Below the pieces are notes generated by a model that was not told where the DNA came from, made no database searches, and worked only from the letters and a program-made list of their open reading frames with translations. Below are positions 1-64,000 of a DNA stretch of 64,000 nt, piece by piece. The position numbers were made by a program, and so were the translations under genes. The stretch's first letter is position 1. Each line of letters begins with the position of its first letter. The stretch comes from Nitrosomonas sp. Is35 (GTDB lineage Bacteria > Pseudomonadota > Gammaproteobacteria > Burkholderiales > Nitrosomonadaceae), in the NCBI RefSeq assembly GCF_033063295.1, contig NZ_JAWJZH010000001.1:930001-994000 (forward strand), in the 5' to 3' direction.

Positions 1-939
1 TTCCTGCGGATTTTTGCCGCGTGGACGTGTGCCTGCAATCGGCCGGACGGTTACGTTACCGCTTTCAAGGCGTACCAGAATCTCGGGTGAAGCGCCGACG
101 ACATGGAAATCATCGAAGTGATAAAAGAACATGTACGGCGATGGATTGAGGCTGCGCAACGCGCGATACAGCGCCAGCGGCGATGCGCCGAAAGGCTTGC
201 TGGTGCGCTGCGATAGCACGACTTGCATAATATCGCCGTCGTAAATGTAGCGTTTGGCCCGCTCCACCGCGGCTTTGAAATCCGCTTCGGGAAATTCGGG
301 AACGGCAGCAGCGGAAGCAACCGCTTGTTCGGTCGGAATCGTAATCGGCTGACGCAGATTGGCCAGCAGTGTTCTCAGACGATTTTGCCCGTCCGCATAA
401 GCATTCTTATTTTCCGGATTCACATAAACGATCAGGTACAGCTTGCCGGAAAGATTGTCCACCACCGCGAGTTCTTCCGATAGCAGCAGCAGCATGTCCG
501 GCGTATTGAGAGCATCCGGTTTGGCGTGACCCTGCAATTTGTGCTCGATGTAACGCACGGTATCGTACGAGAAGTAACCGGCCAGGCCGCCGCAGAAACG
601 CGATTTTCCGGCCGGGCAGGGTGCCGCTTTGAATTGCGCCAGATAGGATTCGACAAAAACCAAGGGATTACTGACAGTAACTGTTTCCGACGAATCCGGA
701 CTGATCGTGGTAACCGAATTTTCACGTGCTTCAATACGCGTTGTTGCCGGTAAGCCGATGATCGAAAACCGGCCGAAACGCTCGCCGCCTTGCACCGATT
801 CCAGCAAATAAGAATAAGGCTGGTTCGCCAGCTTCAGATAGATGGATAGCGGTGTATCGAGATCGGCAAAAGTTTCCAGTACAACCGGAATGCGGTTGTA
901 TCCTTGCTGCGCAAGCTGATCAAATTCGGCTTCGGTCAT
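1..939 (-). CDS. trpE: Anthranilate synthase component I, N-terminal part (cut by window edge)
   Basis: The reading frame starts at ATG 939-937 and stays open for 313 codons to the first base of the window, so the C-terminal part lies outside. TrpE makes anthranilate from chorismate and glutamine-derived ammonia, the first step of tryptophan synthesis. The N-terminal domain is clear: LLESVQGGERFGRFSIIG near residue 45 carries the LLES element of the tryptophan feedback site, and the segment with DGDIMQVVLSQR followed by SPYMFF and GASPEILV belongs to the start of the chorismate-binding fold. It follows gph by 8 bases and rpe lies upstream, the usual rpe-gph-trpE order of beta- and gammaproteobacteria. 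The identity is secure; completeness of the gene cannot be judged. Confidence 0.95.
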   Translation of the reverse strand, partial: MTEAEFDQLAQQGYNRIPVVLETFADLDTPLSIYLKLANQPYSYLLESVQGGERFGRFSIIGLPATTRIEARENSVTTISPDSSETVTVSNPLVFVESYLAQFKAAPCPAGKSRFCGGLAGYFSYDTVRYIEHKLQGHAKPDALNTPDMLLLLSEELAVVDNLSGKLYLIVYVNPENKNAYADGQNRLRTLLANLRQPITIPTEQAVASAAAVPEFPEADFKAAVERAKRYIYDGDIMQVVLSQRTSKPFGASPLALYRALRSLNPSPYMFFYHFDDFHVVGASPEILVRLESGNVTVRPIAGTRPRGKNPQE

Positions 940-947
940 GTGCGCAG

Positions 948-1676
948 TCAGGGCAGTTTGGTAATCAATTTGGATGCATCCACCAGTGACTCGACGATGG
1001 CATCACAATCGAGCTCGTACACGTTACGCCCTTCGTTATAACCATAGGTAACACAGAACACGTGACAGCCCGCCGCGCGAGCGGCGATAGCGTCGTTCAG
1101 CGAGTCACCGATCAGCAGCGCTTCGTGCGGTTGTGCGTTGAAGTGCTTGCAGATATGCGTCAGCGGCAGCGGATCCGGTTTTTTCTTCGGTAGGCTGTCG
1201 CCGGACAGAATGATTTCGAATTTGTCGAACAATCCGGTGGCGCGCAGCAGTGGCAGCGTGAATGCTTCCGCTTTATTGGTGATGCAAGCCAGTCTGAAAC
1301 CGGCTTGCTGTAGTGCTTCCACACCTTCAACCACACCCGGGTAGGGGCGTGTGTTCCGGCTCAGATTGTTCGCGTAGTGTTGTTCATAAATCGGCAGCGC
1401 TTTGGCAAACAAAGCGGCATCCGGTTCGCCGTCGAGCTGGCCGGTCAAGGTCCGTTTGACCAGCTTTTGTATGCCTTTACCGATATACGAGCGGATCGTT
1501 GCCGTCGATTGCTCCGGCATATTCAGATCTTTCAACATCAGATTCGCGGATAATGCGAGATCCTCGGCGGTGTCGAGCAGCGTGCCATCGAGATCGATCA
1601 TGATGACTTTGACCGCTAGCGGAAACTCGATTTTCCTTGCCGGGGTGTTTATGTTGCTAGAGAGACTTGGGTTCAT
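948..1676 (-). CDS. gph: Phosphoglycolate phosphatase (HAD family)
   Basis: A 242-residue HAD-superfamily hydrolase that dephosphorylates 2-phosphoglycolate, a by-product of RuBisCO oxygenation and of DNA repair. Motif I is DLDGTLLDT near residue 28, motif II falls around ILSGDS, the lysine motif is KKKPDP, and motif III is LLIGDSLNDAIAARAAG. Length fits the Gph family. About 20 residues precede the usual HAD start; the internal Met at residue 26 sits right at motif I and is too late, so the first Met is kept. It lies between rpe and trpE on the same strand, probably as one transcript. Other HAD phosphatases share the motifs, but the neighbours support Gph. Confidence 0.93.
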   Translation of the reverse strand: MNPSLSSNINTPARKIEFPLAVKVIMIDLDGTLLDTAEDLALSANLMLKDLNMPEQSTATIRSYIGKGIQKLVKRTLTGQLDGEPDAALFAKALPIYEQHYANNLSRNTRPYPGVVEGVEALQQAGFRLACITNKAEAFTLPLLRATGLFDKFEIILSGDSLPKKKPDPLPLTHICKHFNAQPHEALLIGDSLNDAIAARAAGCHVFCVTYGYNEGRNVYELDCDAIVESLVDASKLITKLP

Positions 1677-1706
1677 TGGAATACAGGAAACAGCCGTTTC
1701 AGTGAG

Positions 1707-2384
1707 TTAAACTTTTGCCAATTCAGCGCGGAATGCAGCCAGGATGGAATCGTAGCGATGCGGATCGGCGTCCTTGCCAGCTTGATAAATAGCGGATCCG
1801 GCGACAAAAGTATCGGCACCGGCGCGAGCGATTTCGGCAATGTTGTCAACTTTCACGCCACCGTCGATTTCCAGCAGAATGTCTCTGCCACTCGCATCGA
1901 TGCGCTTTCTAACGGCGCGCAGTTTGTTCAGCGCTTCGGGAATGAATTTCTGTCCGCCAAAACCGGGGTTGACCGACATAATCAGAACCAAATCCAGTTT
2001 GTCGAGCACATGATCCAGATAATGCAGCGGTGTGGCCGGGTTAAATACCAATCCCGCCTTGCAACCTTGTTCCTTGATCAAGCCAATGGTGCGGTCGATA
2101 TGGTTGGACGCTTCCGGGTGAAACGAAATGATGTTGGCGCCGGCTTTGGCGAAGTCGGGAATAATTCTATCCACGGGTTCGACCATCAAATGCACATCGA
2201 TCATGGCATCGGTGACCGGGCGAATGGCTTCGCAAACCAAGGGGCCGATGGTGAGATTCGGTACATAGTGATTGTCCATCACGTCAAAATGAACGATATC
2301 CGCGCCTGAATCAATCACATCGGTGATCTCTTGACCTAGTTTGGCAAAATTGGCGGAAAGGATGCTGGGGGCGATGCGGTACAT
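1707..2384 (-). CDS. rpe: Ribulose-phosphate 3-epimerase
   Basis: A 225-residue TIM-barrel enzyme that interconverts ribulose 5-phosphate and xylulose 5-phosphate in the pentose phosphate and Calvin cycles. The family pattern is complete: [16 protein letters not shown] at the N-terminus, [16 protein letters not shown] with the metal-binding His and Asp, [24 protein letters not shown], and the phosphate-binding [10 protein letters not shown] and FVAGSAIY. It is the first gene of the rpe-gph-trpE set, with 30 bases to gph. In an autotroph it would also serve CO2 fixation, but a second cbb-linked copy is common and cannot be checked here. Confidence 0.97.
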
Positions 2385-2542
2385 GGAAAAAACCTCTCAA
2401 TTAGCAAATCCGGTATTTTAACCGCAAATGACAAGCTGCGCGTAACAGAGTGAAAATTATTGCGTAAATTATTCCCATCGATACGTCTTAAACTTTTTCT
2501 TGGTAAACTACTGCCAAAAGTAAAAACAACCTGGACTGCAAG

Positions 2543-2926
2543 ATGACCGAAGAGAAGAAGTACGAAATCGATGTTACGGTACGCACGTTGTATCTGCCCG
2601 ATCAATCGGATGAAGAAGCGGATAGGCATGTGTTCGCCTATACCATTACCATAGCCAATAACGGTACGGTGGCTTCCCAGCTGATCAGCCGGCACTGGAT
2701 CATCGATAATGGCGATGGCACTACGCAGGAAGTGCGCGGGTTGGGCGTTGTGGGCGAGCAACCCTTGCTGAAGCCGGGCGATAGCTTTGAGTACACCAGC
2801 GGAACAGTCATTTCGACATCGGTCGGATCGATGAAAGGAAGCTACCAGATGGCGGCGGAAGACGGCTATCACTTTGACGTTGCGATACCGGAATTCATTC
2901 TGAGCGCGCCGAGAATATTGCATTAG
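2543..2926 (+). CDS. apaG: ApaG protein (DUF525 fold)
   Basis: A 127-residue protein matching ApaG along its length. ApaG has a fibronectin-III-like beta sandwich and is linked genetically to cobalt and magnesium efflux and Ap4A metabolism in enterobacteria, but its biochemical role is unsettled. Visible signatures are FAYTITIANNGTVASQLISR, the HWIIDNGDGTTQEVRG segment, the GVVGEQPLLKPG turn, and FEYTSGTVI followed by SVGSMKGSYQM near the C-terminus. It is transcribed divergently from rpe and stands alone rather than beside apaH or rsmA. Confidence 0.94.
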   Translation: MTEEKKYEIDVTVRTLYLPDQSDEEADRHVFAYTITIANNGTVASQLISRHWIIDNGDGTTQEVRGLGVVGEQPLLKPGDSFEYTSGTVISTSVGSMKGSYQMAAEDGYHFDVAIPEFILSAPRILH

Positions 2927-2984
2927 TGCGGCCGGATTTTTCGTTTAATTCCATGCTTGATATTTTCACACTACCGGTATTTTG

Positions 2985-3689
2985 ATGCCCGGAAAACTGT
3001 ATTTAATCCCAACTCCGATCAGTCAGGAAAATATGGCTTGGGCTTTGCCTACGGCAGTGCAGCAATGTATCGAGGAATTATCCTATTTTATCGTCGAACA
3101 TCCGAAAACTGCGCGGCAATTTCTGAGACAACTGAATTGCAAATTGCCTTTGCAGGACTTGCACATGCAAACTTTGAATGAACATACGCCCGCAAAGGAT
3201 GTGCGGGCGTTGCTCGATCCATTGCTGGCCGGACATGATGTTGGTTTGTTGTCGGAAGCGGGATGTCCGGCAGTGGCGGATCCGGGGGCCGAATTGGTCC
3301 GCCTGGCGCATAAAAACAATATTGTCGTGACGCCGCTGGTTGGCCCTTCAGCCATTTTGCTGGCGCTGATGGCATCGGGTTTGAACGGACAACGGTTTGC
3401 TTTTCATGGCTATTTGCCGGTGGAAAGTGTTGCGCGGGCAAACAGAATTGTTGAACTGGAAAAATTATCGATCAGTTTGCAGCAGACGCAGATTTTTATC
3501 GAAGCGCCGTACCGCAACCAAAAATTACTGGAGCAACTGGTTAGTGTGTGCCGTGACAGTACGGACTTATGCGTGGCAAGTCATCTTACCTTTTCCAGCG
3601 AGTTGGTTATGACCAAACCGGTCAAGGAATGGCGGCGTTCGCTGCCGGATATCAATAAGATACCGGCTATTTTTTTATTGCACGGATAA
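2985..3689 (+). CDS. SAM-dependent methyltransferase of the RsmI/tetrapyrrole methylase fold
   Basis: A 234-residue protein of the tetrapyrrole-methylase fold that also holds RsmI, the 16S rRNA C1402 ribose 2'-O-methyltransferase. The start GKLYLIPTPI, the GLLSEAGCPAVADPG loop and the VTPLVGPSAILLALMASG segment are the SAM-binding landmarks. It lacks the typical RsmI N-terminal GTLYVVATPIGNL and is shorter (RsmI is about 280), so it fits the shorter RsmI-like branch found beside RsmI in proteobacteria; the substrate is unknown. ATG 2985 directly follows a possible TTG at 2982 and is taken as the start. Confidence 0.85.
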   Translation: MPGKLYLIPTPISQENMAWALPTAVQQCIEELSYFIVEHPKTARQFLRQLNCKLPLQDLHMQTLNEHTPAKDVRALLDPLLAGHDVGLLSEAGCPAVADPGAELVRLAHKNNIVVTPLVGPSAILLALMASGLNGQRFAFHGYLPVESVARANRIVELEKLSISLQQTQIFIEAPYRNQKLLEQLVSVCRDSTDLCVASHLTFSSELVMTKPVKEWRRSLPDINKIPAIFLLHG

Positions 3690-3730
3690 AATTTGCTGAC
3701 AGGGTATCGTTGAATCCCGGTTCGCGGGAG

Positions 3731-4126
3731 TTACTGACCGGGTTGTTTTTTCTGAATGAATTCGATTTTGTATCCGTCGGGGTCTTCGATAAATGCAATC
3801 ACCGTTGTGCCGTGCTTCATCGGGCCCGCTTCGCGGGTTACTTTGCCGCCCATTTTTCTGGTATTTTCGCAGGCTTGGTAAGCATCGTCCACTTCGACGG
3901 CAATGTGACCGAAGCCATCACCCAGGTTGTACGACGGTGTGTCCCAATTGTGCGTCAGCTCCAGAACAGCGCCGCTGGCTTCGTCCTGATAGCCGACGAA
4001 AGCAAGGGTGAATTTACCGTCGGGATAATCTTTGCGGCGCAGCAGCTTCATACCCAGCACTTGCGTATAAAATGCCAGTGATTTGTCGAGATTGCCGACG
4101 CGAAGCATGGTATGCAAAATGCGCAT
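3731..4126 (-). CDS. gloA: Lactoylglutathione lyase (glyoxalase I)
   Basis: A 131-residue single-domain glyoxalase I that isomerises the methylglyoxal-glutathione hemithioacetal to S-lactoylglutathione. The metal ligands of the beta-alpha-beta-beta-beta fold are visible: His in [15 protein letters not shown], Glu in GAVLELTHN, His in [11 protein letters not shown] and Glu in GYKIEFIQK. Length and motifs fit the nickel-type bacterial enzyme. Its ATG abuts the stop codon of the rubredoxin gene with no gap, so the two are surely co-transcribed. The glutathione dependence agrees with the AdhC/FghA pathway further along. Confidence 0.96.
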
Positions 4127-4315
4127 TTATATTTTCACCATCTCAAAATCTTCTTTACGTGCGCCGCATTCCGGGCAAGTCCAGTTGATCGGCACATCTT
4201 CCCAGCGCGTGCCCGGTGCAATGCCTTCATCCGGAGATCCCAAGGCTTCATCATAGATATAGCCGCAAATTAAGCACATGTAACGATTGAATTCACGATT
4301 CTCTTCGGTAGGCAT
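4127..4315 (-). CDS. Rubredoxin
   Basis: A 62-residue electron carrier with one iron held by four cysteines in the two rubredoxin knuckles MCLICGYIYDEALG and WTCPECGARKEDFEMV. The conserved GIAPGTRWEDVP loop between them is intact. ATG 4315 is preferred over TTG 4327, because AAGGAAA lies about 10 bases before the ATG. The gene sits directly before gloA and divergent to thiD. Its redox partner is not visible; small rubredoxins of this type serve alkane hydroxylases, oxidative-stress reductases or haem/iron metabolism. Confidence 0.95.
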   Translation of the reverse strand: MPTEENREFNRYMCLICGYIYDEALGSPDEGIAPGTRWEDVPINWTCPECGARKEDFEMVKI

Positions 4316-4367
4316 GATAGATAGCAATTTCCTTTTAGGTTAAAATGATATTTTACGGTATTAATGC

Positions 4368-5216
4368 ATGTTACAGCCACCCCCAATCGTACTTTCTTTT
4401 GCAGCCAATGACCCCACCGGCGGAGCAGGTCTGCAGGCTGATCTGCTCACCATTGCCAGTATGGGGTGCCACCCGTTATCGGTGATGACCGCTATTACGG
4501 TGCAAGATACAACCGGCGTGGATGATGTCATGGCGCTGGATCCCGAATGGATTGCCGATCAGGCCCGGGCGGTATTGGAAGATATGCCGGTGCATGCATT
4601 CAAAATCGGTTTATTGGGCAGCGTTGAGATTATCGCCGCGATCGCCGAAGTGATTTCCGATTATCCGCATATTCCGCTGGTAATGGATCCGGTATTAACC
4701 TCCGGGCGCGGGGATGAGCTGGCGAACGATGAGATGATCGATGCGATGCGGGAATTATTACTGCCGCAAGTCACCATATTGACGCCCAATAGCCTGGAAG
4801 CCAGGCATCTCGCGCAGCAGGACAATGATAGCAGCGAAAACAAACTGGATTTAAGTCTTTGCGCGCAGCGGTTACTGCATATGGGATGCGAATATGTGCT
4901 GATCACCGGCACGCACGAGAATACCGCCCAGGTGACGAACACGCTCTTTGCCGCGGATGGCATTGTGCGCGCGGATCATTGGGAAAGGCTGGAGCATACC
5001 TATCACGGTTCGGGTTGCACGCTGGCCTCGGCGATAGCCGCTTCATTGGCCAATGGATTGTCCATCACCGACAGCGTGCTGGAAGCGCAGGACTATACCT
5101 GGCATACACTGCAAGCAGGATTCCGTCCCGGCATGGGACAATATATCCCCAACCGGCTTTTCTGGGCTAGAGATACCGAAGACGACCACGATCATGATCA
5201 CGAAGATAAGAGCTAG
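4368..5216 (+). CDS. thiD: Hydroxymethylpyrimidine/phosphomethylpyrimidine kinase
   Basis: A 282-residue ribokinase-fold enzyme that phosphorylates HMP to HMP-P and then HMP-PP for thiamine synthesis. Visible features are SFAANDPTGGAGLQADL at the substrate site (SAxDxSGGAG is usual, so here Ser is replaced by Thr), VMDPVLTSGRGDEL, TPNSLEARHL, VLITGTHE and the anion-hole motif HGSGCTLASAIAASLANG. The protein ends in an acidic, histidine-rich tail (EDDHDHDHEDKS), not part of the kinase fold. thiE follows after 3 bases, then hemL, suggesting one transcript. No thi-box (TPP riboswitch) is visible in the short upstream gap. Confidence 0.95.
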   Translation: MLQPPPIVLSFAANDPTGGAGLQADLLTIASMGCHPLSVMTAITVQDTTGVDDVMALDPEWIADQARAVLEDMPVHAFKIGLLGSVEIIAAIAEVISDYPHIPLVMDPVLTSGRGDELANDEMIDAMRELLLPQVTILTPNSLEARHLAQQDNDSSENKLDLSLCAQRLLHMGCEYVLITGTHENTAQVTNTLFAADGIVRADHWERLEHTYHGSGCTLASAIAASLANGLSITDSVLEAQDYTWHTLQAGFRPGMGQYIPNRLFWARDTEDDHDHDHEDKS

Positions 5217-5219
5217 TCG

Positions 5220-5867
5220 TTGAGAAACCCAAGGATTAGCGGGCTGTACGCGATAACGCCGGATCTGAGCGATACGGATGATTTGCTCAATAAAACGCAG
5301 CAGGCGCTGGAAGGCGGCGCGCGGCTTGTGCAATATCGCAATAAATCTGCGGATAAGATGTTGCTGAAGGAACAAGCTAAATCATTGCTGCAACTGTGCA
5401 GGGCGTACGAAATTCCTTTGATCATCAACGATCATATTGATTTGGCGATGGCAATCGATGCGGATGGCGTGCATGTGGGACTGGGCGATATACCGGTTAG
5501 CGCTGCGCGCGAACGGTTGGGGCAAGGAAAAATTGTCGGCGCATCGTGTTATAACAATCTGCATCTGGCGCTTCAGGCGGAAGAATCGGGGTCGGATTAT
5601 GTGGCTTTCGGCGCATTTTTTCCTTCGGCGACTAAAACGGATACAGTACCGGTTTCAACCAATCTGGTTGATTATGCCAAACAGAAAGTAACGGTTCCCA
5701 TTGTAGGGATCGGCGGTATCCGGTTAATCAATGCTGCGGCGGTTATCGAAAGCGGATGCGACGCGATAGCTGTTTGCAATGATTTGTTCGGTACGGAAAA
5801 TATCACGGTAAAAGCGCTGCAATACACTCAGTTATTTGCAGAAAAATCAAAACATAATGTAATTTAA
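5220..5867 (+). CDS. thiE: Thiamine-phosphate synthase
   Basis: A 215-residue TIM-barrel enzyme that joins HMP-PP and thiazole phosphate to thiamine phosphate. Family signs are GLYAITPD, GGARLVQYRNKSADKM, PLIINDHIDLAMAIDADGVH with GLGDIP, YVAFGAFFPSATK, and VPIVGIGGIRLINA. The start is TTG 5220, three bases past the thiD stop; the next in-frame Met lies inside conserved sequence, so the rare start and translational coupling to thiD are likely. thiD, thiE and hemL are consecutive. Confidence 0.94.
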   Translation: MRNPRISGLYAITPDLSDTDDLLNKTQQALEGGARLVQYRNKSADKMLLKEQAKSLLQLCRAYEIPLIINDHIDLAMAIDADGVHVGLGDIPVSAARERLGQGKIVGASCYNNLHLALQAEESGSDYVAFGAFFPSATKTDTVPVSTNLVDYAKQKVTVPIVGIGGIRLINAAAVIESGCDAIAVCNDLFGTENITVKALQYTQLFAEKSKHNVI

Positions 5868-5906
5868 ACAGCGGTATATCGATTAATTTTTATTAAGAGC
5901 GGCTAA

Positions 5907-7187
5907 ATGACATCACGCAATCATCAGTTATTTGAACAATCTCAGCAATACATTCCAGGCGGCGTTAATTCTCCGGTGCGTGCTTTTAAATCGGTCGGCG
6001 GCGAACCGGTCTTTTTTCAACGCGGCGAGGGCGCTTATTTTTGGGATGCGGATGGTAAGCAGTACATCGACTATGTCGGATCTTGGGGGCCGCTGATTCT
6101 CGGCCATGCTCATCCGGATGTGGTCAAAACCGTTCAAGCTGTAGTACAAAACGGTCTGACCTTCGGCGCACCGACCGAAGCGGAACTGAACATCGCACAA
6201 TTGATTTGCCAGCTGCTTCCATCCATTGAACAAGTCCGGCTGGTCAGCTCCGGCACGGAAGCGGGTATGAGTGTTATCCGCTTGGCGCGTGGTTTTACGG
6301 GCAGAAGCAAGATCATTAAATTCGAGGGCTGTTATCACGGCCACGACGATTCCTTGCTGGTCAAAGCGGGTTCAGGCGCGTTGACTTTCGGCAATCCGAG
6401 TTCGGCCGGTGTTCCGGCGGAAACGGCGGGACATACCATTGTGCTGGATTTCAACGATATCGCCGGAGTGGAAGAAGCCTTCAACAAATGGGGCAAGGAA
6501 ATTGCCGCGGTGATTGTGGAGCCGGTGGCCGGTAACATGAACCTGATCGCTCCCAAAGCGGATTTTCTCGCCAAACTGCGGGCATTGTGTACGCAAAACG
6601 GCAGCGTGCTGATATTCGATGAAGTGATGACGGGATTTCGCGTTGGCTTAGGCTGTGCGCAGGGCCTGTATCAGATTAAGCCCGATTTGACGGCTTTGGG
6701 CAAAGTCATCGGTGGCGGCATGCCGATGGCCGCATTCGGCGGACGCCGCGAGATTATGCAATGTCTTGCGCCACTCGGCCCGGTTTATCAAGCAGGCACA
6801 TTGTCCGGTAATCCGGTGGCAGTTGCGGCTGGATTGGCTACGCTGAAACTGATCCAGGCGCCTGGTTTTTATGACCGGCTAGCGGATAGGACGCGGCAAT
6901 TGGCCGATGGCCTTGCCGTCGCAGCTAGAAATCACGGCATTGATTTTTGCGCGCAATCGATTGGGGGTATGTTCGGACTGTATTTCAGCAAGGATATTCC
7001 TACCAGTTTCGCCGAAGTGATGCAATGCGACAAAGCGGCGTTTAACCGGTTTTTCCATGCCATGCTGGAAGAGGGAGTCTATTTTGCACCATCAGCCTTT
7101 GAAGCAGGTTTTGTTTCTATCATGCATGGCGATGACGAGTTGAATAAAACGTTGTCCGCTGCGGACAAGATATTCAAGAACTGGTAG
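5907..7187 (+). CDS. hemL: Glutamate-1-semialdehyde 2,1-aminomutase
   Basis: A 426-residue class-III PLP aminotransferase making 5-aminolevulinate from glutamate-1-semialdehyde in the C5 pathway, consistent with a betaproteobacterium. The N-terminus with [17 protein letters not shown] is diagnostic for Hem[21 protein letters not shown] and [17 protein letters not shown] hold the cofactor phosphate and gating loop, [11 protein letters not shown] holds the PLP Asp, and [16 protein letters not shown] holds the Schiff-base lysine. It lies 39 bases past thiE and ends before a strong terminator at 7206. Confidence 0.97.
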
Positions 7188-7205
7188 ATTCTCAAGGAAG
7201 CAGGC

Positions 7206-7238
7206 AATAAAAAAGGCGGCATGGCCGCCTTTTTTATT
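7206..7238. terminator. Bidirectional rho-independent terminator between hemL and cytochrome c4
   Basis: A perfect 15-bp inverted repeat (7206-7220 and 7224-7238) with a 3-base ATG loop: GGCGGC/GCCGCC core, flanked by an A run on one side and a T run on the other. It can stop hemL transcripts on the plus strand and the convergent cytochrome c4 transcript on the minus strand. Confidence 0.95.
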
Positions 7239-7257
7239 GGTTTCAAACCGGATGCGA

Positions 7258-7911
7258 TTAGCGCATGGTAGAAATATAAGCTGATACGGCACGTTTTTCA
7301 TTCGCGCTCATGCGATGGACAACTTTTTGCATGACTTTGTTATCGTTCCCGCGATCGCCGGTATTAAACTGATTTAACTGTGTCAACGTGTACTCCGCAT
7401 GTTGACCGGCAACGCCAGGATAGCGCGGCACAATACCGGATCCGGTCGGGCCGTGACAGCTCGCACAGGCGGGGATACCGTTTTCGATGTTACCGCCGTG
7501 ATACAGAATTTTTCCAGCTTGCAACAGGTTTTCGTCAGCGGCTATCTGGCTTGGCACCGTTTTTTGCTGCGCATAGTATTGTCCCAGTTTTTTCATATCT
7601 TCCTGAGAGAGCGCGGCAACCATCGAAGACATTACCGGGCTATTCCGCTTAGGCGGCTCGGTTTCGCCGGCTTTAAAATCCATTAACTGCTTGGTGATAT
7701 ACTCCGCTTGCTGTCCGGCCAGAATAGGATTCATCGGGATGACGCTGTTACCATCCGCATTGTGACAGCCGGCGCAAACACCGGAAGCGATTTCTTGCGC
7801 GCTGGCTGGGGCAGCAGGAGCTGCGCTGGAGTCAGCCGCTGTTTCTTCAGCGGCCAGAGGCGCAGCTATTGTAAGTGCTGCGAGCATTACCATATGTTTA
7901 ATCATTTTCAT
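7258..7911 (-). CDS. Cytochrome c4 (dihaem periplasmic)
   Basis: About 217 residues with a signal peptide (MKMIKHMVMLAALTIAAPLAAE) and two haem-binding CxxCH motifs, CAGCHNADGN in the N-terminal half and CASCHGPTGSGIV in the C-terminal half. Each half has a late Met for the sixth ligand (NSPVMSSM and DNKVMQKVV). The duplicated two-domain layout is that of cytochrome c4, an electron donor to terminal oxidases in betaproteobacteria including ammonia oxidisers. ATG 7911 is preferred over ATG 7926 as it starts a proper signal peptide and has GAG five bases before it. Confidence 0.93.
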   Translation of the reverse strand: MKMIKHMVMLAALTIAAPLAAEETAADSSAAPAAPASAQEIASGVCAGCHNADGNSVIPMNPILAGQQAEYITKQLMDFKAGETEPPKRNSPVMSSMVAALSQEDMKKLGQYYAQQKTVPSQIAADENLLQAGKILYHGGNIENGIPACASCHGPTGSGIVPRYPGVAGQHAEYTLTQLNQFNTGDRGNDNKVMQKVVHRMSANEKRAVSAYISTMR

Positions 7912-8043
7912 ATCTCGTGTTCCCATTTAAGAGCATTCAAAAGTTGGTAGGTGTGTTGAAAATTAACGGCGTATTTTAACAAGGCACAAGAGCATTAACA
8001 ACAAAATTCAAATGGTCTTCATTATTTAATATTTTATTTTTCA

Positions 8044-8637
8044 ATGAAAATAATCTTCATGCTGCTATTGATTGTTAACATTGCCTATCTGGCTGTTACA
8101 CAGCTTCATTTTGACAGGCAAAAAGGGGGCGCGCCGGCCGAGGTCAATCCCGAAAAAATCGTGCTGGTTCCGGCGCAGGAAAATTGTTTGCTGTGGGGTG
8201 ATTTTTATGAAGAGCAGATACGCTACGCCGAAACCGTACTGACCGATTTATTTCCTGACTTGATGTACGACGCCGAGGAATCCGCTCAAACCACGATGTA
8301 TTGGTTGTATATTCCACGCTATCCGAATAAGGAGGCGGCCAATCGTGAGATCAATAAATTGAGGAATCTTGGTATTGTCAGCTTTCGTGTCAAAGACGAC
8401 AATCAATGGCAGAATGCGGTATCGCTCGGCATGTTTTACGACCAGCAGGATGCGCTCAAGCAGTTACGGGAGATCGAAAAAAAAGGCATCACCAATGCTA
8501 AGATAGAAGAACGTAGCGTGATGCTTAAAAAAATAGTCATTCATAATCCGGCGCACATGGTGAAGGAGCAAATGCAGAAATTAGTCGAACAATTTGACGA
8601 TACCCGTTTGGCTCAAGGCAAGTGTGAACGTTTATAA
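8044..8637 (+). CDS. SPOR-domain protein with N-terminal membrane anchor
   Basis: A 197-residue protein: one hydrophobic segment at residues 3-18, then a periplasmic part whose second half (about 90-165) has the SPOR pattern, with YWLYIPRYPNKEAANREI, the helix that follows, and SLGMFYDQQDALKQLREI. SPOR domains bind denuded septal peptidoglycan, so an envelope or division role is likely. It resembles the small SPOR proteins near biotin protein ligase and pantothenate kinase genes in betaproteobacteria, but those neighbours are absent here. Specific function unknown. Confidence 0.8.
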   Translation: MKIIFMLLLIVNIAYLAVTQLHFDRQKGGAPAEVNPEKIVLVPAQENCLLWGDFYEEQIRYAETVLTDLFPDLMYDAEESAQTTMYWLYIPRYPNKEAANREINKLRNLGIVSFRVKDDNQWQNAVSLGMFYDQQDALKQLREIEKKGITNAKIEERSVMLKKIVIHNPAHMVKEQMQKLVEQFDDTRLAQGKCERL

Positions 8638-8707
8638 TGGACAGCACTGCTGTAAAGCGGAATAATCAACGCTATCACTTCTATCACTGAATAATAACTA
8701 AACAATA

Positions 8708-9514
8708 ATGACGGTATCCATCAAAACACCGCAAGAAATAGAAACAATGCGCATCGCCGGCCGGTTGGCGTCGGAAGTTCTGGATTACATCGCACCTTAT
8801 GTGGTGGCGGGTATTACCACCGAGGAATTGGATACGCTCTGCCATCGCTATATGGTGGATGTGCAAGAAACCATTCCCGCGCCGCTGAATTATGCGCCAT
8901 CGGGGCATACACCGTATCCCAAATCGATTTGCACTTCGGTCAATCATCAGATCTGTCATGGCGTTCCCGGACCGAAAAAATTAAAGAACGGTGACATTGT
9001 CAATCTGGATATCACTGTGATTTATGAAGGTTATCATGGCGATACCAGCCGTATGTTCTATGTCGGCGAACCCTCGATTCAAGCCAAGCGCTTGTGCGAA
9101 GTAACCTACGAAGCCATGTGGCGCGGTATTGATGAAGTGAAACCGGGCGCTCATCTGGGCGATATCGGCTTTGCCATTCAGAAGCTGGCTGAAGGTGTAG
9201 GCTATAGCGTGGTGCGGGAATTTTGCGGACACGGCATCGGCGCCAAATTCCACGAAAATCCGCAGGTGCTGCATTACGGGCGGCGCGGCACCGGCATGGA
9301 ACTCAAACCCGGTATGATTTTTACCATCGAACCGATGATTAACGCCGGTAAAGCAGCGATTCGGCACCTTCCGGATGGTTGGACCATCACCACCAAGGAC
9401 GGTAGTTTGTCGGCGCAATGGGAACATACCGTTCTGGTGACCGGTGACGGTTACGAAGTGCTGACCGTATCGGCAGGTTCTCCTCCCAAACCGGTTTACC
9501 GCTTCGGCAGCTAA
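8708..9514 (+). CDS. map: Methionine aminopeptidase type I
   Basis: A 268-residue pita-bread-fold metalloprotease that removes the initiator methionine. All five metal ligands are visible: Asp in VNLDITVIYEGYHGD (two Asp), His in CGHGIGAKFHENP, Glu in FTIEPMI and Glu in AQWEHTVLVT. Also present is SVNHQICHGVPG with the active-site His. It stands alone, without the rpsB-tsf neighbours seen in many proteobacteria, and is followed by rph after 36 bases. Confidence 0.97.
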   Translation: MTVSIKTPQEIETMRIAGRLASEVLDYIAPYVVAGITTEELDTLCHRYMVDVQETIPAPLNYAPSGHTPYPKSICTSVNHQICHGVPGPKKLKNGDIVNLDITVIYEGYHGDTSRMFYVGEPSIQAKRLCEVTYEAMWRGIDEVKPGAHLGDIGFAIQKLAEGVGYSVVREFCGHGIGAKFHENPQVLHYGRRGTGMELKPGMIFTIEPMINAGKAAIRHLPDGWTITTKDGSLSAQWEHTVLVTGDGYEVLTVSAGSPPKPVYRFGS

Positions 9515-9550
9515 GCAGTTAAATTCTCTCTTTATCCTGGATTGTTTACT

Positions 9551-10273
9551 ATGACACGAAGTCATCATCGTACCGCTGCGCAAATCCGCCCGGTCAAAAT
9601 CACCCGCCGTTACATCAAGCACGCCGATGGTTCCGTGTTGATCGAATGCGGCGACACCAAAGTTATCTGCACTGCCAGCATCAGCGAACAGATTCCGCCG
9701 TTCCTGAAAGGTCAGGGGCAGGGTTGGCTGACTGCGGAATACGGCATGCTGCCGGGTTCGACGCATAGCCGCATGCAGCGCGAGGCGGCCAAAGGCAAAC
9801 AAACCGGGCGCACCATGGAAATCCAGCGTCTCATCGGACGTGCTTTGCGCGCTGCGGTGGATCTGAAAAAACTGGGCGAGCGCACCATCCAAATCGATTG
9901 CGATGTTATTCAAGCCGATGGCGGTACCCGTACCGCCAGCATCACCGGTGCTTTTGTCGCACTGCACGATGCGATCCAGAAACTACTCGATCAGAAACTC
10001 ATCGAAGCCACGCCGATCATCGATCATGTCGCGGCCATTTCGGTCGGTATTTTTGAAGGCACGCCGGTTCTGGATTTGGATTACGTGGAAGATTCCGCCT
10101 GCGATACCGACATGAACGTCGTCATGACTGGTAGATTGCATCTCATCGAAGTGCAGGGAACCGCCGAAGGCAATGCCTTTAGCCGCACCGAACTGAACAC
10201 CATGCTCGACATGGCGCAACACGGCATCGAAGAATTGATCGCCATCCAGCGCAATGTACTGACGCAGCCATGA
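9551..10273 (+). CDS. rph: Ribonuclease PH
   Basis: A 240-residue phosphorolytic 3'-exonuclease that trims tRNA 3' ends and takes part in rRNA turnover. Motifs: [40 protein letters not shown], the arginine-rich [16 protein letters not shown] of the active site, [20 protein letters not shown] with catalytic Asp residues, and [21 protein letters not shown] 9551 (MTRSHHR) matches the family start; the upstream TTG at 9542 adds three residues without support. Its stop overlaps the rdgB start by four bases (ATGA), indicating coupling. Confidence 0.97.
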
Positions 10274-10872
10274 GTACGCTGAAAAAACTGGTTATCGCCA
10301 GCAATAACAAAGGCAAGCTGCGCGAAATCGGCGAATTATTGGCGCCGCTGGCCATCGACGTTGCGCCACAATCCGAATTCAACATCAGCGAAGCCGACGA
10401 ACCGCACATTACATTTGTCGAAAATGCGCTCGCCAAAGCCCGCCACGCCAGCCGCTGCTCCGGTTTGCCTGTTCTTGCGGATGACTCCGGTATCTGCGTC
10501 AGCGCGCTGGGCGGTGCTCCCGGTGTGAATTCCGCCCGCTACGCCGGAGAACCCAAATCCGACGAGCGCAACAATCTCAAATTGATCGAATCACTGAAAA
10601 ATCAAACCGACCGGCGCGCTTATTACTACTGTGTGATTGTGCTAGTGCGCCATGCCGACGACCCGCAACCACTCATCGTCGACGGCTCGTGGTACGGTGA
10701 AATCATCGATCAACCGCGCGGCAGCGGCGGCTTTGGCTACGACCCCTACTTTTTCCTGCCCGCATTCGGTAAAACCTCCGCCGAATTAACCGCCGAACAG
10801 AAAAATCAAATCAGCCACCGTGGCCAGGCATTAGCGAAGTTGGTGGAAATTCTACAAGCTGGGAAGTTTTAA
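10270..10872 (+). CDS. rdgB: XTP/dITP pyrophosphatase (RdgB/HAM1)
   Basis: A 200-residue nucleotide-pool sanitiser that hydrolyses dITP, dXTP and XTP to monophosphates. Family motifs: [17 protein letters not shown] for the N-terminal substrate site, [39 protein letters not shown], and the [14 protein letters not shown] motif near the end followed by SHRGQAL. The ATGA overlap with rph and similar spacing are typical of the conserved rph-rdgB pair. Confidence 0.97.
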
Positions 10873-10903
10873 ACCGTCACTGCCAAATGCTTTGACGTGA
10901 GTG

Positions 10904-10922
10904 CGAGCACAAAAAATGCTCG
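10904..10922. terminator. Small stem-loop between convergent rdgB and fhs
   Basis: CGAGCA (10904-10909) and TGCTCG (10917-10922) form a 6-bp stem around a CAAAAAA loop, in the 68-base gap between the convergent stops of rdgB and fhs. No strong T run follows, so terminator activity is uncertain. Confidence 0.4.
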
Positions 10923-10940
10923 ATCTCATGGATTCTTCAT

Positions 10941-12566
10941 TCAAACACCGATGATGCCGCCATCATCACTCAAATCAATACGATGCGCAGCCGGATCGTG
11001 TGGCAATCCCGGCATCGTGACGATGTCGCCGGTCATCACCAGCAAATAGCCAGCTCCTGCGGCGATGCGCACCGATTCCACCGGCAGAGGAAATGCCTCT
11101 GGATGGCCTACTTTGGCGGGATCGCTGCTAAGCGACAGATGGGTTTTGGCGATACACACTGGTAACCGGTCGTAACCCAATGCGCGGATTCGTTCGAGGT
11201 CTTGCTTCGCTGCCCGGCTGAACTCGACTTCGCTGGCGCCATAGATGGTGCTGGCAACAGCCGCAATCTTGTCTTCGGGTGAATCATTCAGATCGTATAA
11301 GTAGCGCACGGGTGGCTGCGGCCGGTTGGTCATCGCGACCACTGCATGCGCTAACACTTCAGCTCCAGCGCCTCCATCGGTGAAACCGGTGAAAATGGCA
11401 ATGCTCAATCCAAGCTTAGCGCAGTACTGTTCGATAAGGCTTAGTTCGTTTCCGGTATCGCCAATGAAACGATTGATGGCGATGACCGGCTCAAAGCCGA
11501 AAGCCCGCACGCTGTGCACGTGATGTTCCAAATGCGCCAAGCCGCGCTCGATTTCTTCGATACTGCCGGGGCGGGAAGGATCGCCGCCGCCGTGCACCCG
11601 CAGCGCTCGCGCGGTGACGACCAGCACCACCGCGCTCGGCCATAATTCGGCACTGCGGCATTTCAGATCGAAAAATTTCTCCGCGCCCAGATCAAAGCCG
11701 AAACCCGCTTCCGTCACCACCCAATCGGCACAAGCAGCCGCCGCCTTGGTGGCGATTACGCTGTTGCAGCCGTGTGCGATATTGCCGAAAGGGCCGCCGT
11801 GCACGAAAGCCGGTACGCCTTCGGTGGTTTGCACCAGATTCGGCAGTATCGCATCGTGCAGCAAAGCCGCCATCGCCCCCGTCGCCTGGAGGCTTTGCGC
11901 CGTGACCGGATTACCGGAACGGTCGAACCCAACCAGAATACGCCCCAAGCGCGCTTTGAGATCGGCGAGATCTTCGGCCAGACACAGAATGGCCATGACT
12001 TCGGAAGCCGCGGTAATGTCGAACCCGGTTTCGCGCGGCACGCCGTTGAGCCGCCCACCCAATCCGATCACCGCCTGCCGCAGCGAACGGTCGTTCATAT
12101 CCAGCACGCGGCGCCAGAATACCTGGCGATGCTCGAGATCCAATCCGCTACGGAAATGCACGGCGTTATCGAGCAGGGCGGCGAGCAGATTGTGCGCCGC
12201 ACCGACGGCATGCATATCGCCGGTGAAATGCATGTTGATGCGCGTCGACGGTTCAAGCTGACAACGCCCGCCACCGGTACCTCCGCCTTTAATGCCGAAA
12301 ATAGGCCCCAAAGACGGCTCGCGCAACGCCAGCGCAACGCGCTGCCCGATGCGCGCCAGACCCTGTGCCAAGCCGATTGAAACCGTCGTTTTTCCTTCGC
12401 CCATACGCGTCGGATTGATCGCCGAAACCAAAATGATTTTACCTTTCGGTTGCGTGCCTTTTTCCGGCAAAGCACTCAATCCCAGTTTCGCCATATGCTC
12501 ACCGAACAGCATGAGGTTATCCGGTTGCAGGTCAAGCTTTGCGGCGATATCGACGATGGGGCGCAT
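10941..12566 (-). CDS. fhs: Formate-tetrahydrofolate ligase
   Basis: A 541-residue ATP-dependent enzyme that makes 10-formyl-tetrahydrofolate from formate. It contains the P-loop NPTRMGEGKTTVSIGLAQGL, EPSLGPIFGIKGGGTGGG, and FVHGGPFGNIAHGCNSV, all landmarks of Fhs. It is slightly shorter than the 555-560 residues of clostridial enzymes, as many proteobacterial versions are. With fghA and adhC a few kilobases away it closes a route from formaldehyde through formate to C1-folates; the genes are now separated by a toxin-antitoxin pair and an interrupted restriction gene. Confidence 0.96.
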   Translation of the reverse strand: MRPIVDIAAKLDLQPDNLMLFGEHMAKLGLSALPEKGTQPKGKIILVSAINPTRMGEGKTTVSIGLAQGLARIGQRVALALREPSLGPIFGIKGGGTGGGRCQLEPSTRINMHFTGDMHAVGAAHNLLAALLDNAVHFRSGLDLEHRQVFWRRVLDMNDRSLRQAVIGLGGRLNGVPRETGFDITAASEVMAILCLAEDLADLKARLGRILVGFDRSGNPVTAQSLQATGAMAALLHDAILPNLVQTTEGVPAFVHGGPFGNIAHGCNSVIATKAAAACADWVVTEAGFGFDLGAEKFFDLKCRSAELWPSAVVLVVTARALRVHGGGDPSRPGSIEEIERGLAHLEHHVHSVRAFGFEPVIAINRFIGDTGNELSLIEQYCAKLGLSIAIFTGFTDGGAGAEVLAHAVVAMTNRPQPPVRYLYDLNDSPEDKIAAVASTIYGASEVEFSRAAKQDLERIRALGYDRLPVCIAKTHLSLSSDPAKVGHPEAFPLPVESVRIAAGAGYLLVMTGDIVTMPGLPHDPAAHRIDLSDDGGIIGV

Positions 12567-12690
12567 GTTGAAAATCCGGGATCAAGGGACTGAAAAAGAG
12601 GTCGGCGGTATAAGTGGAGATTTTAGGTGATGGGAATCAAACTGAAAGTAGTTCTATGTTCTTCATGCTGATGCGTGCTCGGCTACCGAT

Positions 12691-12972
12691 TTACAGCTGC
12701 TCGTAATGCCCGCCAATGGCGAAAATATACACATACTTGTCGTCAAATTTGTAGATCACACGATCTTTTTGGCTAAGCCTACGCGACCAAAAGCCTGTTA
12801 AGTTATGACGCAACATTTCCGGTTTGCCGATACCCGCCGCCGGATCATCGCGCAACATTTCTTTCAGGATGTTGCAAAGCGATTTATGCAGGCGCGGGTC
12901 ACGTGTTTTCAGTGTTTCGTATACTTCCCACGTATTACCTTCAAACACCAAGGATCTTTTGGGTTTCTTCAT
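12691..12972 (-). CDS. yoeB: YoeB/Txe-family mRNA-interferase toxin
   Basis: A 93-residue RelE-superfamily toxin of the YoeB/Txe branch, which cleaves mRNA in the ribosomal A site. The pattern GKPEMLRHNLTGFWSRRL, then DRVIYKFDDKYVYIF and the C-terminal GGHYEQL provides the catalytic Glu, Arg and His-Tyr pair. The N-terminus (SLVFEGNTWEVYETLKTRDPRL) carries the extra helix of the group. Its ATG lies 32 bases inside the antitoxin gene, a typical overlap for translational control. Confidence 0.93.
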   Translation of the reverse strand: MKKPKRSLVFEGNTWEVYETLKTRDPRLHKSLCNILKEMLRDDPAAGIGKPEMLRHNLTGFWSRRLSQKDRVIYKFDDKYVYIFAIGGHYEQL

Positions 12973-13213
12973 CCGAGGGTGTGTATCCCGATTTTGTGGC
13001 GTGGGTTTGTGTCGAAGCCAGAATTTGTTGCATTAGATGGGAATTTTGAAGCACAAAAAGCGTTTCTTGATCACGCACCCAATCCTCGGCGCTGATGACC
13101 ACAAAATCCTCACCGCTCCGACGGGTAATTTTAACCGGTTGATGTTCGCTGATAACCTTCTCAACGATATTTTTCAGGTTGTCGCGAAATTTATTGACGC
13201 TGATATTATCCAT
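12941..13213 (-). CDS. yefM: YefM/Phd-family antitoxin
   Basis: A 90-residue antitoxin of the Phd/YefM fold from ATG 13213. The N-terminal DNA-binding and dimer part reads MDNISVNKFRDNLKNIVEKV, followed by PVKITRRSGEDFVVISAEDW, the hallmark of the family; the C-terminal tail (residues 55-90) should wrap the toxin. An upstream in-frame start would add 11 residues that do not resemble the family. It precedes and overlaps yoeB, and the complex normally represses its own promoter upstream of 13213. Confidence 0.92.
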   Translation of the reverse strand: MDNISVNKFRDNLKNIVEKVISEHQPVKITRRSGEDFVVISAEDWVRDQETLFVLQNSHLMQQILASTQTHATKSGYTPSDEETQKILGV

Positions 13214-13583
13214 TTTGATTTCCGTACAATATAACTGTGCATTCAATTAACAATGGCAACAGTAACATAGTCATTGCATTGGGAACAAATCGTAGTTATG
13301 TAATTTTTGAAAGTATCAATTCAAACTGTTCACGATGATACCTTGATAAGGTCGCAGGCATTAGATTTTTGCAAAATCTTTGTATAGCAATTTGTAGCAC
13401 TTGATTTATTTGAGTGTGTCGATTGTAAGGTTTGATCCCACCGATGCAGTTATTTATAATCCGAGTGATAAAAAATTAGACATCAAAGTGTTTGGCGACA
13501 TAATCTTGCGGAGGCTATCTGTAATTGCCTAATTTCATGAGCAATGCGATTTGGCCACTTGGAACCAAAGTGTTCATTCAGCA

Positions 13584-13591
13584 ATTTATTA
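13584..13591. repeat. Target-site duplication, left copy
   Basis: ATTTATTA lies directly outside the left inverted repeat and is identical to 14921-14928 outside the right one. An 8-base duplication is typical of IS256-family insertion. Confidence 0.92.
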
Positions 13592-13620
13592 GGAGGTGTA
13601 AATAATTTTGTGTAAATGGT
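13592..13620. repeat. Left terminal inverted repeat of the IS
   Basis: GGAGGTGT, five unmatched bases, then ATTTTGTGTAAATGGT. Reverse-complementing the right end gives GGGGGTGT, five bases, then ATTTTGTGTAAACGGT, with the same spacing. Confidence 0.92.
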
Positions 13621-13659
13621 CATATTGCAGGAAACTGTTTATATATTTTTGGAGCAAAA

Positions 13660-14889
13660 ATGACCACACCCAAACCCCTGCCAGCCGGCTTAATTGATAG
13701 CCTGCTGGCCGATTACAAAAAGCCAGAAGATTTAATCGGTGAGCATGGTCTTCTCAAGCAACTCACCAAAGCGTTGGTTGAACGTGCCTTGCAAGCAGAA
13801 ATGGCCGATCATCTTGGTCACGATAAGCACGAAACGGTAGTCAATGCCACTGGCAATACCAGAAATGGTAAAAGCCGTAAGACCCTGAAAGGTGAATTCG
13901 GTGAGTTACCCATCGAGATCCCCCGTGACCGTGAGGGCAGCTTCGAGCCTCTGATCATTTCCAAGCATCAGACCCGCTGGGCGGGCTTTGATGACAAGAT
14001 CCTCTCGCTGTATGCCCGTGGCATGACAGTGCGTGAAATCCAACAGCACCTCACTGAAATGTATGGCACAGAAGTATCGCCTACGCTCATTTCTACGGTC
14101 ACTGATGGCGTAATGGATGAAGTGAAGCAGTGGCAATCCCGGCCTCTCGATGCGGTGTATCCTGTGATCTATCTCGATTGTATCCATGCCAAAGTTCGTG
14201 ACGCTGGTAGCGTTCGTACCAAAGCGATTTACCTGGCGATCGGCATTAACATGGAGGGCCATAAAGAAATACTGGGCTTATGGATTGCTCAGACCGAGGG
14301 TGCCAAGTTCTGGCTCAGCGTTGTCACTGAACTCAAAAATCGTGGCGTGCAAGATATCTTTATCGCCTGTGTCGATGGCTTAAAGGGCTTTCCCGAAGCG
14401 ATTGAAACCATCTATCCACATGCCATTGTACAACTCTGTATCGTGCACATGGTTCGTAATAGTCTCAACTACGTCGGCTGGAATAAACGCAAGGAAGTAG
14501 CTGCTGATTTACGTTTGGTCTACAGCGCCGCCACGATTGATGAGGCTGAACACGCGTTAGCCGACTTTGAAGATAAATGGAACTATGCTTATCCACCGAT
14601 CGCCCGATCTTGGCGCAATAACTGGCAACGCATCATTCCATTCTTCGACTACCCGCCTGAGATACGGCGCATTATTTACACCACCAATGCGATTGAGTCA
14701 GTCAATATGAGCCTACGCAAAGTCAGCAAAAACCGTGGATCGTTTCCCAACGATGAAGCTGTGATCAAATTGTTCTATTTGGCTCTCAGCAATATCGCCA
14801 AAAAATGGTCTATGCCACTAAGAGATTGGAAACCGGCACTAAACAGGTTTACTATTCAATTTAACGAAAGAATGCCTCGGCATTATTAA
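13660..14889 (+). CDS. IS256-family transposase
   Basis: A 409-residue DDE transposase of the IS256 (transposase mutator) family. The N-terminus has LTKALVERALQAEMADHLGH, followed by NTRNGKSRKTLKGEFGELPI and IPRDREGSFEP, all standard for the family. The catalytic triad falls at Asp in VIYLDCIHAKVRD, Asp in FIACVDGLKGFPEAI and Glu in TTNAIESVNMSLRK. The frame has no visible damage, so the element may be active. The stop codon lies two bases before the right inverted repeat. Confidence 0.95.
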   Translation: MTTPKPLPAGLIDSLLADYKKPEDLIGEHGLLKQLTKALVERALQAEMADHLGHDKHETVVNATGNTRNGKSRKTLKGEFGELPIEIPRDREGSFEPLIISKHQTRWAGFDDKILSLYARGMTVREIQQHLTEMYGTEVSPTLISTVTDGVMDEVKQWQSRPLDAVYPVIYLDCIHAKVRDAGSVRTKAIYLAIGINMEGHKEILGLWIAQTEGAKFWLSVVTELKNRGVQDIFIACVDGLKGFPEAIETIYPHAIVQLCIVHMVRNSLNYVGWNKRKEVAADLRLVYSAATIDEAEHALADFEDKWNYAYPPIARSWRNNWQRIIPFFDYPPEIRRIIYTTNAIESVNMSLRKVSKNRGSFPNDEAVIKLFYLALSNIAKKWSMPLRDWKPALNRFTIQFNERMPRHY

Positions 14890-14891
14890 CC

Positions 14892-14920
14892 ACCGTTTAC
14901 ACAAAATCTAGGACACCCCC
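14892..14920. repeat. Right terminal inverted repeat of the IS
   Basis: Matches 13592-13620 in reverse complement, with mismatches limited to a 5-base block and a few single positions. On the minus strand it supplies the false C-terminal codons and stop of the truncated Mrr-type protein. Confidence 0.92.
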
Positions 14921-14928
14921 ATTTATTA
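14921..14928. repeat. Target-site duplication, right copy
   Basis: ATTTATTA, identical to 13584-13591. Confidence 0.92.
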
Positions 14929-15853
14929 AGGGAAACGAAATCAATCAGCTCAATCATGGCATTCTCAGAAGCTTCTTGTTTAGCAGGCAAAGTAAAATTA
15001 CTGGTTGCAACAACGATGCCTTTATTCGCTTGTTTTCTGGCAACTACTCCTCTTAGTTCACGTATGGTTTGGACACCTACGGCTTTTTCATATCTTTTAC
15101 ACTGAATTAACACAAATACACGTCCGCCCGGATCATCACGTTTAGCTTCCACATCGACGCCACCATCACGAGAAGTCTGGGTAACTGCTACTTGGTAACC
15201 CATGTGTTCGAATAGCGCACCAACCAAATACTCAAACTCCTCCGGTCCGAGGGAAAGAAGAGATTCACGTGGATTGTCGCAATGCAAGTATCGACGGCGA
15301 ATGATTGCTTCAGCATCAGATAGACCGTGTATTCGTCCGTCTGGAAGTGTCTGACAATGTGCCATGAAAAATCCATCAAGCACATCAAGGGTCTTCCTCG
15401 GGTAATGCGGAAGGAGATCGAGTATCCAGGTAATGCCTTCCCATGGAAGAAAAGGCGGTTCGGTTAGTCGACGGATAAACTCGTTTTCTTCGATTAACTG
15501 AGCAAGTTTTGCAGGAGCTAGATCATGTATCGAATGGCGCATAAGATGATCTGTACCGAGCGATCCGCTTGGAACTAGGAAATTACGGAGCAAGTCTCTT
15601 ACCTGATTTTCTGAGAAGGTATAAATCTTGTCCAGAAATTCATCACGATGTTCATCAGTAGGAAACTGGTAGTCAATGATTTGATAGGTACGCTCGTGCT
15701 TTGGCACTAGAACATGCGAGAGCCAATCATTTAGAGACAAGGTTTCCGCCTCAATCAGCGGTTTCTTTGTCTTTGATTGTGGGTTCGGCATAGCGATTGA
15801 GATGATACTTAACTAAAAAATGAGCCTTGGATTTACCAGCAGATAACGAAGAA

Positions 15854-16696
15854 TCATGACAGCGCATCCCGATGATACTGCAAATGCTCACCCACAAACG
15901 TGCTGATAAAGTAATAACTATGGTCGTAGTCTTGATGATAACGCAGTGTGAGTTGCTGACCGGCATCGCCGCAGGCTTGTTCGAGCGCTTCGGGGAAGAG
16001 TTGTGTGGCTAGGAATTGATCGTTGAATCCCTGATCGACGTGCAGGCCGGGGACGCGGTGTCCGGCTTGGAGTAGGGTGGTGGTGTCATATTTTTTCCAG
16101 TCTTGCTGATTTTCACCGAGGTAGTTGCTGAATGCTTTTTGTCCCCACGGGCAGCGTATCGGGGCGCAGATTGGTGCGAACGCGGAGACTGAGCGGAACA
16201 GTTCGGGGTAGCGCAGCGCAAGCGTTAACGCGCCGTGTCCACCCATCGAGTGGCCGAAGATACCGATGCGGTTTGGGTCGGCGGGGAATTGTTCGACGAT
16301 GATGTTGCGCAGTTCCTGCGTGACGTAGCTTTCCATGCGGTAATGCCGCGCCCACGGTTCGGCGGTGGCATCGAGATAAAATCCCGCACCGGCACCGAAA
16401 TCCCAGGCATCGGTTTCACCGGCAATGCCGGTTTGGCGCGGGCTGGTGTCCATCGTGACCAGCATCAAGCCGAGCTCGGCGGCGTAACGTTGTGCCCCGG
16501 CTTTGATCATGAACGTTTCTTCGGTACAAGTCAGTCCAGCGAGGAAAAAAAGCACGGGAACGGCGTGATCTTTGGCTTGCGGCGGTTGATACACCGAGAA
16601 GCGCATCGGCAGGCCGATCACCGTGGATGGATGCTGATAATAGCCCTGGATGCCGCCAAAACAGTGATGCAGGCTGCGGGTTTCGAGTGCCGTCAC
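15854..16696 (-). CDS. fghA: S-formylglutathione hydrolase
   Basis: A 280-residue esterase-D-family alpha/beta hydrolase that releases formate and glutathione from S-formylglutathione. The nucleophile motif is FGHSMGGHGAL near residue 148, the acid and His come from the C-terminal part (the HQDYDHSYYFISTF segment is diagnostic), and the N-terminus with CFGGIQGYYQHPS and LAGLTCTEETFMIKAGAQ fits the family. It follows adhC by two bases on the same strand, so the two enzymes of glutathione-dependent formaldehyde oxidation are made together. Confidence 0.97.
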   Translation of the reverse strand: MTALETRSLHHCFGGIQGYYQHPSTVIGLPMRFSVYQPPQAKDHAVPVLFFLAGLTCTEETFMIKAGAQRYAAELGLMLVTMDTSPRQTGIAGETDAWDFGAGAGFYLDATAEPWARHYRMESYVTQELRNIIVEQFPADPNRIGIFGHSMGGHGALTLALRYPELFRSVSAFAPICAPIRCPWGQKAFSNYLGENQQDWKKYDTTTLLQAGHRVPGLHVDQGFNDQFLATQLFPEALEQACGDAGQQLTLRYHQDYDHSYYFISTFVGEHLQYHRDALS

Positions 16697-16698
16697 GA

Positions 16699-17805
16699 TC
16701 AGTAAATCACCACGGAGCGGATCGATTCACCGGCTTTCATTAGGCGGAAGCCTTCGTTGATGTTGTCCAGCGTCAAGGTATGCGTGATCAGCGAGTCGAT
16801 GTCGATTTTGCCTTCCATATACCAGTCGACGATCTTGGGTACGTCGGTGCGGCCGCGCGCGCCGCCGAACGCGGAGCCTTCCCATTTGCGCCCGGTGACG
16901 AGCTGGAAAGGGCGTGTGCTGATTTCGGCACCGGCTTCCGCCACGCCAATGATGATGCTGCGTCCCCAGCCTTTGTGCGTGCACTCCAGTGCTTGCCGCA
17001 TGACTTTGGTGTTGCCGATGCATTCGAAACTGTAATCCGCGCCGCCGTCGGTCAGTTGCACTACCGCGTCGACGATGTTCGGCACGTCGTTTGGGTTGAT
17101 GAAATGCGTCATGCCGAATTTACGCGCCATCGCTTCACGCTGTGGGTTGATGTCGATGCCGATGATTTTGTCCGCACCGACCATGCGCGCGCCTTGAATC
17201 ACGTTCAAACCGATACCGCCCAGACCGAACACCGCGACATTCGCGCCAGCCTCGACTTTGGCGGTATAAATCACCGCACCGATGCCGGTGGTAACGCCGC
17301 AGCCGATGTAACACACCTTGTCGAACGGCGCATCTTCGCGGATTTTCGCCAGCGCGATTTCGGGCACGACGGTGTAATTGGAGAAGGTCGAGGTGCCCAT
17401 GTAATGGAACAGTGGTTTGCCGTCGATGGAAAAACGCGAGGTGCTGTCTGGCATCAGGCCTTTGCCTTGGGTGCTGCGGATGGCCTGGCATAAATTGGTT
17501 TTTTTCGACAGGCAGAACTTGCACTCACGGCATTCCGGCGTGTACAGCGGAATGACGTGGTCGCCCTTGCGCAACGATTTGACGTTCGGGCCGACGTCGA
17601 CCACCACGCCGGCGCCTTCATGCCCCAGTATGGCTGGAAACAAACCTTCCGGATCGGCGCCCGACAGTGTGTAGTAATCGGTGTGGCAAATACCGGTGGC
17701 TTTGATTTCGACCAGCACTTCGCCGGATTTGGGGCCGGTCAGGTCGATTTCTTCAATCGTCAACGGTTGACCGGCTTTCCAGGCGACAGCGGCTTTTGTT
17801 TTCAT
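16699..17805 (-). CDS. adhC: S-(hydroxymethyl)glutathione dehydrogenase / class III alcohol dehydrogenase
   Basis: A 368-residue zinc, NAD-dependent dehydrogenase that oxidises S-hydroxymethylglutathione to S-formylglutathione and can reduce S-nitrosoglutathione. Catalytic zinc ligands: [19 protein letters not shown] and GHEGAGVV; structural zinc: [15 protein letters not shown]. The Rossmann motif is [17 protein letters not shown], followed by [16 protein letters not shown]. The class-III Arg and Glu for glutathione lie in the expected surroundings. Its start overlaps the preceding phosphatase stop by four bases. In an ammonia oxidiser it may also detoxify nitric oxide-derived GSNO; that is inference. 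Confidence 0.97.
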
Positions 17806-18311
17806 GGGAATTGTCCTTGTTGTGTATTGATAGTGCGCAGATGCGCCAGCAGACCTTGGCTGGCTTCCTCGACCATGTCCAGCACCAGCTCAAATCCTTG
17901 TTGTCCGCCGAAATAGGGGTCGGGCACTTCGGTGTCCGCCTCGGCGCTGGGCGCATATTGCATGAATAATTGGATTTTGTTGACATGCTGCCGCGGGCTG
18001 CGTTGCAGCAGTAACGTGAGATTTTCCTTGTCCATCGCCAGAATATAGTCGAATTCCTCAAAGTCTCTGGACTCTACCGCACGGGCGCGCAGTTCGTGCA
18101 TTTTGTATCCACGCTGTAATGCCGTGCTTTGCGCGCGATGATCCGGCGGGTCGCCGATGTGGTAGGCGTGCGTTCCGGCGGAATCCACGTGAATCAGATG
18201 ATCAACCCCGGCGGCTTTGACATGGTGCCGGAATACCGCATCCGCCGTTGGCGAGCGGCAAATATTGCCCATACAGACAAATAATACTTTTATTTTTTTA
18301 TCCTTGTTCAT
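17802..18311 (-). CDS. Low-molecular-weight protein-tyrosine phosphatase
   Basis: A 169-residue LMW-PTP. The P-loop [16 protein letters not shown] supplies the CX5R catalytic loop next to the N-terminus, and [18 protein letters not shown] supplies the general-acid Asp with its neighbouring Tyr. These enzymes act on tyrosine kinases of capsule or EPS export, or on small phosphoesters. No kinase or EPS gene is adjacent; instead the gene overlaps adhC by four bases, and the three genes ptp-adhC-fghA form one tight operon. Confidence 0.94.
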
Positions 18312-18547
18312 AACCCATCAATTCAAATCAGATTGCAAAAGCAGCACGTCCAAACGGGATCGTTTGAAAAATGCAGCGCAGAGATTAACACGACACCGCG
18401 CAAAACGAAATTCGGCTGTGTTGCGAGGCGCGCAAATACATTCGAGCCTGCTGTAGTTGATTTTACCGGGTGAAGCGGGGTTGTGAAACCGGATGGAGTG
18501 AAATGCTCCGGCGATACGCTGCGGAAGTGTTATTTCAGACGATGAAA

Positions 18548-19870
18548 TTAACTTCCGGTGTGCTGTTTATGGTTTTTTGAAGTTTTTATGCTGATGGTGC
18601 TGAATAGTTTGTTTTTGCTGAACAATTGGTAGAAAGTGGGTTCGTTCGCTTTTTCCAGCAATCTGGAGATCTCTTGATGCGTCAGGTTGCGGTTGATTTG
18701 CAGCAGCAAAGCGGTAAGGCCTGAAACGTGCGCTGTCGCGAGGGAGTTACCGGACACAAAATCGTACGCGCCCTTGGGTAACGTCGTGAGTATTTCTTGC
18801 CCTGGCGCGGAGATGGCGAGGGCATCACTGTCATCGGACGATGGCATGATGGTGTTATGCGTGCTGCGAACCGCGATAACGCCCGCTTGCTGCGCCGGAA
18901 AACCGGATTTACTGTCGTTTCTATCCGCTTGCGAAGCGATGATGATCATGCCTTTTTGTACGGCTTTATCGATTAATCTGGCCAACAGCGGATCATGCGG
19001 TCCGGTTAAGCTCAGATTGAGCACATCGACTTTCATTTGGATCGCGGTATTGAGCGCGAGCGCCAAGGTAAAGCTATTGCAAGCCGCCTCGAAACTGCCG
19101 GTTTTGATTTCCCAGCAAGCTTTCAATCCGATCACGTGGCTATCCGGCGCGATACCGACGATGCCCTGTCCATTGTTTGCTTTGGCCGCAATGACGCCTG
19201 CTATGGCGGTGCCATGCAGATCGTTGAACGATTCCGGGGATTTCCGCGTGACAAAATCTTTAGTTTGTTGAATCTGGCCTTGCAAATCGGGATGTGTCGC
19301 GTCGATTCCGGTATCGATAATGGCGATGGTTACATTTTTGCCGGTTGCGTGATGGTGTATTTCGGCCAGATTCATCGATTGAATATTGAATTGCAGGCGG
19401 TAATAAGGATCGCTGTAGCTGTTCGCCATGACCTTAAAAGTGCTCATCGTTTGAACATTATCGACCCGGTCGTCCTCGCTTAAGGCCTTGATGATTGCGT
19501 CCACGGATTGGTCTTCGTCAATCAGATAGACGACACAGTGCTCACCGATTTCCCGGATTGGCCACTGCGAAAGGATGGTCAGTTTGTAATCCGCTTCGAT
19601 ACTCGAAGCTACTCTTTTTCCCCAGGTTGAACTGCTGTACTCGCCTCGGCGGCGATAGGATTGGTTTGCCACGCCAACCGGGATGCGGTCGATGTGCTTG
19701 TCGGTGTATGTGACTAAAATAATCCGGTCGGCTTGCGTGCTATCGAAAAGCTGAGGATCGACAAAAAATTCCTGCTCGGCACGGGCGGGTAAAACGACCA
19801 GCATCGCCATCGGTAACGCTATCAGCAACGAAAAGAAAAAAACGTGGATGCGCACGCGATAAGTATGCAT
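18548..19870 (-). CDS. Subtilase-family (S8) serine protease with signal peptide and prodomain
   Basis: A 440-residue exported protease. Residues 1-31 form a signal peptide (hydrophobic stretch ending in LPARA). Residues 35-150 look like an inhibitor-type prodomain, ending HCVVYLIDEDQSVDAIIKAL. The catalytic triad is Asp in IAIIDTGIDATHPD, His in DLHGTAIAGVIAAKA and Ser in SGNSLATAHVSGLTA, with the oxyanion Asn in the NLSLTGPHDP region less clear. Its ATG overlaps the anti-sigma stop as TAATG, so it is the third gene of a sigma/anti-sigma/protease operon. Export to periplasm or outside is expected. Confidence 0.9.
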   Translation of the reverse strand: MHTYRVRIHVFFFSLLIALPMAMLVVLPARAEQEFFVDPQLFDSTQADRIILVTYTDKHIDRIPVGVANQSYRRRGEYSSSTWGKRVASSIEADYKLTILSQWPIREIGEHCVVYLIDEDQSVDAIIKALSEDDRVDNVQTMSTFKVMANSYSDPYYRLQFNIQSMNLAEIHHHATGKNVTIAIIDTGIDATHPDLQGQIQQTKDFVTRKSPESFNDLHGTAIAGVIAAKANNGQGIVGIAPDSHVIGLKACWEIKTGSFEAACNSFTLALALNTAIQMKVDVLNLSLTGPHDPLLARLIDKAVQKGMIIIASQADRNDSKSGFPAQQAGVIAVRSTHNTIMPSSDDSDALAISAPGQEILTTLPKGAYDFVSGNSLATAHVSGLTALLLQINRNLTHQEISRLLEKANEPTFYQLFSKNKLFSTISIKTSKNHKQHTGS

Positions 19871-20583
19871 TAGCGTATATCCTGACCGGCTGGTTGCAAC
19901 CCTTGAACCTGTTCGGCAAAAATGACCTGGGTATTGTTACGTAAATAGGCGATGGCAGCGTCGATCTCTTGCGGGCGCGTATGCCGGTCACCGATTTGGA
20001 TTTCATAAATGCCATTTTCCGAAGGCCCTTGAACGATGCGGCCCGAGACGCTGTGCAAGATGGCTCCGATGTGCTTGGGATCCGGTTGATCTGCAAAGAC
20101 GATGCGTACCCGATTGTGTGCCGGGGTATTTTGCGGTGCGCTGGCGAGTGTTCTGTATTCCGCTGTGAACGCAGATTGATCTGCCGGTAAATGCAACATA
20201 AACGGCATTGCCAGCAATAATAAGCTCGCTGCCAAGGCAGTGTATTTTACAAAACCGGGAGATTGGCCGGAAGAAAGTTTGGATTCTTCGCCGGGCTGGT
20301 TAGGCCGGGTAAAAGGGCGGATTAAAGATTGCCGCTCAATGCGCTTTCTCAGTTGCACGAAAGCAGCCTGCGAAACCTGCCGCAAAAGATCCGTTTGTTG
20401 CATTTCTTCAAATAGCTGCTGTTGCTGTTGCAGCTCAATTCTACAGGCTATGCACGTCCTTACGTGATTTCTCACCCGGTCTTTCTCAACAGCGTCCAGG
20501 GAGTGATTCACATACCAGGGCAGGAGATTCCATACTTTCTGATGCTCGTTTTTACCCGTGACATTGATTGTTGTAGAGGACAT
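19870..20583 (-). CDS. Zinc-finger anti-sigma factor with one membrane span and a prodomain-like periplasmic part
   Basis: A 237-residue protein. The cytoplasmic N-terminus has the ZAS motif HVRTCIAC (HxxxCxxC) after WNLLPWYVNHSLDAVEKDRV, as in RsrA/ChrR-type and zf-HC2 anti-sigma factors. A hydrophobic span (YTALAASLLLLAMPFML) lies near residues 114-130. The periplasmic part (about 155-237) reads VRIVFADQPDPKHIGAIL, GRIVQGPSENGIYEIQIG, then a helix and FAEQVQ, which resembles the ferredoxin-like prodomain of subtilases. It sits between the sigma factor (3-base gap) and the subtilase (TAATG overlap). Confidence 0.85.
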   Translation of the reverse strand: MSSTTINVTGKNEHQKVWNLLPWYVNHSLDAVEKDRVRNHVRTCIACRIELQQQQQLFEEMQQTDLLRQVSQAAFVQLRKRIERQSLIRPFTRPNQPGEESKLSSGQSPGFVKYTALAASLLLLAMPFMLHLPADQSAFTAEYRTLASAPQNTPAHNRVRIVFADQPDPKHIGAILHSVSGRIVQGPSENGIYEIQIGDRHTRPQEIDAAIAYLRNNTQVIFAEQVQGLQPAGQDIR

Positions 20584-20586
20584 CGT

Positions 20587-21189
20587 TTAACTCCTGCCTT
20601 TAAGCTCTGGAAGTAACTTCGCTAAAATTTTCCGTGCATGAAACATTCTGGTTTTTACTGTATTCTCAGGGCATTGCATGATTTCTGCAATTTCATTGTA
20701 ATGCAGCCCTTGATAATATGTCATCTCTACCACCGCGCGCTGTTCCGGGGATAAGTTATCAAAGCCCGCTTCCAGCCAGTTACTGATCTCCAGCTGCGAA
20801 ACCCACTGCGCTGCGGGATTGGGAAAGTAATCCAGTTCATCGTTAAATTCAACGGATCGATCTTCTCGAGTCAGGCTTTGTTCGATGCTCTTCAATGCCT
20901 TGAAATATGCAATCCCCAGAATCCAGGTGGACGGACGGCATGTTTGATCGTAGGTCGATGCTTTTTCCCACACCACATACATCACGTCATTAATAATTTC
21001 TTCAATATAATCATGCCGCCGGGTAATGTGAAAAATGAACTGATACAAACGGTCAAAATAACGTTGATACAGTTGTTCAAAAGCTTTTCCATTGCCGCCC
21101 GCAGCTTCGGCGATCAGATTCCGTTCCTTAACTTGCTGTTCGTCCGAGTTAAAAGATTTTCTTACTTTAGACCCGGGCAATTCACTCAT
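20587..21189 (-). CDS. ECF-type RNA polymerase sigma factor
   Basis: A 200-residue group-4 sigma factor. Region 2 spans about residues 38-105 (AFEQLYQRYFDRLYQFIFHI, then IEEIINDVMYVVWEKA and STWILGIAYFKALK). Region 4 spans about 140-195, with LSPEQRAVVEMTYYQGLHY, a helix-turn-helix at NEIAEIMQCPENTVKTRMF and a basic end. It heads an operon with its cognate membrane anti-sigma factor and a subtilase. Likely targets include its own promoter upstream of 21189, but no clear ECF consensus could be fixed by eye. Confidence 0.93.
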   Translation of the reverse strand: MSELPGSKVRKSFNSDEQQVKERNLIAEAAGGNGKAFEQLYQRYFDRLYQFIFHITRRHDYIEEIINDVMYVVWEKASTYDQTCRPSTWILGIAYFKALKSIEQSLTREDRSVEFNDELDYFPNPAAQWVSQLEISNWLEAGFDNLSPEQRAVVEMTYYQGLHYNEIAEIMQCPENTVKTRMFHARKILAKLLPELKGRS

Positions 21190-21288
21190 GGTGTTTCATA
21201 ATCGCTATGACTATTGATTAAGTCTCGGTAAATTTGCCCTGTCTATTCCGTGTGGCGGATTAAAAGTTCATTGCGGCAGAAATAAAAA

Positions 21289-22014
21289 TCAGAATCCGAC
21301 GGTAATAGAGAATAAAACCCGGTTATCGACCACGTGCGGACGGAATTGCCAGCCAGCAATATGTTCTTTTTCGGCACCTAAATCCAATCCGGAATAGTAG
21401 CGGACATCGACACCGATGTTCGGGGAAAAATGCCAAGTCACGCCGGAAGTCCAATACAGGTAATCATAGTGCAGCACTTTCTTCTGCTGGCTGTAGCCGA
21501 ACGTGCCTGACATTTCGATGGAGCTGGTGATCGGGTAGCGTCCGGTGATTTCATAGTTGAACGACATATGGTTTTGCTGGTAGCCATTTTCGGAGAAGCT
21601 AAAGTTGGCGGATAGCAAATCGCGGAAATGTGTATGCCAGTAAAATTCGTTGTAATCAACTTCCTGACCGAAGATTTTGCCCGTGAAAATATAACGGGTC
21701 CACTCCGCATTAAAGCGCCAGTCATCCGATAGCTGATAGGCCCAACCGACATAGGGCTTGAATTCCGCATCGGAACGCGCGGCGAATCCCTGATCGGCAA
21801 AATTGACGGTGGAAGCAAAAGTGCCGAGATAAAGACCCGATTTGAACCCGTAATCTATATTGAGCTGTGCGGCGGGTTTTCCATCGCTTTTGGAATAACC
21901 GCGCCAAATATAATCGGTCGTGCCGGTTACGCTGGCGCTTAGCTGCGCATGAGCGCTGACCGGATAACTCAGAATGAACAGCAATCCTAACAGCCGATGG
22001 TTTTTTATTTTCAT
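21289..22014 (-). CDS. TorF-family putative outer-membrane porin
   Basis: A 241-residue protein with a signal peptide (MKIKNHRLLGLLFILSYPVSAHA) followed by beta-strand-rich sequence. LSASVTGTTDYIWRGYSKSDGKPAAQ is the recognisable start of the family known as TorF or Gcw_chp (TIGR02001), and the protein ends in an aromatic residue (SITVGF), as required for BAM insertion. ATG 22014 is chosen because it starts directly at the signal peptide; ATG 22029 adds five residues. It lies upstream of the sigma operon on the same strand with a 100-base gap. Cargo unknown. Confidence 0.85.
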   Translation of the reverse strand: MKIKNHRLLGLLFILSYPVSAHAQLSASVTGTTDYIWRGYSKSDGKPAAQLNIDYGFKSGLYLGTFASTVNFADQGFAARSDAEFKPYVGWAYQLSDDWRFNAEWTRYIFTGKIFGQEVDYNEFYWHTHFRDLLSANFSFSENGYQQNHMSFNYEITGRYPITSSIEMSGTFGYSQQKKVLHYDYLYWTSGVTWHFSPNIGVDVRYYSGLDLGAEKEHIAGWQFRPHVVDNRVLFSITVGF

Positions 22015-22743
22015 GGATTGTGGACGCAAATGATTAAACCATCGATTGTTTTAAAGTGATTCAGTGCCGGGTAATGAGAACGGGAGTTTCGTGGATAAAT
22101 TAAAACTCAAAATGAATTTCCAGTAGGAAATTTTAACATCATGGCGTAGTAATCTTTGTGATCAATTGATTCATGAGCGCTGCAAGCTGTTGATTTGCAT
22201 TGAACGGATTGAATTTTATGACGCGTCCATGAGCGGGCTCCAATCTATGCCGCAAAGAATTTTTATCAACGTTGAACCTTTTGCCGTTCTGCCAGAATAA
22301 ACGCACAGAAGAAAAAAATAATTTTAAGTAGGCCACCTCGTTAGGAGATTTAAAGATTGAAAATACTTTACGGAACACCGGCGCTTATAAGGTTTGATTT
22401 GATCGCTGCGTCAAATACCTATGAGCAAGGGGTGGGAGGAACCGGTTAAATTTTATGAAGCATATCTGCTTTGAATGGTTTTAATCAGCAATACGGTACT
22501 TTCCTGAAGTGCGCGTTATTTCAATTGAGCTCGATTTTGCTCTCAGGTTATTCAGCATAAAAAATTTTTTAAAAATTGACTCAGATAATTCCTACAGTTT
22601 GCCGTTAAATATAAAAACTGAGACGTGAGATTTCTGTATTTTCTACAGAAGAATCCGTAATCCCAAAATATTAAGCTGGGATGAGTCCAATTTTTCAGCT
22701 ATCAATGAATAATTTATATTGGAAAAGCATAAGGAGTACTGAC
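22015..22743. other. Long intergenic region with stem-loops
   Basis: About 730 bases without a convincing gene. A 79-codon frame on the minus strand (22139-22378) has no ribosome site or recognisable features. Inverted repeats seen: AATTTCC/GGAAATT at 22115-22132; TTCTGTA/TACAGAA at 22632-22638 and 22644-22650; ATCCCA/TGGGAT at 22660-22665 and 22677-22682. The last two lie in the leader of the small gene at 22744 and could be regulatory. Confidence 0.5.
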
Positions 22744-23052
22744 ATGCCATTAAAAAATTCAATCAAAGGATTTAAAGCTTATTTAGGCGATAAAGAATCG
22801 TTACTTGATACGAGCTACAAAAGAATTGCGGATATGATCGAACTGCATTGGGGATACAAGGAATTCTATCAGCTCATCCAGAAATTGCTGGTTGTTGAAA
22901 AAGAACAGAACAGGCAAGGATTTCCATTGGAAGTACTACAGGAAATCTATACCTTGCAGGAGCTGCATCAAAAAGAGTTTCCTGCGCTCAAGATTTTAAT
23001 CGATGACGGTTCTGCTTCACGAGCTAGAAACAAGAGTTCGCTGCTGGTATAG
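22744..23052 (+). CDS. Small conserved-looking protein of unknown function
   Basis: A 102-residue protein from ATG 22744, preceded by AAGGAG at 8-base spacing. It is soluble, helical and charged, with no signal peptide: it starts MPLKNSIKGFKAYLGDKES, has a central segment RIADMIELHWGYKEFYQLIQ, and a C-terminal helix EIYTLQELHQKEFP. I recognise no family. A 63-base in-frame extension upstream lacks a ribosome site. It is alone on its strand between the TorF porin and the L,D-transpeptidase. Confidence 0.65.
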   Translation: MPLKNSIKGFKAYLGDKESLLDTSYKRIADMIELHWGYKEFYQLIQKLLVVEKEQNRQGFPLEVLQEIYTLQELHQKEFPALKILIDDGSASRARNKSSLLV

Positions 23053-23162
23053 GCATTTGCAAAAATGAGAATAACAAAGACGGGGCTAGCGGAAATACTT
23101 GATCCATTGCGCTGCGCTTAACGCCAATAGGTTGCAAAAGTGCGGCGCCCCGTCTCAGGCTG

Positions 23163-24159
<997 letters not shown>

Positions 24160-24276
24160 TCACCGTTTCATCGTCACGGCGGTTTTTGTGCTACATTGCT
24201 ACCCCATTCCGGCCGGTAAAGCATTCTCCGGACGCTTTAACATCAACACCTCATTTTTCTAACATTGTGACTACCT

Positions 24277-25176
24277 ATGATCGCTCAAGCGCAATCGCAA
24301 CTTCATACCATCCGTGATCTTTTACGTTTCGCTGTCAGCCAGTTCAACAAAGCAGGGCTGTACTTTGGCCACGGCTCCGCCAATGCGTACGATGAAGCGG
24401 CGTATCTTATTCTGAAAACGCTCTATTTGCCACTGGACCGGCTGGAACCGTTCCTGGATGCGCGCATCACTGATGTGGAGTGCAAGCAAGTGCTGGACAT
24501 CATCGAGCGCCGCGTCAAAGACCGCATTCCCGCGGCATACCTGACGCACGAAGCCTGGCTCGGCGATTTCAGCTTTTATGTCGACGAACGCGTGATCATC
24601 CCGCGTTCGTTCATCGCCGAACTGCTGCAAACGCAACTGGCACCGTGGATCGCCGACCCCGATCACATCACCGCCGCGCTCGATCTCTGCACCGGATCGG
24701 GTTGCCTTGCCATTTTGCTGGCGCACGCGTTCGACAATGCGCACATCGACGCTGCCGACATCTCCCCGCACGCGCTCGCCGTGGCGCATAAGAATGTGCA
24801 GGATTACGGCCTGCAAGACCGTGTCGGCTTGATCCAGTCCGATCTGTTCTCAGCCCTGCACGGAAAGCGCTACGACCTGATCATCAGCAACCCGCCGTAC
24901 GTCAACGCCGAATCGATGCAACAATTGCCGCAGGAGTACCGCCATGAACCGGAAAACGCATTGGCCAGCGGCGGCGATGGCCTGGATGCAACCCGGAAAA
25001 TCCTGCAACAAGCCACGCAGCATTTGACCGATGACGGCATTCTGATCGTCGAAATCGGCCACAACCGCGACGCGCTGGAACAGGCGTTTCCGCAATTACC
25101 GTTCACCTGGCTGGAAACCAGTGCGGGGGATGCGTTTGTTTTTCTGCTGCAAAAGGATCAATTGCCGAATTGCTAG
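24277..25176 (+). CDS. prmB: Ribosomal protein L3 N5-glutamine methyltransferase
   Basis: A 299-residue class-I methyltransferase that methylates a glutamine of ribosomal protein L3. The SAM site is ALDLCTGSGCLAILLAHAF near residue 145, and the target-glutamine motif is IISNPPYVNAESM. The N-terminal FGHGSANAYDEAAYLILKTL and the DERVIIPRSFIAELL motif distinguish PrmB from the release-factor enzyme PrmC. It is transcribed alone, divergently from tadA. Confidence 0.95.
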   Translation: MIAQAQSQLHTIRDLLRFAVSQFNKAGLYFGHGSANAYDEAAYLILKTLYLPLDRLEPFLDARITDVECKQVLDIIERRVKDRIPAAYLTHEAWLGDFSFYVDERVIIPRSFIAELLQTQLAPWIADPDHITAALDLCTGSGCLAILLAHAFDNAHIDAADISPHALAVAHKNVQDYGLQDRVGLIQSDLFSALHGKRYDLIISNPPYVNAESMQQLPQEYRHEPENALASGGDGLDATRKILQQATQHLTDDGILIVEIGHNRDALEQAFPQLPFTWLETSAGDAFVFLLQKDQLPNC

Positions 25177-25537
25177 CCCATCGAAGGGGGCATGTTTCTC
25201 ACCTAAATATACTTCAATCCTATCGTTTGATTTTTCCGGCATTGCCTGCTGAGCAATCACTCCTGTTTGTTTCGTCAATGTTTCCGCATGATTTACGGTT
25301 AAGTGTCATTGCGCTGGCACTTCTGTGTCGTGTTTCACACACCTGTCTTACATTTTCTTTATTGAAGCGATGGGTGGATTAGATCGATAAAGATCATTCT
25401 GATCGGTGTTTAACCAGAGAGTATTCTTGCCGTAATTGAAATGAACCGTACTGTCAGTGCGCGCCTATGGTCTATCAGAGTAAACCTACAAGCTATTGCG
25501 GTACATCTATTAAATCAAGGAGATTTGGAGAGAGAAT
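25177..25537. other. Intergenic region upstream of the PAS chemoreceptor
   Basis: 361 bases without a gene. It must hold the promoter of the receptor gene. A TGGCAC at 25316-25321 resembles the -24 element of sigma-54 promoters but lacks a TTGC at the right distance. A good ribosome site (AAGGAG, then GGAGAGAG) precedes ATG 25538. I could not place a promoter with confidence. Confidence 0.4.
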
Positions 25538-28360
25538 ATGTCAGCTTTACCATCCATTAAAGCACAAGCCTTATCTGAAGGCGATCAAGAGCATTTGACC
25601 AAGGTTTATAAGGCGATTGAGCAAAGCCAGGCCATTATCGAATTTGATCTCGATGGCAACATACAGACTGCCAACACTAATTTCCTGACATTATTTGAAT
25701 ATTCTCTGGAAGATCTGGTGGGTAAGCATCATAGTCAACTTTGCCCTTCCGGTGCGGCCGATAGCGAGGAATATAAGAACTTGTGGGCGGATTTGCGCGC
25801 GGGAAAATACACCTCTGGCGATTTTCGCCGCGTTGCGGCCAATGGACATGATATATATATTTGCGCTAGCTATATCCCGGTACTGGATGGTAACGGTAAG
25901 CCATGCAAGGTCGTTAAAGTAGCCAGTGATATTACGGCCAGAAAATCCAAATCGCTCGAAGATGATGGAAAAATTGAGGCTATCAACCATACGCACGCTA
26001 TTATCGAATTCGATCTCGATGGTTATGTGTTGACAGCCAACAAAAAATTTCTGGAAGCATTGGGCTACACGCTGCAAGAAGTTGTACGCAAGCATCATCG
26101 TATATTTTGTGAAGAGGCTTATGAGAAAAGCCCGGACTATCAAGTTTTCTGGGACGATTTACGCGCTGGTAAACATAAACATGGGGAATTCATGCGGTTA
26201 AACCGGCAAGGCCGGCCGGTATGGTTGCAGGCGACTTATACACCGATCCTGGATGTGGATGGAAAACCCTGCAAAATCATCAAATTTGCGAACGACATCA
26301 CTGGCGCAAAATTGGTATCCCTGTCGAATGAAGGCAAAATCGCAGCCATATCACGCTCACAAGGTGTCATTGAATTCGACTTGGCTGGTAATGTGCTGGA
26401 CGCAAATGAAAATTTCCTCAAATTGATGGGCTATACGCTGAAAGAAATCAACGGGCAACATCACCGTATTTTTGTCGACAAAGAAGAAGCGGCTAGTGGT
26501 GCTTACCGTGTTTTCTGGCAGAAACTGGGCGAAGGTGAATTTTATTCAGGTGAATATTTACGCGTAGGTAAGAATGGCAAGCGGGTATGGATTCAAGCCA
26601 CGTATAACCCGATTCTTGATCTGAACGGACAACCGGTGCGGGTAGTAAAGTATTGCAGTGATATCACTGCATCTAAGCTGCTTGGAATGGAAGTGTCAGC
26701 GCGAATGGACGCTGTTTCTAACAGTAATTGTATTTTGGAATTATCCGCGGATGGTCATATCCTGAGTGCTAACGAGAGGATGCAGAATGCGTTGGGTTTC
26801 GGACTTGAAGACCTCGTTGGTAAATCAGAAAGCCATATTCAATTTGAAGAAGATACTCGCAGTAGTGTTAGTACTGGTATTTGGCGTTCCATGCGTGAAG
26901 GACATGCAAAAAATATCGAGGTTAGGCGCAAGGGCGCCGGTGGAATAGAACGGTGGTTTTTGGCTAATTTCAGTCCGGTTATGGGGCTTGACGGGCACTT
27001 GGTGAAGGTGTTGATGCTTGCTGACGATGTAACTGATGCCAAACTGAGTCGATTGGATGCTGAAGGTAAAATGAGTGCAATTGATCGCTCGCAAGCGGTA
27101 ATCGAGTTTGATATGAGCGGTAAGGTTCTGACAGCCAATGAAAACTTTCTCAAGTTGACGGGCTTGAATTTGGACGACATCACGGGGCGGCATCATCGCA
27201 TGTTTGTCGATCCGGAAGAAGCCGCAAGCGCGGGATACCATGCGTTTTGGGAGCGCTTGTCTCGAGGAGAATTTGAATCGGGTGAGTACAAGCGGATCGG
27301 TAAAAATAATCGCGAAATCTGGATTCAAGCAACCTACAACCCGATTCTTGATCCGCAAGGAAATCCAGCCAAAGTGGTGAAGTTTGCTTCCGATGTCACG
27401 GCCAGCAAACTGCATACCTCGGAATTTGAAGCGAAAGTATCGGCAATCGACCGCGGACAAGCGGTGATCGAATTCGATCTGAATGGCCATGTGCTCAACG
27501 CCAATCGGAATTTCTTGACGGCAATGGGTTATACATTGCGCGAGATACAGAATCAGCATCATAGTATTTTTTGTTCCGGTGAATATACTCAGAGCAAGGA
27601 ATACCGCGATTTCTGGTTGCGGTTGAGTGAGGGTGAATTTATCAGCGGCCGTTTTCATCGTGTCGGTAAATTCGATCGCGATGTCTGGATACAGGCAACC
27701 TATAACCCGATCTTCGATCTCAATGGGAAAGTGATGAAAATCGTGAAATATGCGCACGATGTCACGAACGAAGTGAAATTGGAAAAACGTATCGCAGCAG
27801 GTGCTGCAGAAATGAATATTCAGGTTCGCAAACTGATTGAAAGTGTCGATGCGATTGCTGCCAATTCAGGTGTGGCAGCGGAATTGGCGCATGATTCTTC
27901 CACGGCGGCACAATCCGGTTTCGATGCATTGCAAAAATCGATCGCCGCGATTGCGTCGATTCAGACCAGCTCTGCAAGGGTATCGGAGATCGTGGGTGTG
28001 ATCGGGGATATCGCCAATCAAACCAATCTGCTGGCATTTAACGCGGCAATCGAAGCAGCGCGCGCCGGTGAGCATGGGGTCGGTTTTTCGGTGGTAGCCG
28101 ATGAGGTGCGCAAACTGGCCGAGCGCAGTTCGGTGGCGGCGCGCGAGATCACCAAGCTGATCGATGAATCGACACAGCATGTCGAGAAAGGAGCGGAAGT
28201 AAGCCGGGATGCGTCGCGCAGTTTTGAAGGTATTATGTCTGGCGTCGCTCGAACCAGTAAGAGCGTGGCGGAAATTGCCGAATCGGCGGAAAGCCAAAGC
28301 ACGATGGCTAAAGAAGTCAGTCTGCTGATTGAACAAATCGCCAGCACGAAGGCATCATAA
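25538..28360 (+). CDS. Cytoplasmic methyl-accepting chemotaxis protein with six tandem PAS domains
   Basis: A 940-residue receptor without membrane spans. Six PAS repeats of about 122 residues start near residues 27, 149, 271, 393, 515 and 637; each has the pattern of IEFDLDG, a TANxNFL element, a GYTLxE helix, HHRIF and [11 protein letters not shown]. The fourth (LELSADG...[10 protein letters not shown]) has diverged most. The signalling part (about 770-940) contains the conserved hairpin [40 protein letters not shown] and a short return helix; no C-terminal CheR-binding pentapeptide is seen. The layout recalls BdlA (two PAS plus MCP), a biofilm-dispersal regulator. It is followed closely by a triple-CheW gene. 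Confidence 0.93.
25616..27775 (+). repeat. Six in-gene PAS-coding repeats of about 366 bp
   Basis: The coding sequence repeats with a 366-base period, visible in recurring stretches encoding IEFDL, ANENFLK, HHRIF and QATYNPI. Copies differ at many silent and replacement sites, with repeats 3, 5 and 6 closest, so the expansion is old but could still recombine. Confidence 0.85.
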
Positions 28361-28367
28361 AATAAAA

Positions 28368-29885
28368 ATGATGGACGCGACTACAACTCAAGCAGGCTAT
28401 GGCGGGTTTCGCATCGCGGGCATGGATCTGGCGTTACCGATGGAAACCTTGCGCGAAGTGATACCCTGCGGCGTACTGGCGAAATTGCCATGCGCCGCGC
28501 CATACGTAATCGGCGGTATTGATTTACGCGGGGTCATGGTGCCGGTTATTGATCTGCGCATTGCACTGGATTTGACGGTTACGGATATTGCGTTTCCGAA
28601 TGTCATTATCATGGCGTACGAGAACAAGCTGCTAGGTTTGCTCACGGAAACGGTAACCGGGGTATTCACCGGCAATGAGAAAAACACCAACCGGATAACT
28701 TTTGCCGCCGCCGATCTTCCAGTGTACTGCGGTTGTCTCCGGCGTGACGATGACGGTGTGCTGGTTAATATATTGTCTCCAGCGGCGCTGATCATGCTTA
28801 AAGATGTTCCCGTGACGGAAGATCCCGAGTCGAGGCGTGTGGAGAGTGTCTCCGGCGAGGAGGAAGATAAAGCTCAAAACGGCAAAATGCACCCTATGCT
28901 GCTGATGCGTTGCGGTTCAGTCGCACTCGCTATCGATGCAATGGCGGTTTATACGACGATGTCGGATTTCACCATTGAACATTCGGCATTGGCGATGGGC
29001 AATTGCCATGGTGTGATCAGTTACGATGGCGCTAAGGTTCCGGTACTCGACTTGCTGAATCTATGCGGACTCGGTGAAATAGATTTAACCGCGCATTTAC
29101 AAGCCGTTTTGATTCACTTGCCGCAAGGGATGGTCGCGCTTCTTGTAAGCAAAGTCATTAATGTTATCCGTATACACAAAAGTGAAGTAATCAGCATGCC
29201 TGCTTACACTGTGCCGCGGCCTTCCTTGTTCTGCGGTGTGCTGCCGGATACAACCCTTCAGCATGAGCTGGCTGCGGCATCACGATATTTTGTATTGGAC
29301 GACGCAGCGCTTAAGTCCGATCCGCAAGTAGTCAATCTTGCCGGTGTTAACACGACCGATCAATCCGCCGCAAACCGGCATGCCACGCAAAAAGCTACAC
29401 CGGACAGCGGAAAACCGGGAAAACGTCCTAATATGATTACTTATCAGCTTGATGGCGAAACAGCCTCACCTTTCGAGCAAATAAAGGAAATTTTGCCATT
29501 CACAAGCGATATTCCTATCCTGGATCAAGGCGGCCCCATGCTGGGAATGGTGGTCGTGCGCGGATGCAGCATCCCGGTGGTTTGTCTGAGCCGTTTGGTA
29601 ACCGGAAAATCTATCCAAAGAACCGCGGCAACCAGCGTGCTGGTTGTTGAAGTCGATAACGAAGCGATGGGGTTCGCGATTCCCGCGCTGGAATCAATCG
29701 AACCGGCACAGTGGGAACCGGAATTGCCTCAATTGGGCGGAGCTGAGCGGAGCAGCCTGATGCTTGCGATACATTCCAACAAACTGGCCCAGATCGGGGT
29801 AAATAATTCGATCCGCATGATACCGGTTTTAGATCTGGAGAAAATTGCCAGAGCTTTTCGCGCAAAGCGATTGACCGCCGCGTAA
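28368..29885 (+). CDS. Triple CheW-domain chemotaxis coupling protein
   Basis: About 505 residues from ATG 28368, eight bases after the receptor stop. Three CheW-like domains follow one another: domain 1 (about 8-145) with FRIAGMDLALPMETLREVI, LRGVMVPVIDLRIAL and a late NILSPAALI; domain 2 (about 175-320) with MRCGSVALAIDAMAVYTT and GAKVPVLDLLNLCGL; domain 3 (about 350-500) with ITYQLDGETASPFEQIKEIL, RGCSIPVVCLSRLV and MIPVLDLEKIA. A variable linker (residues 318-350) separates domains 2 and 3. CheW couples receptors to the kinase CheA; tandem CheW proteins are uncommon and no CheA is in the window. It is probably the dedicated partner of the PAS receptor. Confidence 0.87.
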   Translation: MMDATTTQAGYGGFRIAGMDLALPMETLREVIPCGVLAKLPCAAPYVIGGIDLRGVMVPVIDLRIALDLTVTDIAFPNVIIMAYENKLLGLLTETVTGVFTGNEKNTNRITFAAADLPVYCGCLRRDDDGVLVNILSPAALIMLKDVPVTEDPESRRVESVSGEEEDKAQNGKMHPMLLMRCGSVALAIDAMAVYTTMSDFTIEHSALAMGNCHGVISYDGAKVPVLDLLNLCGLGEIDLTAHLQAVLIHLPQGMVALLVSKVINVIRIHKSEVISMPAYTVPRPSLFCGVLPDTTLQHELAAASRYFVLDDAALKSDPQVVNLAGVNTTDQSAANRHATQKATPDSGKPGKRPNMITYQLDGETASPFEQIKEILPFTSDIPILDQGGPMLGMVVVRGCSIPVVCLSRLVTGKSIQRTAATSVLVVEVDNEAMGFAIPALESIEPAQWEPELPQLGGAERSSLMLAIHSNKLAQIGVNNSIRMIPVLDLEKIARAFRAKRLTAA

Positions 29886-29889
29886 AGAT

Positions 29890-30720
29890 CTAGCCAATCA
29901 AACTCAACAACCGCCGCGTTTCCTTCTCATCAAGTTCCAGCCATTGTCCGCGTTTGATCCGTGGTGGCAGATTGATCGGGCCGAAGCGTACGCGCATCAG
30001 GCGGCTGACGGTGAGTCCGATGGCCTCGAACATGCGCCGTACTTCGCGGTTCTTGCCTTCTTTCAGGATGACGCGGTACCAGTGATTCGAGCCTTCGCCG
30101 CCTTGGTCGGCAAGGTAGGTGAATGCCGCTTCGCCGTCGTCCAGTGTCACGCCGGTGGTGAGTTGTTGCATTTGTTCTTCGGTCAGTTCGCCGAGTATGC
30201 GTACGGCGTATTCGCGCTCCATTTCAAAGCGCGGGTGCATGAGCCGGTTGGCCAATGTGCCATCGTTGGTGAAAATCAGCAGTCCGCTGGTATTGAAATC
30301 CAGCCGACCGATGGCGATCCATTTGGATGATCGCAGATGCGGCAGCCTGTCGAAAACGGAAGGGCGGCCTTCCGGGTCGTCACGGCTGACGATTTCGCCT
30401 TCGGGTTTGTGATACAGCAGCACTTTGGGCAAATCCGCTTCGGCATGAACGCGAATCACGCGCCGGCCGATACGGATCACGTCACCTGGCCCGGCGCGGT
30501 CGCCGAGTGTGGCGGTCTTGCCGTTGACGCTGACTGCACCGGTCGCAATTAATTCCTCCATTTCCCGCCGCGAGCCCAATCCTTTTTGCGCCAGCAGCTT
30601 TTGCAGCTTAAAAGTCACTGCTGGCGGTTCGTCATGTGTTGTGACCGGTTTCTGGCTTGGCGCGCGTTCAGCGGACGGTGTTTTTTTTATGGCCGGTCTA
30701 AGTGGTCTCTTAACTTTCAT
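29890..30720 (-). CDS. rluB: Ribosomal large-subunit pseudouridine synthase B
   Basis: A 276-residue RsuA/RluB-type enzyme that isomerises U2605 of 23S rRNA. An S4 RNA-binding domain occupies about residues 39-95 (KLLAQKGLGSRREMEELI), and the catalytic motif is GRLDFNTSGLLIFTND with the nucleophilic Asp. EYAVRILG and GKNREVRRMFEAIGLTVSRL complete the signature. The first 35 residues are basic and low-complexity. It converges on the CheW gene with a 4-base gap. Confidence 0.93.
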   Translation of the reverse strand: MKVKRPLRPAIKKTPSAERAPSQKPVTTHDEPPAVTFKLQKLLAQKGLGSRREMEELIATGAVSVNGKTATLGDRAGPGDVIRIGRRVIRVHAEADLPKVLLYHKPEGEIVSRDDPEGRPSVFDRLPHLRSSKWIAIGRLDFNTSGLLIFTNDGTLANRLMHPRFEMEREYAVRILGELTEEQMQQLTTGVTLDDGEAAFTYLADQGGEGSNHWYRVILKEGKNREVRRMFEAIGLTVSRLMRVRFGPINLPPRIKRGQWLELDEKETRRLLSLIG

Positions 30721-30972
30721 GGATAGGTGGCCTGCGATGTGTGCTGACAGTTGAAATGAGTAGTAATGCGCGCAATGGCGGATTTTAAACTATTCCGGTG
30801 CCAATCATGCTTGTTCTTTGAACTCATGGCAAAGCATCGCCACATTCGGCGATAATTTGCCTATCAAAGACTGTGAGATTGTTTGCCGCAAGTGTATGGC
30901 ACCCCTGCGGCTTTCTGTCGATATCCTGCTATTCTCTATGCTCGCGCTTTGCGGTGCGATAACAGAATATTC

Positions 30973-31296
30973 CTAAAATGGAAATTTTATTCCTGGTGGT
31001 AATCCCATGCCGCTGGTCAGTGCTGCCATTTTTTCCTGCGTGGTCGTTTCGACTTTACGGACGGCGTCATTGAAAGCCGCAGCGACCAGATCTTCCAGCA
31101 TTTCTTTGTCGTCGCCGATCAAGCTGCTATCAATGTTGACGCGTTTGACATCATGACGACAGGTCATCGTGACTTTTACCATGCCGGCGCCGGATTGGCC
31201 TTCGACTTCAATACTGGCCAGATTTTCCTGCATTTGCCGCATGTTTTCCTGCATCATTTGCGCTTGTTTCATCATGTTTCCGATATTACCTCTCAT
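30973..31296 (-). CDS. ybaB: YbaB/EbfC nucleoid-associated protein
   Basis: A 107-residue dimeric DNA-binding protein. It begins with [20 protein letters not shown], a helical segment typical of YbaB, and has [20 protein letters not shown] followed by the [20 protein letters not shown] segment. It follows dnaX by 14 bases on the same strand. In most proteobacteria recR comes next; here 250 bases of non-coding sequence and rluB follow instead. Confidence 0.95.
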
Positions 31297-31310
31297 TTCT
31301 TTTGTCTCCT

Positions 31311-32903
31311 TTATTTTTCAATGGGTTTAATGGAAGGAACGATCAGTTTTGCGTCAAACTGCTCAATCAATTCTTGTACGACCGGATCCTTTTCAATGGC
31401 TGCAATGGCATTGGTCTGTTTCTCTTCTTCTTCGCGTTGTTGCAGTGCCACCGGTGTTAATCCGGTGATGCTGCCGACGGAAAAACTCAAGATAACGGGC
31501 TTGCCAAAATAGCTATTCAGCGCTGCTTGAATTTTATCCTGATATTTTTTTTCCAGCAGATGCTTATGCACATCCGGCACGCATAATTCTATCTTTTCCC
31601 CGGTGATGGTTTTAGCTTCGCTGTGATGCGCCAGCATTTTTGCCATGCCGGTCAGCTTCAATTGCTGGCTCAGTTGCGGCCAGTCCAGCAGGGGAGCGGC
31701 GGTGTTTTCTTGCGGGAGAGTTTGTCTGGGCGCCGCTTGCGGTTTTTTCTCCGCTGTTACGGATGGCTTGCTGCTCACAGGTGCGGCCTGCGGGCTCTGG
31801 CGATGCGATGCCAGATCATCCGGCATGAATGTCAGCATGCGTAACAGTGTCATGGTAAAACCGGCATATTCATCGGGAGCCAGACTCAGATCGCTGCGCC
31901 CGTGCAATGCGATCTGATAGAACAGTTGCACATCATCGGGCGCTAAGGATTTTGCCAACGCAACGATACGCGCGTATTCCGGGGTATCCTCTCTGATCGC
32001 CTGCGGCACGGTTTGCGCCAGCGCGATACGGTGCAGCAGAGCGGCCAGATCCTGCAAAGCGGAATCGAAGGAAAGGCACTGCGCTTCCATTTCATCGGCC
32101 AGAGACAATAATTTTGCGCCATCCCGCTGCACCAAAGCTTCGAGCAGATCGAACAAATAGCCTTGATCGATGATGCCGAGCATATCCCGCACACCGGCTT
32201 CCTCGATTTTGCCTTCGCCGAACGCGATGGCTTGATCCAGCAGACTGAGCGCATCGCGCATGCTGCCTTGCGCGGCGCGCGCGACCAACTGCAACGAGGG
32301 GGTGTCGCAAGGAATGTTTTCCTGCGCCAAGATATGCTTGAGGTGGGCGGCAATCTGCGTTTGCGGAATTTGTTTCAGGTTGAATTGCAAACAGCGGGAT
32401 AACACGGTAATCGGGATTTTTTGCGGATCGGTGGTCGCTAGCACGAATTTGACATGCGCGGGCGGCTCTTCCAATGTTTTCAACATGGCATTGAACGCCG
32501 ATTTCGACAGCATGTGCACTTCGTCGATGATGTAAATCTTATAACGCGCACCGGTGGGGGCGTACAGCGCATTTTCCAGCAGTTCGCGCATGTTATCGAC
32601 TTGCGTGTTGGACGCCGCGTCTAATTCGATCAAATCGATAAAACTTCCCGCGTCGATTTGCAGACATGCCGCACAGGCACCGCAAGGCGTTGCGGTGACA
32701 CCGGTTTCACAGTTGAGTGACTTCGCCAGAATGCGGGCGATGGTGGTTTTGCCGACACCGCGCGTGCCGGTCAGTAAATACGCATGGTGTAAACGGTTTT
32801 GCTCAAGCGCATTGGTCAATGCTCTGACCACATGCTCCTGTCCAGTCAATTCGGAAAAATTTCTCGGGCGCCACTTACGCGCAAGGACTTGTGTTTGGGA
32901 CAC
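31311..32903 (-). CDS. dnaX: DNA polymerase III subunit gamma/tau
   Basis: A 530-residue clamp-loader ATPase. It begins with [20 protein letters not shown]; Walker A is [20 protein letters not shown]; the zinc module has CGACAAC; Walker B and the following residues are [20 protein letters not shown]; sensor 1 is [12 protein letters not shown]; and the SRCLQFNLK arginine finger follows. The C-terminal third (from about residue 370) is a Pro/Ala linker and a tau-type domain. A run of eight A (31552-31545) at codon 451 could give a shortened gamma-like product. 4.5S RNA lies just upstream. Confidence 0.96.
31545..31552 (-). other. A8 run in dnaX, possible slippage or frameshift site
   Basis: In the dnaX sense the codons read GAA AAA AAA TAT at residues 450-453. 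A -1 shift here gives nine codons (NIRIKFKQR) and a TGA, so the product would be about 461 residues instead of 530. E. coli makes gamma by ribosomal -1 shift at A6G and Thermus by transcriptional slippage on an A9 run. No stimulatory hairpin was checked. Confidence 0.4.
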
Positions 32904-32981
32904 GTTTTTGATTGGAAAAGCGAATTAGATCCTGTTAAACCAGTAAAAATCCGGAAAGGCAGATCCCAGTTCGTGTTGGGT

Positions 32982-33078
32982 GGCGAGCCCGACCCCCGGC
33001 ACTCGCAATAAATAGCTGTGGCTGCTTCCTTCCGGACCTGACCAGATTGACTACCTTGCAATGCGGGGAGGCCCGCCA
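32982..33078 (-). ncRNA. ffs: 4.5S signal recognition particle RNA
   Basis: The minus strand carries GGTCAGGTCCGGAAGGAAGC followed by AGCC, the invariant domain-IV loop that binds Ffh. About 38 bases upstream and 35 downstream pair over the rod: the 5' side GGCGGGCC-CCCCGCA matches the 3' side TGCCGGGG-GGGCTCGCC with small bulges. Total length of roughly 97 bases is near the usual 95-115. It lies directly upstream of dnaX in the same direction, a common place in proteobacteria. Ends are estimated from pairing and may be off by a few bases. Confidence 0.93.
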
Positions 33079-33097
33079 TAAAACTCAATGTGGCGGA

Positions 33098-33127
33098 AGT
33101 ATACCAGTTGATGATGGATTACTCCAA
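33098..33127 (-). promoter_or_regulatory. Likely sigma-70 promoter for the 4.5S RNA
   Basis: On the minus strand TTGGAG (33127-33122) and TATACT (33103-33098) are 18 bases apart, and the -10 ends about 20 bases before the mature RNA 5' end. A short processed leader would fit the E. coli case. Confidence 0.6.
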
Positions 33128-33227
33128 TTTCAATCACGGTTGAAGTGCGCATTTGCCGGTAAAAGGAAATAAATTCAAACTCAAATTTGATCTGGCCGTT
33201 ATGTTATTTTTCCCCGGGAATTGCAAA

Positions 33228-34355
33228 ATGTTTAATCATCGTGATCTGCTCGACGACTTGAATAAACCGTTACCGTTGAAGGATAAAATGATCAGCGCAC
33301 ATCGCTCTGTACAGAATAAATTTACGTTTATTTCACGGATTGCAATCGCGCTGTACGATCCCGATACGCGAGTGCTAAAAACGTATCTGAATAGCAGCGA
33401 GGGAGAAAACCCCTTGCTACACTATCAAACGTCGTTGGATAACGCGCCGTCGCTCAAGGAAATCCTTGTCCAAGGCTTGCCGCGGGTGGTCAATAACCTG
33501 GTGACTTTTGAGAACGGCACGCACGAGCATACCCAGCGCATTGGCCGCTCCGGCTACGCCGCGAGCTATACCATGCCGATTTTTCATGGCGGCGAGTTTG
33601 TCGGATTTTTGTTTTTTAATTCGCATGAAGCGGAGGTATTCACCGAGAATGTATTAAGCATTCTCGATATCTACGGACACCTGATCGCGCTGATGATCGT
33701 CAATGAACTGGCCACATTGAAGGTCATGAACGCCGCGTTGAAAACAACCAGCGGTATTACCCATTTCCGCGATCCCGAAACGGGCAGCCATCTGGATCGC
33801 ATGTCGCGCTACAGCCGCATCATCGCCGAAGCGCTGGCTGATCGATACGATCTGGACGATGCATATATCGAGCAAGTTTTCATGTTTTCACCGCTGCACG
33901 ATATCGGGAAGATCGCCATACCTGACAGTATCTTGCTGAAACCGGGGCCGCTGAACGCGGAAGAACGGGCGATCATGAATACGCATGCGCGAAAAGGCAG
34001 GGAAATGATTGATGATATCGTCATGAACTTTGGCTTCGGCAATATCAATCATATCGACGTACTGCGCAATATCGCTGAATTTCACCATGAAGCGGTGAAC
34101 GGCAGCGGTTATCCTACCGGTAAACGCAATGATGAGATTCCGCTGGAAGCGCGCATCGTCGCAGTGGCCGACGTGTTTGATGCGCTGACGTCGCGCCGTC
34201 CTTATAAGGAAGCGTGGGGCAATGAAAAAGCATTCGCCATGTTGCAACAGCTCGCCGGTGAAAAACTGGATATCGATTGCGTGCAAGCATTGATTGAAAA
34301 CCGGCAGAAAGTGGAATCGATTCAACAACAGTTTAAGGAAGATATCTACGGTTAG
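33228..34355 (+). CDS. HD-GYP domain phosphodiesterase with N-terminal GAF-like sensor
   Basis: About 375 residues from ATG 33228. The N-terminal half (about 25-160) resembles a GAF domain (RIAIALYDPDTRVLKTYLNS, SGYAASYTMPIFHGGEFVGF, LFFNSH). The C-terminal half is an HD-GYP domain: DPETGSHLDRMSRYSRII, LHDIGKIAIPD, KPGPLNAEERAIMNTHARKG, AEFHHEAVNGSGYPTG and RIVAVADVFDALTSRRPY. With HD and GYP both intact it should hydrolyse cyclic di-GMP. An earlier TTG (33153) or ATG (33201) would add a poorly supported hydrophobic stretch. It stands alone. Confidence 0.9.
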   Translation: MFNHRDLLDDLNKPLPLKDKMISAHRSVQNKFTFISRIAIALYDPDTRVLKTYLNSSEGENPLLHYQTSLDNAPSLKEILVQGLPRVVNNLVTFENGTHEHTQRIGRSGYAASYTMPIFHGGEFVGFLFFNSHEAEVFTENVLSILDIYGHLIALMIVNELATLKVMNAALKTTSGITHFRDPETGSHLDRMSRYSRIIAEALADRYDLDDAYIEQVFMFSPLHDIGKIAIPDSILLKPGPLNAEERAIMNTHARKGREMIDDIVMNFGFGNINHIDVLRNIAEFHHEAVNGSGYPTGKRNDEIPLEARIVAVADVFDALTSRRPYKEAWGNEKAFAMLQQLAGEKLDIDCVQALIENRQKVESIQQQFKEDIYG

Positions 34356-34470
34356 CGGTGCCTGGCCGCTGCACCGGGATCAACCGGATTTTTCCCGCAA
34401 AATCCATCCGCAACAAATGGTTTAAATCCGCTAAAATCAGCAGTTTTATGAGAAGCTCACTCGTAGAGCG

Positions 34471-35904
34471 ATGACTGCCGGTAATTTTTCCCCAACTCTG
34501 ATCAAACCCAGTGACGCCAGCGCATGGATGACTTGTGTCCGGCGTGTCTGGCTGGATAAACATCAACCGGTTGCAGCGGAACTCGATGGATTTAATCGGC
34601 TGCTCAGCGATCTTGGGCTGGAACATGAAGCCGCCATGCTGGCCAAGCTGGGAGATCAATATGCCGTCAGCAAAGCGGTCTCTTTTGAACATACGCAAGC
34701 CTTGATGCAGCAAGGTGTGCCGTTTATCTACCAGGGCCGTTTGCTGGATGAACGGCAGGGGTTGGTGGGTTATCCCGATTTCCTGATCCGGCATGAAAGC
34801 GGGCAATATCAGTCTGCGGATGCGAAGCTTTCCTCGAGTGAAAATAAAAAATCGATTCAGATTCAACTGGGAATTTATCGCCGTTTGCTCGCCAACGATT
34901 TACCGGCGATGGTTTTTTTGGGCAATGGCCGTGTTGCGCAATTGGGCGATGAAGTCGAGCCATTGGTCGATGAGTTTATTACCAGCATGCGAGCCTTGCT
35001 GGATTTGCCGCAACCGCCCGCAGTCCGTTATAGCCATAGCAAATGCCGCATTTGTCCGCACCAAGCGGTTTGCCGCCCAGAATTCGAAGCCAAGGAGGAT
35101 ATTTCGCTGTTGTACGGCGTGCACGGCAAAGCCGCGGATCATCTGGCGCAAGCCGGAATTGCAACGATCTCGCAGCTTGCCGGGGAGTCGGCCGAATCCC
35201 TGCCGGATGTGCCGCATCTCAAGGGTAGTAAACGCAAGCACCGCGCCATTTTGCAGGCCCGCTCGATGTTGAGCGGTGAGGTATTTCAACTGAATAAAGC
35301 CGTTTTGCCGCAAGGCACCTGGGTTCATTTCGATATCGAAGACAATCCATTGACCCCAAATCGCGAGCGTCATGTTTATCTGTGGGGATTTTTGGCGCCG
35401 CCGTATGGCCGGGAAAGCTTTGAATACGTCTGGACCGATGATGAAACCAGCGATTACGACGGATGGCTGGGTTTTTTGCAGAAAATGGATGAATACCGGT
35501 CACAGTATCCGGCCTTGGTGCTGGCGCATTATTCCAACCACGAAAAGGCGACGATTGGCAAATACGCCGAGCGTTACGGTATGGGAAATCATGCCACGGT
35601 GAAATGGTTGCTGGGCGCGGATAGCCCGCTGTTCGACATGCAAAATCCGGTGCTGGATTGTCTGGTGTTGCCATTGCAAGGCTATGGACTGAAGGATATC
35701 TGCAAGCATCCGGGGCTGGTGAATTTCCAATGGGAAAATGAGGAATCCGGTTCGCAATGGTCGGTGGTGCAATTCAACCGTTTCCGCGCGGAAACAAGCT
35801 TGGCCGAGAAGCAAAAACTGCAAGCCGCAATACTGGGTTATAACCGTGACGATGTGATCGCCACGCGCAGACTGGAGGTCTGGCTGCGCGAGCGATTTTC
35901 CTGA
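34471..35904 (+). CDS. TM0106-family RecB-like nuclease
   Basis: A 477-residue protein. The N-terminal part is a RecB/Cas4-type nuclease: WMTCVRRVWLDKH supplies the first Cys, LVGYPDFLIRHESGQYQSAD with AKLSS gives the Asp-Lys centre, IQIQLGIYRRLL the Gln motif, and CRICPHQAVC three more Cys for an iron-sulfur cluster. A helix-hairpin region (HLAQAGIATISQLAGES) follows, then a C-terminal RNase-H-like exonuclease (WVHFDIEDNPL, LAHYSNHEK and the DDVIATRRLEVWL end). This matches the two-nuclease TM0106 family, thought to act in DNA repair; no CRISPR or Cas gene is nearby, so Cas4 is unlikely. Confidence 0.85.
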   Translation: MTAGNFSPTLIKPSDASAWMTCVRRVWLDKHQPVAAELDGFNRLLSDLGLEHEAAMLAKLGDQYAVSKAVSFEHTQALMQQGVPFIYQGRLLDERQGLVGYPDFLIRHESGQYQSADAKLSSSENKKSIQIQLGIYRRLLANDLPAMVFLGNGRVAQLGDEVEPLVDEFITSMRALLDLPQPPAVRYSHSKCRICPHQAVCRPEFEAKEDISLLYGVHGKAADHLAQAGIATISQLAGESAESLPDVPHLKGSKRKHRAILQARSMLSGEVFQLNKAVLPQGTWVHFDIEDNPLTPNRERHVYLWGFLAPPYGRESFEYVWTDDETSDYDGWLGFLQKMDEYRSQYPALVLAHYSNHEKATIGKYAERYGMGNHATVKWLLGADSPLFDMQNPVLDCLVLPLQGYGLKDICKHPGLVNFQWENEESGSQWSVVQFNRFRAETSLAEKQKLQAAILGYNRDDVIATRRLEVWLRERFS

Positions 35905-36020
35905 AGTCCGTTCTGATGAAATTTCCCGCTTAGGTTAAAATACGTTTTTTTCCGATCCGCGTTGTTTATTGCAAGGCGAATCTTTGCTGTTAGACCCGAA
36001 AGTCTATAAAAGGAATTGTT

Positions 36021-37082
36021 ATGAAATACCAGACCGATGATTTACGTATTGTCGGCGTGCATGAACTGACTCCGCCGGTTGAGCTGCATCGCGAATATCC
36101 GATGACGGAGAATGCGACGCAAACCGTTTATGCCGCGCGGCAAGCCACTCATCGCATTCTGCACGGCGAAGATGACCGCTTACTGGTTGTGGTCGGCCCT
36201 TGCTCCATTCACGATGTCGACGCCGCGTTGGAGTATGCCGCGCGTTTGAAGCATTTGCGCGAAACGCTGAAGCAGCAGTTGCATATCGTGATGCGCGTGT
36301 ATTTTGAAAAACCGCGCACGACCATCGGCTGGAAAGGGCTGATTAACGATCCCGATCTGGATAACAGTTTTCATATCAACAAAGGTCTGCGGACGGCGCG
36401 CCGGTTGCTGCTGGATTTGAATACCATCGGCATGCCATCGGCCACCGAATACCTGGACCTGATTAGTCCGCAGTATTTGTCGGATTTGATCAGCTGGGCG
36501 GCCATCGGCGCGCGCACGACCGAAAGCCAGGGGCATCGCGAACTCGCTTCCGGCGTGTCCTGTCCGATCGGCTTCAAGAATGGCACGTATGGCAATTTGA
36601 ATATTGCAATTGACGCGATTGCAGCCGCTTCCCGCCCGCATCATTTTCTGTCGGTCACCAAAGAAGGGCATACCGCGATTTTTGCCACCAAAGGCAATGA
36701 AGACTGTCACATTATCTTGCGTGGCGGGCGTAAACCGAATTACGATGCCGCCAGTGTCACTGCGGCGGTGGAAGAATTGAAGAAAGCCAAACTGCCGCCG
36801 CATTTGATGATCGATTTCAGCCACGCCAATAGCCACAAGGATTACCGCCGTCAAACCGATGTCGCGGCCGATGTGGCGGAACAGATTGCAGGTGGTAGCC
36901 ATGCCATTTGCGGCGTGATGATCGAAAGCCATCTGGTGGAAGGTAACCAAAAAGCCGACGGTAAAAAACGCGAGGAATTGGTTTACGGGCAAAGCATTAC
37001 GGACGGCTGCATCAGCTTTGAAGCGACCGAGCACGTGCTGCAACAGCTGGCAAACGCGGTTGAAAAGCGCAGGAAGAAATAG
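36021..37082 (+). CDS. aroG: 3-deoxy-7-phosphoheptulonate synthase, class I
   Basis: A 353-residue DAHP synthase that condenses phosphoenolpyruvate and erythrose 4-phosphate at the entry of the shikimate pathway. VVGPCSIHDVDAALEYA, MRVYFEKPRTTIGWKGLIND, PSATEYLDLISPQYLSDLIS, IGARTTESQGHRELASG, PIGFKNGTYGNL and DFSHANSHKDYRRQ are standard for the AroF/G/H type. The effector (Phe, Tyr or Trp) cannot be set from sequence by eye, though the N-terminus is AroG-like. AAGGAATTGTT precedes the ATG. Confidence 0.95.
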   Translation: MKYQTDDLRIVGVHELTPPVELHREYPMTENATQTVYAARQATHRILHGEDDRLLVVVGPCSIHDVDAALEYAARLKHLRETLKQQLHIVMRVYFEKPRTTIGWKGLINDPDLDNSFHINKGLRTARRLLLDLNTIGMPSATEYLDLISPQYLSDLISWAAIGARTTESQGHRELASGVSCPIGFKNGTYGNLNIAIDAIAAASRPHHFLSVTKEGHTAIFATKGNEDCHIILRGGRKPNYDAASVTAAVEELKKAKLPPHLMIDFSHANSHKDYRRQTDVAADVAEQIAGGSHAICGVMIESHLVEGNQKADGKKREELVYGQSITDGCISFEATEHVLQQLANAVEKRRKK

Positions 37083-37157
37083 CGCAACTTTCTGATTTCC
37101 CTCTGCGAGGCGCTGTAAAGCAGAAGGCTGGCAGAATATCGAAGCGTGGAGGTGGGA

Positions 37158-38111
37158 ATGCCTAAAATTCTGGTAACCGGCGCGACCGGTCAAATCGGTG
37201 CGGAATTGACGCTGGCTTTGCGTGAGCGTTACGGCGCGGATAGTGTGATCGCTGCCGGTCATCGTCACGAACCATCTGGTCATCTGATGCACGGTCCTTA
37301 TGTCAGTCTCGACGTGCGCGATGCGGCAGCGCTTGATGCCGTGGTTGCCGGTCGGTGTATTACCATCATTTACCACCTCGCCGCACTGCTTTCCGCAGTG
37401 GCCGAAGAACAACCGCTGCAAGCCTGGGATATCAACATGAACGGTCTGCTCAATGTGTTGGAAAGCGCGCGCCAGCACCATTGCCGGGTATTTTTCCCCA
37501 GTTCCATTGCCGCATTCGGTCCCGGCACACCACCTTACAATACGCCGCAGGATACCGTGCAGCATCCTTCGACGATCTATGGCATCACCAAAGTGTCGGG
37601 TGAATTGCTATGCGATTACTATCATCGCCGCTACAGTGTCGACGCGCGCGGCTTACGCTATCCCGGACTGATTTCCAATCAAGTGCTGCCCGGCGGCGGC
37701 ACGACCGATTATGCCGTGGATATTTTTTACGCCGCGGTCAAACAGCGGCATTACGACTGTTTTCTGCGCGCCGATACCCAACTGGATATGATGTATATGC
37801 CCGATGCCATTGCAGCCGCAATGCAACTGATGCAAACCGATCCCGGCAAATTGACGCATCGCAACGGCTTTAACGTTACCGCGATGAGTTTTACTCCGGC
37901 GCAATTGGCGGCGGAAATACAAAAGCATCTGCCCGGATTTACCATCGGCTATACGGTCGATCCGCTGCGGCAAGCGATTGCCGATTCCTGGCCACGGCAT
38001 ATGGATGACAGTGCCGCGCGGGCTGAATGGGGTTGGCAGCCGGGTTTCGATTTACCTGGCATGGTGGCCGATATGCTGGCGCACATCAGCGCCAAATTTC
38101 GTAACGGTTAA
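37158..38111 (+). CDS. NAD-dependent epimerase/dehydratase, probable L-threonine 3-dehydrogenase
   Basis: A 317-residue extended short-chain dehydrogenase from ATG 37158. Nucleotide binding: ILVTGATGQIGAELTLAL; substrate site: FFPSSIAAFGPGTP and the YGITKVSGELLCDYY Tyr-Lys pair; then GLRYPGLISNQVLPGGGTTD, which is diagnostic for the SDR-type threonine dehydrogenase family rather than sugar epimerases. The next gene encodes a glycine C-acetyltransferase-like enzyme, so the pair should convert threonine to glycine and acetyl-CoA. Confidence 0.85.
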   Translation: MPKILVTGATGQIGAELTLALRERYGADSVIAAGHRHEPSGHLMHGPYVSLDVRDAAALDAVVAGRCITIIYHLAALLSAVAEEQPLQAWDINMNGLLNVLESARQHHCRVFFPSSIAAFGPGTPPYNTPQDTVQHPSTIYGITKVSGELLCDYYHRRYSVDARGLRYPGLISNQVLPGGGTTDYAVDIFYAAVKQRHYDCFLRADTQLDMMYMPDAIAAAMQLMQTDPGKLTHRNGFNVTAMSFTPAQLAAEIQKHLPGFTIGYTVDPLRQAIADSWPRHMDDSAARAEWGWQPGFDLPGMVADMLAHISAKFRNG

Positions 38112-38123
38112 TGGGAGATCTCT

Positions 38124-39347
38124 ATGTCGCTATCGAAAGTGGAACCGCTATTCCTGGCCAAGTTGAACCAATTGCAACAGCAAGGCGTCCGCAAGGGCGA
38201 CGAGAAAATCATTACCGGCATGCTCGCGCCGGAAAACGGATTGGGGCCGCGCTATCAGCTGCACGGTTATGGCAAGCGCGCATTTTTGCGCATGAATTCG
38301 AATTCCTATTTGGGATTGGCGCGGCATCCCGCCGTGATCGCAGCGGAAACGCTGGCAGTGGAACAGTATGGCGCCGGTCCCGGCGCGGTGCGTTTTATCA
38401 GCGGCACGTATGCGCCGCATGTCGAGCTGGAGCGCAGGCTGGCGGCATTTCATGGCCGTGAAGCGGCGCTGCTGTTCAGCGCGGCCTATGCCACGATGGT
38501 TGGCGTGCTGCCGCAATTGATTTCCGAACAGACATTGGTTGTCAGCGATGCGCTGAACCACAATTGCATCATTAACGCGATCCGTCTCGCGCATCCGGCT
38601 GGAAAAGCGATTTATGCGCACGGTGATATGCACGATCTGGAAAAAATCCTGAGCACCAACCGTGACCGCTATCAACGGGTTTGTGTGGTCACTGACGGTG
38701 TTTTCAGCATGCGCGGCGATCATGCGCCGCTGGATGAACTCGATGCCTGCTGTGCCAGGCACCAAAGCGATTATCCCGAAGGAATTGTCACCCTAGTGGA
38801 TGACTCGCATGGCGTCGGCGCTTTCGGCAGCACCGGGCGCGGTACTGAAGAAATTACGGGAGGGCGGGCGGATGTATTGGTCGCCACGCTCGGCAAGGCG
38901 TTCGGTGTCAACGGCGGTTACGTTGCTGCCAGCGCCACGGCCATCGCTTACTTGCGGGAAACCGCGCCGTTATATATCTATTCCAATCCGATTACGCCCG
39001 CCGAAGCGGCCGCTGCATTGGCAGCGCTGGATGTTCTGGAAAGTGCGGAAGGCTTGCGCCTGCTGGATCGATTGCGCAGCTTCAGCACTAGACTCCGATC
39101 CGGATTGCAACAGCTGGGTTTTGAAACTTTGCCCGGAGAGCACCCCATCGTGCCGGTATTTATCCGCGACACCGCCAAAACCGCCGCATTGGTGGCGCAT
39201 TTATTAGACCACAATATTCTCGCCACCGGTTTGAATTATCCGGTCGTGCCGCAAGGCGATCAGGAAATCCGCTTGCAGGTTTCCGCTGAGCATACGGAGA
39301 AAGATTTGGATTATTTACTCAATGCGTTGGCGGATTTTCGTCAGTAG
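38124..39347 (+). CDS. 2-amino-3-ketobutyrate CoA ligase-like alpha-oxoamine synthase
   Basis: A 407-residue PLP enzyme of the KBL/BioF/SPT group. Features: MNSNSYLGLARHPAVI, GAGPGAVRFISGTYAPHVEL, SDALNHNCIINAIRLA with the PLP-stacking His, DGVFSMRGDHAPLDEL, VDDSHGVGAFGSTGRGTEE, and VATLGKAFGVNGGYVA with the Schiff-base Lys. It lies 12 bases after the dehydrogenase, matching the tdh-kbl pairing of threonine catabolism. BioF is a possible alternative, but no biotin genes are near. Confidence 0.87.
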   Translation: MSLSKVEPLFLAKLNQLQQQGVRKGDEKIITGMLAPENGLGPRYQLHGYGKRAFLRMNSNSYLGLARHPAVIAAETLAVEQYGAGPGAVRFISGTYAPHVELERRLAAFHGREAALLFSAAYATMVGVLPQLISEQTLVVSDALNHNCIINAIRLAHPAGKAIYAHGDMHDLEKILSTNRDRYQRVCVVTDGVFSMRGDHAPLDELDACCARHQSDYPEGIVTLVDDSHGVGAFGSTGRGTEEITGGRADVLVATLGKAFGVNGGYVAASATAIAYLRETAPLYIYSNPITPAEAAAALAALDVLESAEGLRLLDRLRSFSTRLRSGLQQLGFETLPGEHPIVPVFIRDTAKTAALVAHLLDHNILATGLNYPVVPQGDQEIRLQVSAEHTEKDLDYLLNALADFRQ

Positions 39348-39450
39348 TGGCGGATTCTCCCGTTTTAGGCTATTTTTGCGCGTGAACGGAAAAAAGAATA
39401 AACGCTACAATGCGATTGAAAAATAAAGAAACGGCAGAACTCGAGCTGAA

Positions 39451-39711
39451 TTATTTCGCGGCATCCCCGCTTTGATGCTTGATCTCTTTAGCGATTTCTT
39501 CCATTTTTCCCTGAGCTTCTTCAGAAGCGTCCTTCACCGCACTCGTGATATCTTCGATTGCATCACGCGCTTTTTCGTTAGGACGCCGGTCTAGCGCGTC
39601 GTTGACTTTATCGACTACCTTCTCTGTGGTTTCCGTTGGTTTTTGTCCGCAAGCGGATAAAGTTGATAGCGCTATCGCAATCGCAATCATAAAAAGGTAG
39701 CGTAATGTCAT
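39451..39711 (-). CDS. Small lipoprotein of unknown function
   Basis: An 86-residue protein with an N-terminal hydrophobic stretch and lipobox LSAC (Cys 21), so it should be a lipoprotein. The mature part is a charged helix (EKVVDKVNDALDRRPNEKAR, then ITSAVKDASEEAQGKMEEIA) of amphipathic coiled-coil type. I recognise no named family. It lies downstream of an OmpA-like lipoprotein gene in the same direction. Confidence 0.7.
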   Translation of the reverse strand: MTLRYLFMIAIAIALSTLSACGQKPTETTEKVVDKVNDALDRRPNEKARDAIEDITSAVKDASEEAQGKMEEIAKEIKHQSGDAAK

Positions 39712-39745
39712 GTTTTTCCCCCGTATTGATTAGGACTGAGATTCT

Positions 39746-39782
39746 AACTCACCGGGCTGGTTTTTATTCAGCCAAGTGAGTT
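39746..39782. terminator. Compound stem-loop between two lipoprotein genes
   Basis: AACTCAC (39746-39752) pairs with GTGAGTT (39776-39782), and inside it GGCTG (39755-39759) pairs with CAGCC (39769-39773). A T run follows on the plus strand, but the flanking genes run on the minus strand, where no T run follows. It may terminate antisense transcripts or shape the mRNA between the two genes. Confidence 0.45.
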
Positions 39783-39789
39783 TTTCACG

Positions 39790-40482
39790 TTATTTTACGC
39801 TGGGACAATCCATGTAAACGGGGTGCGATGTGATCACAATCGCCACGCGGCTTTCCTGATCGGGTGTGTTGTCGGCGCCGGGAACTTCACCAATTGCTTT
39901 GGCAATTAATTGGCTGGGCCGTGCACCGCTTGCTACCAATCGTTGTATCACCGCCTGGGCTCTTCTTTCCGATAAATCCTGATTGTAGGCCGGTTTGCCG
40001 ACAGTATCGGTTGATGCCGTGACGGTTGCGGTTGCATCGGGATGAGCTTCCAGCCAGTTGCCCACTTTGCCGATGGTTTCGTCTTTGGTTTTAAAGGGCA
40101 CGGCGCTGCCTGTTTTGAAGTAAGCCACGGTATCGTGAATCGATTCTTTTTTATGATGGTTATGGCCATGTACTTCCGTCAGCCACAGACACATTTCCTT
40201 CTCCGCTTCCAAACGATGGCGTGCAGCTGATTTGGCGGCATCCAATGCCTTTTGCTTCTCGTTGATATTCCAATAGTGATTTTTTTCAAGATGACCCAGA
40301 ATCTCATTGGCGGTTTCCAGATCTTCTTCTGATTGCTCTTGATGCCACATGGCTTGCCCGTAGTGACCGGTTCTGGCGGCTTTGATCTCGGCCTTCAAAT
40401 CTTCCGTATCGGTTTTTGGCGTGGCACAGGCGGTCAGGAACAGTATCAAAATTGCGGGCGGTAAGTAATGAAATTTTTTCAT
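39790..40482 (-). CDS. OmpA-family lipoprotein
   Basis: A 230-residue protein: signal peptide with lipobox LTACATPK, a helical middle part (about 35-120), then an OmpA-like peptidoglycan-binding domain (about 123-225) with VAYFKTGSAVPFKTKDETIG and TVTASTDTVGKPAYNQDLSERRAQAV split by normal loops (the TGxTDxxG element is replaced by TASTDTVG). It should tether the outer membrane or periplasm to peptidoglycan. It sits between a TIGR04073-type gene and a small lipoprotein gene on the same strand. Confidence 0.88.
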   Translation of the reverse strand: MKKFHYLPPAILILFLTACATPKTDTEDLKAEIKAARTGHYGQAMWHQEQSEEDLETANEILGHLEKNHYWNINEKQKALDAAKSAARHRLEAEKEMCLWLTEVHGHNHHKKESIHDTVAYFKTGSAVPFKTKDETIGKVGNWLEAHPDATATVTASTDTVGKPAYNQDLSERRAQAVIQRLVASGARPSQLIAKAIGEVPGADNTPDQESRVAIVITSHPVYMDCPSVK

Positions 40483-40518
40483 GATGATATCCTTATGATC
40501 GAATGGGGCGCAGCAGGC

Positions 40519-40911
40519 TTATTCGCCATTATCCAATGGGCCGTAACTGGTCCAGTAGCCGGGATAATGCAAACCAAAATAACGGCTGTCTTCACTGAAA
40601 CGATTCCAAACATAAGCCGGTGAGGCAAATTCACTGGATGGAACCGGTGAAGTGATGACTTCCACGCCACCCACCAGCGTCCGGCTCACGCCATGCACAA
40701 TGCCGCGGATAACACCCCATGTCAGACCTAGAAAAATATTTTGATCGCTGGTGATATTGATGACATTTTTGGGAATTTCGATAAAGCCGAAGGCAATGTT
40801 TGCAATACCTTGGCTGAATTTGTCGATGAAATAGCTTTCTGCTTTGACTGTCGATGTCATCATCAGCGCACAGGTTAGCATGCAGGCAGCCAGAATTTTA
40901 TTTTTGCTCAT
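40519..40911 (-). CDS. Exosortase-system-associated exported protein, TIGR04073 type
   Basis: A 130-residue exported protein with a signal peptide (residues 1-24, ending VKA). FIDKFSQGIANIAFGFIEIP followed by KNVINITSDQN, and a glycine-rich hydrophobic stretch (LTWGVIRGIVHGVSRTLVGG), match the small family TIGR04073, usually found in species with PEP-CTERM/exosortase systems. Function unknown. Three further exosortase-A accessory genes lie 8-11 kb downstream on the other strand. Confidence 0.8.
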   Translation of the reverse strand: MSKNKILAACMLTCALMMTSTVKAESYFIDKFSQGIANIAFGFIEIPKNVINITSDQNIFLGLTWGVIRGIVHGVSRTLVGGVEVITSPVPSSEFASPAYVWNRFSEDSRYFGLHYPGYWTSYGPLDNGE

Positions 40912-41399
40912 GAGTAGCTCCTTATTTTTAGAATTGAAACTACGCGAGACCCTACACAGATACCCAAAAGTGCAGACCCCACATCGATCTTTACTTTGAT
41001 GACTGATTTATCTGGGAATTTTCTTGCGGCCCCAGATTTTTTTCATCATAAGGCCGCTGGTTGGATAAATAAATAAGCTTTTGCTTATTTCTATCTAAGC
41101 GATTTGCTTATAAAAATGCAGAGATGATTGAAAATCAGCGCAAAAATCAGGAGAAGGCGCGTGATTCTGAGTACCGCGGGCTGATGACGACTTCAGAGGG
41201 AAAGTCCGTCCGCTATACCCCCTGTGGCGGACGATGAAGCAGAAACAGGGGCGATTGGGTGGCAAAATGCTGTTAAAAAATGAATTGCCGGGAATTTTTG
41301 TTCAAAAAACTGGCAGAATTACAGGGAAATCTTAAAGCCGCTCATTGATCAGCACTTCCCTAAGAAAAGTTTATTCCGGAAATATGCCTGGATAGTCAT
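40912..41399. other. Intergenic region with stem-loops and a possible structured RNA
   Basis: No gene is visible in these 488 bases. A perfect 8-bp stem AAATAAGC/GCTTATTT with a TTTT loop lies at 41071-41090, in an A/T-rich stretch with several copies of a GCTTATTT- or GCTTATAA-like word. The block from about 41160 to 41265 is GC-richer and can fold into a pseudoknot-like shape (separate entry). This is the left flank of the restriction-modification island. Confidence 0.5.
41191..41251 (+). ncRNA. Unidentified pseudoknot-like folded element
   Basis: Three pairings fit together: CTTCA 41191-41195 with TGAAG 41235-41239; GTCCGC 41208-41213 with GCGGAC 41227-41232; and CCCCTGT 41219-41225, inside that loop, with ACAGGGG 41245-41251. 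The last crosses the others, giving an H-type pseudoknot. The stretch also contains GAGGGAAAGTCCG, which resembles RNase P conserved region I, but nothing else of RNase P is present. Strand and function are unknown; it may be a remnant end of a mobile element. Confidence 0.35.
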
Positions 41400-41711
41400 T
41401 TAATGGAATCCGGATTCATCAATGATTGCCGTAGAACCCTTTTCACAACTCATCACAAAAATTTCATGAAACACGGTATCCATTGCATTACATTGATTGT
41501 CCGGTAACAGCAGCCATGCCTTAAGCAAAGCTGCCGGATTGCCTTCCTTCATGGCGGTGAAATCCAAATCCTTGAACAGATTTTGTTCATGAAAGTATCG
41601 GGTGAGTAAAGCATTGGGCATTTGCCGGAAGAAATCTTTGGTAGAGTAGTGGCGGCCATGTTTTCGCTCTTCGGGTAAGGTAAAATCAAGCATTAGAATT
41701 ATGCCGGACAT
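41400..41711 (-). CDS. Hypothetical protein, possibly a truncated N-terminal fragment
   Basis: A 103-residue frame starting MSGIILMLDFTLPEERKHG with FFRQMPNALLTRYFHEQNLF and LLKAWLLLPDNQCNAMD in the middle, ending EKGSTAIIDESGFH just before a stop. I have the impression of a longer hypothetical protein family that starts this way and continues past this point, so the gene may be cut by a deletion; this is memory-based and unproven. It lies at the edge of the restriction-modification island, divergent to mod. Confidence 0.5.
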   Translation of the reverse strand: MSGIILMLDFTLPEERKHGRHYSTKDFFRQMPNALLTRYFHEQNLFKDLDFTAMKEGNPAALLKAWLLLPDNQCNAMDTVFHEIFVMSCEKGSTAIIDESGFH

Positions 41712-41825
41712 TACAGCATAATTGCCGCTTGTGGATTACTTATGGAATAGCATCCAAAAGTCAGCCAGAATCCAAACTATTGATGAAGATGTTGGCATTC
41801 ATTACCGATAAATTTAGGGCGCAAC

Positions 41826-43814
41826 GTGACCGACCAGAACAATAGCAGCATCGCCAATTCACTTGACCCAGCCGCCGACCGCCGCCAGCAATTGGTTGCA
41901 TTGATTCCCGAAGCGTTTTCTGAGGGGCAGCTTGATGTTGCTGCGCTCAAGCGAGCGTTGGGCGCTGAAGCTATCATCGAAGGGGGCGAACGCTATGCGC
42001 TTGCTTGGGCTGGCAAAAGCAATGCCTACAAGGTACTGCAAACCCCCTCTACCGCTACACTGCGCCCGCAACGTGAATTGTCGGTCAACTTCGATGAAGC
42101 GCAGCACGTCTTTATCGAGGGAGAAAATCTGGAAGTGCTCAAGGTGTTGCAGAAATCCTACTTTGGCAAGGTCAAGTTGATCTATATCGACCCACCGTAT
42201 AACACCGGCTCAGACAGTTTCATCTACCCAGACCGTTTTCAGGAAAGCAAGGAAGACTATCTGCGCCGCATTAACGATCTGGCCGATGACGGCACACTGA
42301 TGCGCGAAGGCTTCTTTCGCAAGAACAGCAAGGAGAGCGGTCGCTACCACAGCAACTGGTTGTCGATGATGCTGCCGCGCCTGTACATCGCACGGAATCT
42401 GTTGCGCGAGGATGGGGTGATTTTCGTGTCGTGTGACGACAACGAGGTGCATAACCTACGGCTGCTCATGAACGAGATCTTCGGCGAGGAAAACTTCGTT
42501 GCTCAGCTCGTGGTCATCAATAATCTGAAAGGCCGTAATGACAAGAAGAATGTTGCGACTTGCCACGAATATCTACTTGTCTTTTCGCGCAACGAGTTCG
42601 AGTCGCACGGTCTGCCATTGACCGAGGATCAACTGAAAAATTTCAAGTATATAGATTCACGCGGAAAGAAGTATGCGCTCCGTGACCTTCGTAAACGTGG
42701 CTCCCAGGATCAGCGTAAGGACAGGCCCAAGATGTTCTTTCCAATTTTCTACAACGAAAGCACGAAGAAGCTTTCCTTGACCAAACAGTCTGAAAACGAT
42801 GTGGCAATTCTGCCGAAGAGGGGCGATGGCAGTGAAGGCCGCTGGCGCTGGGGGAAAGACTCGGTTTCAAAGAACCTTGCGATCCTTGAGGCAAGGTATT
42901 CAGATTCTAAAGGTCGATGGGACGTTGACTATCGTGTGTACCTCGAACCGAATGCCACAGAAACAGAGGTCGATGAAGAAGATGATGACGATGACGAACT
43001 CTTTGAGCGCACATCGAAGTCTAAGTCGTTCTGGATTGGCGGCGAAATTTCCACTGACGTTGGAAAGCGCGAGTTCAAAGAGTTGTTCGAGGAGGGATTC
43101 TTTGATTACCCGAAGTCGCCATTTCTAATGCGGCGGATCGTTCAAATGGCGACTCGGGGAGATGATCTGATCATGGATTTCTTTGCGGGGACGGGAACTA
43201 TGGGACAGGCGGTCTTGGACATCAATCAGACCGAACGAACTGCTCGTCGCTTTGTTTGTGTCCAGTTACCGGAATTGATTGAGTCAGAGAGTGACGCAGG
43301 GAAAGCAGGTTTCTACAGTCTCGCTGAGGTTTGTAGGGAACGAATCAAGCGAAGCATCGGACGTGCTGAAGATGCTGTCGATCTCGCAACGCCCGCAACA
43401 GCCAACCTTGGTTTTAAATCCTTTCTGCTCGCACCCTCCAACTTCAAGCAATGGCGCGGTGATAACATCGACTCACCCGAGCAACTGGCCGAGCAGATGC
43501 AGATGTTTGCCAAGTCCGAGAAAGATGGCGCAGCAGTGGAGCACATACTTTACGAACTGTTATTGAAATTCGGCCAAGAGCTGACCACGCCAGTTGAAAC
43601 GCTGGATGTGGCTGGCGGCAAGGTATTCGCCATCGATCAACGCAAAATGCTGTTCATTCTAGATACTTTCACCGAAGCGATGATTCAGCCGATGATGGAG
43701 ATAAAGCCGCGCGAGATTATTGTCATTGATGGCGTGTTCCTTGATTTAGACCCGCTCAAGTCTAACCTCGATTTGCAGTGCCGCGATGCTGGAATCAAGT
43801 TCACCTGCCTGTGA
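41826..43814 (+). CDS. mod: Type III restriction-modification methyltransferase (Mod)
   Basis: A 662-residue beta-class N6-adenine methyltransferase, starting at GTG 41826. Motif IV is IYIDPPYNTGSDSFIYPD near residue 120; motif I is MDFFAGTGTMGQAVLDI near residue 450; so the order (IV before I) is of the beta class. The part between (about 230-420) is the target-recognition region and includes an acidic run (EVDEEDDDDDELFE) near residue 380. Its stop is 10 bases before the Res start. No simple-sequence tract that could support phase variation was seen. Confidence 0.95.
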   Translation: MTDQNNSSIANSLDPAADRRQQLVALIPEAFSEGQLDVAALKRALGAEAIIEGGERYALAWAGKSNAYKVLQTPSTATLRPQRELSVNFDEAQHVFIEGENLEVLKVLQKSYFGKVKLIYIDPPYNTGSDSFIYPDRFQESKEDYLRRINDLADDGTLMREGFFRKNSKESGRYHSNWLSMMLPRLYIARNLLREDGVIFVSCDDNEVHNLRLLMNEIFGEENFVAQLVVINNLKGRNDKKNVATCHEYLLVFSRNEFESHGLPLTEDQLKNFKYIDSRGKKYALRDLRKRGSQDQRKDRPKMFFPIFYNESTKKLSLTKQSENDVAILPKRGDGSEGRWRWGKDSVSKNLAILEARYSDSKGRWDVDYRVYLEPNATETEVDEEDDDDDELFERTSKSKSFWIGGEISTDVGKREFKELFEEGFFDYPKSPFLMRRIVQMATRGDDLIMDFFAGTGTMGQAVLDINQTERTARRFVCVQLPELIESESDAGKAGFYSLAEVCRERIKRSIGRAEDAVDLATPATANLGFKSFLLAPSNFKQWRGDNIDSPEQLAEQMQMFAKSEKDGAAVEHILYELLLKFGQELTTPVETLDVAGGKVFAIDQRKMLFILDTFTEAMIQPMMEIKPREIIVIDGVFLDLDPLKSNLDLQCRDAGIKFTCL

Positions 43815-43824
43815 TGCCGCGCAA

Positions 43825-46569
43825 ATGAAACTGCAATTCGACGCAAACCAGGATTTTCAGCTTGAGGCCATCCATGCGGTAGTTGCTTTATTTGAAGGGC
43901 AACCCGATGCTTCGCAAATTTCGGTCGGTTGGAATGATGAACTTTCCAGCCTGAAACTCACGGAAACCGGCGTGGCAAACCAGCGCGTAATTACCGACGA
44001 GCAATGGCTTGCCAATTTGAATGCGGTGCAGGAGGTTCACGGAATAGAGCTCTCGGCTGCGTTGGAAATGATGAAGCTGGAAGATGACATAGATGTTGGT
44101 GCATTTCCAAACTTCACCGTGGAGATGGAGACCGGCACCGGCAAGACTTACGTCTATCTGCGCACGGTGTACGAGCTTTCCAAAACCTATGGCTTCAAGA
44201 AGTTTGTGATTGTGGTGCCGTCGATTGCTATTCGCGAGGGCGTGCTCAAGAGCTTGCAGATTACCAAGGAGCATTTTCAGACGCACTATAATTATGAGCG
44301 CGTTGAGTTTACAGTTTACGACTCGACCAAGGTAAATCAACTACGCAATTTTGCTCTGTCGAACGCAATCCAGATTCTGGTGATTAACATTGATGCTTTT
44401 GCCAAAGACTCGACCGAAGCGGACAGCGCGGCCAAAAAGAAGAACAAGGGTAACGTCATCAATCAGGTGCGGGAGACTGGGATTGCGCCGATTGAGTTCA
44501 TCCGCGCGGCGCATCCTATTGTGATCCTTGATGAGCCGCAGAATCTGGAGACGGATAACCGCAAACAGGCTATCGCGCGCCTTGCCCCTATGTGTACCTT
44601 GCGCTACTCGGCCACCCACCGCAATACCTATAACCTGATCTATTCGCTCGACCCGGTACGTGCTTACGAGAAAGGGCTCGTGAAACAGATAGGGGTTGAT
44701 TCGGTGATTGAGTTGAAAGATGCGAATCAGGCTTTCGTTGAGGTTGAGGGTTTCAAAACAGGGGCTCGTAGTGTGTCAGCCAAGCTGTCGATTTGGGTGA
44801 ACCAAACGCAAGGCCCCGCAAAAAAAAGCATTACTGTGAAGAATGGCGACGATCTTTATAAGTTATCAAATCAGCGCGAGATTTACCGCGAAAGTTTTAT
44901 CGTCAACGAAATTGACGCGGGGGAAGGTTTTATAACTTTTGCCAACGATGTGAGAGTTCGCGCAGGAAGTCCACATGGGGCGTTGACTGACACGATTTTG
45001 CGTTTGCAGGTTGAGGCTACGATACGCCGACACTTTGAAAAGGCGCTGAAATTGCATCCATTGGGCATTAAGGTGCTATCCGTATTTTTTATTGACCGTG
45101 TGGCGAATTACCGTGTCTATAACGAGGATGGTACTGTCAGCAAGGGTAAATTTGCCGATTGGTTTGAAGAAATTTACGAACAGTATCGAGCAAAGCCTGA
45201 CTTTGCCGGGCTACGGATGCATGAAGGGACGAAAGTTCATAATGGTTATTTTTCTCAGGACAAACGGGCGGTTTCGCCTTTTGAGACGTTGACTGGCAAG
45301 ACCAACGCGGATGCCGAAGCCAGTACATTCGAGTTAATTATGCGCGACAAGGAACGGCTGTTGGATATTGCTGAGCCGTTGGCCTTCATTTTTAGCCATT
45401 CCGCATTACGCGAAGGATGGGATAACCCTAATGTGTTTCAGATATGCACGCTGGCAGAAAGCAAATCGGACATTAAAAAACGGCAGGAAATTGGGCGGGG
45501 GCTTCGTTTGTGCGTGAATAAAGACGGCGAACGGGTATTTGATCGGACGATTAACCGTCTGACAGTGATTGCAAACGAGAGCTATGAGGATTTTGCCAAC
45601 CAGTTGCAAACCGAGATGGTCGAAGCAGGGGTGAAGTTCAAGCGCGAGATGGTTAAAAACGAGCGTGATAAAATTACGGTGCGGCTCAAGAAGGGCTACG
45701 ATACAGACAACGAATTTTTGACGCTATGGGACAAAATTCGAGCGAGAACGCGCTATCGCGTAAATTACGATACAGGTGACTTGATTACCAAGGCAGCGAA
45801 GCGAATTAAAGAAAAGATGCCAACTATTGAGCGCCCGAAAGTTGCATTGACGCGTGCTGATATTATTATCAGCGCTGCTGGGGTAAATGGAAAACAGACT
45901 GGCTTTCGCACTCAGTCAATGGAAGAAAAATATGTGATGCCGGATTTTGTTGGGCAAGTGCAGACAAAGACAGGACTGGCAAAGTCCACCGTGGCGCGTA
46001 TTCTGCTTGATTCCGGACGGCTTGCGGATGCCGTCAAAAATCCTCAGGCATTCATTGATCATGTGGCGGAAGTGGTGAATTCCGTGAAGCGTGAGGTGCT
46101 GGTGAATGGTGTCGAATATTTCAAGGTCAATGGTCTAGCCTACGAAATGCGCCGTTTTGAGGGCGATGATCTAATGGATGTGTTTGCATCCAACGTGGTA
46201 GCGGTAGAAAAGCAAGAAAAAACCCTGTTCTCGCATATTGTCATTGATTCTAACTCTAGCCCGGAACGCAACTTTGTTCAGGCATGTGAGGACAATGATG
46301 ACGTGCTTTTCTACATTAAATTGCCGCGCTGGTTCAAGATCGAAACGCCTGTGGGATCGTATAACCCGGATTGGGCACTGGCTTATCGCAACGATAAGAT
46401 GCTATATTTTGTAGCTGAGACGAAAAAGACAGGTAGCGGTGACCATGTGCAGATTGATCTGCTGCGACCGATTGAAGAGCTACGCATCGAATGCGGCAAG
46501 CGACACTTCAAGAATTTCGAGGAAGTGCAGTTTAAGGTAGTCAGTTCGCTAACAGAGTTGTTGAGTTGA
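43825..46569 (+). CDS. res: Type III restriction endonuclease subunit (Res)
   Basis: A 914-residue helicase-nuclease from ATG 43825. Superfamily-2 motifs: Walker A METGTGKTYVYLRTVYELS near residue 95, DEPQ box HPIVILDEPQNLETDN, motif III LRYSATHRN, and motif VI KKRQEIGRGLRLCVN. The C-terminal nuclease centre is SYNPDWALAYRNDKMLYFVA followed by ETKKT (PD...ETK). With Mod it should cut DNA between two inversely oriented unmethylated sites. Both genes appear intact. An upstream ATG at 43786 inside mod is less likely. Confidence 0.95.
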   Translation: MKLQFDANQDFQLEAIHAVVALFEGQPDASQISVGWNDELSSLKLTETGVANQRVITDEQWLANLNAVQEVHGIELSAALEMMKLEDDIDVGAFPNFTVEMETGTGKTYVYLRTVYELSKTYGFKKFVIVVPSIAIREGVLKSLQITKEHFQTHYNYERVEFTVYDSTKVNQLRNFALSNAIQILVINIDAFAKDSTEADSAAKKKNKGNVINQVRETGIAPIEFIRAAHPIVILDEPQNLETDNRKQAIARLAPMCTLRYSATHRNTYNLIYSLDPVRAYEKGLVKQIGVDSVIELKDANQAFVEVEGFKTGARSVSAKLSIWVNQTQGPAKKSITVKNGDDLYKLSNQREIYRESFIVNEIDAGEGFITFANDVRVRAGSPHGALTDTILRLQVEATIRRHFEKALKLHPLGIKVLSVFFIDRVANYRVYNEDGTVSKGKFADWFEEIYEQYRAKPDFAGLRMHEGTKVHNGYFSQDKRAVSPFETLTGKTNADAEASTFELIMRDKERLLDIAEPLAFIFSHSALREGWDNPNVFQICTLAESKSDIKKRQEIGRGLRLCVNKDGERVFDRTINRLTVIANESYEDFANQLQTEMVEAGVKFKREMVKNERDKITVRLKKGYDTDNEFLTLWDKIRARTRYRVNYDTGDLITKAAKRIKEKMPTIERPKVALTRADIIISAAGVNGKQTGFRTQSMEEKYVMPDFVGQVQTKTGLAKSTVARILLDSGRLADAVKNPQAFIDHVAEVVNSVKREVLVNGVEYFKVNGLAYEMRRFEGDDLMDVFASNVVAVEKQEKTLFSHIVIDSNSSPERNFVQACEDNDDVLFYIKLPRWFKIETPVGSYNPDWALAYRNDKMLYFVAETKKTGSGDHVQIDLLRPIEELRIECGKRHFKNFEEVQFKVVSSLTELLS

Positions 46570-46598
46570 AGGGCGTATGTGGCTTGTTTGCAGTGCGC

Positions 46599-47030
46599 TC
46601 AACATCGAGTTACTTTGTTTTCTAGCGGAATAATTGTCGCTCCGTGCTGAGCAGCAGAAAGTTGTTCTCCCCACCAATTGAATAATTTGCCAAATTCTTC
46701 AAACCGCTCTCCTCGGTCGTATGCGCGAGCGACTTCGTTGTCGTGAACATGATCCAGGGCAAGCTCCACCGCGTTGTGCGCAAAGCTGTTATCGCACGCC
46801 AAGTAGAAAATGAACTGCACTAGCCGTGCGGGCTGTGCTTGCCATTCAACCCCAAGGTGACTCTGTATACTTTTTCGATGGTTCGCGCCTGATGTCTTTG
46901 CCGCCTTGCGGAGAGCGAAACACAAAGCCTTTTCCGCCAAACATTTCACGCCAGTGACACAATTCGTCGGTGATTCCCGGCGATAGCAGGATGCGTTGGT
47001 CTACGTGGCGAATGGTGGATTTTATTTTCT
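46599..47030 (-). pseudogene. Decayed P4-type tyrosine-recombinase integrase (C-terminal part)
   Basis: On the minus strand the order of fragments in shifting frames is VDQRILLSPGITDELCHWRE with FGGKGFVFRSPQGGKDI; then IEKVYRVTLGLNGKHSPHG; then FAHNAVELALDHVHDNEVAR with AYDRGERFEEFGKLFNWWGE and QLSAAQHGATIIPL. These line up with P4-like integrases in one continuous protein. At least two frameshifts and a stop (TAG at 46822-46820, at the Trp of HGWR) are present, and the catalytic Arg codon of HxxR now reads Cys. The nucleophile segment AYDRG remains. The N-terminal part is missing. It lies about 220 bases from the 3' end of tRNA-Glu. Confidence 0.85.
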
Positions 47031-47215
47031 TGCGTGGAATAACTCACTTTCGGAACTGATCCATAACAGCTACTTTATTGTTTGATGGATCAACTCAAGC
47101 TGAAATGGTGGTTTTATTGGAAAGAATTGAATCTTCATGGCAGTCCGCATGAGGATTGGGGGTGCCGATCTTAATTCAGCAGCATTACGCACAGATTATG
47201 CACCGAGAAAATAAA

Positions 47216-47241
47216 AAAGACTTGAATTCATTCAAGTCTTT
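47216..47241 (-). terminator. Terminator of the tRNA-Ala/tRNA-Glu unit
   Basis: A perfect 11-bp stem (AAAGACTTGAA, 47216-47226, with its complement 47231-47241) around a 4-base loop, followed on the minus strand by a T-rich run. It lies 9 bases past the tRNA-Glu 3' end. Confidence 0.92.
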
Positions 47242-47249
47242 GTTTTATT

Positions 47250-47325
47250 TGGCGTCCCCAACGAGATTCGAACTCGTGTTACCGCCGTGAAAGGGCGATG
47301 TCCTAGGCCTCTAGACGATGGGGAC
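47250..47325 (-). tRNA. tRNA-Glu (anticodon TTC)
   Basis: 76 bases including encoded CCA. Acceptor GTCCCCA pairs with TGGGGAC, the D-arm has TCGTCTAGAGGCC, the anticodon loop reads CTTTCAC with TTC, and the T-arm holds GTTCGAATC. It is the second gene of a two-tRNA transcript and the probable former target site of the integrase remnant downstream. Confidence 0.97.
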
Positions 47326-47369
47326 AAAGTGATGTGTCGTTTATAGCACCGCTTAATCCAAGAAAAACT

Positions 47370-47445
<76 letters not shown>

Positions 47446-47462
47446 TGATCAAAGGAAGGGGG

Positions 47463-47491
47463 ATTATACTGATGCGATGATTTATTGTAAA
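47463..47491 (-). promoter_or_regulatory. Sigma-70 promoter of the tRNA-Ala/tRNA-Glu unit
   Basis: On the minus strand TTTACA (47491-47486) and a perfect TATAAT (47468-47463) are separated by exactly 17 bases, and the -10 ends 17 bases before the tRNA-Ala 5' end. It lies between the gltX stop and the tRNA, so the tRNAs need not depend on gltX transcription. Confidence 0.88.
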
Positions 47492-47498
47492 GAAAAGA

Positions 47499-48893
47499 TC
47501 AACCGGGAAAACTGCTGAGATGACTGTTCATGCGCGCCAGTGTCTCCTCGCGTCCGAGTAATGCCAGTACCGCATCGATCGACGGAGTGTGGACTTCGCC
47601 GGTGACCATGACTCGTAACGGCATGGCGATTTTCGGCAGTTTGACATCGTGCTCCTTGGCGGCGGCTTTTATTTCCTGATGGATGATTTCGCGTGTCCAT
47701 TCGATGTGGCGGAATCTTTCCAACAAGCCAGTCATGATCGGTTTTGTTTCCGCAGTAAAATGCTGCGCTTTCAACTCTTCATCCGGCTCCAGCGGACGGT
47801 AAAAGTACACTGCGGCATCTGCCAATTCTTCGATGGTATTCACTCGTTCCTTGAGCAAATCGACAACCTGTGCCAGATCGGGGCCGCCATTCGTCAGACA
47901 ATTGTCTTTTGCCAGAAAAGGTGCCGTCAGTTCGGCCAGACGGGTGTTATCCGTTGTTTTGAGATATTGCTGATTGATCCAATGCAGTTTTTCCGGATTG
48001 AATTTGGCCGGGGAGCGGCTGATCGCGGATAAATCGAACCATTCCACCAATTGGTCGCGGCTGAAAATCTCCTCGTCGCCGTGCGACCATCCGAGTCTTG
48101 CCAGGTAATTCAACAGCGCTTCCGGCAGATATCCATCCTCGTGATATTGCATGACCGAGACCGCGCCATGCCGTTTCGACAAGCGCTCGCCGTTGGCGCC
48201 CAAAATCATCGGCACATGCGCGTATTCCGGTAATGTGGCGCCCAGCGCCTTAAGAATATTGATCTGGCGCGGCGTGTTATTGACGTGGTCGTCGCCACGG
48301 ATGACATGGGTGATATTCATGTCCAGATCGTCAATGACGACGCTGAAATTATACGTTGGCACGCCATCGCCGCGCAGCAGCACCAGATCGTCGAGTTCGT
48401 TGTTGGCGACGGTGATTTTTCCCTTGATCTGATCGTTGAACGTCACGAAACCGTCCAGCGGGTTTTTGAACCGCAGCACCGGTTTTACACCGGCTGGCGG
48501 GGTTTGCTTGCTATCGCGCCAGCGCCCGTCGTAGCGGGGCTTCAAGCCCGCCGCCAATTGCTGTTCACGCATTTGCTCCAGTTCTTCCTTGGTGGCGTAG
48601 CAGTAATACGCTTGATTATTCTGCAATAATTGCTCGGCAATCTCATGATAACGCGCTAAGCGCTGCATCTGATAAAACGGCCCTTCGTCGTAATCCAATC
48701 CCAGCCACGCCATGCCGTCCAGAATTGCCTGAATCGATTGTTGCGTTGAACGTTCCAGATCGGTGTCTTCAATGCGCAGAATAAATTTTCCGCCGTGCTT
48801 GCGGGCATAAGCCCAGGAAAACAGCGCAGTGCGTGCGCCGCCGATGTGGAGATAGCCGGTTGGGCTGGGAGCAAATCGTGTGCGTACCATCAT
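47499..48893 (-). CDS. gltX: Glutamyl-tRNA synthetase
   Basis: A 464-residue class-I synthetase that charges tRNA-Glu. The HIGH-type motif is RFAPSPTGYLHIGGARTALF, IEDTDLERS binds glutamate, and the KMSKS-type motif is LSKRHGAVSV. IRGDDHVNNTPRQINILKAL and the C-terminal anticodon domain are complete. ATG 48890 directly follows ATG 48893; either may start. Its own substrate tRNA gene lies immediately downstream in the same direction. Confidence 0.97.
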   Translation of the reverse strand: MMVRTRFAPSPTGYLHIGGARTALFSWAYARKHGGKFILRIEDTDLERSTQQSIQAILDGMAWLGLDYDEGPFYQMQRLARYHEIAEQLLQNNQAYYCYATKEELEQMREQQLAAGLKPRYDGRWRDSKQTPPAGVKPVLRFKNPLDGFVTFNDQIKGKITVANNELDDLVLLRGDGVPTYNFSVVIDDLDMNITHVIRGDDHVNNTPRQINILKALGATLPEYAHVPMILGANGERLSKRHGAVSVMQYHEDGYLPEALLNYLARLGWSHGDEEIFSRDQLVEWFDLSAISRSPAKFNPEKLHWINQQYLKTTDNTRLAELTAPFLAKDNCLTNGGPDLAQVVDLLKERVNTIEELADAAVYFYRPLEPDEELKAQHFTAETKPIMTGLLERFRHIEWTREIIHQEIKAAAKEHDVKLPKIAMPLRVMVTGEVHTPSIDAVLALLGREETLARMNSHLSSFPG

Positions 48894-49052
48894 GATTGTT
48901 GTGTCAACTATTACGCCGAATATTGGAAAGCGGATAGTTTACGCGATTCCGCCGGGTATGTTGATAGCCGTATGAAAGCCAAAGCCGATTATAATGAGCG
49001 CACTTTCTAATTCAGATGCTTTTCTTGTGGCGCAGACAAGCGCGTTTGCTCA

Positions 49053-50639
49053 ATGACTGACTTGATCCATGATCTGATTTTTGCCGCTGCCGGACGGACA
49101 CCGGACGCCGAAGCGTTGTCTTATGACAATCAGCGTATGCGCTATGCCATGCTGGCGGGGGCAGTCGCGGCAACGGCGAATGGCTTGCGCGCATCCGGTT
49201 TGAGCCGCGGCGAGCGTGTGGCGGTTTATCTCGAGAAACGTTTCGAGACCGTAATTGCGCTCTTTGCCGCAACGGCGGCGGGCGGTGTGATGGTTCCGGT
49301 AAATCCGGTATTGAAGCCGGAACAGGTGGCGTACATCCTGATCGATTGCAATGTCAGGATATTGGTGACCTCAGTGGAGCGGTTAAAATTGCTGCAAACG
49401 GTTCTGCCGCTGTGTCACGACTTGCATACGGTGATTGTCGTGGATGCCAAAGATGATTTTCCAGTTGTCGCCGGACTCACAGTCTTCGGTTGGCAAGCTG
49501 TTTCTGCAGTGCAAAAAAAACATTCCGCATTAGGTGTGATCGATAGCGATATGGCGGCGATTATCTATACCTCGGGCAGCACCGGTAAACCTAAGGGTGT
49601 AGTGTTGTCGCATCGTAATTTGCTGGCCGGTGCGGAAAGTGTCGCGCAGTATTTGCAAAACCGTCCGGATGACCGGATTCTGACCGTGCTGCCGCTGAGC
49701 TTCGATTATGGATTGAATCAATTGACGTCGGCTTTCTATGCGGGAGCGGCGAATGTGCTGATGAATTATCTGCTGCCGCACGACATTATCCGCATCGTCA
49801 ACGAGGAGCGAATCACCGGTCTTGCGGCTGTGCCGCCGCTGTGGATTCAGCTGGCGCAATTGGACTGGGGAAAAGCGCCGTCGCTGCGCTATATCACCAA
49901 TTCGGGCGGCGCCATGCCGCGTGCGACGCTGAACAAATTGCGCAGCGTATTACCGGCAACGGAAATTTTCCTGATGTATGGTTTTACCGAAGCGTTCCGC
50001 TCGACGTACCTGGCGCCGGAAGAAATTGACCGTCGCCCGGATTCGATCGGCAAGGCGGTACCGAATGCGGAAGTGTTGGTTCTGCGCGACGATGGTTCGC
50101 CGTGCGCGCCGGGTGAGCCGGGCGAATTGGTGCATCGCGGTGCTTTGGTGGCGATGGGCTATTGGAACGATGCGGAAAGAACCGCGTTGTGTTTCAAACC
50201 GCTGAAAACGCGCCAGGCCGGGTTGCCGCTCGCGGAGATCGCTGCCTGGTCCGGCGATACGGTGCGCGTGGACGAAGAGGGGTTCCTGTATTTCATTGAA
50301 CGCCGCGACGAAATGATCAAAACCTCCGGTTACCGGGTCAGCCCTACCGAAGTGGAAGAAGTGGTTTATGCGTCGGAAGGTGTTGCAGAAGCGGTTGCGA
50401 TCGGTGTGCCGCATCCCGCGCTGGGGCAAGCGATTGCGGTGATCGTGACGGCCCGAAGCGGCATGCAGCCGGATGCCGGTCTTTTGCTGCGTCTATGCAA
50501 ACAGCGCTTGCCTGCGTATATGCTGCCCAGTCACATTGAACTGCGTGAGGGTAATCTGCCGCGCAACCCGAACGGTAAAATAGACCGCAAATTGCTTTCT
50601 CAGGAATTGCAGCATTTATTTAAGGAAACCGCGCAATGA
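49053..50639 (+). CDS. Exosortase-A-associated acyl-CoA ligase (AMP-forming)
   Basis: A 528-residue adenylate-forming enzyme. Motif A3 is IIYTSGSTGKPKGVVLSHRN, followed by the MYGFTEAFRSTYL substrate region, and the C-terminal lysine lies in RNPNGKIDRKLL. The protein and the partner overlapping by four bases (ATGA) match the pair that accompanies exosortase A (TIGR03098 with TIGR03099). It probably activates an acyl or amino-acyl group for the following decarboxylase or acyltransferase steps in EPS or a secreted small molecule; the substrate is unknown. Confidence 0.88.
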   Translation: MTDLIHDLIFAAAGRTPDAEALSYDNQRMRYAMLAGAVAATANGLRASGLSRGERVAVYLEKRFETVIALFAATAAGGVMVPVNPVLKPEQVAYILIDCNVRILVTSVERLKLLQTVLPLCHDLHTVIVVDAKDDFPVVAGLTVFGWQAVSAVQKKHSALGVIDSDMAAIIYTSGSTGKPKGVVLSHRNLLAGAESVAQYLQNRPDDRILTVLPLSFDYGLNQLTSAFYAGAANVLMNYLLPHDIIRIVNEERITGLAAVPPLWIQLAQLDWGKAPSLRYITNSGGAMPRATLNKLRSVLPATEIFLMYGFTEAFRSTYLAPEEIDRRPDSIGKAVPNAEVLVLRDDGSPCAPGEPGELVHRGALVAMGYWNDAERTALCFKPLKTRQAGLPLAEIAAWSGDTVRVDEEGFLYFIERRDEMIKTSGYRVSPTEVEEVVYASEGVAEAVAIGVPHPALGQAIAVIVTARSGMQPDAGLLLRLCKQRLPAYMLPSHIELREGNLPRNPNGKIDRKLLSQELQHLFKETAQ

Positions 50640-51871
50640 GCAATTTACCGCCGGAGCATGCGCCGCTGGTGCAGTTCGCCGTGCAGGACGATTGTCTGCA
50701 AGTGGGCGGCATGGCGTTGACGCGCTTGGCGCAACGCGTCGGCACGACGCCGTTTTATGCCTATGACCGGCAGAAAATCAGCGAACGGATTGCAGTATTG
50801 CGGCGGCATTTGCCGGACGGAGTTTTGCTGCACTATGCCATGAAAGCCAATCCGATGCCGGCGCTGGTGCAGCATGTGGCCGGTTTGATCGACGGTATGG
50901 ATGTCGCTTCGGCGGGTGAGATGCGCGTGGCGCTGGATACGGTTCTGCCGCCAGGTCAAATCAGTTTTGCCGGGCCGGGTAAAAAAGAGCATGAACTGCG
51001 CAGTGCGATTGCGGCGGGCGTTATGCTGAATCTCGAATCGGCGCGGGAGATGGAATCGGTCGCGCAACTGGGAGCCAGTTTAGGGATTACGCCCAAGGTG
51101 GCCATCCGGGTGAATCCGGATTTTGCACTTAAATCTTCCGGCATGAAAATGGGCGGCGGGCCGCAGCCATTCGGTATCGATGCCGAATGTGTGCCGGATG
51201 TATTGAAACGACTGGCTGCGCTGGGATTGGATTTTACCGGTTTTCACATTTTTAGCGGTTCACAAAATCTCAATGCAACCGCGCTGCAGGAAACGCATGC
51301 AAAATCCTTGCAGCTGGGTATCCGGCTGTCTGAATATGCGCCATCGCCGCCGCGCTTGCTGAATATCGGCGGCGGTTTGGGGGTGCCGTATTTTCCCGGC
51401 GAACGGGCGCTGAATCTTGCCGCTGTGGGGGGAAATTTGCAGCGTCTGATGCCGGAAGTGCAGCGGCAGTTGCCCGGCGCCAGAGTTGCAATCGAATTAG
51501 GCCGGTATATCGTGGCGGAAGCGGGGATTTATGTGTGCCGCGTTCTGGAACGCAAAATCTCGCGCGGGCAGGTTTTTCTCATCACCGATGGCGGACTGCA
51601 TCATCATCTGGCCGCTTCCGGCAATTTCGGCCAGGTCATCCGCAAGAACTATCCAGTCATCATCGGCAATAAAGTCCGTGGCGCGGAAAGGGAAGTGGTA
51701 TCCGTCACGGGACCATTGTGCACACCGTTGGATATACTGGCCGATCAGTTGCCGATGGCCAAAGCATCCGCAGGCGACTTTGTTGTGGTATTGCAGTCGG
51801 GCGCCTACGGTTTAACCGCCAGTCCGGCTGCATTCTTAGGCCATCCCGCACCCATCGAAGTGCTGGTTTAA
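50636..51871 (+). CDS. Exosortase-A-associated PLP-dependent decarboxylase
   Basis: A 411-residue fold-III decarboxylase of the DapDC/ornithine decarboxylase type. The PLP lysine is in LHYAMKANPMPALVQHVAG, the phosphate site in LNIGGGLGVPYFPGE, and a second-subunit Cys region lies in VTGPLCTPLDILADQLP. Such enzymes in exosortase-A clusters are classed TIGR03099; true diaminopimelate decarboxylase is the alternative but lysA normally has other neighbours. ATGA overlap links it to the ligase gene. Confidence 0.9.
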   Translation: MSNLPPEHAPLVQFAVQDDCLQVGGMALTRLAQRVGTTPFYAYDRQKISERIAVLRRHLPDGVLLHYAMKANPMPALVQHVAGLIDGMDVASAGEMRVALDTVLPPGQISFAGPGKKEHELRSAIAAGVMLNLESAREMESVAQLGASLGITPKVAIRVNPDFALKSSGMKMGGGPQPFGIDAECVPDVLKRLAALGLDFTGFHIFSGSQNLNATALQETHAKSLQLGIRLSEYAPSPPRLLNIGGGLGVPYFPGERALNLAAVGGNLQRLMPEVQRQLPGARVAIELGRYIVAEAGIYVCRVLERKISRGQVFLITDGGLHHHLAASGNFGQVIRKNYPVIIGNKVRGAEREVVSVTGPLCTPLDILADQLPMAKASAGDFVVVLQSGAYGLTASPAAFLGHPAPIEVLV

Positions 51872-52168
51872 TCGATTAAATTTCATCATCCTGCGCGCAA
51901 TTGTTGTTTATTGTGCACAAGTAGTTATCTTTGTTGTAATTCCGCCATTAATTGCTAAAGATCAGTTGAATATTCGCTTTAAATATACTTAAATGACCGC
52001 TGTAGTTAATTTATATTACTTATTGAAAGAAAAGCTTTGTTTCGTGCGGCTAAAAATAAGAAATGCACCGTAGATTCTGCGCTTTTTCAATGATGATGTA
52101 GCGCCAGCACAGTTTACTATTTTGACACTTTCTCTTGATATCAACGAATATCCGGAGGAGTGCTAAAA
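51872..52168. promoter_or_regulatory. A/T-rich regulatory region upstream of the leader ORF and acyltransferase
   Basis: 297 bases without a gene. A consensus TTGACA lies at 52122-52127, but the base block 17 downstream (CGAATA) is a poor -10. A strong ribosome site, GGAGGAG, lies at 52154-52160, 8 bases before the ATG of the leader ORF. Confidence 0.45.
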
Positions 52169-52210
52169 ATGAATGTAACGAGCTGCTTATTAAATTGGGT
52201 GATTCTATGA
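52169..52210 (+). CDS. Leader ORF of 13 codons coupled to the acyltransferase
   Basis: ATG 52169 begins MNVTSCLLNWVIL and ends at TGA 52208-52210. GGAGGAG stands 8 bases before its ATG, while the acyltransferase start at 52207 has no good ribosome site of its own. The stop and the next ATG overlap as ATGA. It therefore looks like a translated leader that delivers ribosomes to the following gene, either for simple coupling or for regulation. Alternatively the ribosome site could serve an unrecognised longer start. Confidence 0.55.
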   Translation: MNVTSCLLNWVIL

Positions 52211-52977
52211 ATGATTTGTATCAAAATTTTCAGAAGTTCTTTGAAATTGTAGTGGCTGATACAGCCGAGCTGCTTGAACATGTTTATAGAATCCGCTATC
52301 AGGTGCTATGCGTGGAACAGCGTTTACCCGGATTCGACCCTGCGCTTTGTCCGGATGAAAAGGAAAAAGACAGCTACGACAGCCATTCCTGCCATGTGCT
52401 TTTGCGCTATCGCCCATCGGGAGAATTTATCGGCACTGTGCGGTTAATTCTGCCGGATTCAGCGCGGCCTGAAAAGCTATTGCCGGTTGAATTGTATAGT
52501 CAGACAGATCCAGCGCTGTGCGATATCAAAGCATTACCGCGCCAGCAGACGGCTGAGATTTCCCGTTTTCTGGTGATCAGCCGGTTTGACCGGCGTAAAG
52601 ACGAACGGCGCAGGGAAGAGCGCCGCAAGGAAACCACCGAGACTGACAGCGATAAAAGAAATACGCAGGATCGCCGTTCCACCGATCGCCGTTCCGCGCT
52701 CAGCATTGGACTGGTGTTGATGGCGGGCGTTTTACGCATGTCCGTCAAATACAATATCAAGCACTGGCTATCGGTTGCCGATCCTGCGCTGAATAAGCTG
52801 ATGGGTTTTTACGGCTTGAATTTTAATCCGATCGGACCACCGGTAGACTATCATGGCATGCGCCGTCCCTATTACGTGAAAGTGGAAGACGCGCTCAATA
52901 AAATGTACCAAGAGCATCGCGATGCCTGGGAAGTCGTAACCGACTGCGGTACCTATAATCCCATTCATATTAACTAA
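52207..52977 (+). CDS. PEP-CTERM/exosortase-associated acyltransferase
   Basis: A 256-residue GNAT-like protein of the exosortase-associated N-acyl amino-acid or autoinducer-synthase type (TIGR03694). The N-terminal part has VYRIRYQVLCVEQRLPGFDP and HVLLRYRPSGEFIGTVRLIL; the later part has SIGLVLMAGVLRMSVKYNIK and LMGFYGLNFNPIGPPVDYHG, all typical. Between residues 127 and 162 lies an Arg-, Glu- and Asp-rich insert (FDRRKDERRREERR...DRRSTDRRS), partly from a 15-base tandem repeat at 52669-52698. It is probably made by coupling from the leader ORF. The acyl product is unknown. Confidence 0.87.
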   Translation: MNDLYQNFQKFFEIVVADTAELLEHVYRIRYQVLCVEQRLPGFDPALCPDEKEKDSYDSHSCHVLLRYRPSGEFIGTVRLILPDSARPEKLLPVELYSQTDPALCDIKALPRQQTAEISRFLVISRFDRRKDERRREERRKETTETDSDKRNTQDRRSTDRRSALSIGLVLMAGVLRMSVKYNIKHWLSVADPALNKLMGFYGLNFNPIGPPVDYHGMRRPYYVKVEDALNKMYQEHRDAWEVVTDCGTYNPIHIN

Positions 52978-53007
52978 TGGAATAACCCTGAATCAGGAAT
53001 CTGTTTC

Positions 53008-53493
53008 TTGAATTTATTTCATTTCTCTTTACAGGCCCAATTCTCCAGGCACTGTTTGTTAAAAACTAGAGCTTGCTTGTGTTTTGCTCTAACTGTATGC
53101 CTTTGGATTGTGGCAGCGGAAGTAAGAGCAAATGATCATTATGAAATTGTCACCAATCCGGGCGTGACCGAGAAAACCCTCTCGGTCAATTCGTTACGCT
53201 CAATTTTCAGTATGCGTTTGAAAACCTGGTCTGACGGAACCAAGATCAGGGTTTTTGTGCTATCCGATGAAGATCAATTGCATCAAATCGTTTCCAAGGA
53301 GAAGTTAAACGTATTTCCTTATCAATTAAGATCCACCTGGGATCGATTAGTATTCTCGGGCACAGGCCAAGCGCCGATTAAAGTCAACTCAAGTGAAGAA
53401 ATGCTTACCAGGATTGCCACCACACCTGGCGCAATAGGTTATTTATGGAGAGCCAATATTAATGAAAATGTTAACGTGCTCGAGATTAAGTAG
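53008..53493 (+). CDS. PstS-like periplasmic substrate-binding protein
   Basis: A 161-residue exported protein from TTG 53008, with AGGAA 8 bases before it. A signal peptide with a hydrophobic core (residues 20-40) is followed by NDHYEIVTNPGVTEKTLSVN, LRSIFSMRLKTWSDGTKIRV, FPYQLRSTWDRLVFSGTGQA and RIATTPGAIGYLWRA. This is the short PBP-like domain seen in phosphate-binding PstS relatives that stand without an ABC transporter. Its 3' end overlaps the outer-membrane gene by 32 bases, so the two and the GGDEF-EAL gene behind form one unit. Confidence 0.8.
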   Translation: MNLFHFSLQAQFSRHCLLKTRACLCFALTVCLWIVAAEVRANDHYEIVTNPGVTEKTLSVNSLRSIFSMRLKTWSDGTKIRVFVLSDEDQLHQIVSKEKLNVFPYQLRSTWDRLVFSGTGQAPIKVNSSEEMLTRIATTPGAIGYLWRANINENVNVLEIK

Positions 53494-54895
53494 CTATTTC
53501 ATCAGCTCCGTCCGGTGGCTGGGCAAGGGTATTGCCGTGCTATGGATGATTGGCGCTGTTTCCACTCAGGCGCAACAGCTTGATCAATCACAAAAACAGC
53601 CTGAACCCGCTCAAGCGCCGGTCAAATGGGTGCAAGCGAAAGATTTACCCGCCGAAGCGACAGAAGCGGGCAATAGCAAAGAAAAACCCGGTGTGGTCAG
53701 CACTGTGCTCAAATGGTGGCATTCAACCGAGCGCCCCGGCGATTTGCAGATTCACGGTTTTGTCAGTCAGGCTTACATATCAACTTCGGATAATGATGTT
53801 TTTGGCAATAGTGATAAAGGCGGCAGTTTTGGTTTGACCGAAGCCGGGCTCAACGCTTCCTTGCGGCCATTGCCGAGGTTGCAACTCTCGGCGCAAGTGT
53901 TGTCGCGCCGTGCAGGTGAAGGAAACTCGGGTATGCCGCGCCTTGATTATGCCATCTTCGATTACCGCTTGTATTCCCAAGAAGTAAACCAATTCGGTAT
54001 CCGCGTGGGCCGGTTGAAGAATCCTTTCGGGTTCTATAATGAAACCCGGGATGTGGCGTTTACGCGTCCCAGTATTATGCTGCCGCAATCGATTTATTTT
54101 GACCGCACCCGTAATTTGGGGCTTTCCAGTGATTCCGTGCAACTCTATGGCGATACCGCAGTATCCGATTGGGGTACGTTGTCTACCCAGTTTGGCGTGA
54201 CACTGCCAGTCGTGAATAACAGGGATACTGAGAGCTCATTATTGGGATTGGTACGGCCGGGGGAATTGAATCGCGAAATTTCCTATATTGGCCGCGGAAT
54301 ATTTGAAACCAATGACAAACGCCTTCGTTTGGGTATCAGCGGAATATGGTTGAATACATCGTATGATCCAAAAAAATTGAGCTCCCCGTTAGAATTGGGC
54401 CCCGGCGCCTTAGAATTTACACCGGTAATTTTTTCTGCCCAATATAACTCGGAACGTTGGACGCTGACTTCGGAATATGCCATACGGCCTTTTAGCTATG
54501 ATAGAAATTTTAAAAGTACAAGGTTAGATGGTCAGCATTTCGTTGGCGAGAGCTATTACTTTCAAGGTGAATATCGCTTTACTCCGAATTGGGAAGGTTT
54601 TTTGCGGTATGATGCTCTCTTTATTGATCGATCAGATCGAGATGGAAGCGACTGGGTTGCACAAAATTCCGCTGGACGAAGCGGTTTGGGACATAGTCGT
54701 TTTGCCAAGGATATTGCCGTGGGTATACGTTGGAATGTCACACCGGCATTCATGCTGCGTGCCGAATATCATCATGTCAATGGAACAGGCTGGTTATCCG
54801 GATTGGATAATCCAATCGATCTAAGAACGGGTCGGCCCATTGATACACATCAGTATTGGGATCTTTTCGCGATTCAGGCTTCTTATCGTTTCTAA
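53462..54895 (+). CDS. Outer-membrane beta-barrel protein (porin-like)
   Basis: A 477-residue protein starting inside the previous gene. A signal peptide (to about residue 37, AVSTQAQQ) and a Pro/Gln-rich linker lead to barrel-like alternating strands: LQIHGFVSQAYISTSDND, FGIRVGRLKNPFGFYNETRD, RLRLGISGIWLNTSYD, WTLTSEYAIRP, YFQGEYRFTPNWEGFLRYD, AFMLRAEYHHVNG; it ends IQASYRF with a C-terminal Phe. GRLKNPFGFYNETRDVAFTRP is reminiscent of carbohydrate- or phosphate-type porins. Cargo unknown. Confidence 0.82.
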   Translation: MKMLTCSRLSSYFISSVRWLGKGIAVLWMIGAVSTQAQQLDQSQKQPEPAQAPVKWVQAKDLPAEATEAGNSKEKPGVVSTVLKWWHSTERPGDLQIHGFVSQAYISTSDNDVFGNSDKGGSFGLTEAGLNASLRPLPRLQLSAQVLSRRAGEGNSGMPRLDYAIFDYRLYSQEVNQFGIRVGRLKNPFGFYNETRDVAFTRPSIMLPQSIYFDRTRNLGLSSDSVQLYGDTAVSDWGTLSTQFGVTLPVVNNRDTESSLLGLVRPGELNREISYIGRGIFETNDKRLRLGISGIWLNTSYDPKKLSSPLELGPGALEFTPVIFSAQYNSERWTLTSEYAIRPFSYDRNFKSTRLDGQHFVGESYYFQGEYRFTPNWEGFLRYDALFIDRSDRDGSDWVAQNSAGRSGLGHSRFAKDIAVGIRWNVTPAFMLRAEYHHVNGTGWLSGLDNPIDLRTGRPIDTHQYWDLFAIQASYRF

Positions 54896-54907
54896 GCAGA
54901 AATTCTG

Positions 54908-57826
54908 ATGGAAAATAGTTCCGGGATTAAAGTGGAAAAAGCGCCTATTGTTTCAAACCCCAAGGGGCGCCGGTTCCGCAGTCTGAGATGGAAAATCTCG
55001 CTGAGCAGCAGCATGATTCTGCTGGCGGTGGTGATGCTATTTTGTTTCGTCAGCTATCTGGGCTTAATGGCCAATTTCGACAACCAACGGGAAGTCGAAT
55101 ACCATCGCTATTCCAGGGAAGTCAATAGTTTAATCAAGAACACTTCGCAGAATTTATATCAACTGGCTGAAATGATTCCGTTTCTGGACGGGATGAAAAA
55201 AGCTTTGCTGACCAACGATGGTGAAAGCATCAGTAAAGTTTTTGATCTGCATTGGGCACTGTTGCAATTCCATAATGGCGTTGAATTCGTTCACTTTTAT
55301 AATCCGCAGAATCAATTGAACGCCAGCTGGGATAGCCTGGATACCCATATGGATGGCAATATCCTATTGTCGACCTGGGTCAGTCATGTTAATCAATCGG
55401 AAAGACCCATCAATCCGCTACTGTGCCGGGAAAGCTGCATACAGTACATTGTTGCGCCGTTGCTGGTGGAAGGTAAGAAAGTGGGTGTCGTGGTGATGGG
55501 AATATCGCTGGCGGATGTATTTCTGGCGTTCAAACGGATAGCCGGTGCCGATATCGGTTTGCTGATCAAGGAACAGAATAGCCTGTTGCAGAATGATTTC
55601 GATTTTTTGCGTTGGAATATTCATATCTCGGCGCTGACCGACAAAGAAAAAAATCTTGAAGTGCTGAAAAAGATCGCCCGGATATACCCGGAGATGCCGG
55701 TATTACAGAACGGCGCTCAGATCCGCTGGAACGATCAGTATTTGCAAATAAAATTATTTCCGCTTGATTCGTACGAACCCGATAAAGCGCATCTGATCGT
55801 AATGACCGATGTGACCGCTGCGGTGAAGAATATTCATGATTCGATCTGGAAGATTGCGCTGATCGGTTTACTGGGGCTCATTTGCGCGGAAATATTGCTG
55901 TTTCTGATTTTTACCCGGTTGCTGGCGAAGCTGAAAGATGTCGTGTTTGTCCTGCCGCTTCTGGCTAACGGACAGTTTGAGAGATTCCGCTTATCGGTGG
56001 CCTCGACGGACCGGGCGCAGCGTTTTAGGGATGAGGTCGACACACTTTCGGAAGCGGCTGTTTCCTTGTCATTGCAACTGGAAAAACTGGAGCAGGAAGT
56101 ATCCACGCGGACAAGAATGCTCATTGAGCAGAAAAATGAGCTCGGCAGAGAAAGGGATTTTGTCGAGAACCTGCTGGATACGGCCCAGGCTATCGTGCTG
56201 ACACAGAATGCCGAAGGCCTGGTTATGTCGCTCAATGCGTATGGCGAAATGCTGATGCGTTATACCGAAAGTGAATTGCAGGGTAAATCTTTCCTGAACA
56301 TTCTGATTCCGGAGTATGAGTCGCAAGATTTGCTGACGCGCTTTAAAGAAATTCACAGCGGAAAAAGAATGCAGTTGCGGCACGAGGCGATAACCCATTG
56401 TAAGGATGGAACGACACGGCATGTGGCTTGGTTGCATTCGCATCTCGGCCGGCAATCCGAGAATGACCCGTCTATTTTGTCGGTCGGGCTGGATGTCACC
56501 GAGTATAAACGGGTTGAAGGGCACTTAGCCTGGCTGGCGGATCACGATCCATTAACCAATTTGTTCAATCGGCGGCGTTTCAGCGAAGAATTGGAACAAG
56601 TATTGAGCCGGGCGGAGCGTTACCGCCACCCCGGCGCATTGTTGTTTTTCGATCTGGATCGTTTCAAATATATCAACGATACCAGCGGTCATCAGGCGGG
56701 TGATACGCTACTGAAAATGGTGGCCAGCATGCTGGCTCAGACCATCCGCGCGGACGATATCACCGGCCGCTTAGGCGGTGATGAATTTGCGATTATTCTG
56801 CCGGAAATCAATGCCAACGGTGCGATCGAAGTAGCTAAAAAGGTTCTGGATCAACTGGGCCATGCGCAATTGACCATCAACAACCGCACACACAAGATTT
56901 CAGCCAGTATCGGCATTGCGCTGTTTCCGGAACATGGCGCCAATATTCATGACTTGCTGGCTGCCGCTGATTTGGCGATGTATCAGGCCAAGGCGATGGG
57001 GCGGAATGCCTGGTATCTGTTTTCCGATAAGGATCGCAGCCGTGAACGCATTCATACCTTGGTGTACTGGAAAGAGAAAATCGAGTATTCGCATTTGCAT
57101 GACAATTTCATGCTGTATTTGCAGCCGATCATGCAGGTGAAAACCAAAGAGATCTCGCACTATGAAGTGTTGCTGCGGATGCAGGATAAAGACGGTTCGG
57201 TGCTGTCACCCGGCGAATTTATTCCGGCGGCGGAACATACCGGATTGATTCACGCCATCGATCATATGGTGCTGCGCAAAGCCATCGCACAGGTGGCCAA
57301 AATTTACCAAGCCGGATTCAAGGTGAGCTTCTCAATCAACCTGTCCGCGCACGCCTTCAATGACCCGGAATTATTACCGATCCTCAAAGAAGAATTGACT
57401 TCGCAGGACATGGATCCGGCTTGTGTCATGTTTGAAATCACCGAGACGGCTGCGCTGGAAGACTTACCCGGCGCGCGCGGGTTGATGATAGAAATCAAGG
57501 AACTGGGCTGCGGTTTTGTGTTGGATGATTTCGGGGTTGGTTTTTCTTCGTTTTACTATTTGCGCGAATTGCCGGTCGATGTTGTCAAGATTGACGGCTC
57601 GTTTATCCGCAATTTATCCGAAAGCAGCGACGATTTGATCCTGGTTAATGCGCTGTGCAGTGTGGCTCGCGGTTTCGGTAAGAAAATCACGGCGGAATTT
57701 GTCGAAAGCGCCGAGATACTGTCGCTCATCGAAAAAATGGATATTGATTACGCGCAAGGATACTACATAGGAAAACCGGCGCCAGCCACGGAATTCTTTA
57801 CCGATCATGAAAGTGACTCGTTTTAG
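54908..57826 (+). CDS. Membrane-bound GGDEF-EAL cyclic-di-GMP enzyme with periplasmic sensor and PAS
   Basis: A 972-residue protein: membrane span 1 (about 28-52), a periplasmic double-Cache-like part (to about 312), span 2 (about 313-336), a short helical linker, a PAS domain (about 418-535), GGDEF (motif RLGGDEFAIIL at about 621-631, with I-site RADD five residues before GGDEF), and EAL (about 715-965). The EAL motif reads EVLLR; NLSAHAF, FEITETA, LDDFGVGFSS, VDVVKIDGSF and YAQGYYIGKP are kept, though the usual EGVE is EFVE. Both synthesis and breakdown of c-di-GMP look possible. It follows the barrel gene by 12 bases. Confidence 0.92.
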   Translation: MENSSGIKVEKAPIVSNPKGRRFRSLRWKISLSSSMILLAVVMLFCFVSYLGLMANFDNQREVEYHRYSREVNSLIKNTSQNLYQLAEMIPFLDGMKKALLTNDGESISKVFDLHWALLQFHNGVEFVHFYNPQNQLNASWDSLDTHMDGNILLSTWVSHVNQSERPINPLLCRESCIQYIVAPLLVEGKKVGVVVMGISLADVFLAFKRIAGADIGLLIKEQNSLLQNDFDFLRWNIHISALTDKEKNLEVLKKIARIYPEMPVLQNGAQIRWNDQYLQIKLFPLDSYEPDKAHLIVMTDVTAAVKNIHDSIWKIALIGLLGLICAEILLFLIFTRLLAKLKDVVFVLPLLANGQFERFRLSVASTDRAQRFRDEVDTLSEAAVSLSLQLEKLEQEVSTRTRMLIEQKNELGRERDFVENLLDTAQAIVLTQNAEGLVMSLNAYGEMLMRYTESELQGKSFLNILIPEYESQDLLTRFKEIHSGKRMQLRHEAITHCKDGTTRHVAWLHSHLGRQSENDPSILSVGLDVTEYKRVEGHLAWLADHDPLTNLFNRRRFSEELEQVLSRAERYRHPGALLFFDLDRFKYINDTSGHQAGDTLLKMVASMLAQTIRADDITGRLGGDEFAIILPEINANGAIEVAKKVLDQLGHAQLTINNRTHKISASIGIALFPEHGANIHDLLAAADLAMYQAKAMGRNAWYLFSDKDRSRERIHTLVYWKEKIEYSHLHDNFMLYLQPIMQVKTKEISHYEVLLRMQDKDGSVLSPGEFIPAAEHTGLIHAIDHMVLRKAIAQVAKIYQAGFKVSFSINLSAHAFNDPELLPILKEELTSQDMDPACVMFEITETAALEDLPGARGLMIEIKELGCGFVLDDFGVGFSSFYYLRELPVDVVKIDGSFIRNLSESSDDLILVNALCSVARGFGKKITAEFVESAEILSLIEKMDIDYAQGYYIGKPAPATEFFTDHESDSF

Positions 57827-60219
57827 TGCGGTTTGTTTCCTTGATACGACTGGCTGATGCTGTTGAGCTCCGTTAATCGTGCCGCTACCCGGTAATTAAT
57901 ACTTCCTTCGGGATATCCGCCATGGGTATCCGCTTCTCCCGCCGGTAAACCGGTCAGCAGCGTAATGGCTTGATCGATATTTTCCACCGCATACACGTGA
58001 AATTGCCCTGCCGCTGCGGCATCGACGACATTCTGGTGCAGCATCAGATGCTGGACATTGGCTGCGGGAATCAATACGCCTTGCGTGCCGGTCAATCCGC
58101 GTGCGTTGCAGATGTCAAAGAAACCTTCGATTTTTTCGTTCACTGCGCCAATAGCTTGAACTTGACCCAATTGATTGATCGAGCCGGTCACGGCCAGCGA
58201 TTGGTTGATCGGCACATCCGCCAGATTGGAAAGCAATGCGCATAATTCCGCCAGCGATGCGCTATCGCCATCGATCATGCCGTACGACTGCTCAAACGCC
58301 AGGCTGGCGGATAGCGCCAACGGTTGATTCTTGGCGTAACGCGCGGCCAGAAAAGAAGAAAGAATGAACACGCCTTTGGAGTGAGTGGCCCCGGAGAGCT
58401 TGACCTCGCGCTCAATATTGATCAAATCCCCTTTGCCCAAGCGGCTGGTGGCGGTAATCCGGGTGGGTTGCGCAAAGGCGAAGCCGCCGAGTTCGATAAC
58501 CGCAAGACCGTTGACTTGCCCGGTTACCGCACCTTGCGTGCCGATCATCAGGATGTCGCGCTGAATCGCCTCGTATAGCCGGTCTCTGATGCGATCCTGA
58601 CGGCGGATCTGCGCGTCGATTGCCTGCTGCACATCACTGGCCAGCACGGTGTCATGATTGGCTGCGCGCGCCCAGTAATCGGATTCGCGTAGTAAATCCG
58701 CGATGCTGCGCATGTGCATGGACAGTTTCTCCGCATCACCCGCTTGGCGCGCGCTGTATTCGATCACGCGGGCAACTGCGAAGCGGTCGTAAGGCAGCAA
58801 TCCTTCCTTGTGCGCTACAGTGCCGATCAATTGCGCGTACAGGAAGTGACTCTCGGCGGTCCGTCCGATGGTCTCTTCGAAATCCGCGGCGACTTTGAAT
58901 AACTCGCTGAACTCCGGATCGTATTGTTGCAACAGGTAATAAAATAACCGGTCGCCGAATAAGATCACTTTGACATCCAGCGGAACCGGCTCCGGTTCGA
59001 GTGATACGGTGCTGACCAGGCTGTAAATCTGCCCCAGTGATTCGATATCAATCGTGCGGGCTTGCAGTGCGCGTTTCAGACCTTCCCAGGCAAACGGCTG
59101 CATCAGCACTTTACGGATATCCAGCAGCAAGTAGCCGCCGTTGGCCTGATGCAACGCGCCGGGTTTGATCAAAGTGAAATGAGTGACCAGCGCGCCAAAC
59201 TGGGCAATATGTTCCACCCGTCCTACCAGGTTGCTGTAGGTCGGATTATCTTCATAGACGATGGGCGCTCCCGGTTTCTGATGATTCGAGCTCAGCACAT
59301 TCACCTGATAATTGTTGAATGTTTGATGAGTGACGACGGTCATGCCGGAAATGTTGACGGATTCATCCGGTTTGCGGAAATCATCGACATGCAGCACCAT
59401 GTCTTGCTGTACGGCATCGAAGAAATCCAGCACATCGGGTAAACCGGCATAGATTTCGCGCAACTCGTTGAGCATATGCGCAATGCTGGATAGCATAATA
59501 TCGTGATTCAACTGCTTGATACGCTCACTGCGCTCGCGGCGGCGTTGCGGCAAGCGAGCCAGAATTTTTTCCAGATGGGCTTGCAATTCCGCAACATCGG
59601 TCTCGATCTGATCTTTTCTTTCCTGAGGCAGCTTATCGTATTCATCCGGTGGAATGGCTTCGCGATTGCGGCTCGGTGCCAGCGCAAACCCTTCCGGCGT
59701 ACGCAGCAGGATAATCTCTTTTTTTTCGGCTTCCGCTTCTAATTCCGCGATATCGCGTTCCTGCCGTTCATTGTATTCTTGCTGTATTGCACTGATCCTG
59801 CTCCGGTATTCCTCGCTTTCAAACTGCACGGGAATGGCGCTGCGCAAATAATCCACCAGCCGTGCCATATGCGCACGCAATGCTTCCCCTTTGCCGGATG
59901 GCAATTTGAGCGCTTTCGGTTTGTGCGGCTGGGTAAAGTTATTGAGATAGCACCAATCCGGCGGTTCCGCTTCCTTGCTGGCTTTGCTGTCGAGAAACTG
60001 CTGCACTAGGGTGTGCCGGCCCATCCCGGGTGAGCCCAGGACAAAAAGATTGTAACCTTCCCGGCGAATGTTCGAACCGAAACGCACCGCATCCATGGCG
60101 CGTGCTTGGCCGATGATCTCCGTTAAGTCCGGTAAGTCCGCCGTGGTCTGAAACGTGAATTGACCGGGGTCGCAGGCATGACGTAGCCGTTGCGGTTGCA
60201 GAGGAATATTAGCGGTCAT
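57823..60219 (-). CDS. Lon-related AAA+ protease (LonB/YcbZ-type)
   Basis: A 798-residue protein with a degenerate P-loop FVLGSPGMGRHTLVQQFL at residues 59-76 (Arg in place of the Walker A Lys), a coiled-coil region (about 130-240), AAA+ motifs, including a YLLLDIRKVLMQPFAWEGLK segment around 370, and a C-terminal Lon protease domain with the dyad Ser 653 (DGDSASLAEL) and Lys 696 (VNEKIEGFF). The 43-residue spacing equals that of E. coli Lon (679/722). This is the Lon-like family annotated as ATP-dependent protease; targets unknown. It overlaps the GGDEF-EAL gene tail to tail by four bases. Confidence 0.92.
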   Translation of the reverse strand: MTANIPLQPQRLRHACDPGQFTFQTTADLPDLTEIIGQARAMDAVRFGSNIRREGYNLFVLGSPGMGRHTLVQQFLDSKASKEAEPPDWCYLNNFTQPHKPKALKLPSGKGEALRAHMARLVDYLRSAIPVQFESEEYRSRISAIQQEYNERQERDIAELEAEAEKKEIILLRTPEGFALAPSRNREAIPPDEYDKLPQERKDQIETDVAELQAHLEKILARLPQRRRERSERIKQLNHDIMLSSIAHMLNELREIYAGLPDVLDFFDAVQQDMVLHVDDFRKPDESVNISGMTVVTHQTFNNYQVNVLSSNHQKPGAPIVYEDNPTYSNLVGRVEHIAQFGALVTHFTLIKPGALHQANGGYLLLDIRKVLMQPFAWEGLKRALQARTIDIESLGQIYSLVSTVSLEPEPVPLDVKVILFGDRLFYYLLQQYDPEFSELFKVAADFEETIGRTAESHFLYAQLIGTVAHKEGLLPYDRFAVARVIEYSARQAGDAEKLSMHMRSIADLLRESDYWARAANHDTVLASDVQQAIDAQIRRQDRIRDRLYEAIQRDILMIGTQGAVTGQVNGLAVIELGGFAFAQPTRITATSRLGKGDLINIEREVKLSGATHSKGVFILSSFLAARYAKNQPLALSASLAFEQSYGMIDGDSASLAELCALLSNLADVPINQSLAVTGSINQLGQVQAIGAVNEKIEGFFDICNARGLTGTQGVLIPAANVQHLMLHQNVVDAAAAGQFHVYAVENIDQAITLLTGLPAGEADTHGGYPEGSINYRVAARLTELNSISQSYQGNKPH

Positions 60220-60528
60220 TATTTTTCTTCAGTAGGTTAGCGGATAATGGGTTGCCTGGTTGACGCTTTTATGAGTAAAGTAGCAACCGGATCTTCCATA
60301 CGACAACCGTATTGTAATGGATGAAAGCGTTTCGCCAATACGGATCGTTAATTATTCACTTTTTCATGAGATATCCAATTTGTCATTGTCTTGCGTGCAC
60401 GGTGCGGACGCTGGAATTGAGCCGGAGAGCGGGCAAACTTCAGCCGGTTATCCCGGAGCCATGTTGAATACTGAGCCAGTACTATTCCTGTTGTTTAATT
60501 TTTTGCTTGCAAAGAGAGGAGAGAAAGA
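60220..60528. promoter_or_regulatory. Divergent promoter region between the Lon-like gene and RNase T2 gene
   Basis: 309 bases between divergent starts. A 71-codon frame (60317-60532) is present but has no ribosome site or protein-like character and ends over the RNase start. GAGAGGAGAGAAAG before 60529 is a good ribosome site. No promoter could be assigned. Confidence 0.4.
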
Positions 60529-61539
60529 ATGATAACGCTAAGAAAAAGTATGGTATTTCAAGTTTTTCTAATTGCGCTGGCCATCGGTCATGCTCACCCC
60601 GTATGGGCGGATAAAGTATCCGGTGTTTTTACCGCGCAGCAGGCCTGTCCGGCGTATGTATCAAAAAATAAAGCGACCAATCCGGATAATAAGCAGATTC
60701 TTGCAGGCAGCCAGTACGACATTATCGAAGTGATTAAACCCGGCCAGCCCAGCTGGTACCGGGTGGTTCTGCCCAATGCAGACCCCAAAGAACGCTGGGT
60801 AAGCGCCGAATGCGGTCAAGCTCAGATTACCGGCGGCGGAACGGGGGATGGTGGAAATTCCGGCGGTAGCTGCAACACAGCCGGTCAGGCGGATAGTTAT
60901 GTGCTGGCGCTGTCGTGGCAGCCCGCTTTCTGTGAAACCAAACCGGACAAAGCGGAATGTAAGATTACCGATCCCAAGGTGTATCAAGCCCGGCATTTTG
61001 CATTGCACGGCTTATGGCCGAACAAAAAAAGCTGCGGCATACAGTACGGTTTTTGCGGCGATGTCAAAGGGCAGAAAAGCAATTTCTGCGATTATCCACC
61101 AGTTCAACTGGATGCCGATTCCACCGCGTCATTAGCCGAAGTGATGCCCAGTGTGACATCAGGTTCCTGTCTTGAACGGCATGAATGGTTCAAGCATGGC
61201 ACTTGCCAGGCGAGCTGGTCGATGGGAGGTTATTTTGATCTGGCGGCCGATTTGACGCGTCAGTTCAACGATGCCGGGGCGGCTTACTTCATGAATCGCC
61301 GGATCGGTCAGCAGGTTCGCACGGAAGATTTTCTCGGCCGTGTGGTTGCGGTGCTTGGCCCCGCGGTTAAAGATCGTATTAAGCTGACCTGTAATCAAGG
61401 CATGCTGGTCGAAGTGCAGCTGAATTTGTCGGCTGACCTGAAGCCGGGCGCCGATCTGGAGAAACTGCTGGAGAATGCGCCGCTGCAAGGTAAATCCAAT
61501 TGCGGCGATACTTTCCTGGTTGATGCGATCGGGCAGTAA
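60529..61539 (+). CDS. Secreted ribonuclease T2 with N-terminal SH3-like domain
   Basis: A 336-residue exported enzyme. A signal peptide (to about residue 27) is followed by an SH3-like segment (about 30-100: FTAQQACPAYVSKNKA, YDIIEVIKPGQPSWYRVVLP), a Gly/Ser/Thr linker, and the T2 domain with both active-site blocks, ARHFALHGLWPNKKSCG (CAS1) and ERHEWFKHGTCQASW (CAS2). Ten or so cysteines fit disulfides in the periplasm or outside. Bacterial T2 RNases scavenge extracellular RNA for phosphate and bases. Confidence 0.93.
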   Translation: MITLRKSMVFQVFLIALAIGHAHPVWADKVSGVFTAQQACPAYVSKNKATNPDNKQILAGSQYDIIEVIKPGQPSWYRVVLPNADPKERWVSAECGQAQITGGGTGDGGNSGGSCNTAGQADSYVLALSWQPAFCETKPDKAECKITDPKVYQARHFALHGLWPNKKSCGIQYGFCGDVKGQKSNFCDYPPVQLDADSTASLAEVMPSVTSGSCLERHEWFKHGTCQASWSMGGYFDLAADLTRQFNDAGAAYFMNRRIGQQVRTEDFLGRVVAVLGPAVKDRIKLTCNQGMLVEVQLNLSADLKPGADLEKLLENAPLQGKSNCGDTFLVDAIGQ

Positions 61540-61570
61540 TTAACGCATTTGAGAAATTTTTGAACCGGTT

Positions 61571-61607
61571 GATTACGTTCCCGAAAGTGGTTGCCGGGAA
61601 CGTAATC
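61571..61607. terminator. 13-bp perfect inverted repeat between convergent genes
   Basis: GATTACGTTCCCG (61571-61583) and its exact complement (61595-61607) around an 11-base loop, in the gap between the convergent RNase T2 and metalloprotease genes. No T run follows on either strand, so it may end transcripts by another mechanism or protect 3' ends. Confidence 0.65.
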
Positions 61608-61632
61608 CGCAAACTGTTGCGTGTTTATTCAA

Positions 61633-62898
61633 TTACAAAGCCTGAAACACCACATCGCTGACTGAAAGCGATGTCGATTGCTGCAGCACCCCGACAAACG
61701 TGATGCTGGCAATGTCGCTGACAAAGTGCACCACGATGTCATCGCCCTGTGCATCGATGCTGGTGATATACGGTGATAGTTGCGTATAGTCTGCAACCCC
61801 CAGTCCGGTATCGAACGCCACTTTATCCACGCCCGGAACGAAATCCTGAAACGTATAGAAACCGACACTGGATAGCCCGAAGATATCGGAACCTTCACCA
61901 CCGGTCATGCTATCGCTGCCTAATCGCCCGATCAGCGTGTCGTTGCCGTTATTCCCGATCAACGTATTATTGGCGCTATTTCCGGTCAGCTTATCGTTAC
62001 CGGAGCCGCCGATGGCGTTTTCGATCACTGCATTTAATCCGAGTGACAAATTATCAATCGCAGCAAGACCTGCCGGGATAAGACCGACCGAACTGAGCGT
62101 GCCGGGCGCGGCGGGATTGAGATTGAGCGTGACCGCTGTCGTCAAACCGGATGCATCGAGCGTGTCGGTGCCGCCGTCATCGTAGATGGTTTGCACGACA
62201 TGGCCGCTATCTGTCGTGAATGTGTAGGTGTCATCGCCGGTATGAACCGGCTTGGTATTATAAAGATAAGCCAGCGCTGCATAATCATACGGTGCCAGAT
62301 TGATCCGCTCGAGTCCTTGGCTTTGCTGGGTGTACGACATGATGCTGAATAGTTCCGAATCCTCCACGCCGGTCAAGAACGGTCCGTCATTGGGATTCGA
62401 TGATCCAGGATCCGCTGCGTTGTAATCGCCCGGATGCTTCAATCCAAGCGTATGGCCGATTTCGTGAATCAAAGTCGAATAGGCATTCGTACCCTGTACC
62501 ACGTGGGTTGTTTGCGATACCGCGGCGACATTGTTGATGTACAGATCGCCCGCGGTATCGCCGGTTAATTTTTCCGGATAATAGGCATAACCGGCTGTCG
62601 CTGCCTGGGAATTATTGCCGAAACGAAGCTGGCCGTACGATGACGCGGAATCAGACACCTCGGTGAATGTGATGTTGAATTGCGACGACAGTGTAGCCAG
62701 GATTTCCCGCACGGCGGTTTTCTGATCGCTGGTCATTACGCTGAAACCGTTGCCATCGTGAGCCGGATTTGCATATACCGGTAACGCCGACATGAAGCTG
62801 TACGTCAACGCCACGGTTCCGCTGGGTCCCGCATCCCAGCGGATGTCACTGCCCGCCAGTACAGCGTCAATACGATAATCGTCCGTAATACTCGGCAT
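61633..62898 (-). CDS. Serralysin-type (M10) zinc metalloprotease with RTX repeats
   Basis: A 421-residue protein from ATG 62898, with AAGGAG 6 bases before it. The zinc motif is LIHEIGHTLGLKHPG (His 145, 149, 155), and the Met-turn is LFSIMSYTQQS. RTX nonapeptides lie near residues 305-350 (IGGSGNDKLTGNSANNTLIG, then NNGNDTLIGRLGSDSMTGG), and the C-terminal strands follow. No N-terminal signal peptide is present, as expected for type I secretion; the transporter is not in the window. It probably acts outside the cell on proteins. Confidence 0.93.
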   Translation of the reverse strand: MPSITDDYRIDAVLAGSDIRWDAGPSGTVALTYSFMSALPVYANPAHDGNGFSVMTSDQKTAVREILATLSSQFNITFTEVSDSASSYGQLRFGNNSQAATAGYAYYPEKLTGDTAGDLYINNVAAVSQTTHVVQGTNAYSTLIHEIGHTLGLKHPGDYNAADPGSSNPNDGPFLTGVEDSELFSIMSYTQQSQGLERINLAPYDYAALAYLYNTKPVHTGDDTYTFTTDSGHVVQTIYDDGGTDTLDASGLTTAVTLNLNPAAPGTLSSVGLIPAGLAAIDNLSLGLNAVIENAIGGSGNDKLTGNSANNTLIGNNGNDTLIGRLGSDSMTGGEGSDIFGLSSVGFYTFQDFVPGVDKVAFDTGLGVADYTQLSPYITSIDAQGDDIVVHFVSDIASITFVGVLQQSTSLSVSDVVFQAL

Positions 62899-63227
62899 AC
62901 TTTTCTCCTTGCAAAATGTACAGATAGGCAATTAATTCTTGGTTTGCGGATTATATAGCGATGAAAAACAGAGCAATCGCAATAACATCATAACTTTCTT
63001 GTTCTAATTTGAGGTTTTAATACCGAACCCAACAACTACTTGAGCTAGCTATGCTATCAGATCAGTTTCTTAAACACGCACGCCATTGATGAAAAAAATT
63101 TTATCCGATGGACCTACTTCCATATCAAATCAGGATAAACTGCAATTCTCACACACAGGTCGAAGTCCTCTCGGCTCAGTGAAAAAAATGTCCGTCAAAA
63201 TGGAACAACTCCAAGTAGCCGAGAAGA
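62899..63227. promoter_or_regulatory. Upstream region of the metalloprotease gene
   Basis: 329 bases between two minus-strand genes. On the minus strand a TATAAT (62955-62950) lies about 50 bases before the metalloprotease ATG; the matching -35 is weak (GATTGC at 17-base spacing). A 76-codon plus-strand frame (63086-63316) overlaps the permease gene and is not credible. Confidence 0.5.
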
Positions 63228-63983
63228 TCATTTTCGGATTTTGTATCCTGTTTTCAACATTCGCAATGTCCACCACGATACTGCCAGGAAACATACCATC
63301 AGAATCCCAAGGCTGAGGTATGGTGAAACTTCTGAGGAGCGAAAGAAACCGTAGCGAAATCCATCCACCATGTAGAAAAACGGATTCAGATACGATAATC
63401 CTCGCCAAAATGCAGGTAACGAGGAGATCGTATAGAAAACGCCCGACAAAAATGTCAGTGGCAGGATGGCAAAGTTTTGCAACGCAGCAAGGTGCTCAAA
63501 TTTTTCCGCCCAGATTCCCGCAATGATGCCTAAGGCGCCCAGTAACGCAGTGCCCATCAAGGCAAATGCGAATACCCATGCGAACGAGTACAGGGGAAGT
63601 TCAAAAAAACTCACCGCCACCACGTAAATACCCAGCCCTACAATCAGCCCACGAACTACCGATGCCAGCACATAAGCAGTGAATATTTCCTGGTAGGAAA
63701 GCGGCGATAACAGCATGAAGATGTGATTGCCCGAGACCGTCGATTGAATCAGGCTTGATGAGGAGTTGGCGAAAGCATTCTGCAACATAGCCATTATCAC
63801 CAGTCCTGGAATCAGAAAAACTGTATAGGTCACACTTGGAGATACCCGCGCTTGTTCTTCCAATACGTGAGAAAAAATCAGCAGATAGAGCAAGGTAGAC
63901 AGTATGGGAGCAAATAAGGTCTGGAATCCGACTTTCCAAAATCGTAGCAGTTCTTTATAGAGTAGTGTAAGAAATCCATTCAT
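63228..63983 (-). CDS. ABC-2 type transporter permease (YadH-like)
   Basis: A 251-residue integral membrane protein with about six spans, starting MNGFLTLLYKELLRFWKVGF. GLVIMAMLQNAFANSSSSL, ILSPLSYQEIF-like cytosolic helices (here LLSPLSYQEIFTAYVLASVV) and the late FLSGVFYTISSLPAFWRGLS with YLNPFFYMVDGFRYGFF are typical of the YadH/NodJ branch of ABC-2 permeases. The ATPase partner (YadG-like) is expected just beyond the right edge, upstream on the minus strand. Substrate unknown; polysaccharide or lipid export is usual for the class. Confidence 0.92.
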   Translation of the reverse strand: MNGFLTLLYKELLRFWKVGFQTLFAPILSTLLYLLIFSHVLEEQARVSPSVTYTVFLIPGLVIMAMLQNAFANSSSSLIQSTVSGNHIFMLLSPLSYQEIFTAYVLASVVRGLIVGLGIYVVAVSFFELPLYSFAWVFAFALMGTALLGALGIIAGIWAEKFEHLAALQNFAILPLTFLSGVFYTISSLPAFWRGLSYLNPFFYMVDGFRYGFFRSSEVSPYLSLGILMVCFLAVSWWTLRMLKTGYKIRK

Positions 63984-64000
63984 ACCGATGCCAATTCCTG

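Follow-up and report, generated by a model that had tools for sequence, protein, structure and literature searches.

Does the Mrr-domain protein of 301 residues encoded in the 64,000-nucleotide stretch of Nitrosomonas sp. Is35 DNA analysed here (the window) represent a complete nuclease, or is it what an insertion sequence has left of a longer one, and, if so, was the gene cut by chance or to the benefit of the cell? The three matches to ammonia monooxygenase (PF02461) in the genome point to an ammonia oxidiser as the host. The features on which the argument depends are collected in Table 1.

Table 1. Features of the window relevant to the interrupted Mrr-domain gene (mrr).
Feature	Position	Strand	Remarks
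YefM-YoeB-type toxin-antitoxin pair	12694-13219	-	
GTATCATCG, second copy	13333-13341	-	beside apparent former fghA end
Segment with mrr gene and IS, absent in relative G090	13342-15878		about 1.2 kb without IS and one duplication
Severed 3' end of Mrr-domain gene	13483-13583	-	includes TGA 13483-13485
Target duplication ATTTATTA, low-coordinate copy	13584-13591		exact 8 bp
IS256-family insertion sequence	13592-14920	+	1,329 bp; ends alike at 22 of first 31 bases
IS256-family transposase	13660-14889	+	409 aa; PF00872, NF033543
Interrupted Mrr-domain nuclease ORF	14886-15791	-	301 aa: 290 native and 11 from IS end
Target duplication ATTTATTA, high-coordinate copy	14921-14928		exact 8 bp
GTATCATCG, first copy	15870-15878	-	in 3' end of fghA
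Type III R-M pair mod-res, intact-looking	41826-46569	+	about 26 kb from mrr
mod	41826-43814	+	662 aa; PF01555
res	43786-46569	+	927 aa; ResIII and RE_endonuc domains

Insertion sequences of the IS256 family carry terminal inverted repeats and generate target duplications of 8-9 bp. The element bordering our gene had been placed in this family in the initial annotation, which also described matching inverted repeats and exact 8-bp duplications. The placement is confirmed by the scores of the transposase against the NCBIfam model NF033543 (IS256 family; 428.8 bits, cut-off 150) and against PF00872 (413.1 bits), and the duplication is exact as described; the terminal repeats are present but match imperfectly. 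A Mutator/IS256-type transposase, terminal inverted repeats and an 8-bp target duplication, as found in this family, are all present here. The nearest full-length plasmid-borne match to the element, in Sulfuriferula nivalis, reaches 72.4%. A chance origin of the ATTTATTA duplication can be dismissed, the 8 bp being the same at both ends and the pattern recurring at 7 of the 14 full-length or nearly full-length copies of the element in this genome. The arrangement as a whole is more than chance because the exact duplication and its recurrence are combined with a known IS family and with the alignment of the severed tail to homologues of the nuclease.

When the flanks are joined without the IS and one copy of the duplication, an open frame is obtained that runs to the TGA at 13483-13485, as the initial annotation had foreseen; this empty-site reading comprises 323 residues and not the 334 given there. 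The 290 native codons of the interrupted frame contain no further break. Its final 11 codons belong to the IS, in line with the false tail of that length described earlier, and the 301-residue protein and its 290-residue prefix score alike (250.5 bits both) against the profile of uninterrupted homologues introduced below, which rules out residue 301 as the natural gene end. The claim that the whole D-QxK catalytic core is still encoded held as well. Mrr_cat (PF04471) matches residues 179-291 over profile positions 2-114 of 115 with 114.8 bits (cut-off 21), eight PADLOC models, some of them for type IV restriction enzymes, also have their matches inside this region, and the retained residues D213 and Q230-C231-K232 form the D...(D/E/Q)xK pattern of an Mrr_cat nuclease. 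In Pfam, nothing matched residues 1-175 at E values up to 5, and an Mrr_N winged helix like that of EcoKMrr was not recognised in them; this part could still possess a winged-helix fold too diverged for Pfam. The search of solved structures by sequence returned three chains at E 0.18-0.73, none of which is a credible relative.

The other 124 genomes of the host family yielded no close orthologue of the Mrr-domain gene, and the test of the severed tail therefore rests on distant homologues (29-40% identity). Matches at E <= 1e-10 occur in 17 of the 125 family genomes, own genome included, and those listed outside the own genome are confined to query residues 157-293, with identities of 28-45%. 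At the level of the class, 5 of 369 genomes (again with our own) gave a match at E <= 1e-14, one of them full-length (G256), and among 398 genomes of the phylum a four-row alignment at E <= 1e-30 matched the own genome only. Matches were obtained in 286 plasmid records, a single one of which extends over 80% or more of the query, and the Paenibacillus protein, used in turn as a query against plasmids, matched only itself and the Mesobacillus record. Four phage records matched, none of them covering 80%; the viral scan with a single protein yielded 0 relatives from 4 stretches, and the scan of genome contigs yielded 2 relatives from 28 stretches, neither of them across the whole protein. Full-length homologues were thus found only at 40% identity or less. 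The search for an uninterrupted orthologue in related strains, proposed initially, gave nothing close within the family, but the distant homologues do support the tail.

Four uninterrupted homologues (P0001-P0004) were used as a profile for testing the tail: those of the Paenibacillus crassostreae plasmid (P0002; 29% identity to the window protein), the viral contig L048 (P0004; 31%), the Mesobacillus foraminis plasmid (35%) and genome G256 (40%). The empty-site reading scored 271.1 bits against this profile, so that the severed tail adds 20.6 bits to the score of the prefix. Neither 5,000 tails taken from elsewhere in the window (13400-16000 left out; maximum 263.0) nor 1,000 shuffled tails contained one that reached this value. 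It was reached once among 2,000 control ORF tails from a pool that included the gene region (maximum 275.0), which we attribute, unchecked, to the gene's own 3' end in the pool. Against single homologues, shuffled tails as good as the real one numbered 0/1,000 for both P0002 and P0004, 27/1,000 for P0001 and 192/1,000 for P0003, and control ORF tails as good (the same 2,000, with the gene region in the pool) numbered 1, 1, 26 and 315, respectively. The homology of the LLNEHFG tail, the loss of which had been proposed from the start, is therefore significant with P0002 and P0004 and marginal with P0001, and it does not reach significance with P0003. Following the last strand, ILLNAHLGSDW is found in both P0002 and P0004 as against KLLNEHFGSKW in the severed piece. 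Judged by this homology, the 13483-13583 piece is the real tail of the Mrr-domain gene.

The tail is not a general one, however. In a set of 29 Mrr-domain homologues (30 chosen from the fetched loci minus L003, which had a low score of 49; L040 and the window's own gene are not part of the set), the empty-site reading scored higher than the interrupted protein in 21 cases, equally in 6 and lower in 2 (L024 and L036), with a gain of at least 13 in only 5 (L039, L043, L045, L046 and L048). Since the gains are mostly small or nil, alignment marks the LLNEH tail as a feature of an Mrr subfamily and not of Mrr domains at large, and the suggestion that LLNEH is their usual end was not borne out.

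The IS itself is abundant in this genome (3.3 Mb, 2 contigs), in which 17 matches were found, 14 being full-length or differing from full length by at most 4 bases. Compared with the window copy, five of the 14 (the window copy included) show no mismatch, three show one and six show 3 to 15. Some match is present in 43 of 85 genomes of the genus, own genome included, at most 4 candidates having been scored in most of them, and near-full copies at 94-97% are found in four other species; we found no literature on IS256 in Nitrosomonas. From a laboratory E. coli, an IS10-marked deletion is described by which mrr is lost (PMC4444293). The five identical copies among the 14, together with native codons free of any other break, fit a recent insertion into the Mrr-domain gene that would have taken place during the expansion of the element.

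Several other copies deserve mention in their own right. One (L004) lies within an integrase-core gene. Another (L015; G000:C1:776409-777737), without a target duplication, adjoins an ORF whose product has an AbiGi-like domain (abortive phage resistance) and may have cut a second defence-type gene. A third (L010; G000:C1:1180400-1181728), flanked by an 8-bp duplication, separates two open frames (499 and 299 codons) that have no Pfam match and are in compatible register, and thus probably represents another interrupted long gene. The copies L006 (G000:C1:1328809) and L011 (G000:C1:591388) have 447 identical right-flank bases in common, and the left 8-mer of L013 is the same as the right 8-mer of L005, a pattern suggestive of duplication or recombination involving copies of the element.

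The Mrr-domain gene also appears to be a newcomer at its site. The fghA gene was found in 20 of the 31 genomes searched, own genome included, and mrr was absent from the fghA loci of all 11 relatives inspected, each together with some 1.5 kb of flanking sequence. In one relative, G090, fghA is directly joined to yefM-yoeB with no mrr segment between them, and its alignment with the window runs up to 15870 and resumes from 13300. Because the segment is absent at the same site in G090 and GTATCATCG is present at both its ends as 9-bp direct repeats (13333-15878), it looks like a later gain. The GC content of mrr is 45.0% vs 57.3% in fghA. The stretch 13341-13583, which comprises the severed 3' part and the sequence downstream, occurs nowhere else in the own genome and in none of 30 relatives, and terminal inverted repeats of the segment were not seen by eye. 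The gene was probably acquired horizontally; loss of the segment in G090, in place of gain in the window lineage, could also have produced the difference. The yefM-yoeB pair of G090 stands at the same site and encodes proteins 90% and 94% identical to those of the window, the DNA being 88% alike in this pair vs 82% in the neighbouring fghA region.

The explanation that we consider well supported is that a recently multiplied IS256-family element hit a horizontally acquired Mrr-type nuclease gene in its 3' end, and that the gene product is now most likely inactive or weakened. The element would have expanded recently in the genome and inserted by chance near the 3' end of a single-gene nuclease, duplicating 8 bp of target and putting 11 codons of its own and a stop codon in place of the final 33 native ones; the catalytic core would thereby stay encoded and the subfamily C-terminal LLN.HLG..W segment would be lost. 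It is because this segment has been cut off that we regard the clipped enzyme as likely, if unproven, to be dead or weakened. Activity could nevertheless survive, since Mrr_cat is matched over nearly its whole length even in the interrupted protein. It is therefore conceivable, although we would not expect it, that the gene still yields a working nuclease with a shorter and altered C-terminus, the IS merely providing a new stop. The retention of D213 and Q230-C-K232 would permit this, and tails past the domain vary widely, with little or no gain in most of the 29 homologues. Against it stands the motif LLN.HLGS.W, which follows the last strand in a similar form in P0002, P0004 and the severed piece, and its sharing within the closest subfamily suggests a structural role.

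Whether the insertion was selected is a separate question. That the cell rid itself of a toxic nuclease, as the initial annotation had suggested, is possible in principle because a type III R-M system lies on the same stretch; with such a methylase in the cell, the nuclease would have attacked the host DNA. Both of its genes look intact, and it is sporadic in the genus, mod homologues at E <= 1e-40 being found in 10 of 85 genomes, own genome included; three N6_N4_Mtase matches in the own genome exceed the cut-off. One report describes the StyLTI methylase as toxic in combination with E. coli Mrr and the two loci as seemingly mutually exclusive (PMC8989522), and the StyLTI site is of the type III kind according to another (PMC12707154). 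On the other hand, the methyl-dependence of our nuclease is only putative, no Pfam family matches its N-terminal part, the genome still has two further Mrr_cat matches and yielded no C5 methylase, and either event, the R-M gain or the IS insertion, may have come first. In the second of these papers, moreover, StyLTI is stated to have cloned poorly in a host deficient in Mrr for reasons other than Mrr (PMC12707154). Fourteen copies of the element require no selection, and since the IS expansion suffices, a chance hit is the simpler reading and is kept as the main one; we consider a selected insertion improbable. The same low expectation applies to a frozen epigenetic conflict, in which a sporadic type III R-M system would have met an incoming Mrr-type nuclease and the expanding IS would have clipped the conserved tail of the latter. 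If such a conflict did take place, the locus would represent a genetic escape from the incompatibility of a methyl-dependent nuclease with a methylase, in addition to the silencing of a promoter described in Pectobacterium (PMC8989522).

With the chance insertion as the preferred reading, the locus is a well-preserved but ordinary IS disruption of an Mrr-domain nuclease gene. It illustrates clearly how an expanding IS can break a defence-type gene, here one seemingly gained recently, in the subfamily-conserved tail and not in the catalytic core, and for annotation purposes the gene should be described as an interrupted Mrr-domain nuclease and not as an intact protein of 301 residues.

Compared with known systems, the element agrees with the IS256 family in transposase family, size (about 1.3 kb), terminal repeats and 8-bp duplications, and no feature that would distinguish it was found. 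With EcoKMrr and other Mrr_cat type IV nucleases the window protein has in common the C-terminal Mrr_cat domain with D...QxK; it differs from EcoKMrr, which possesses a winged-helix part according to two papers (PMC3874153, PMC12707154), in lacking a recognised Mrr_N winged helix and in having its C-terminus cut by the IS. The full-length homologues, namely the 'restriction endonucleases' of the Mesobacillus foraminis and Paenibacillus crassostreae plasmids and the proteins of L048 and G256, are distant, uninterrupted and carry ECK where the window protein has QCK, but they share its two-part layout, and the restored tail can be aligned clearly with two of them and marginally with one.
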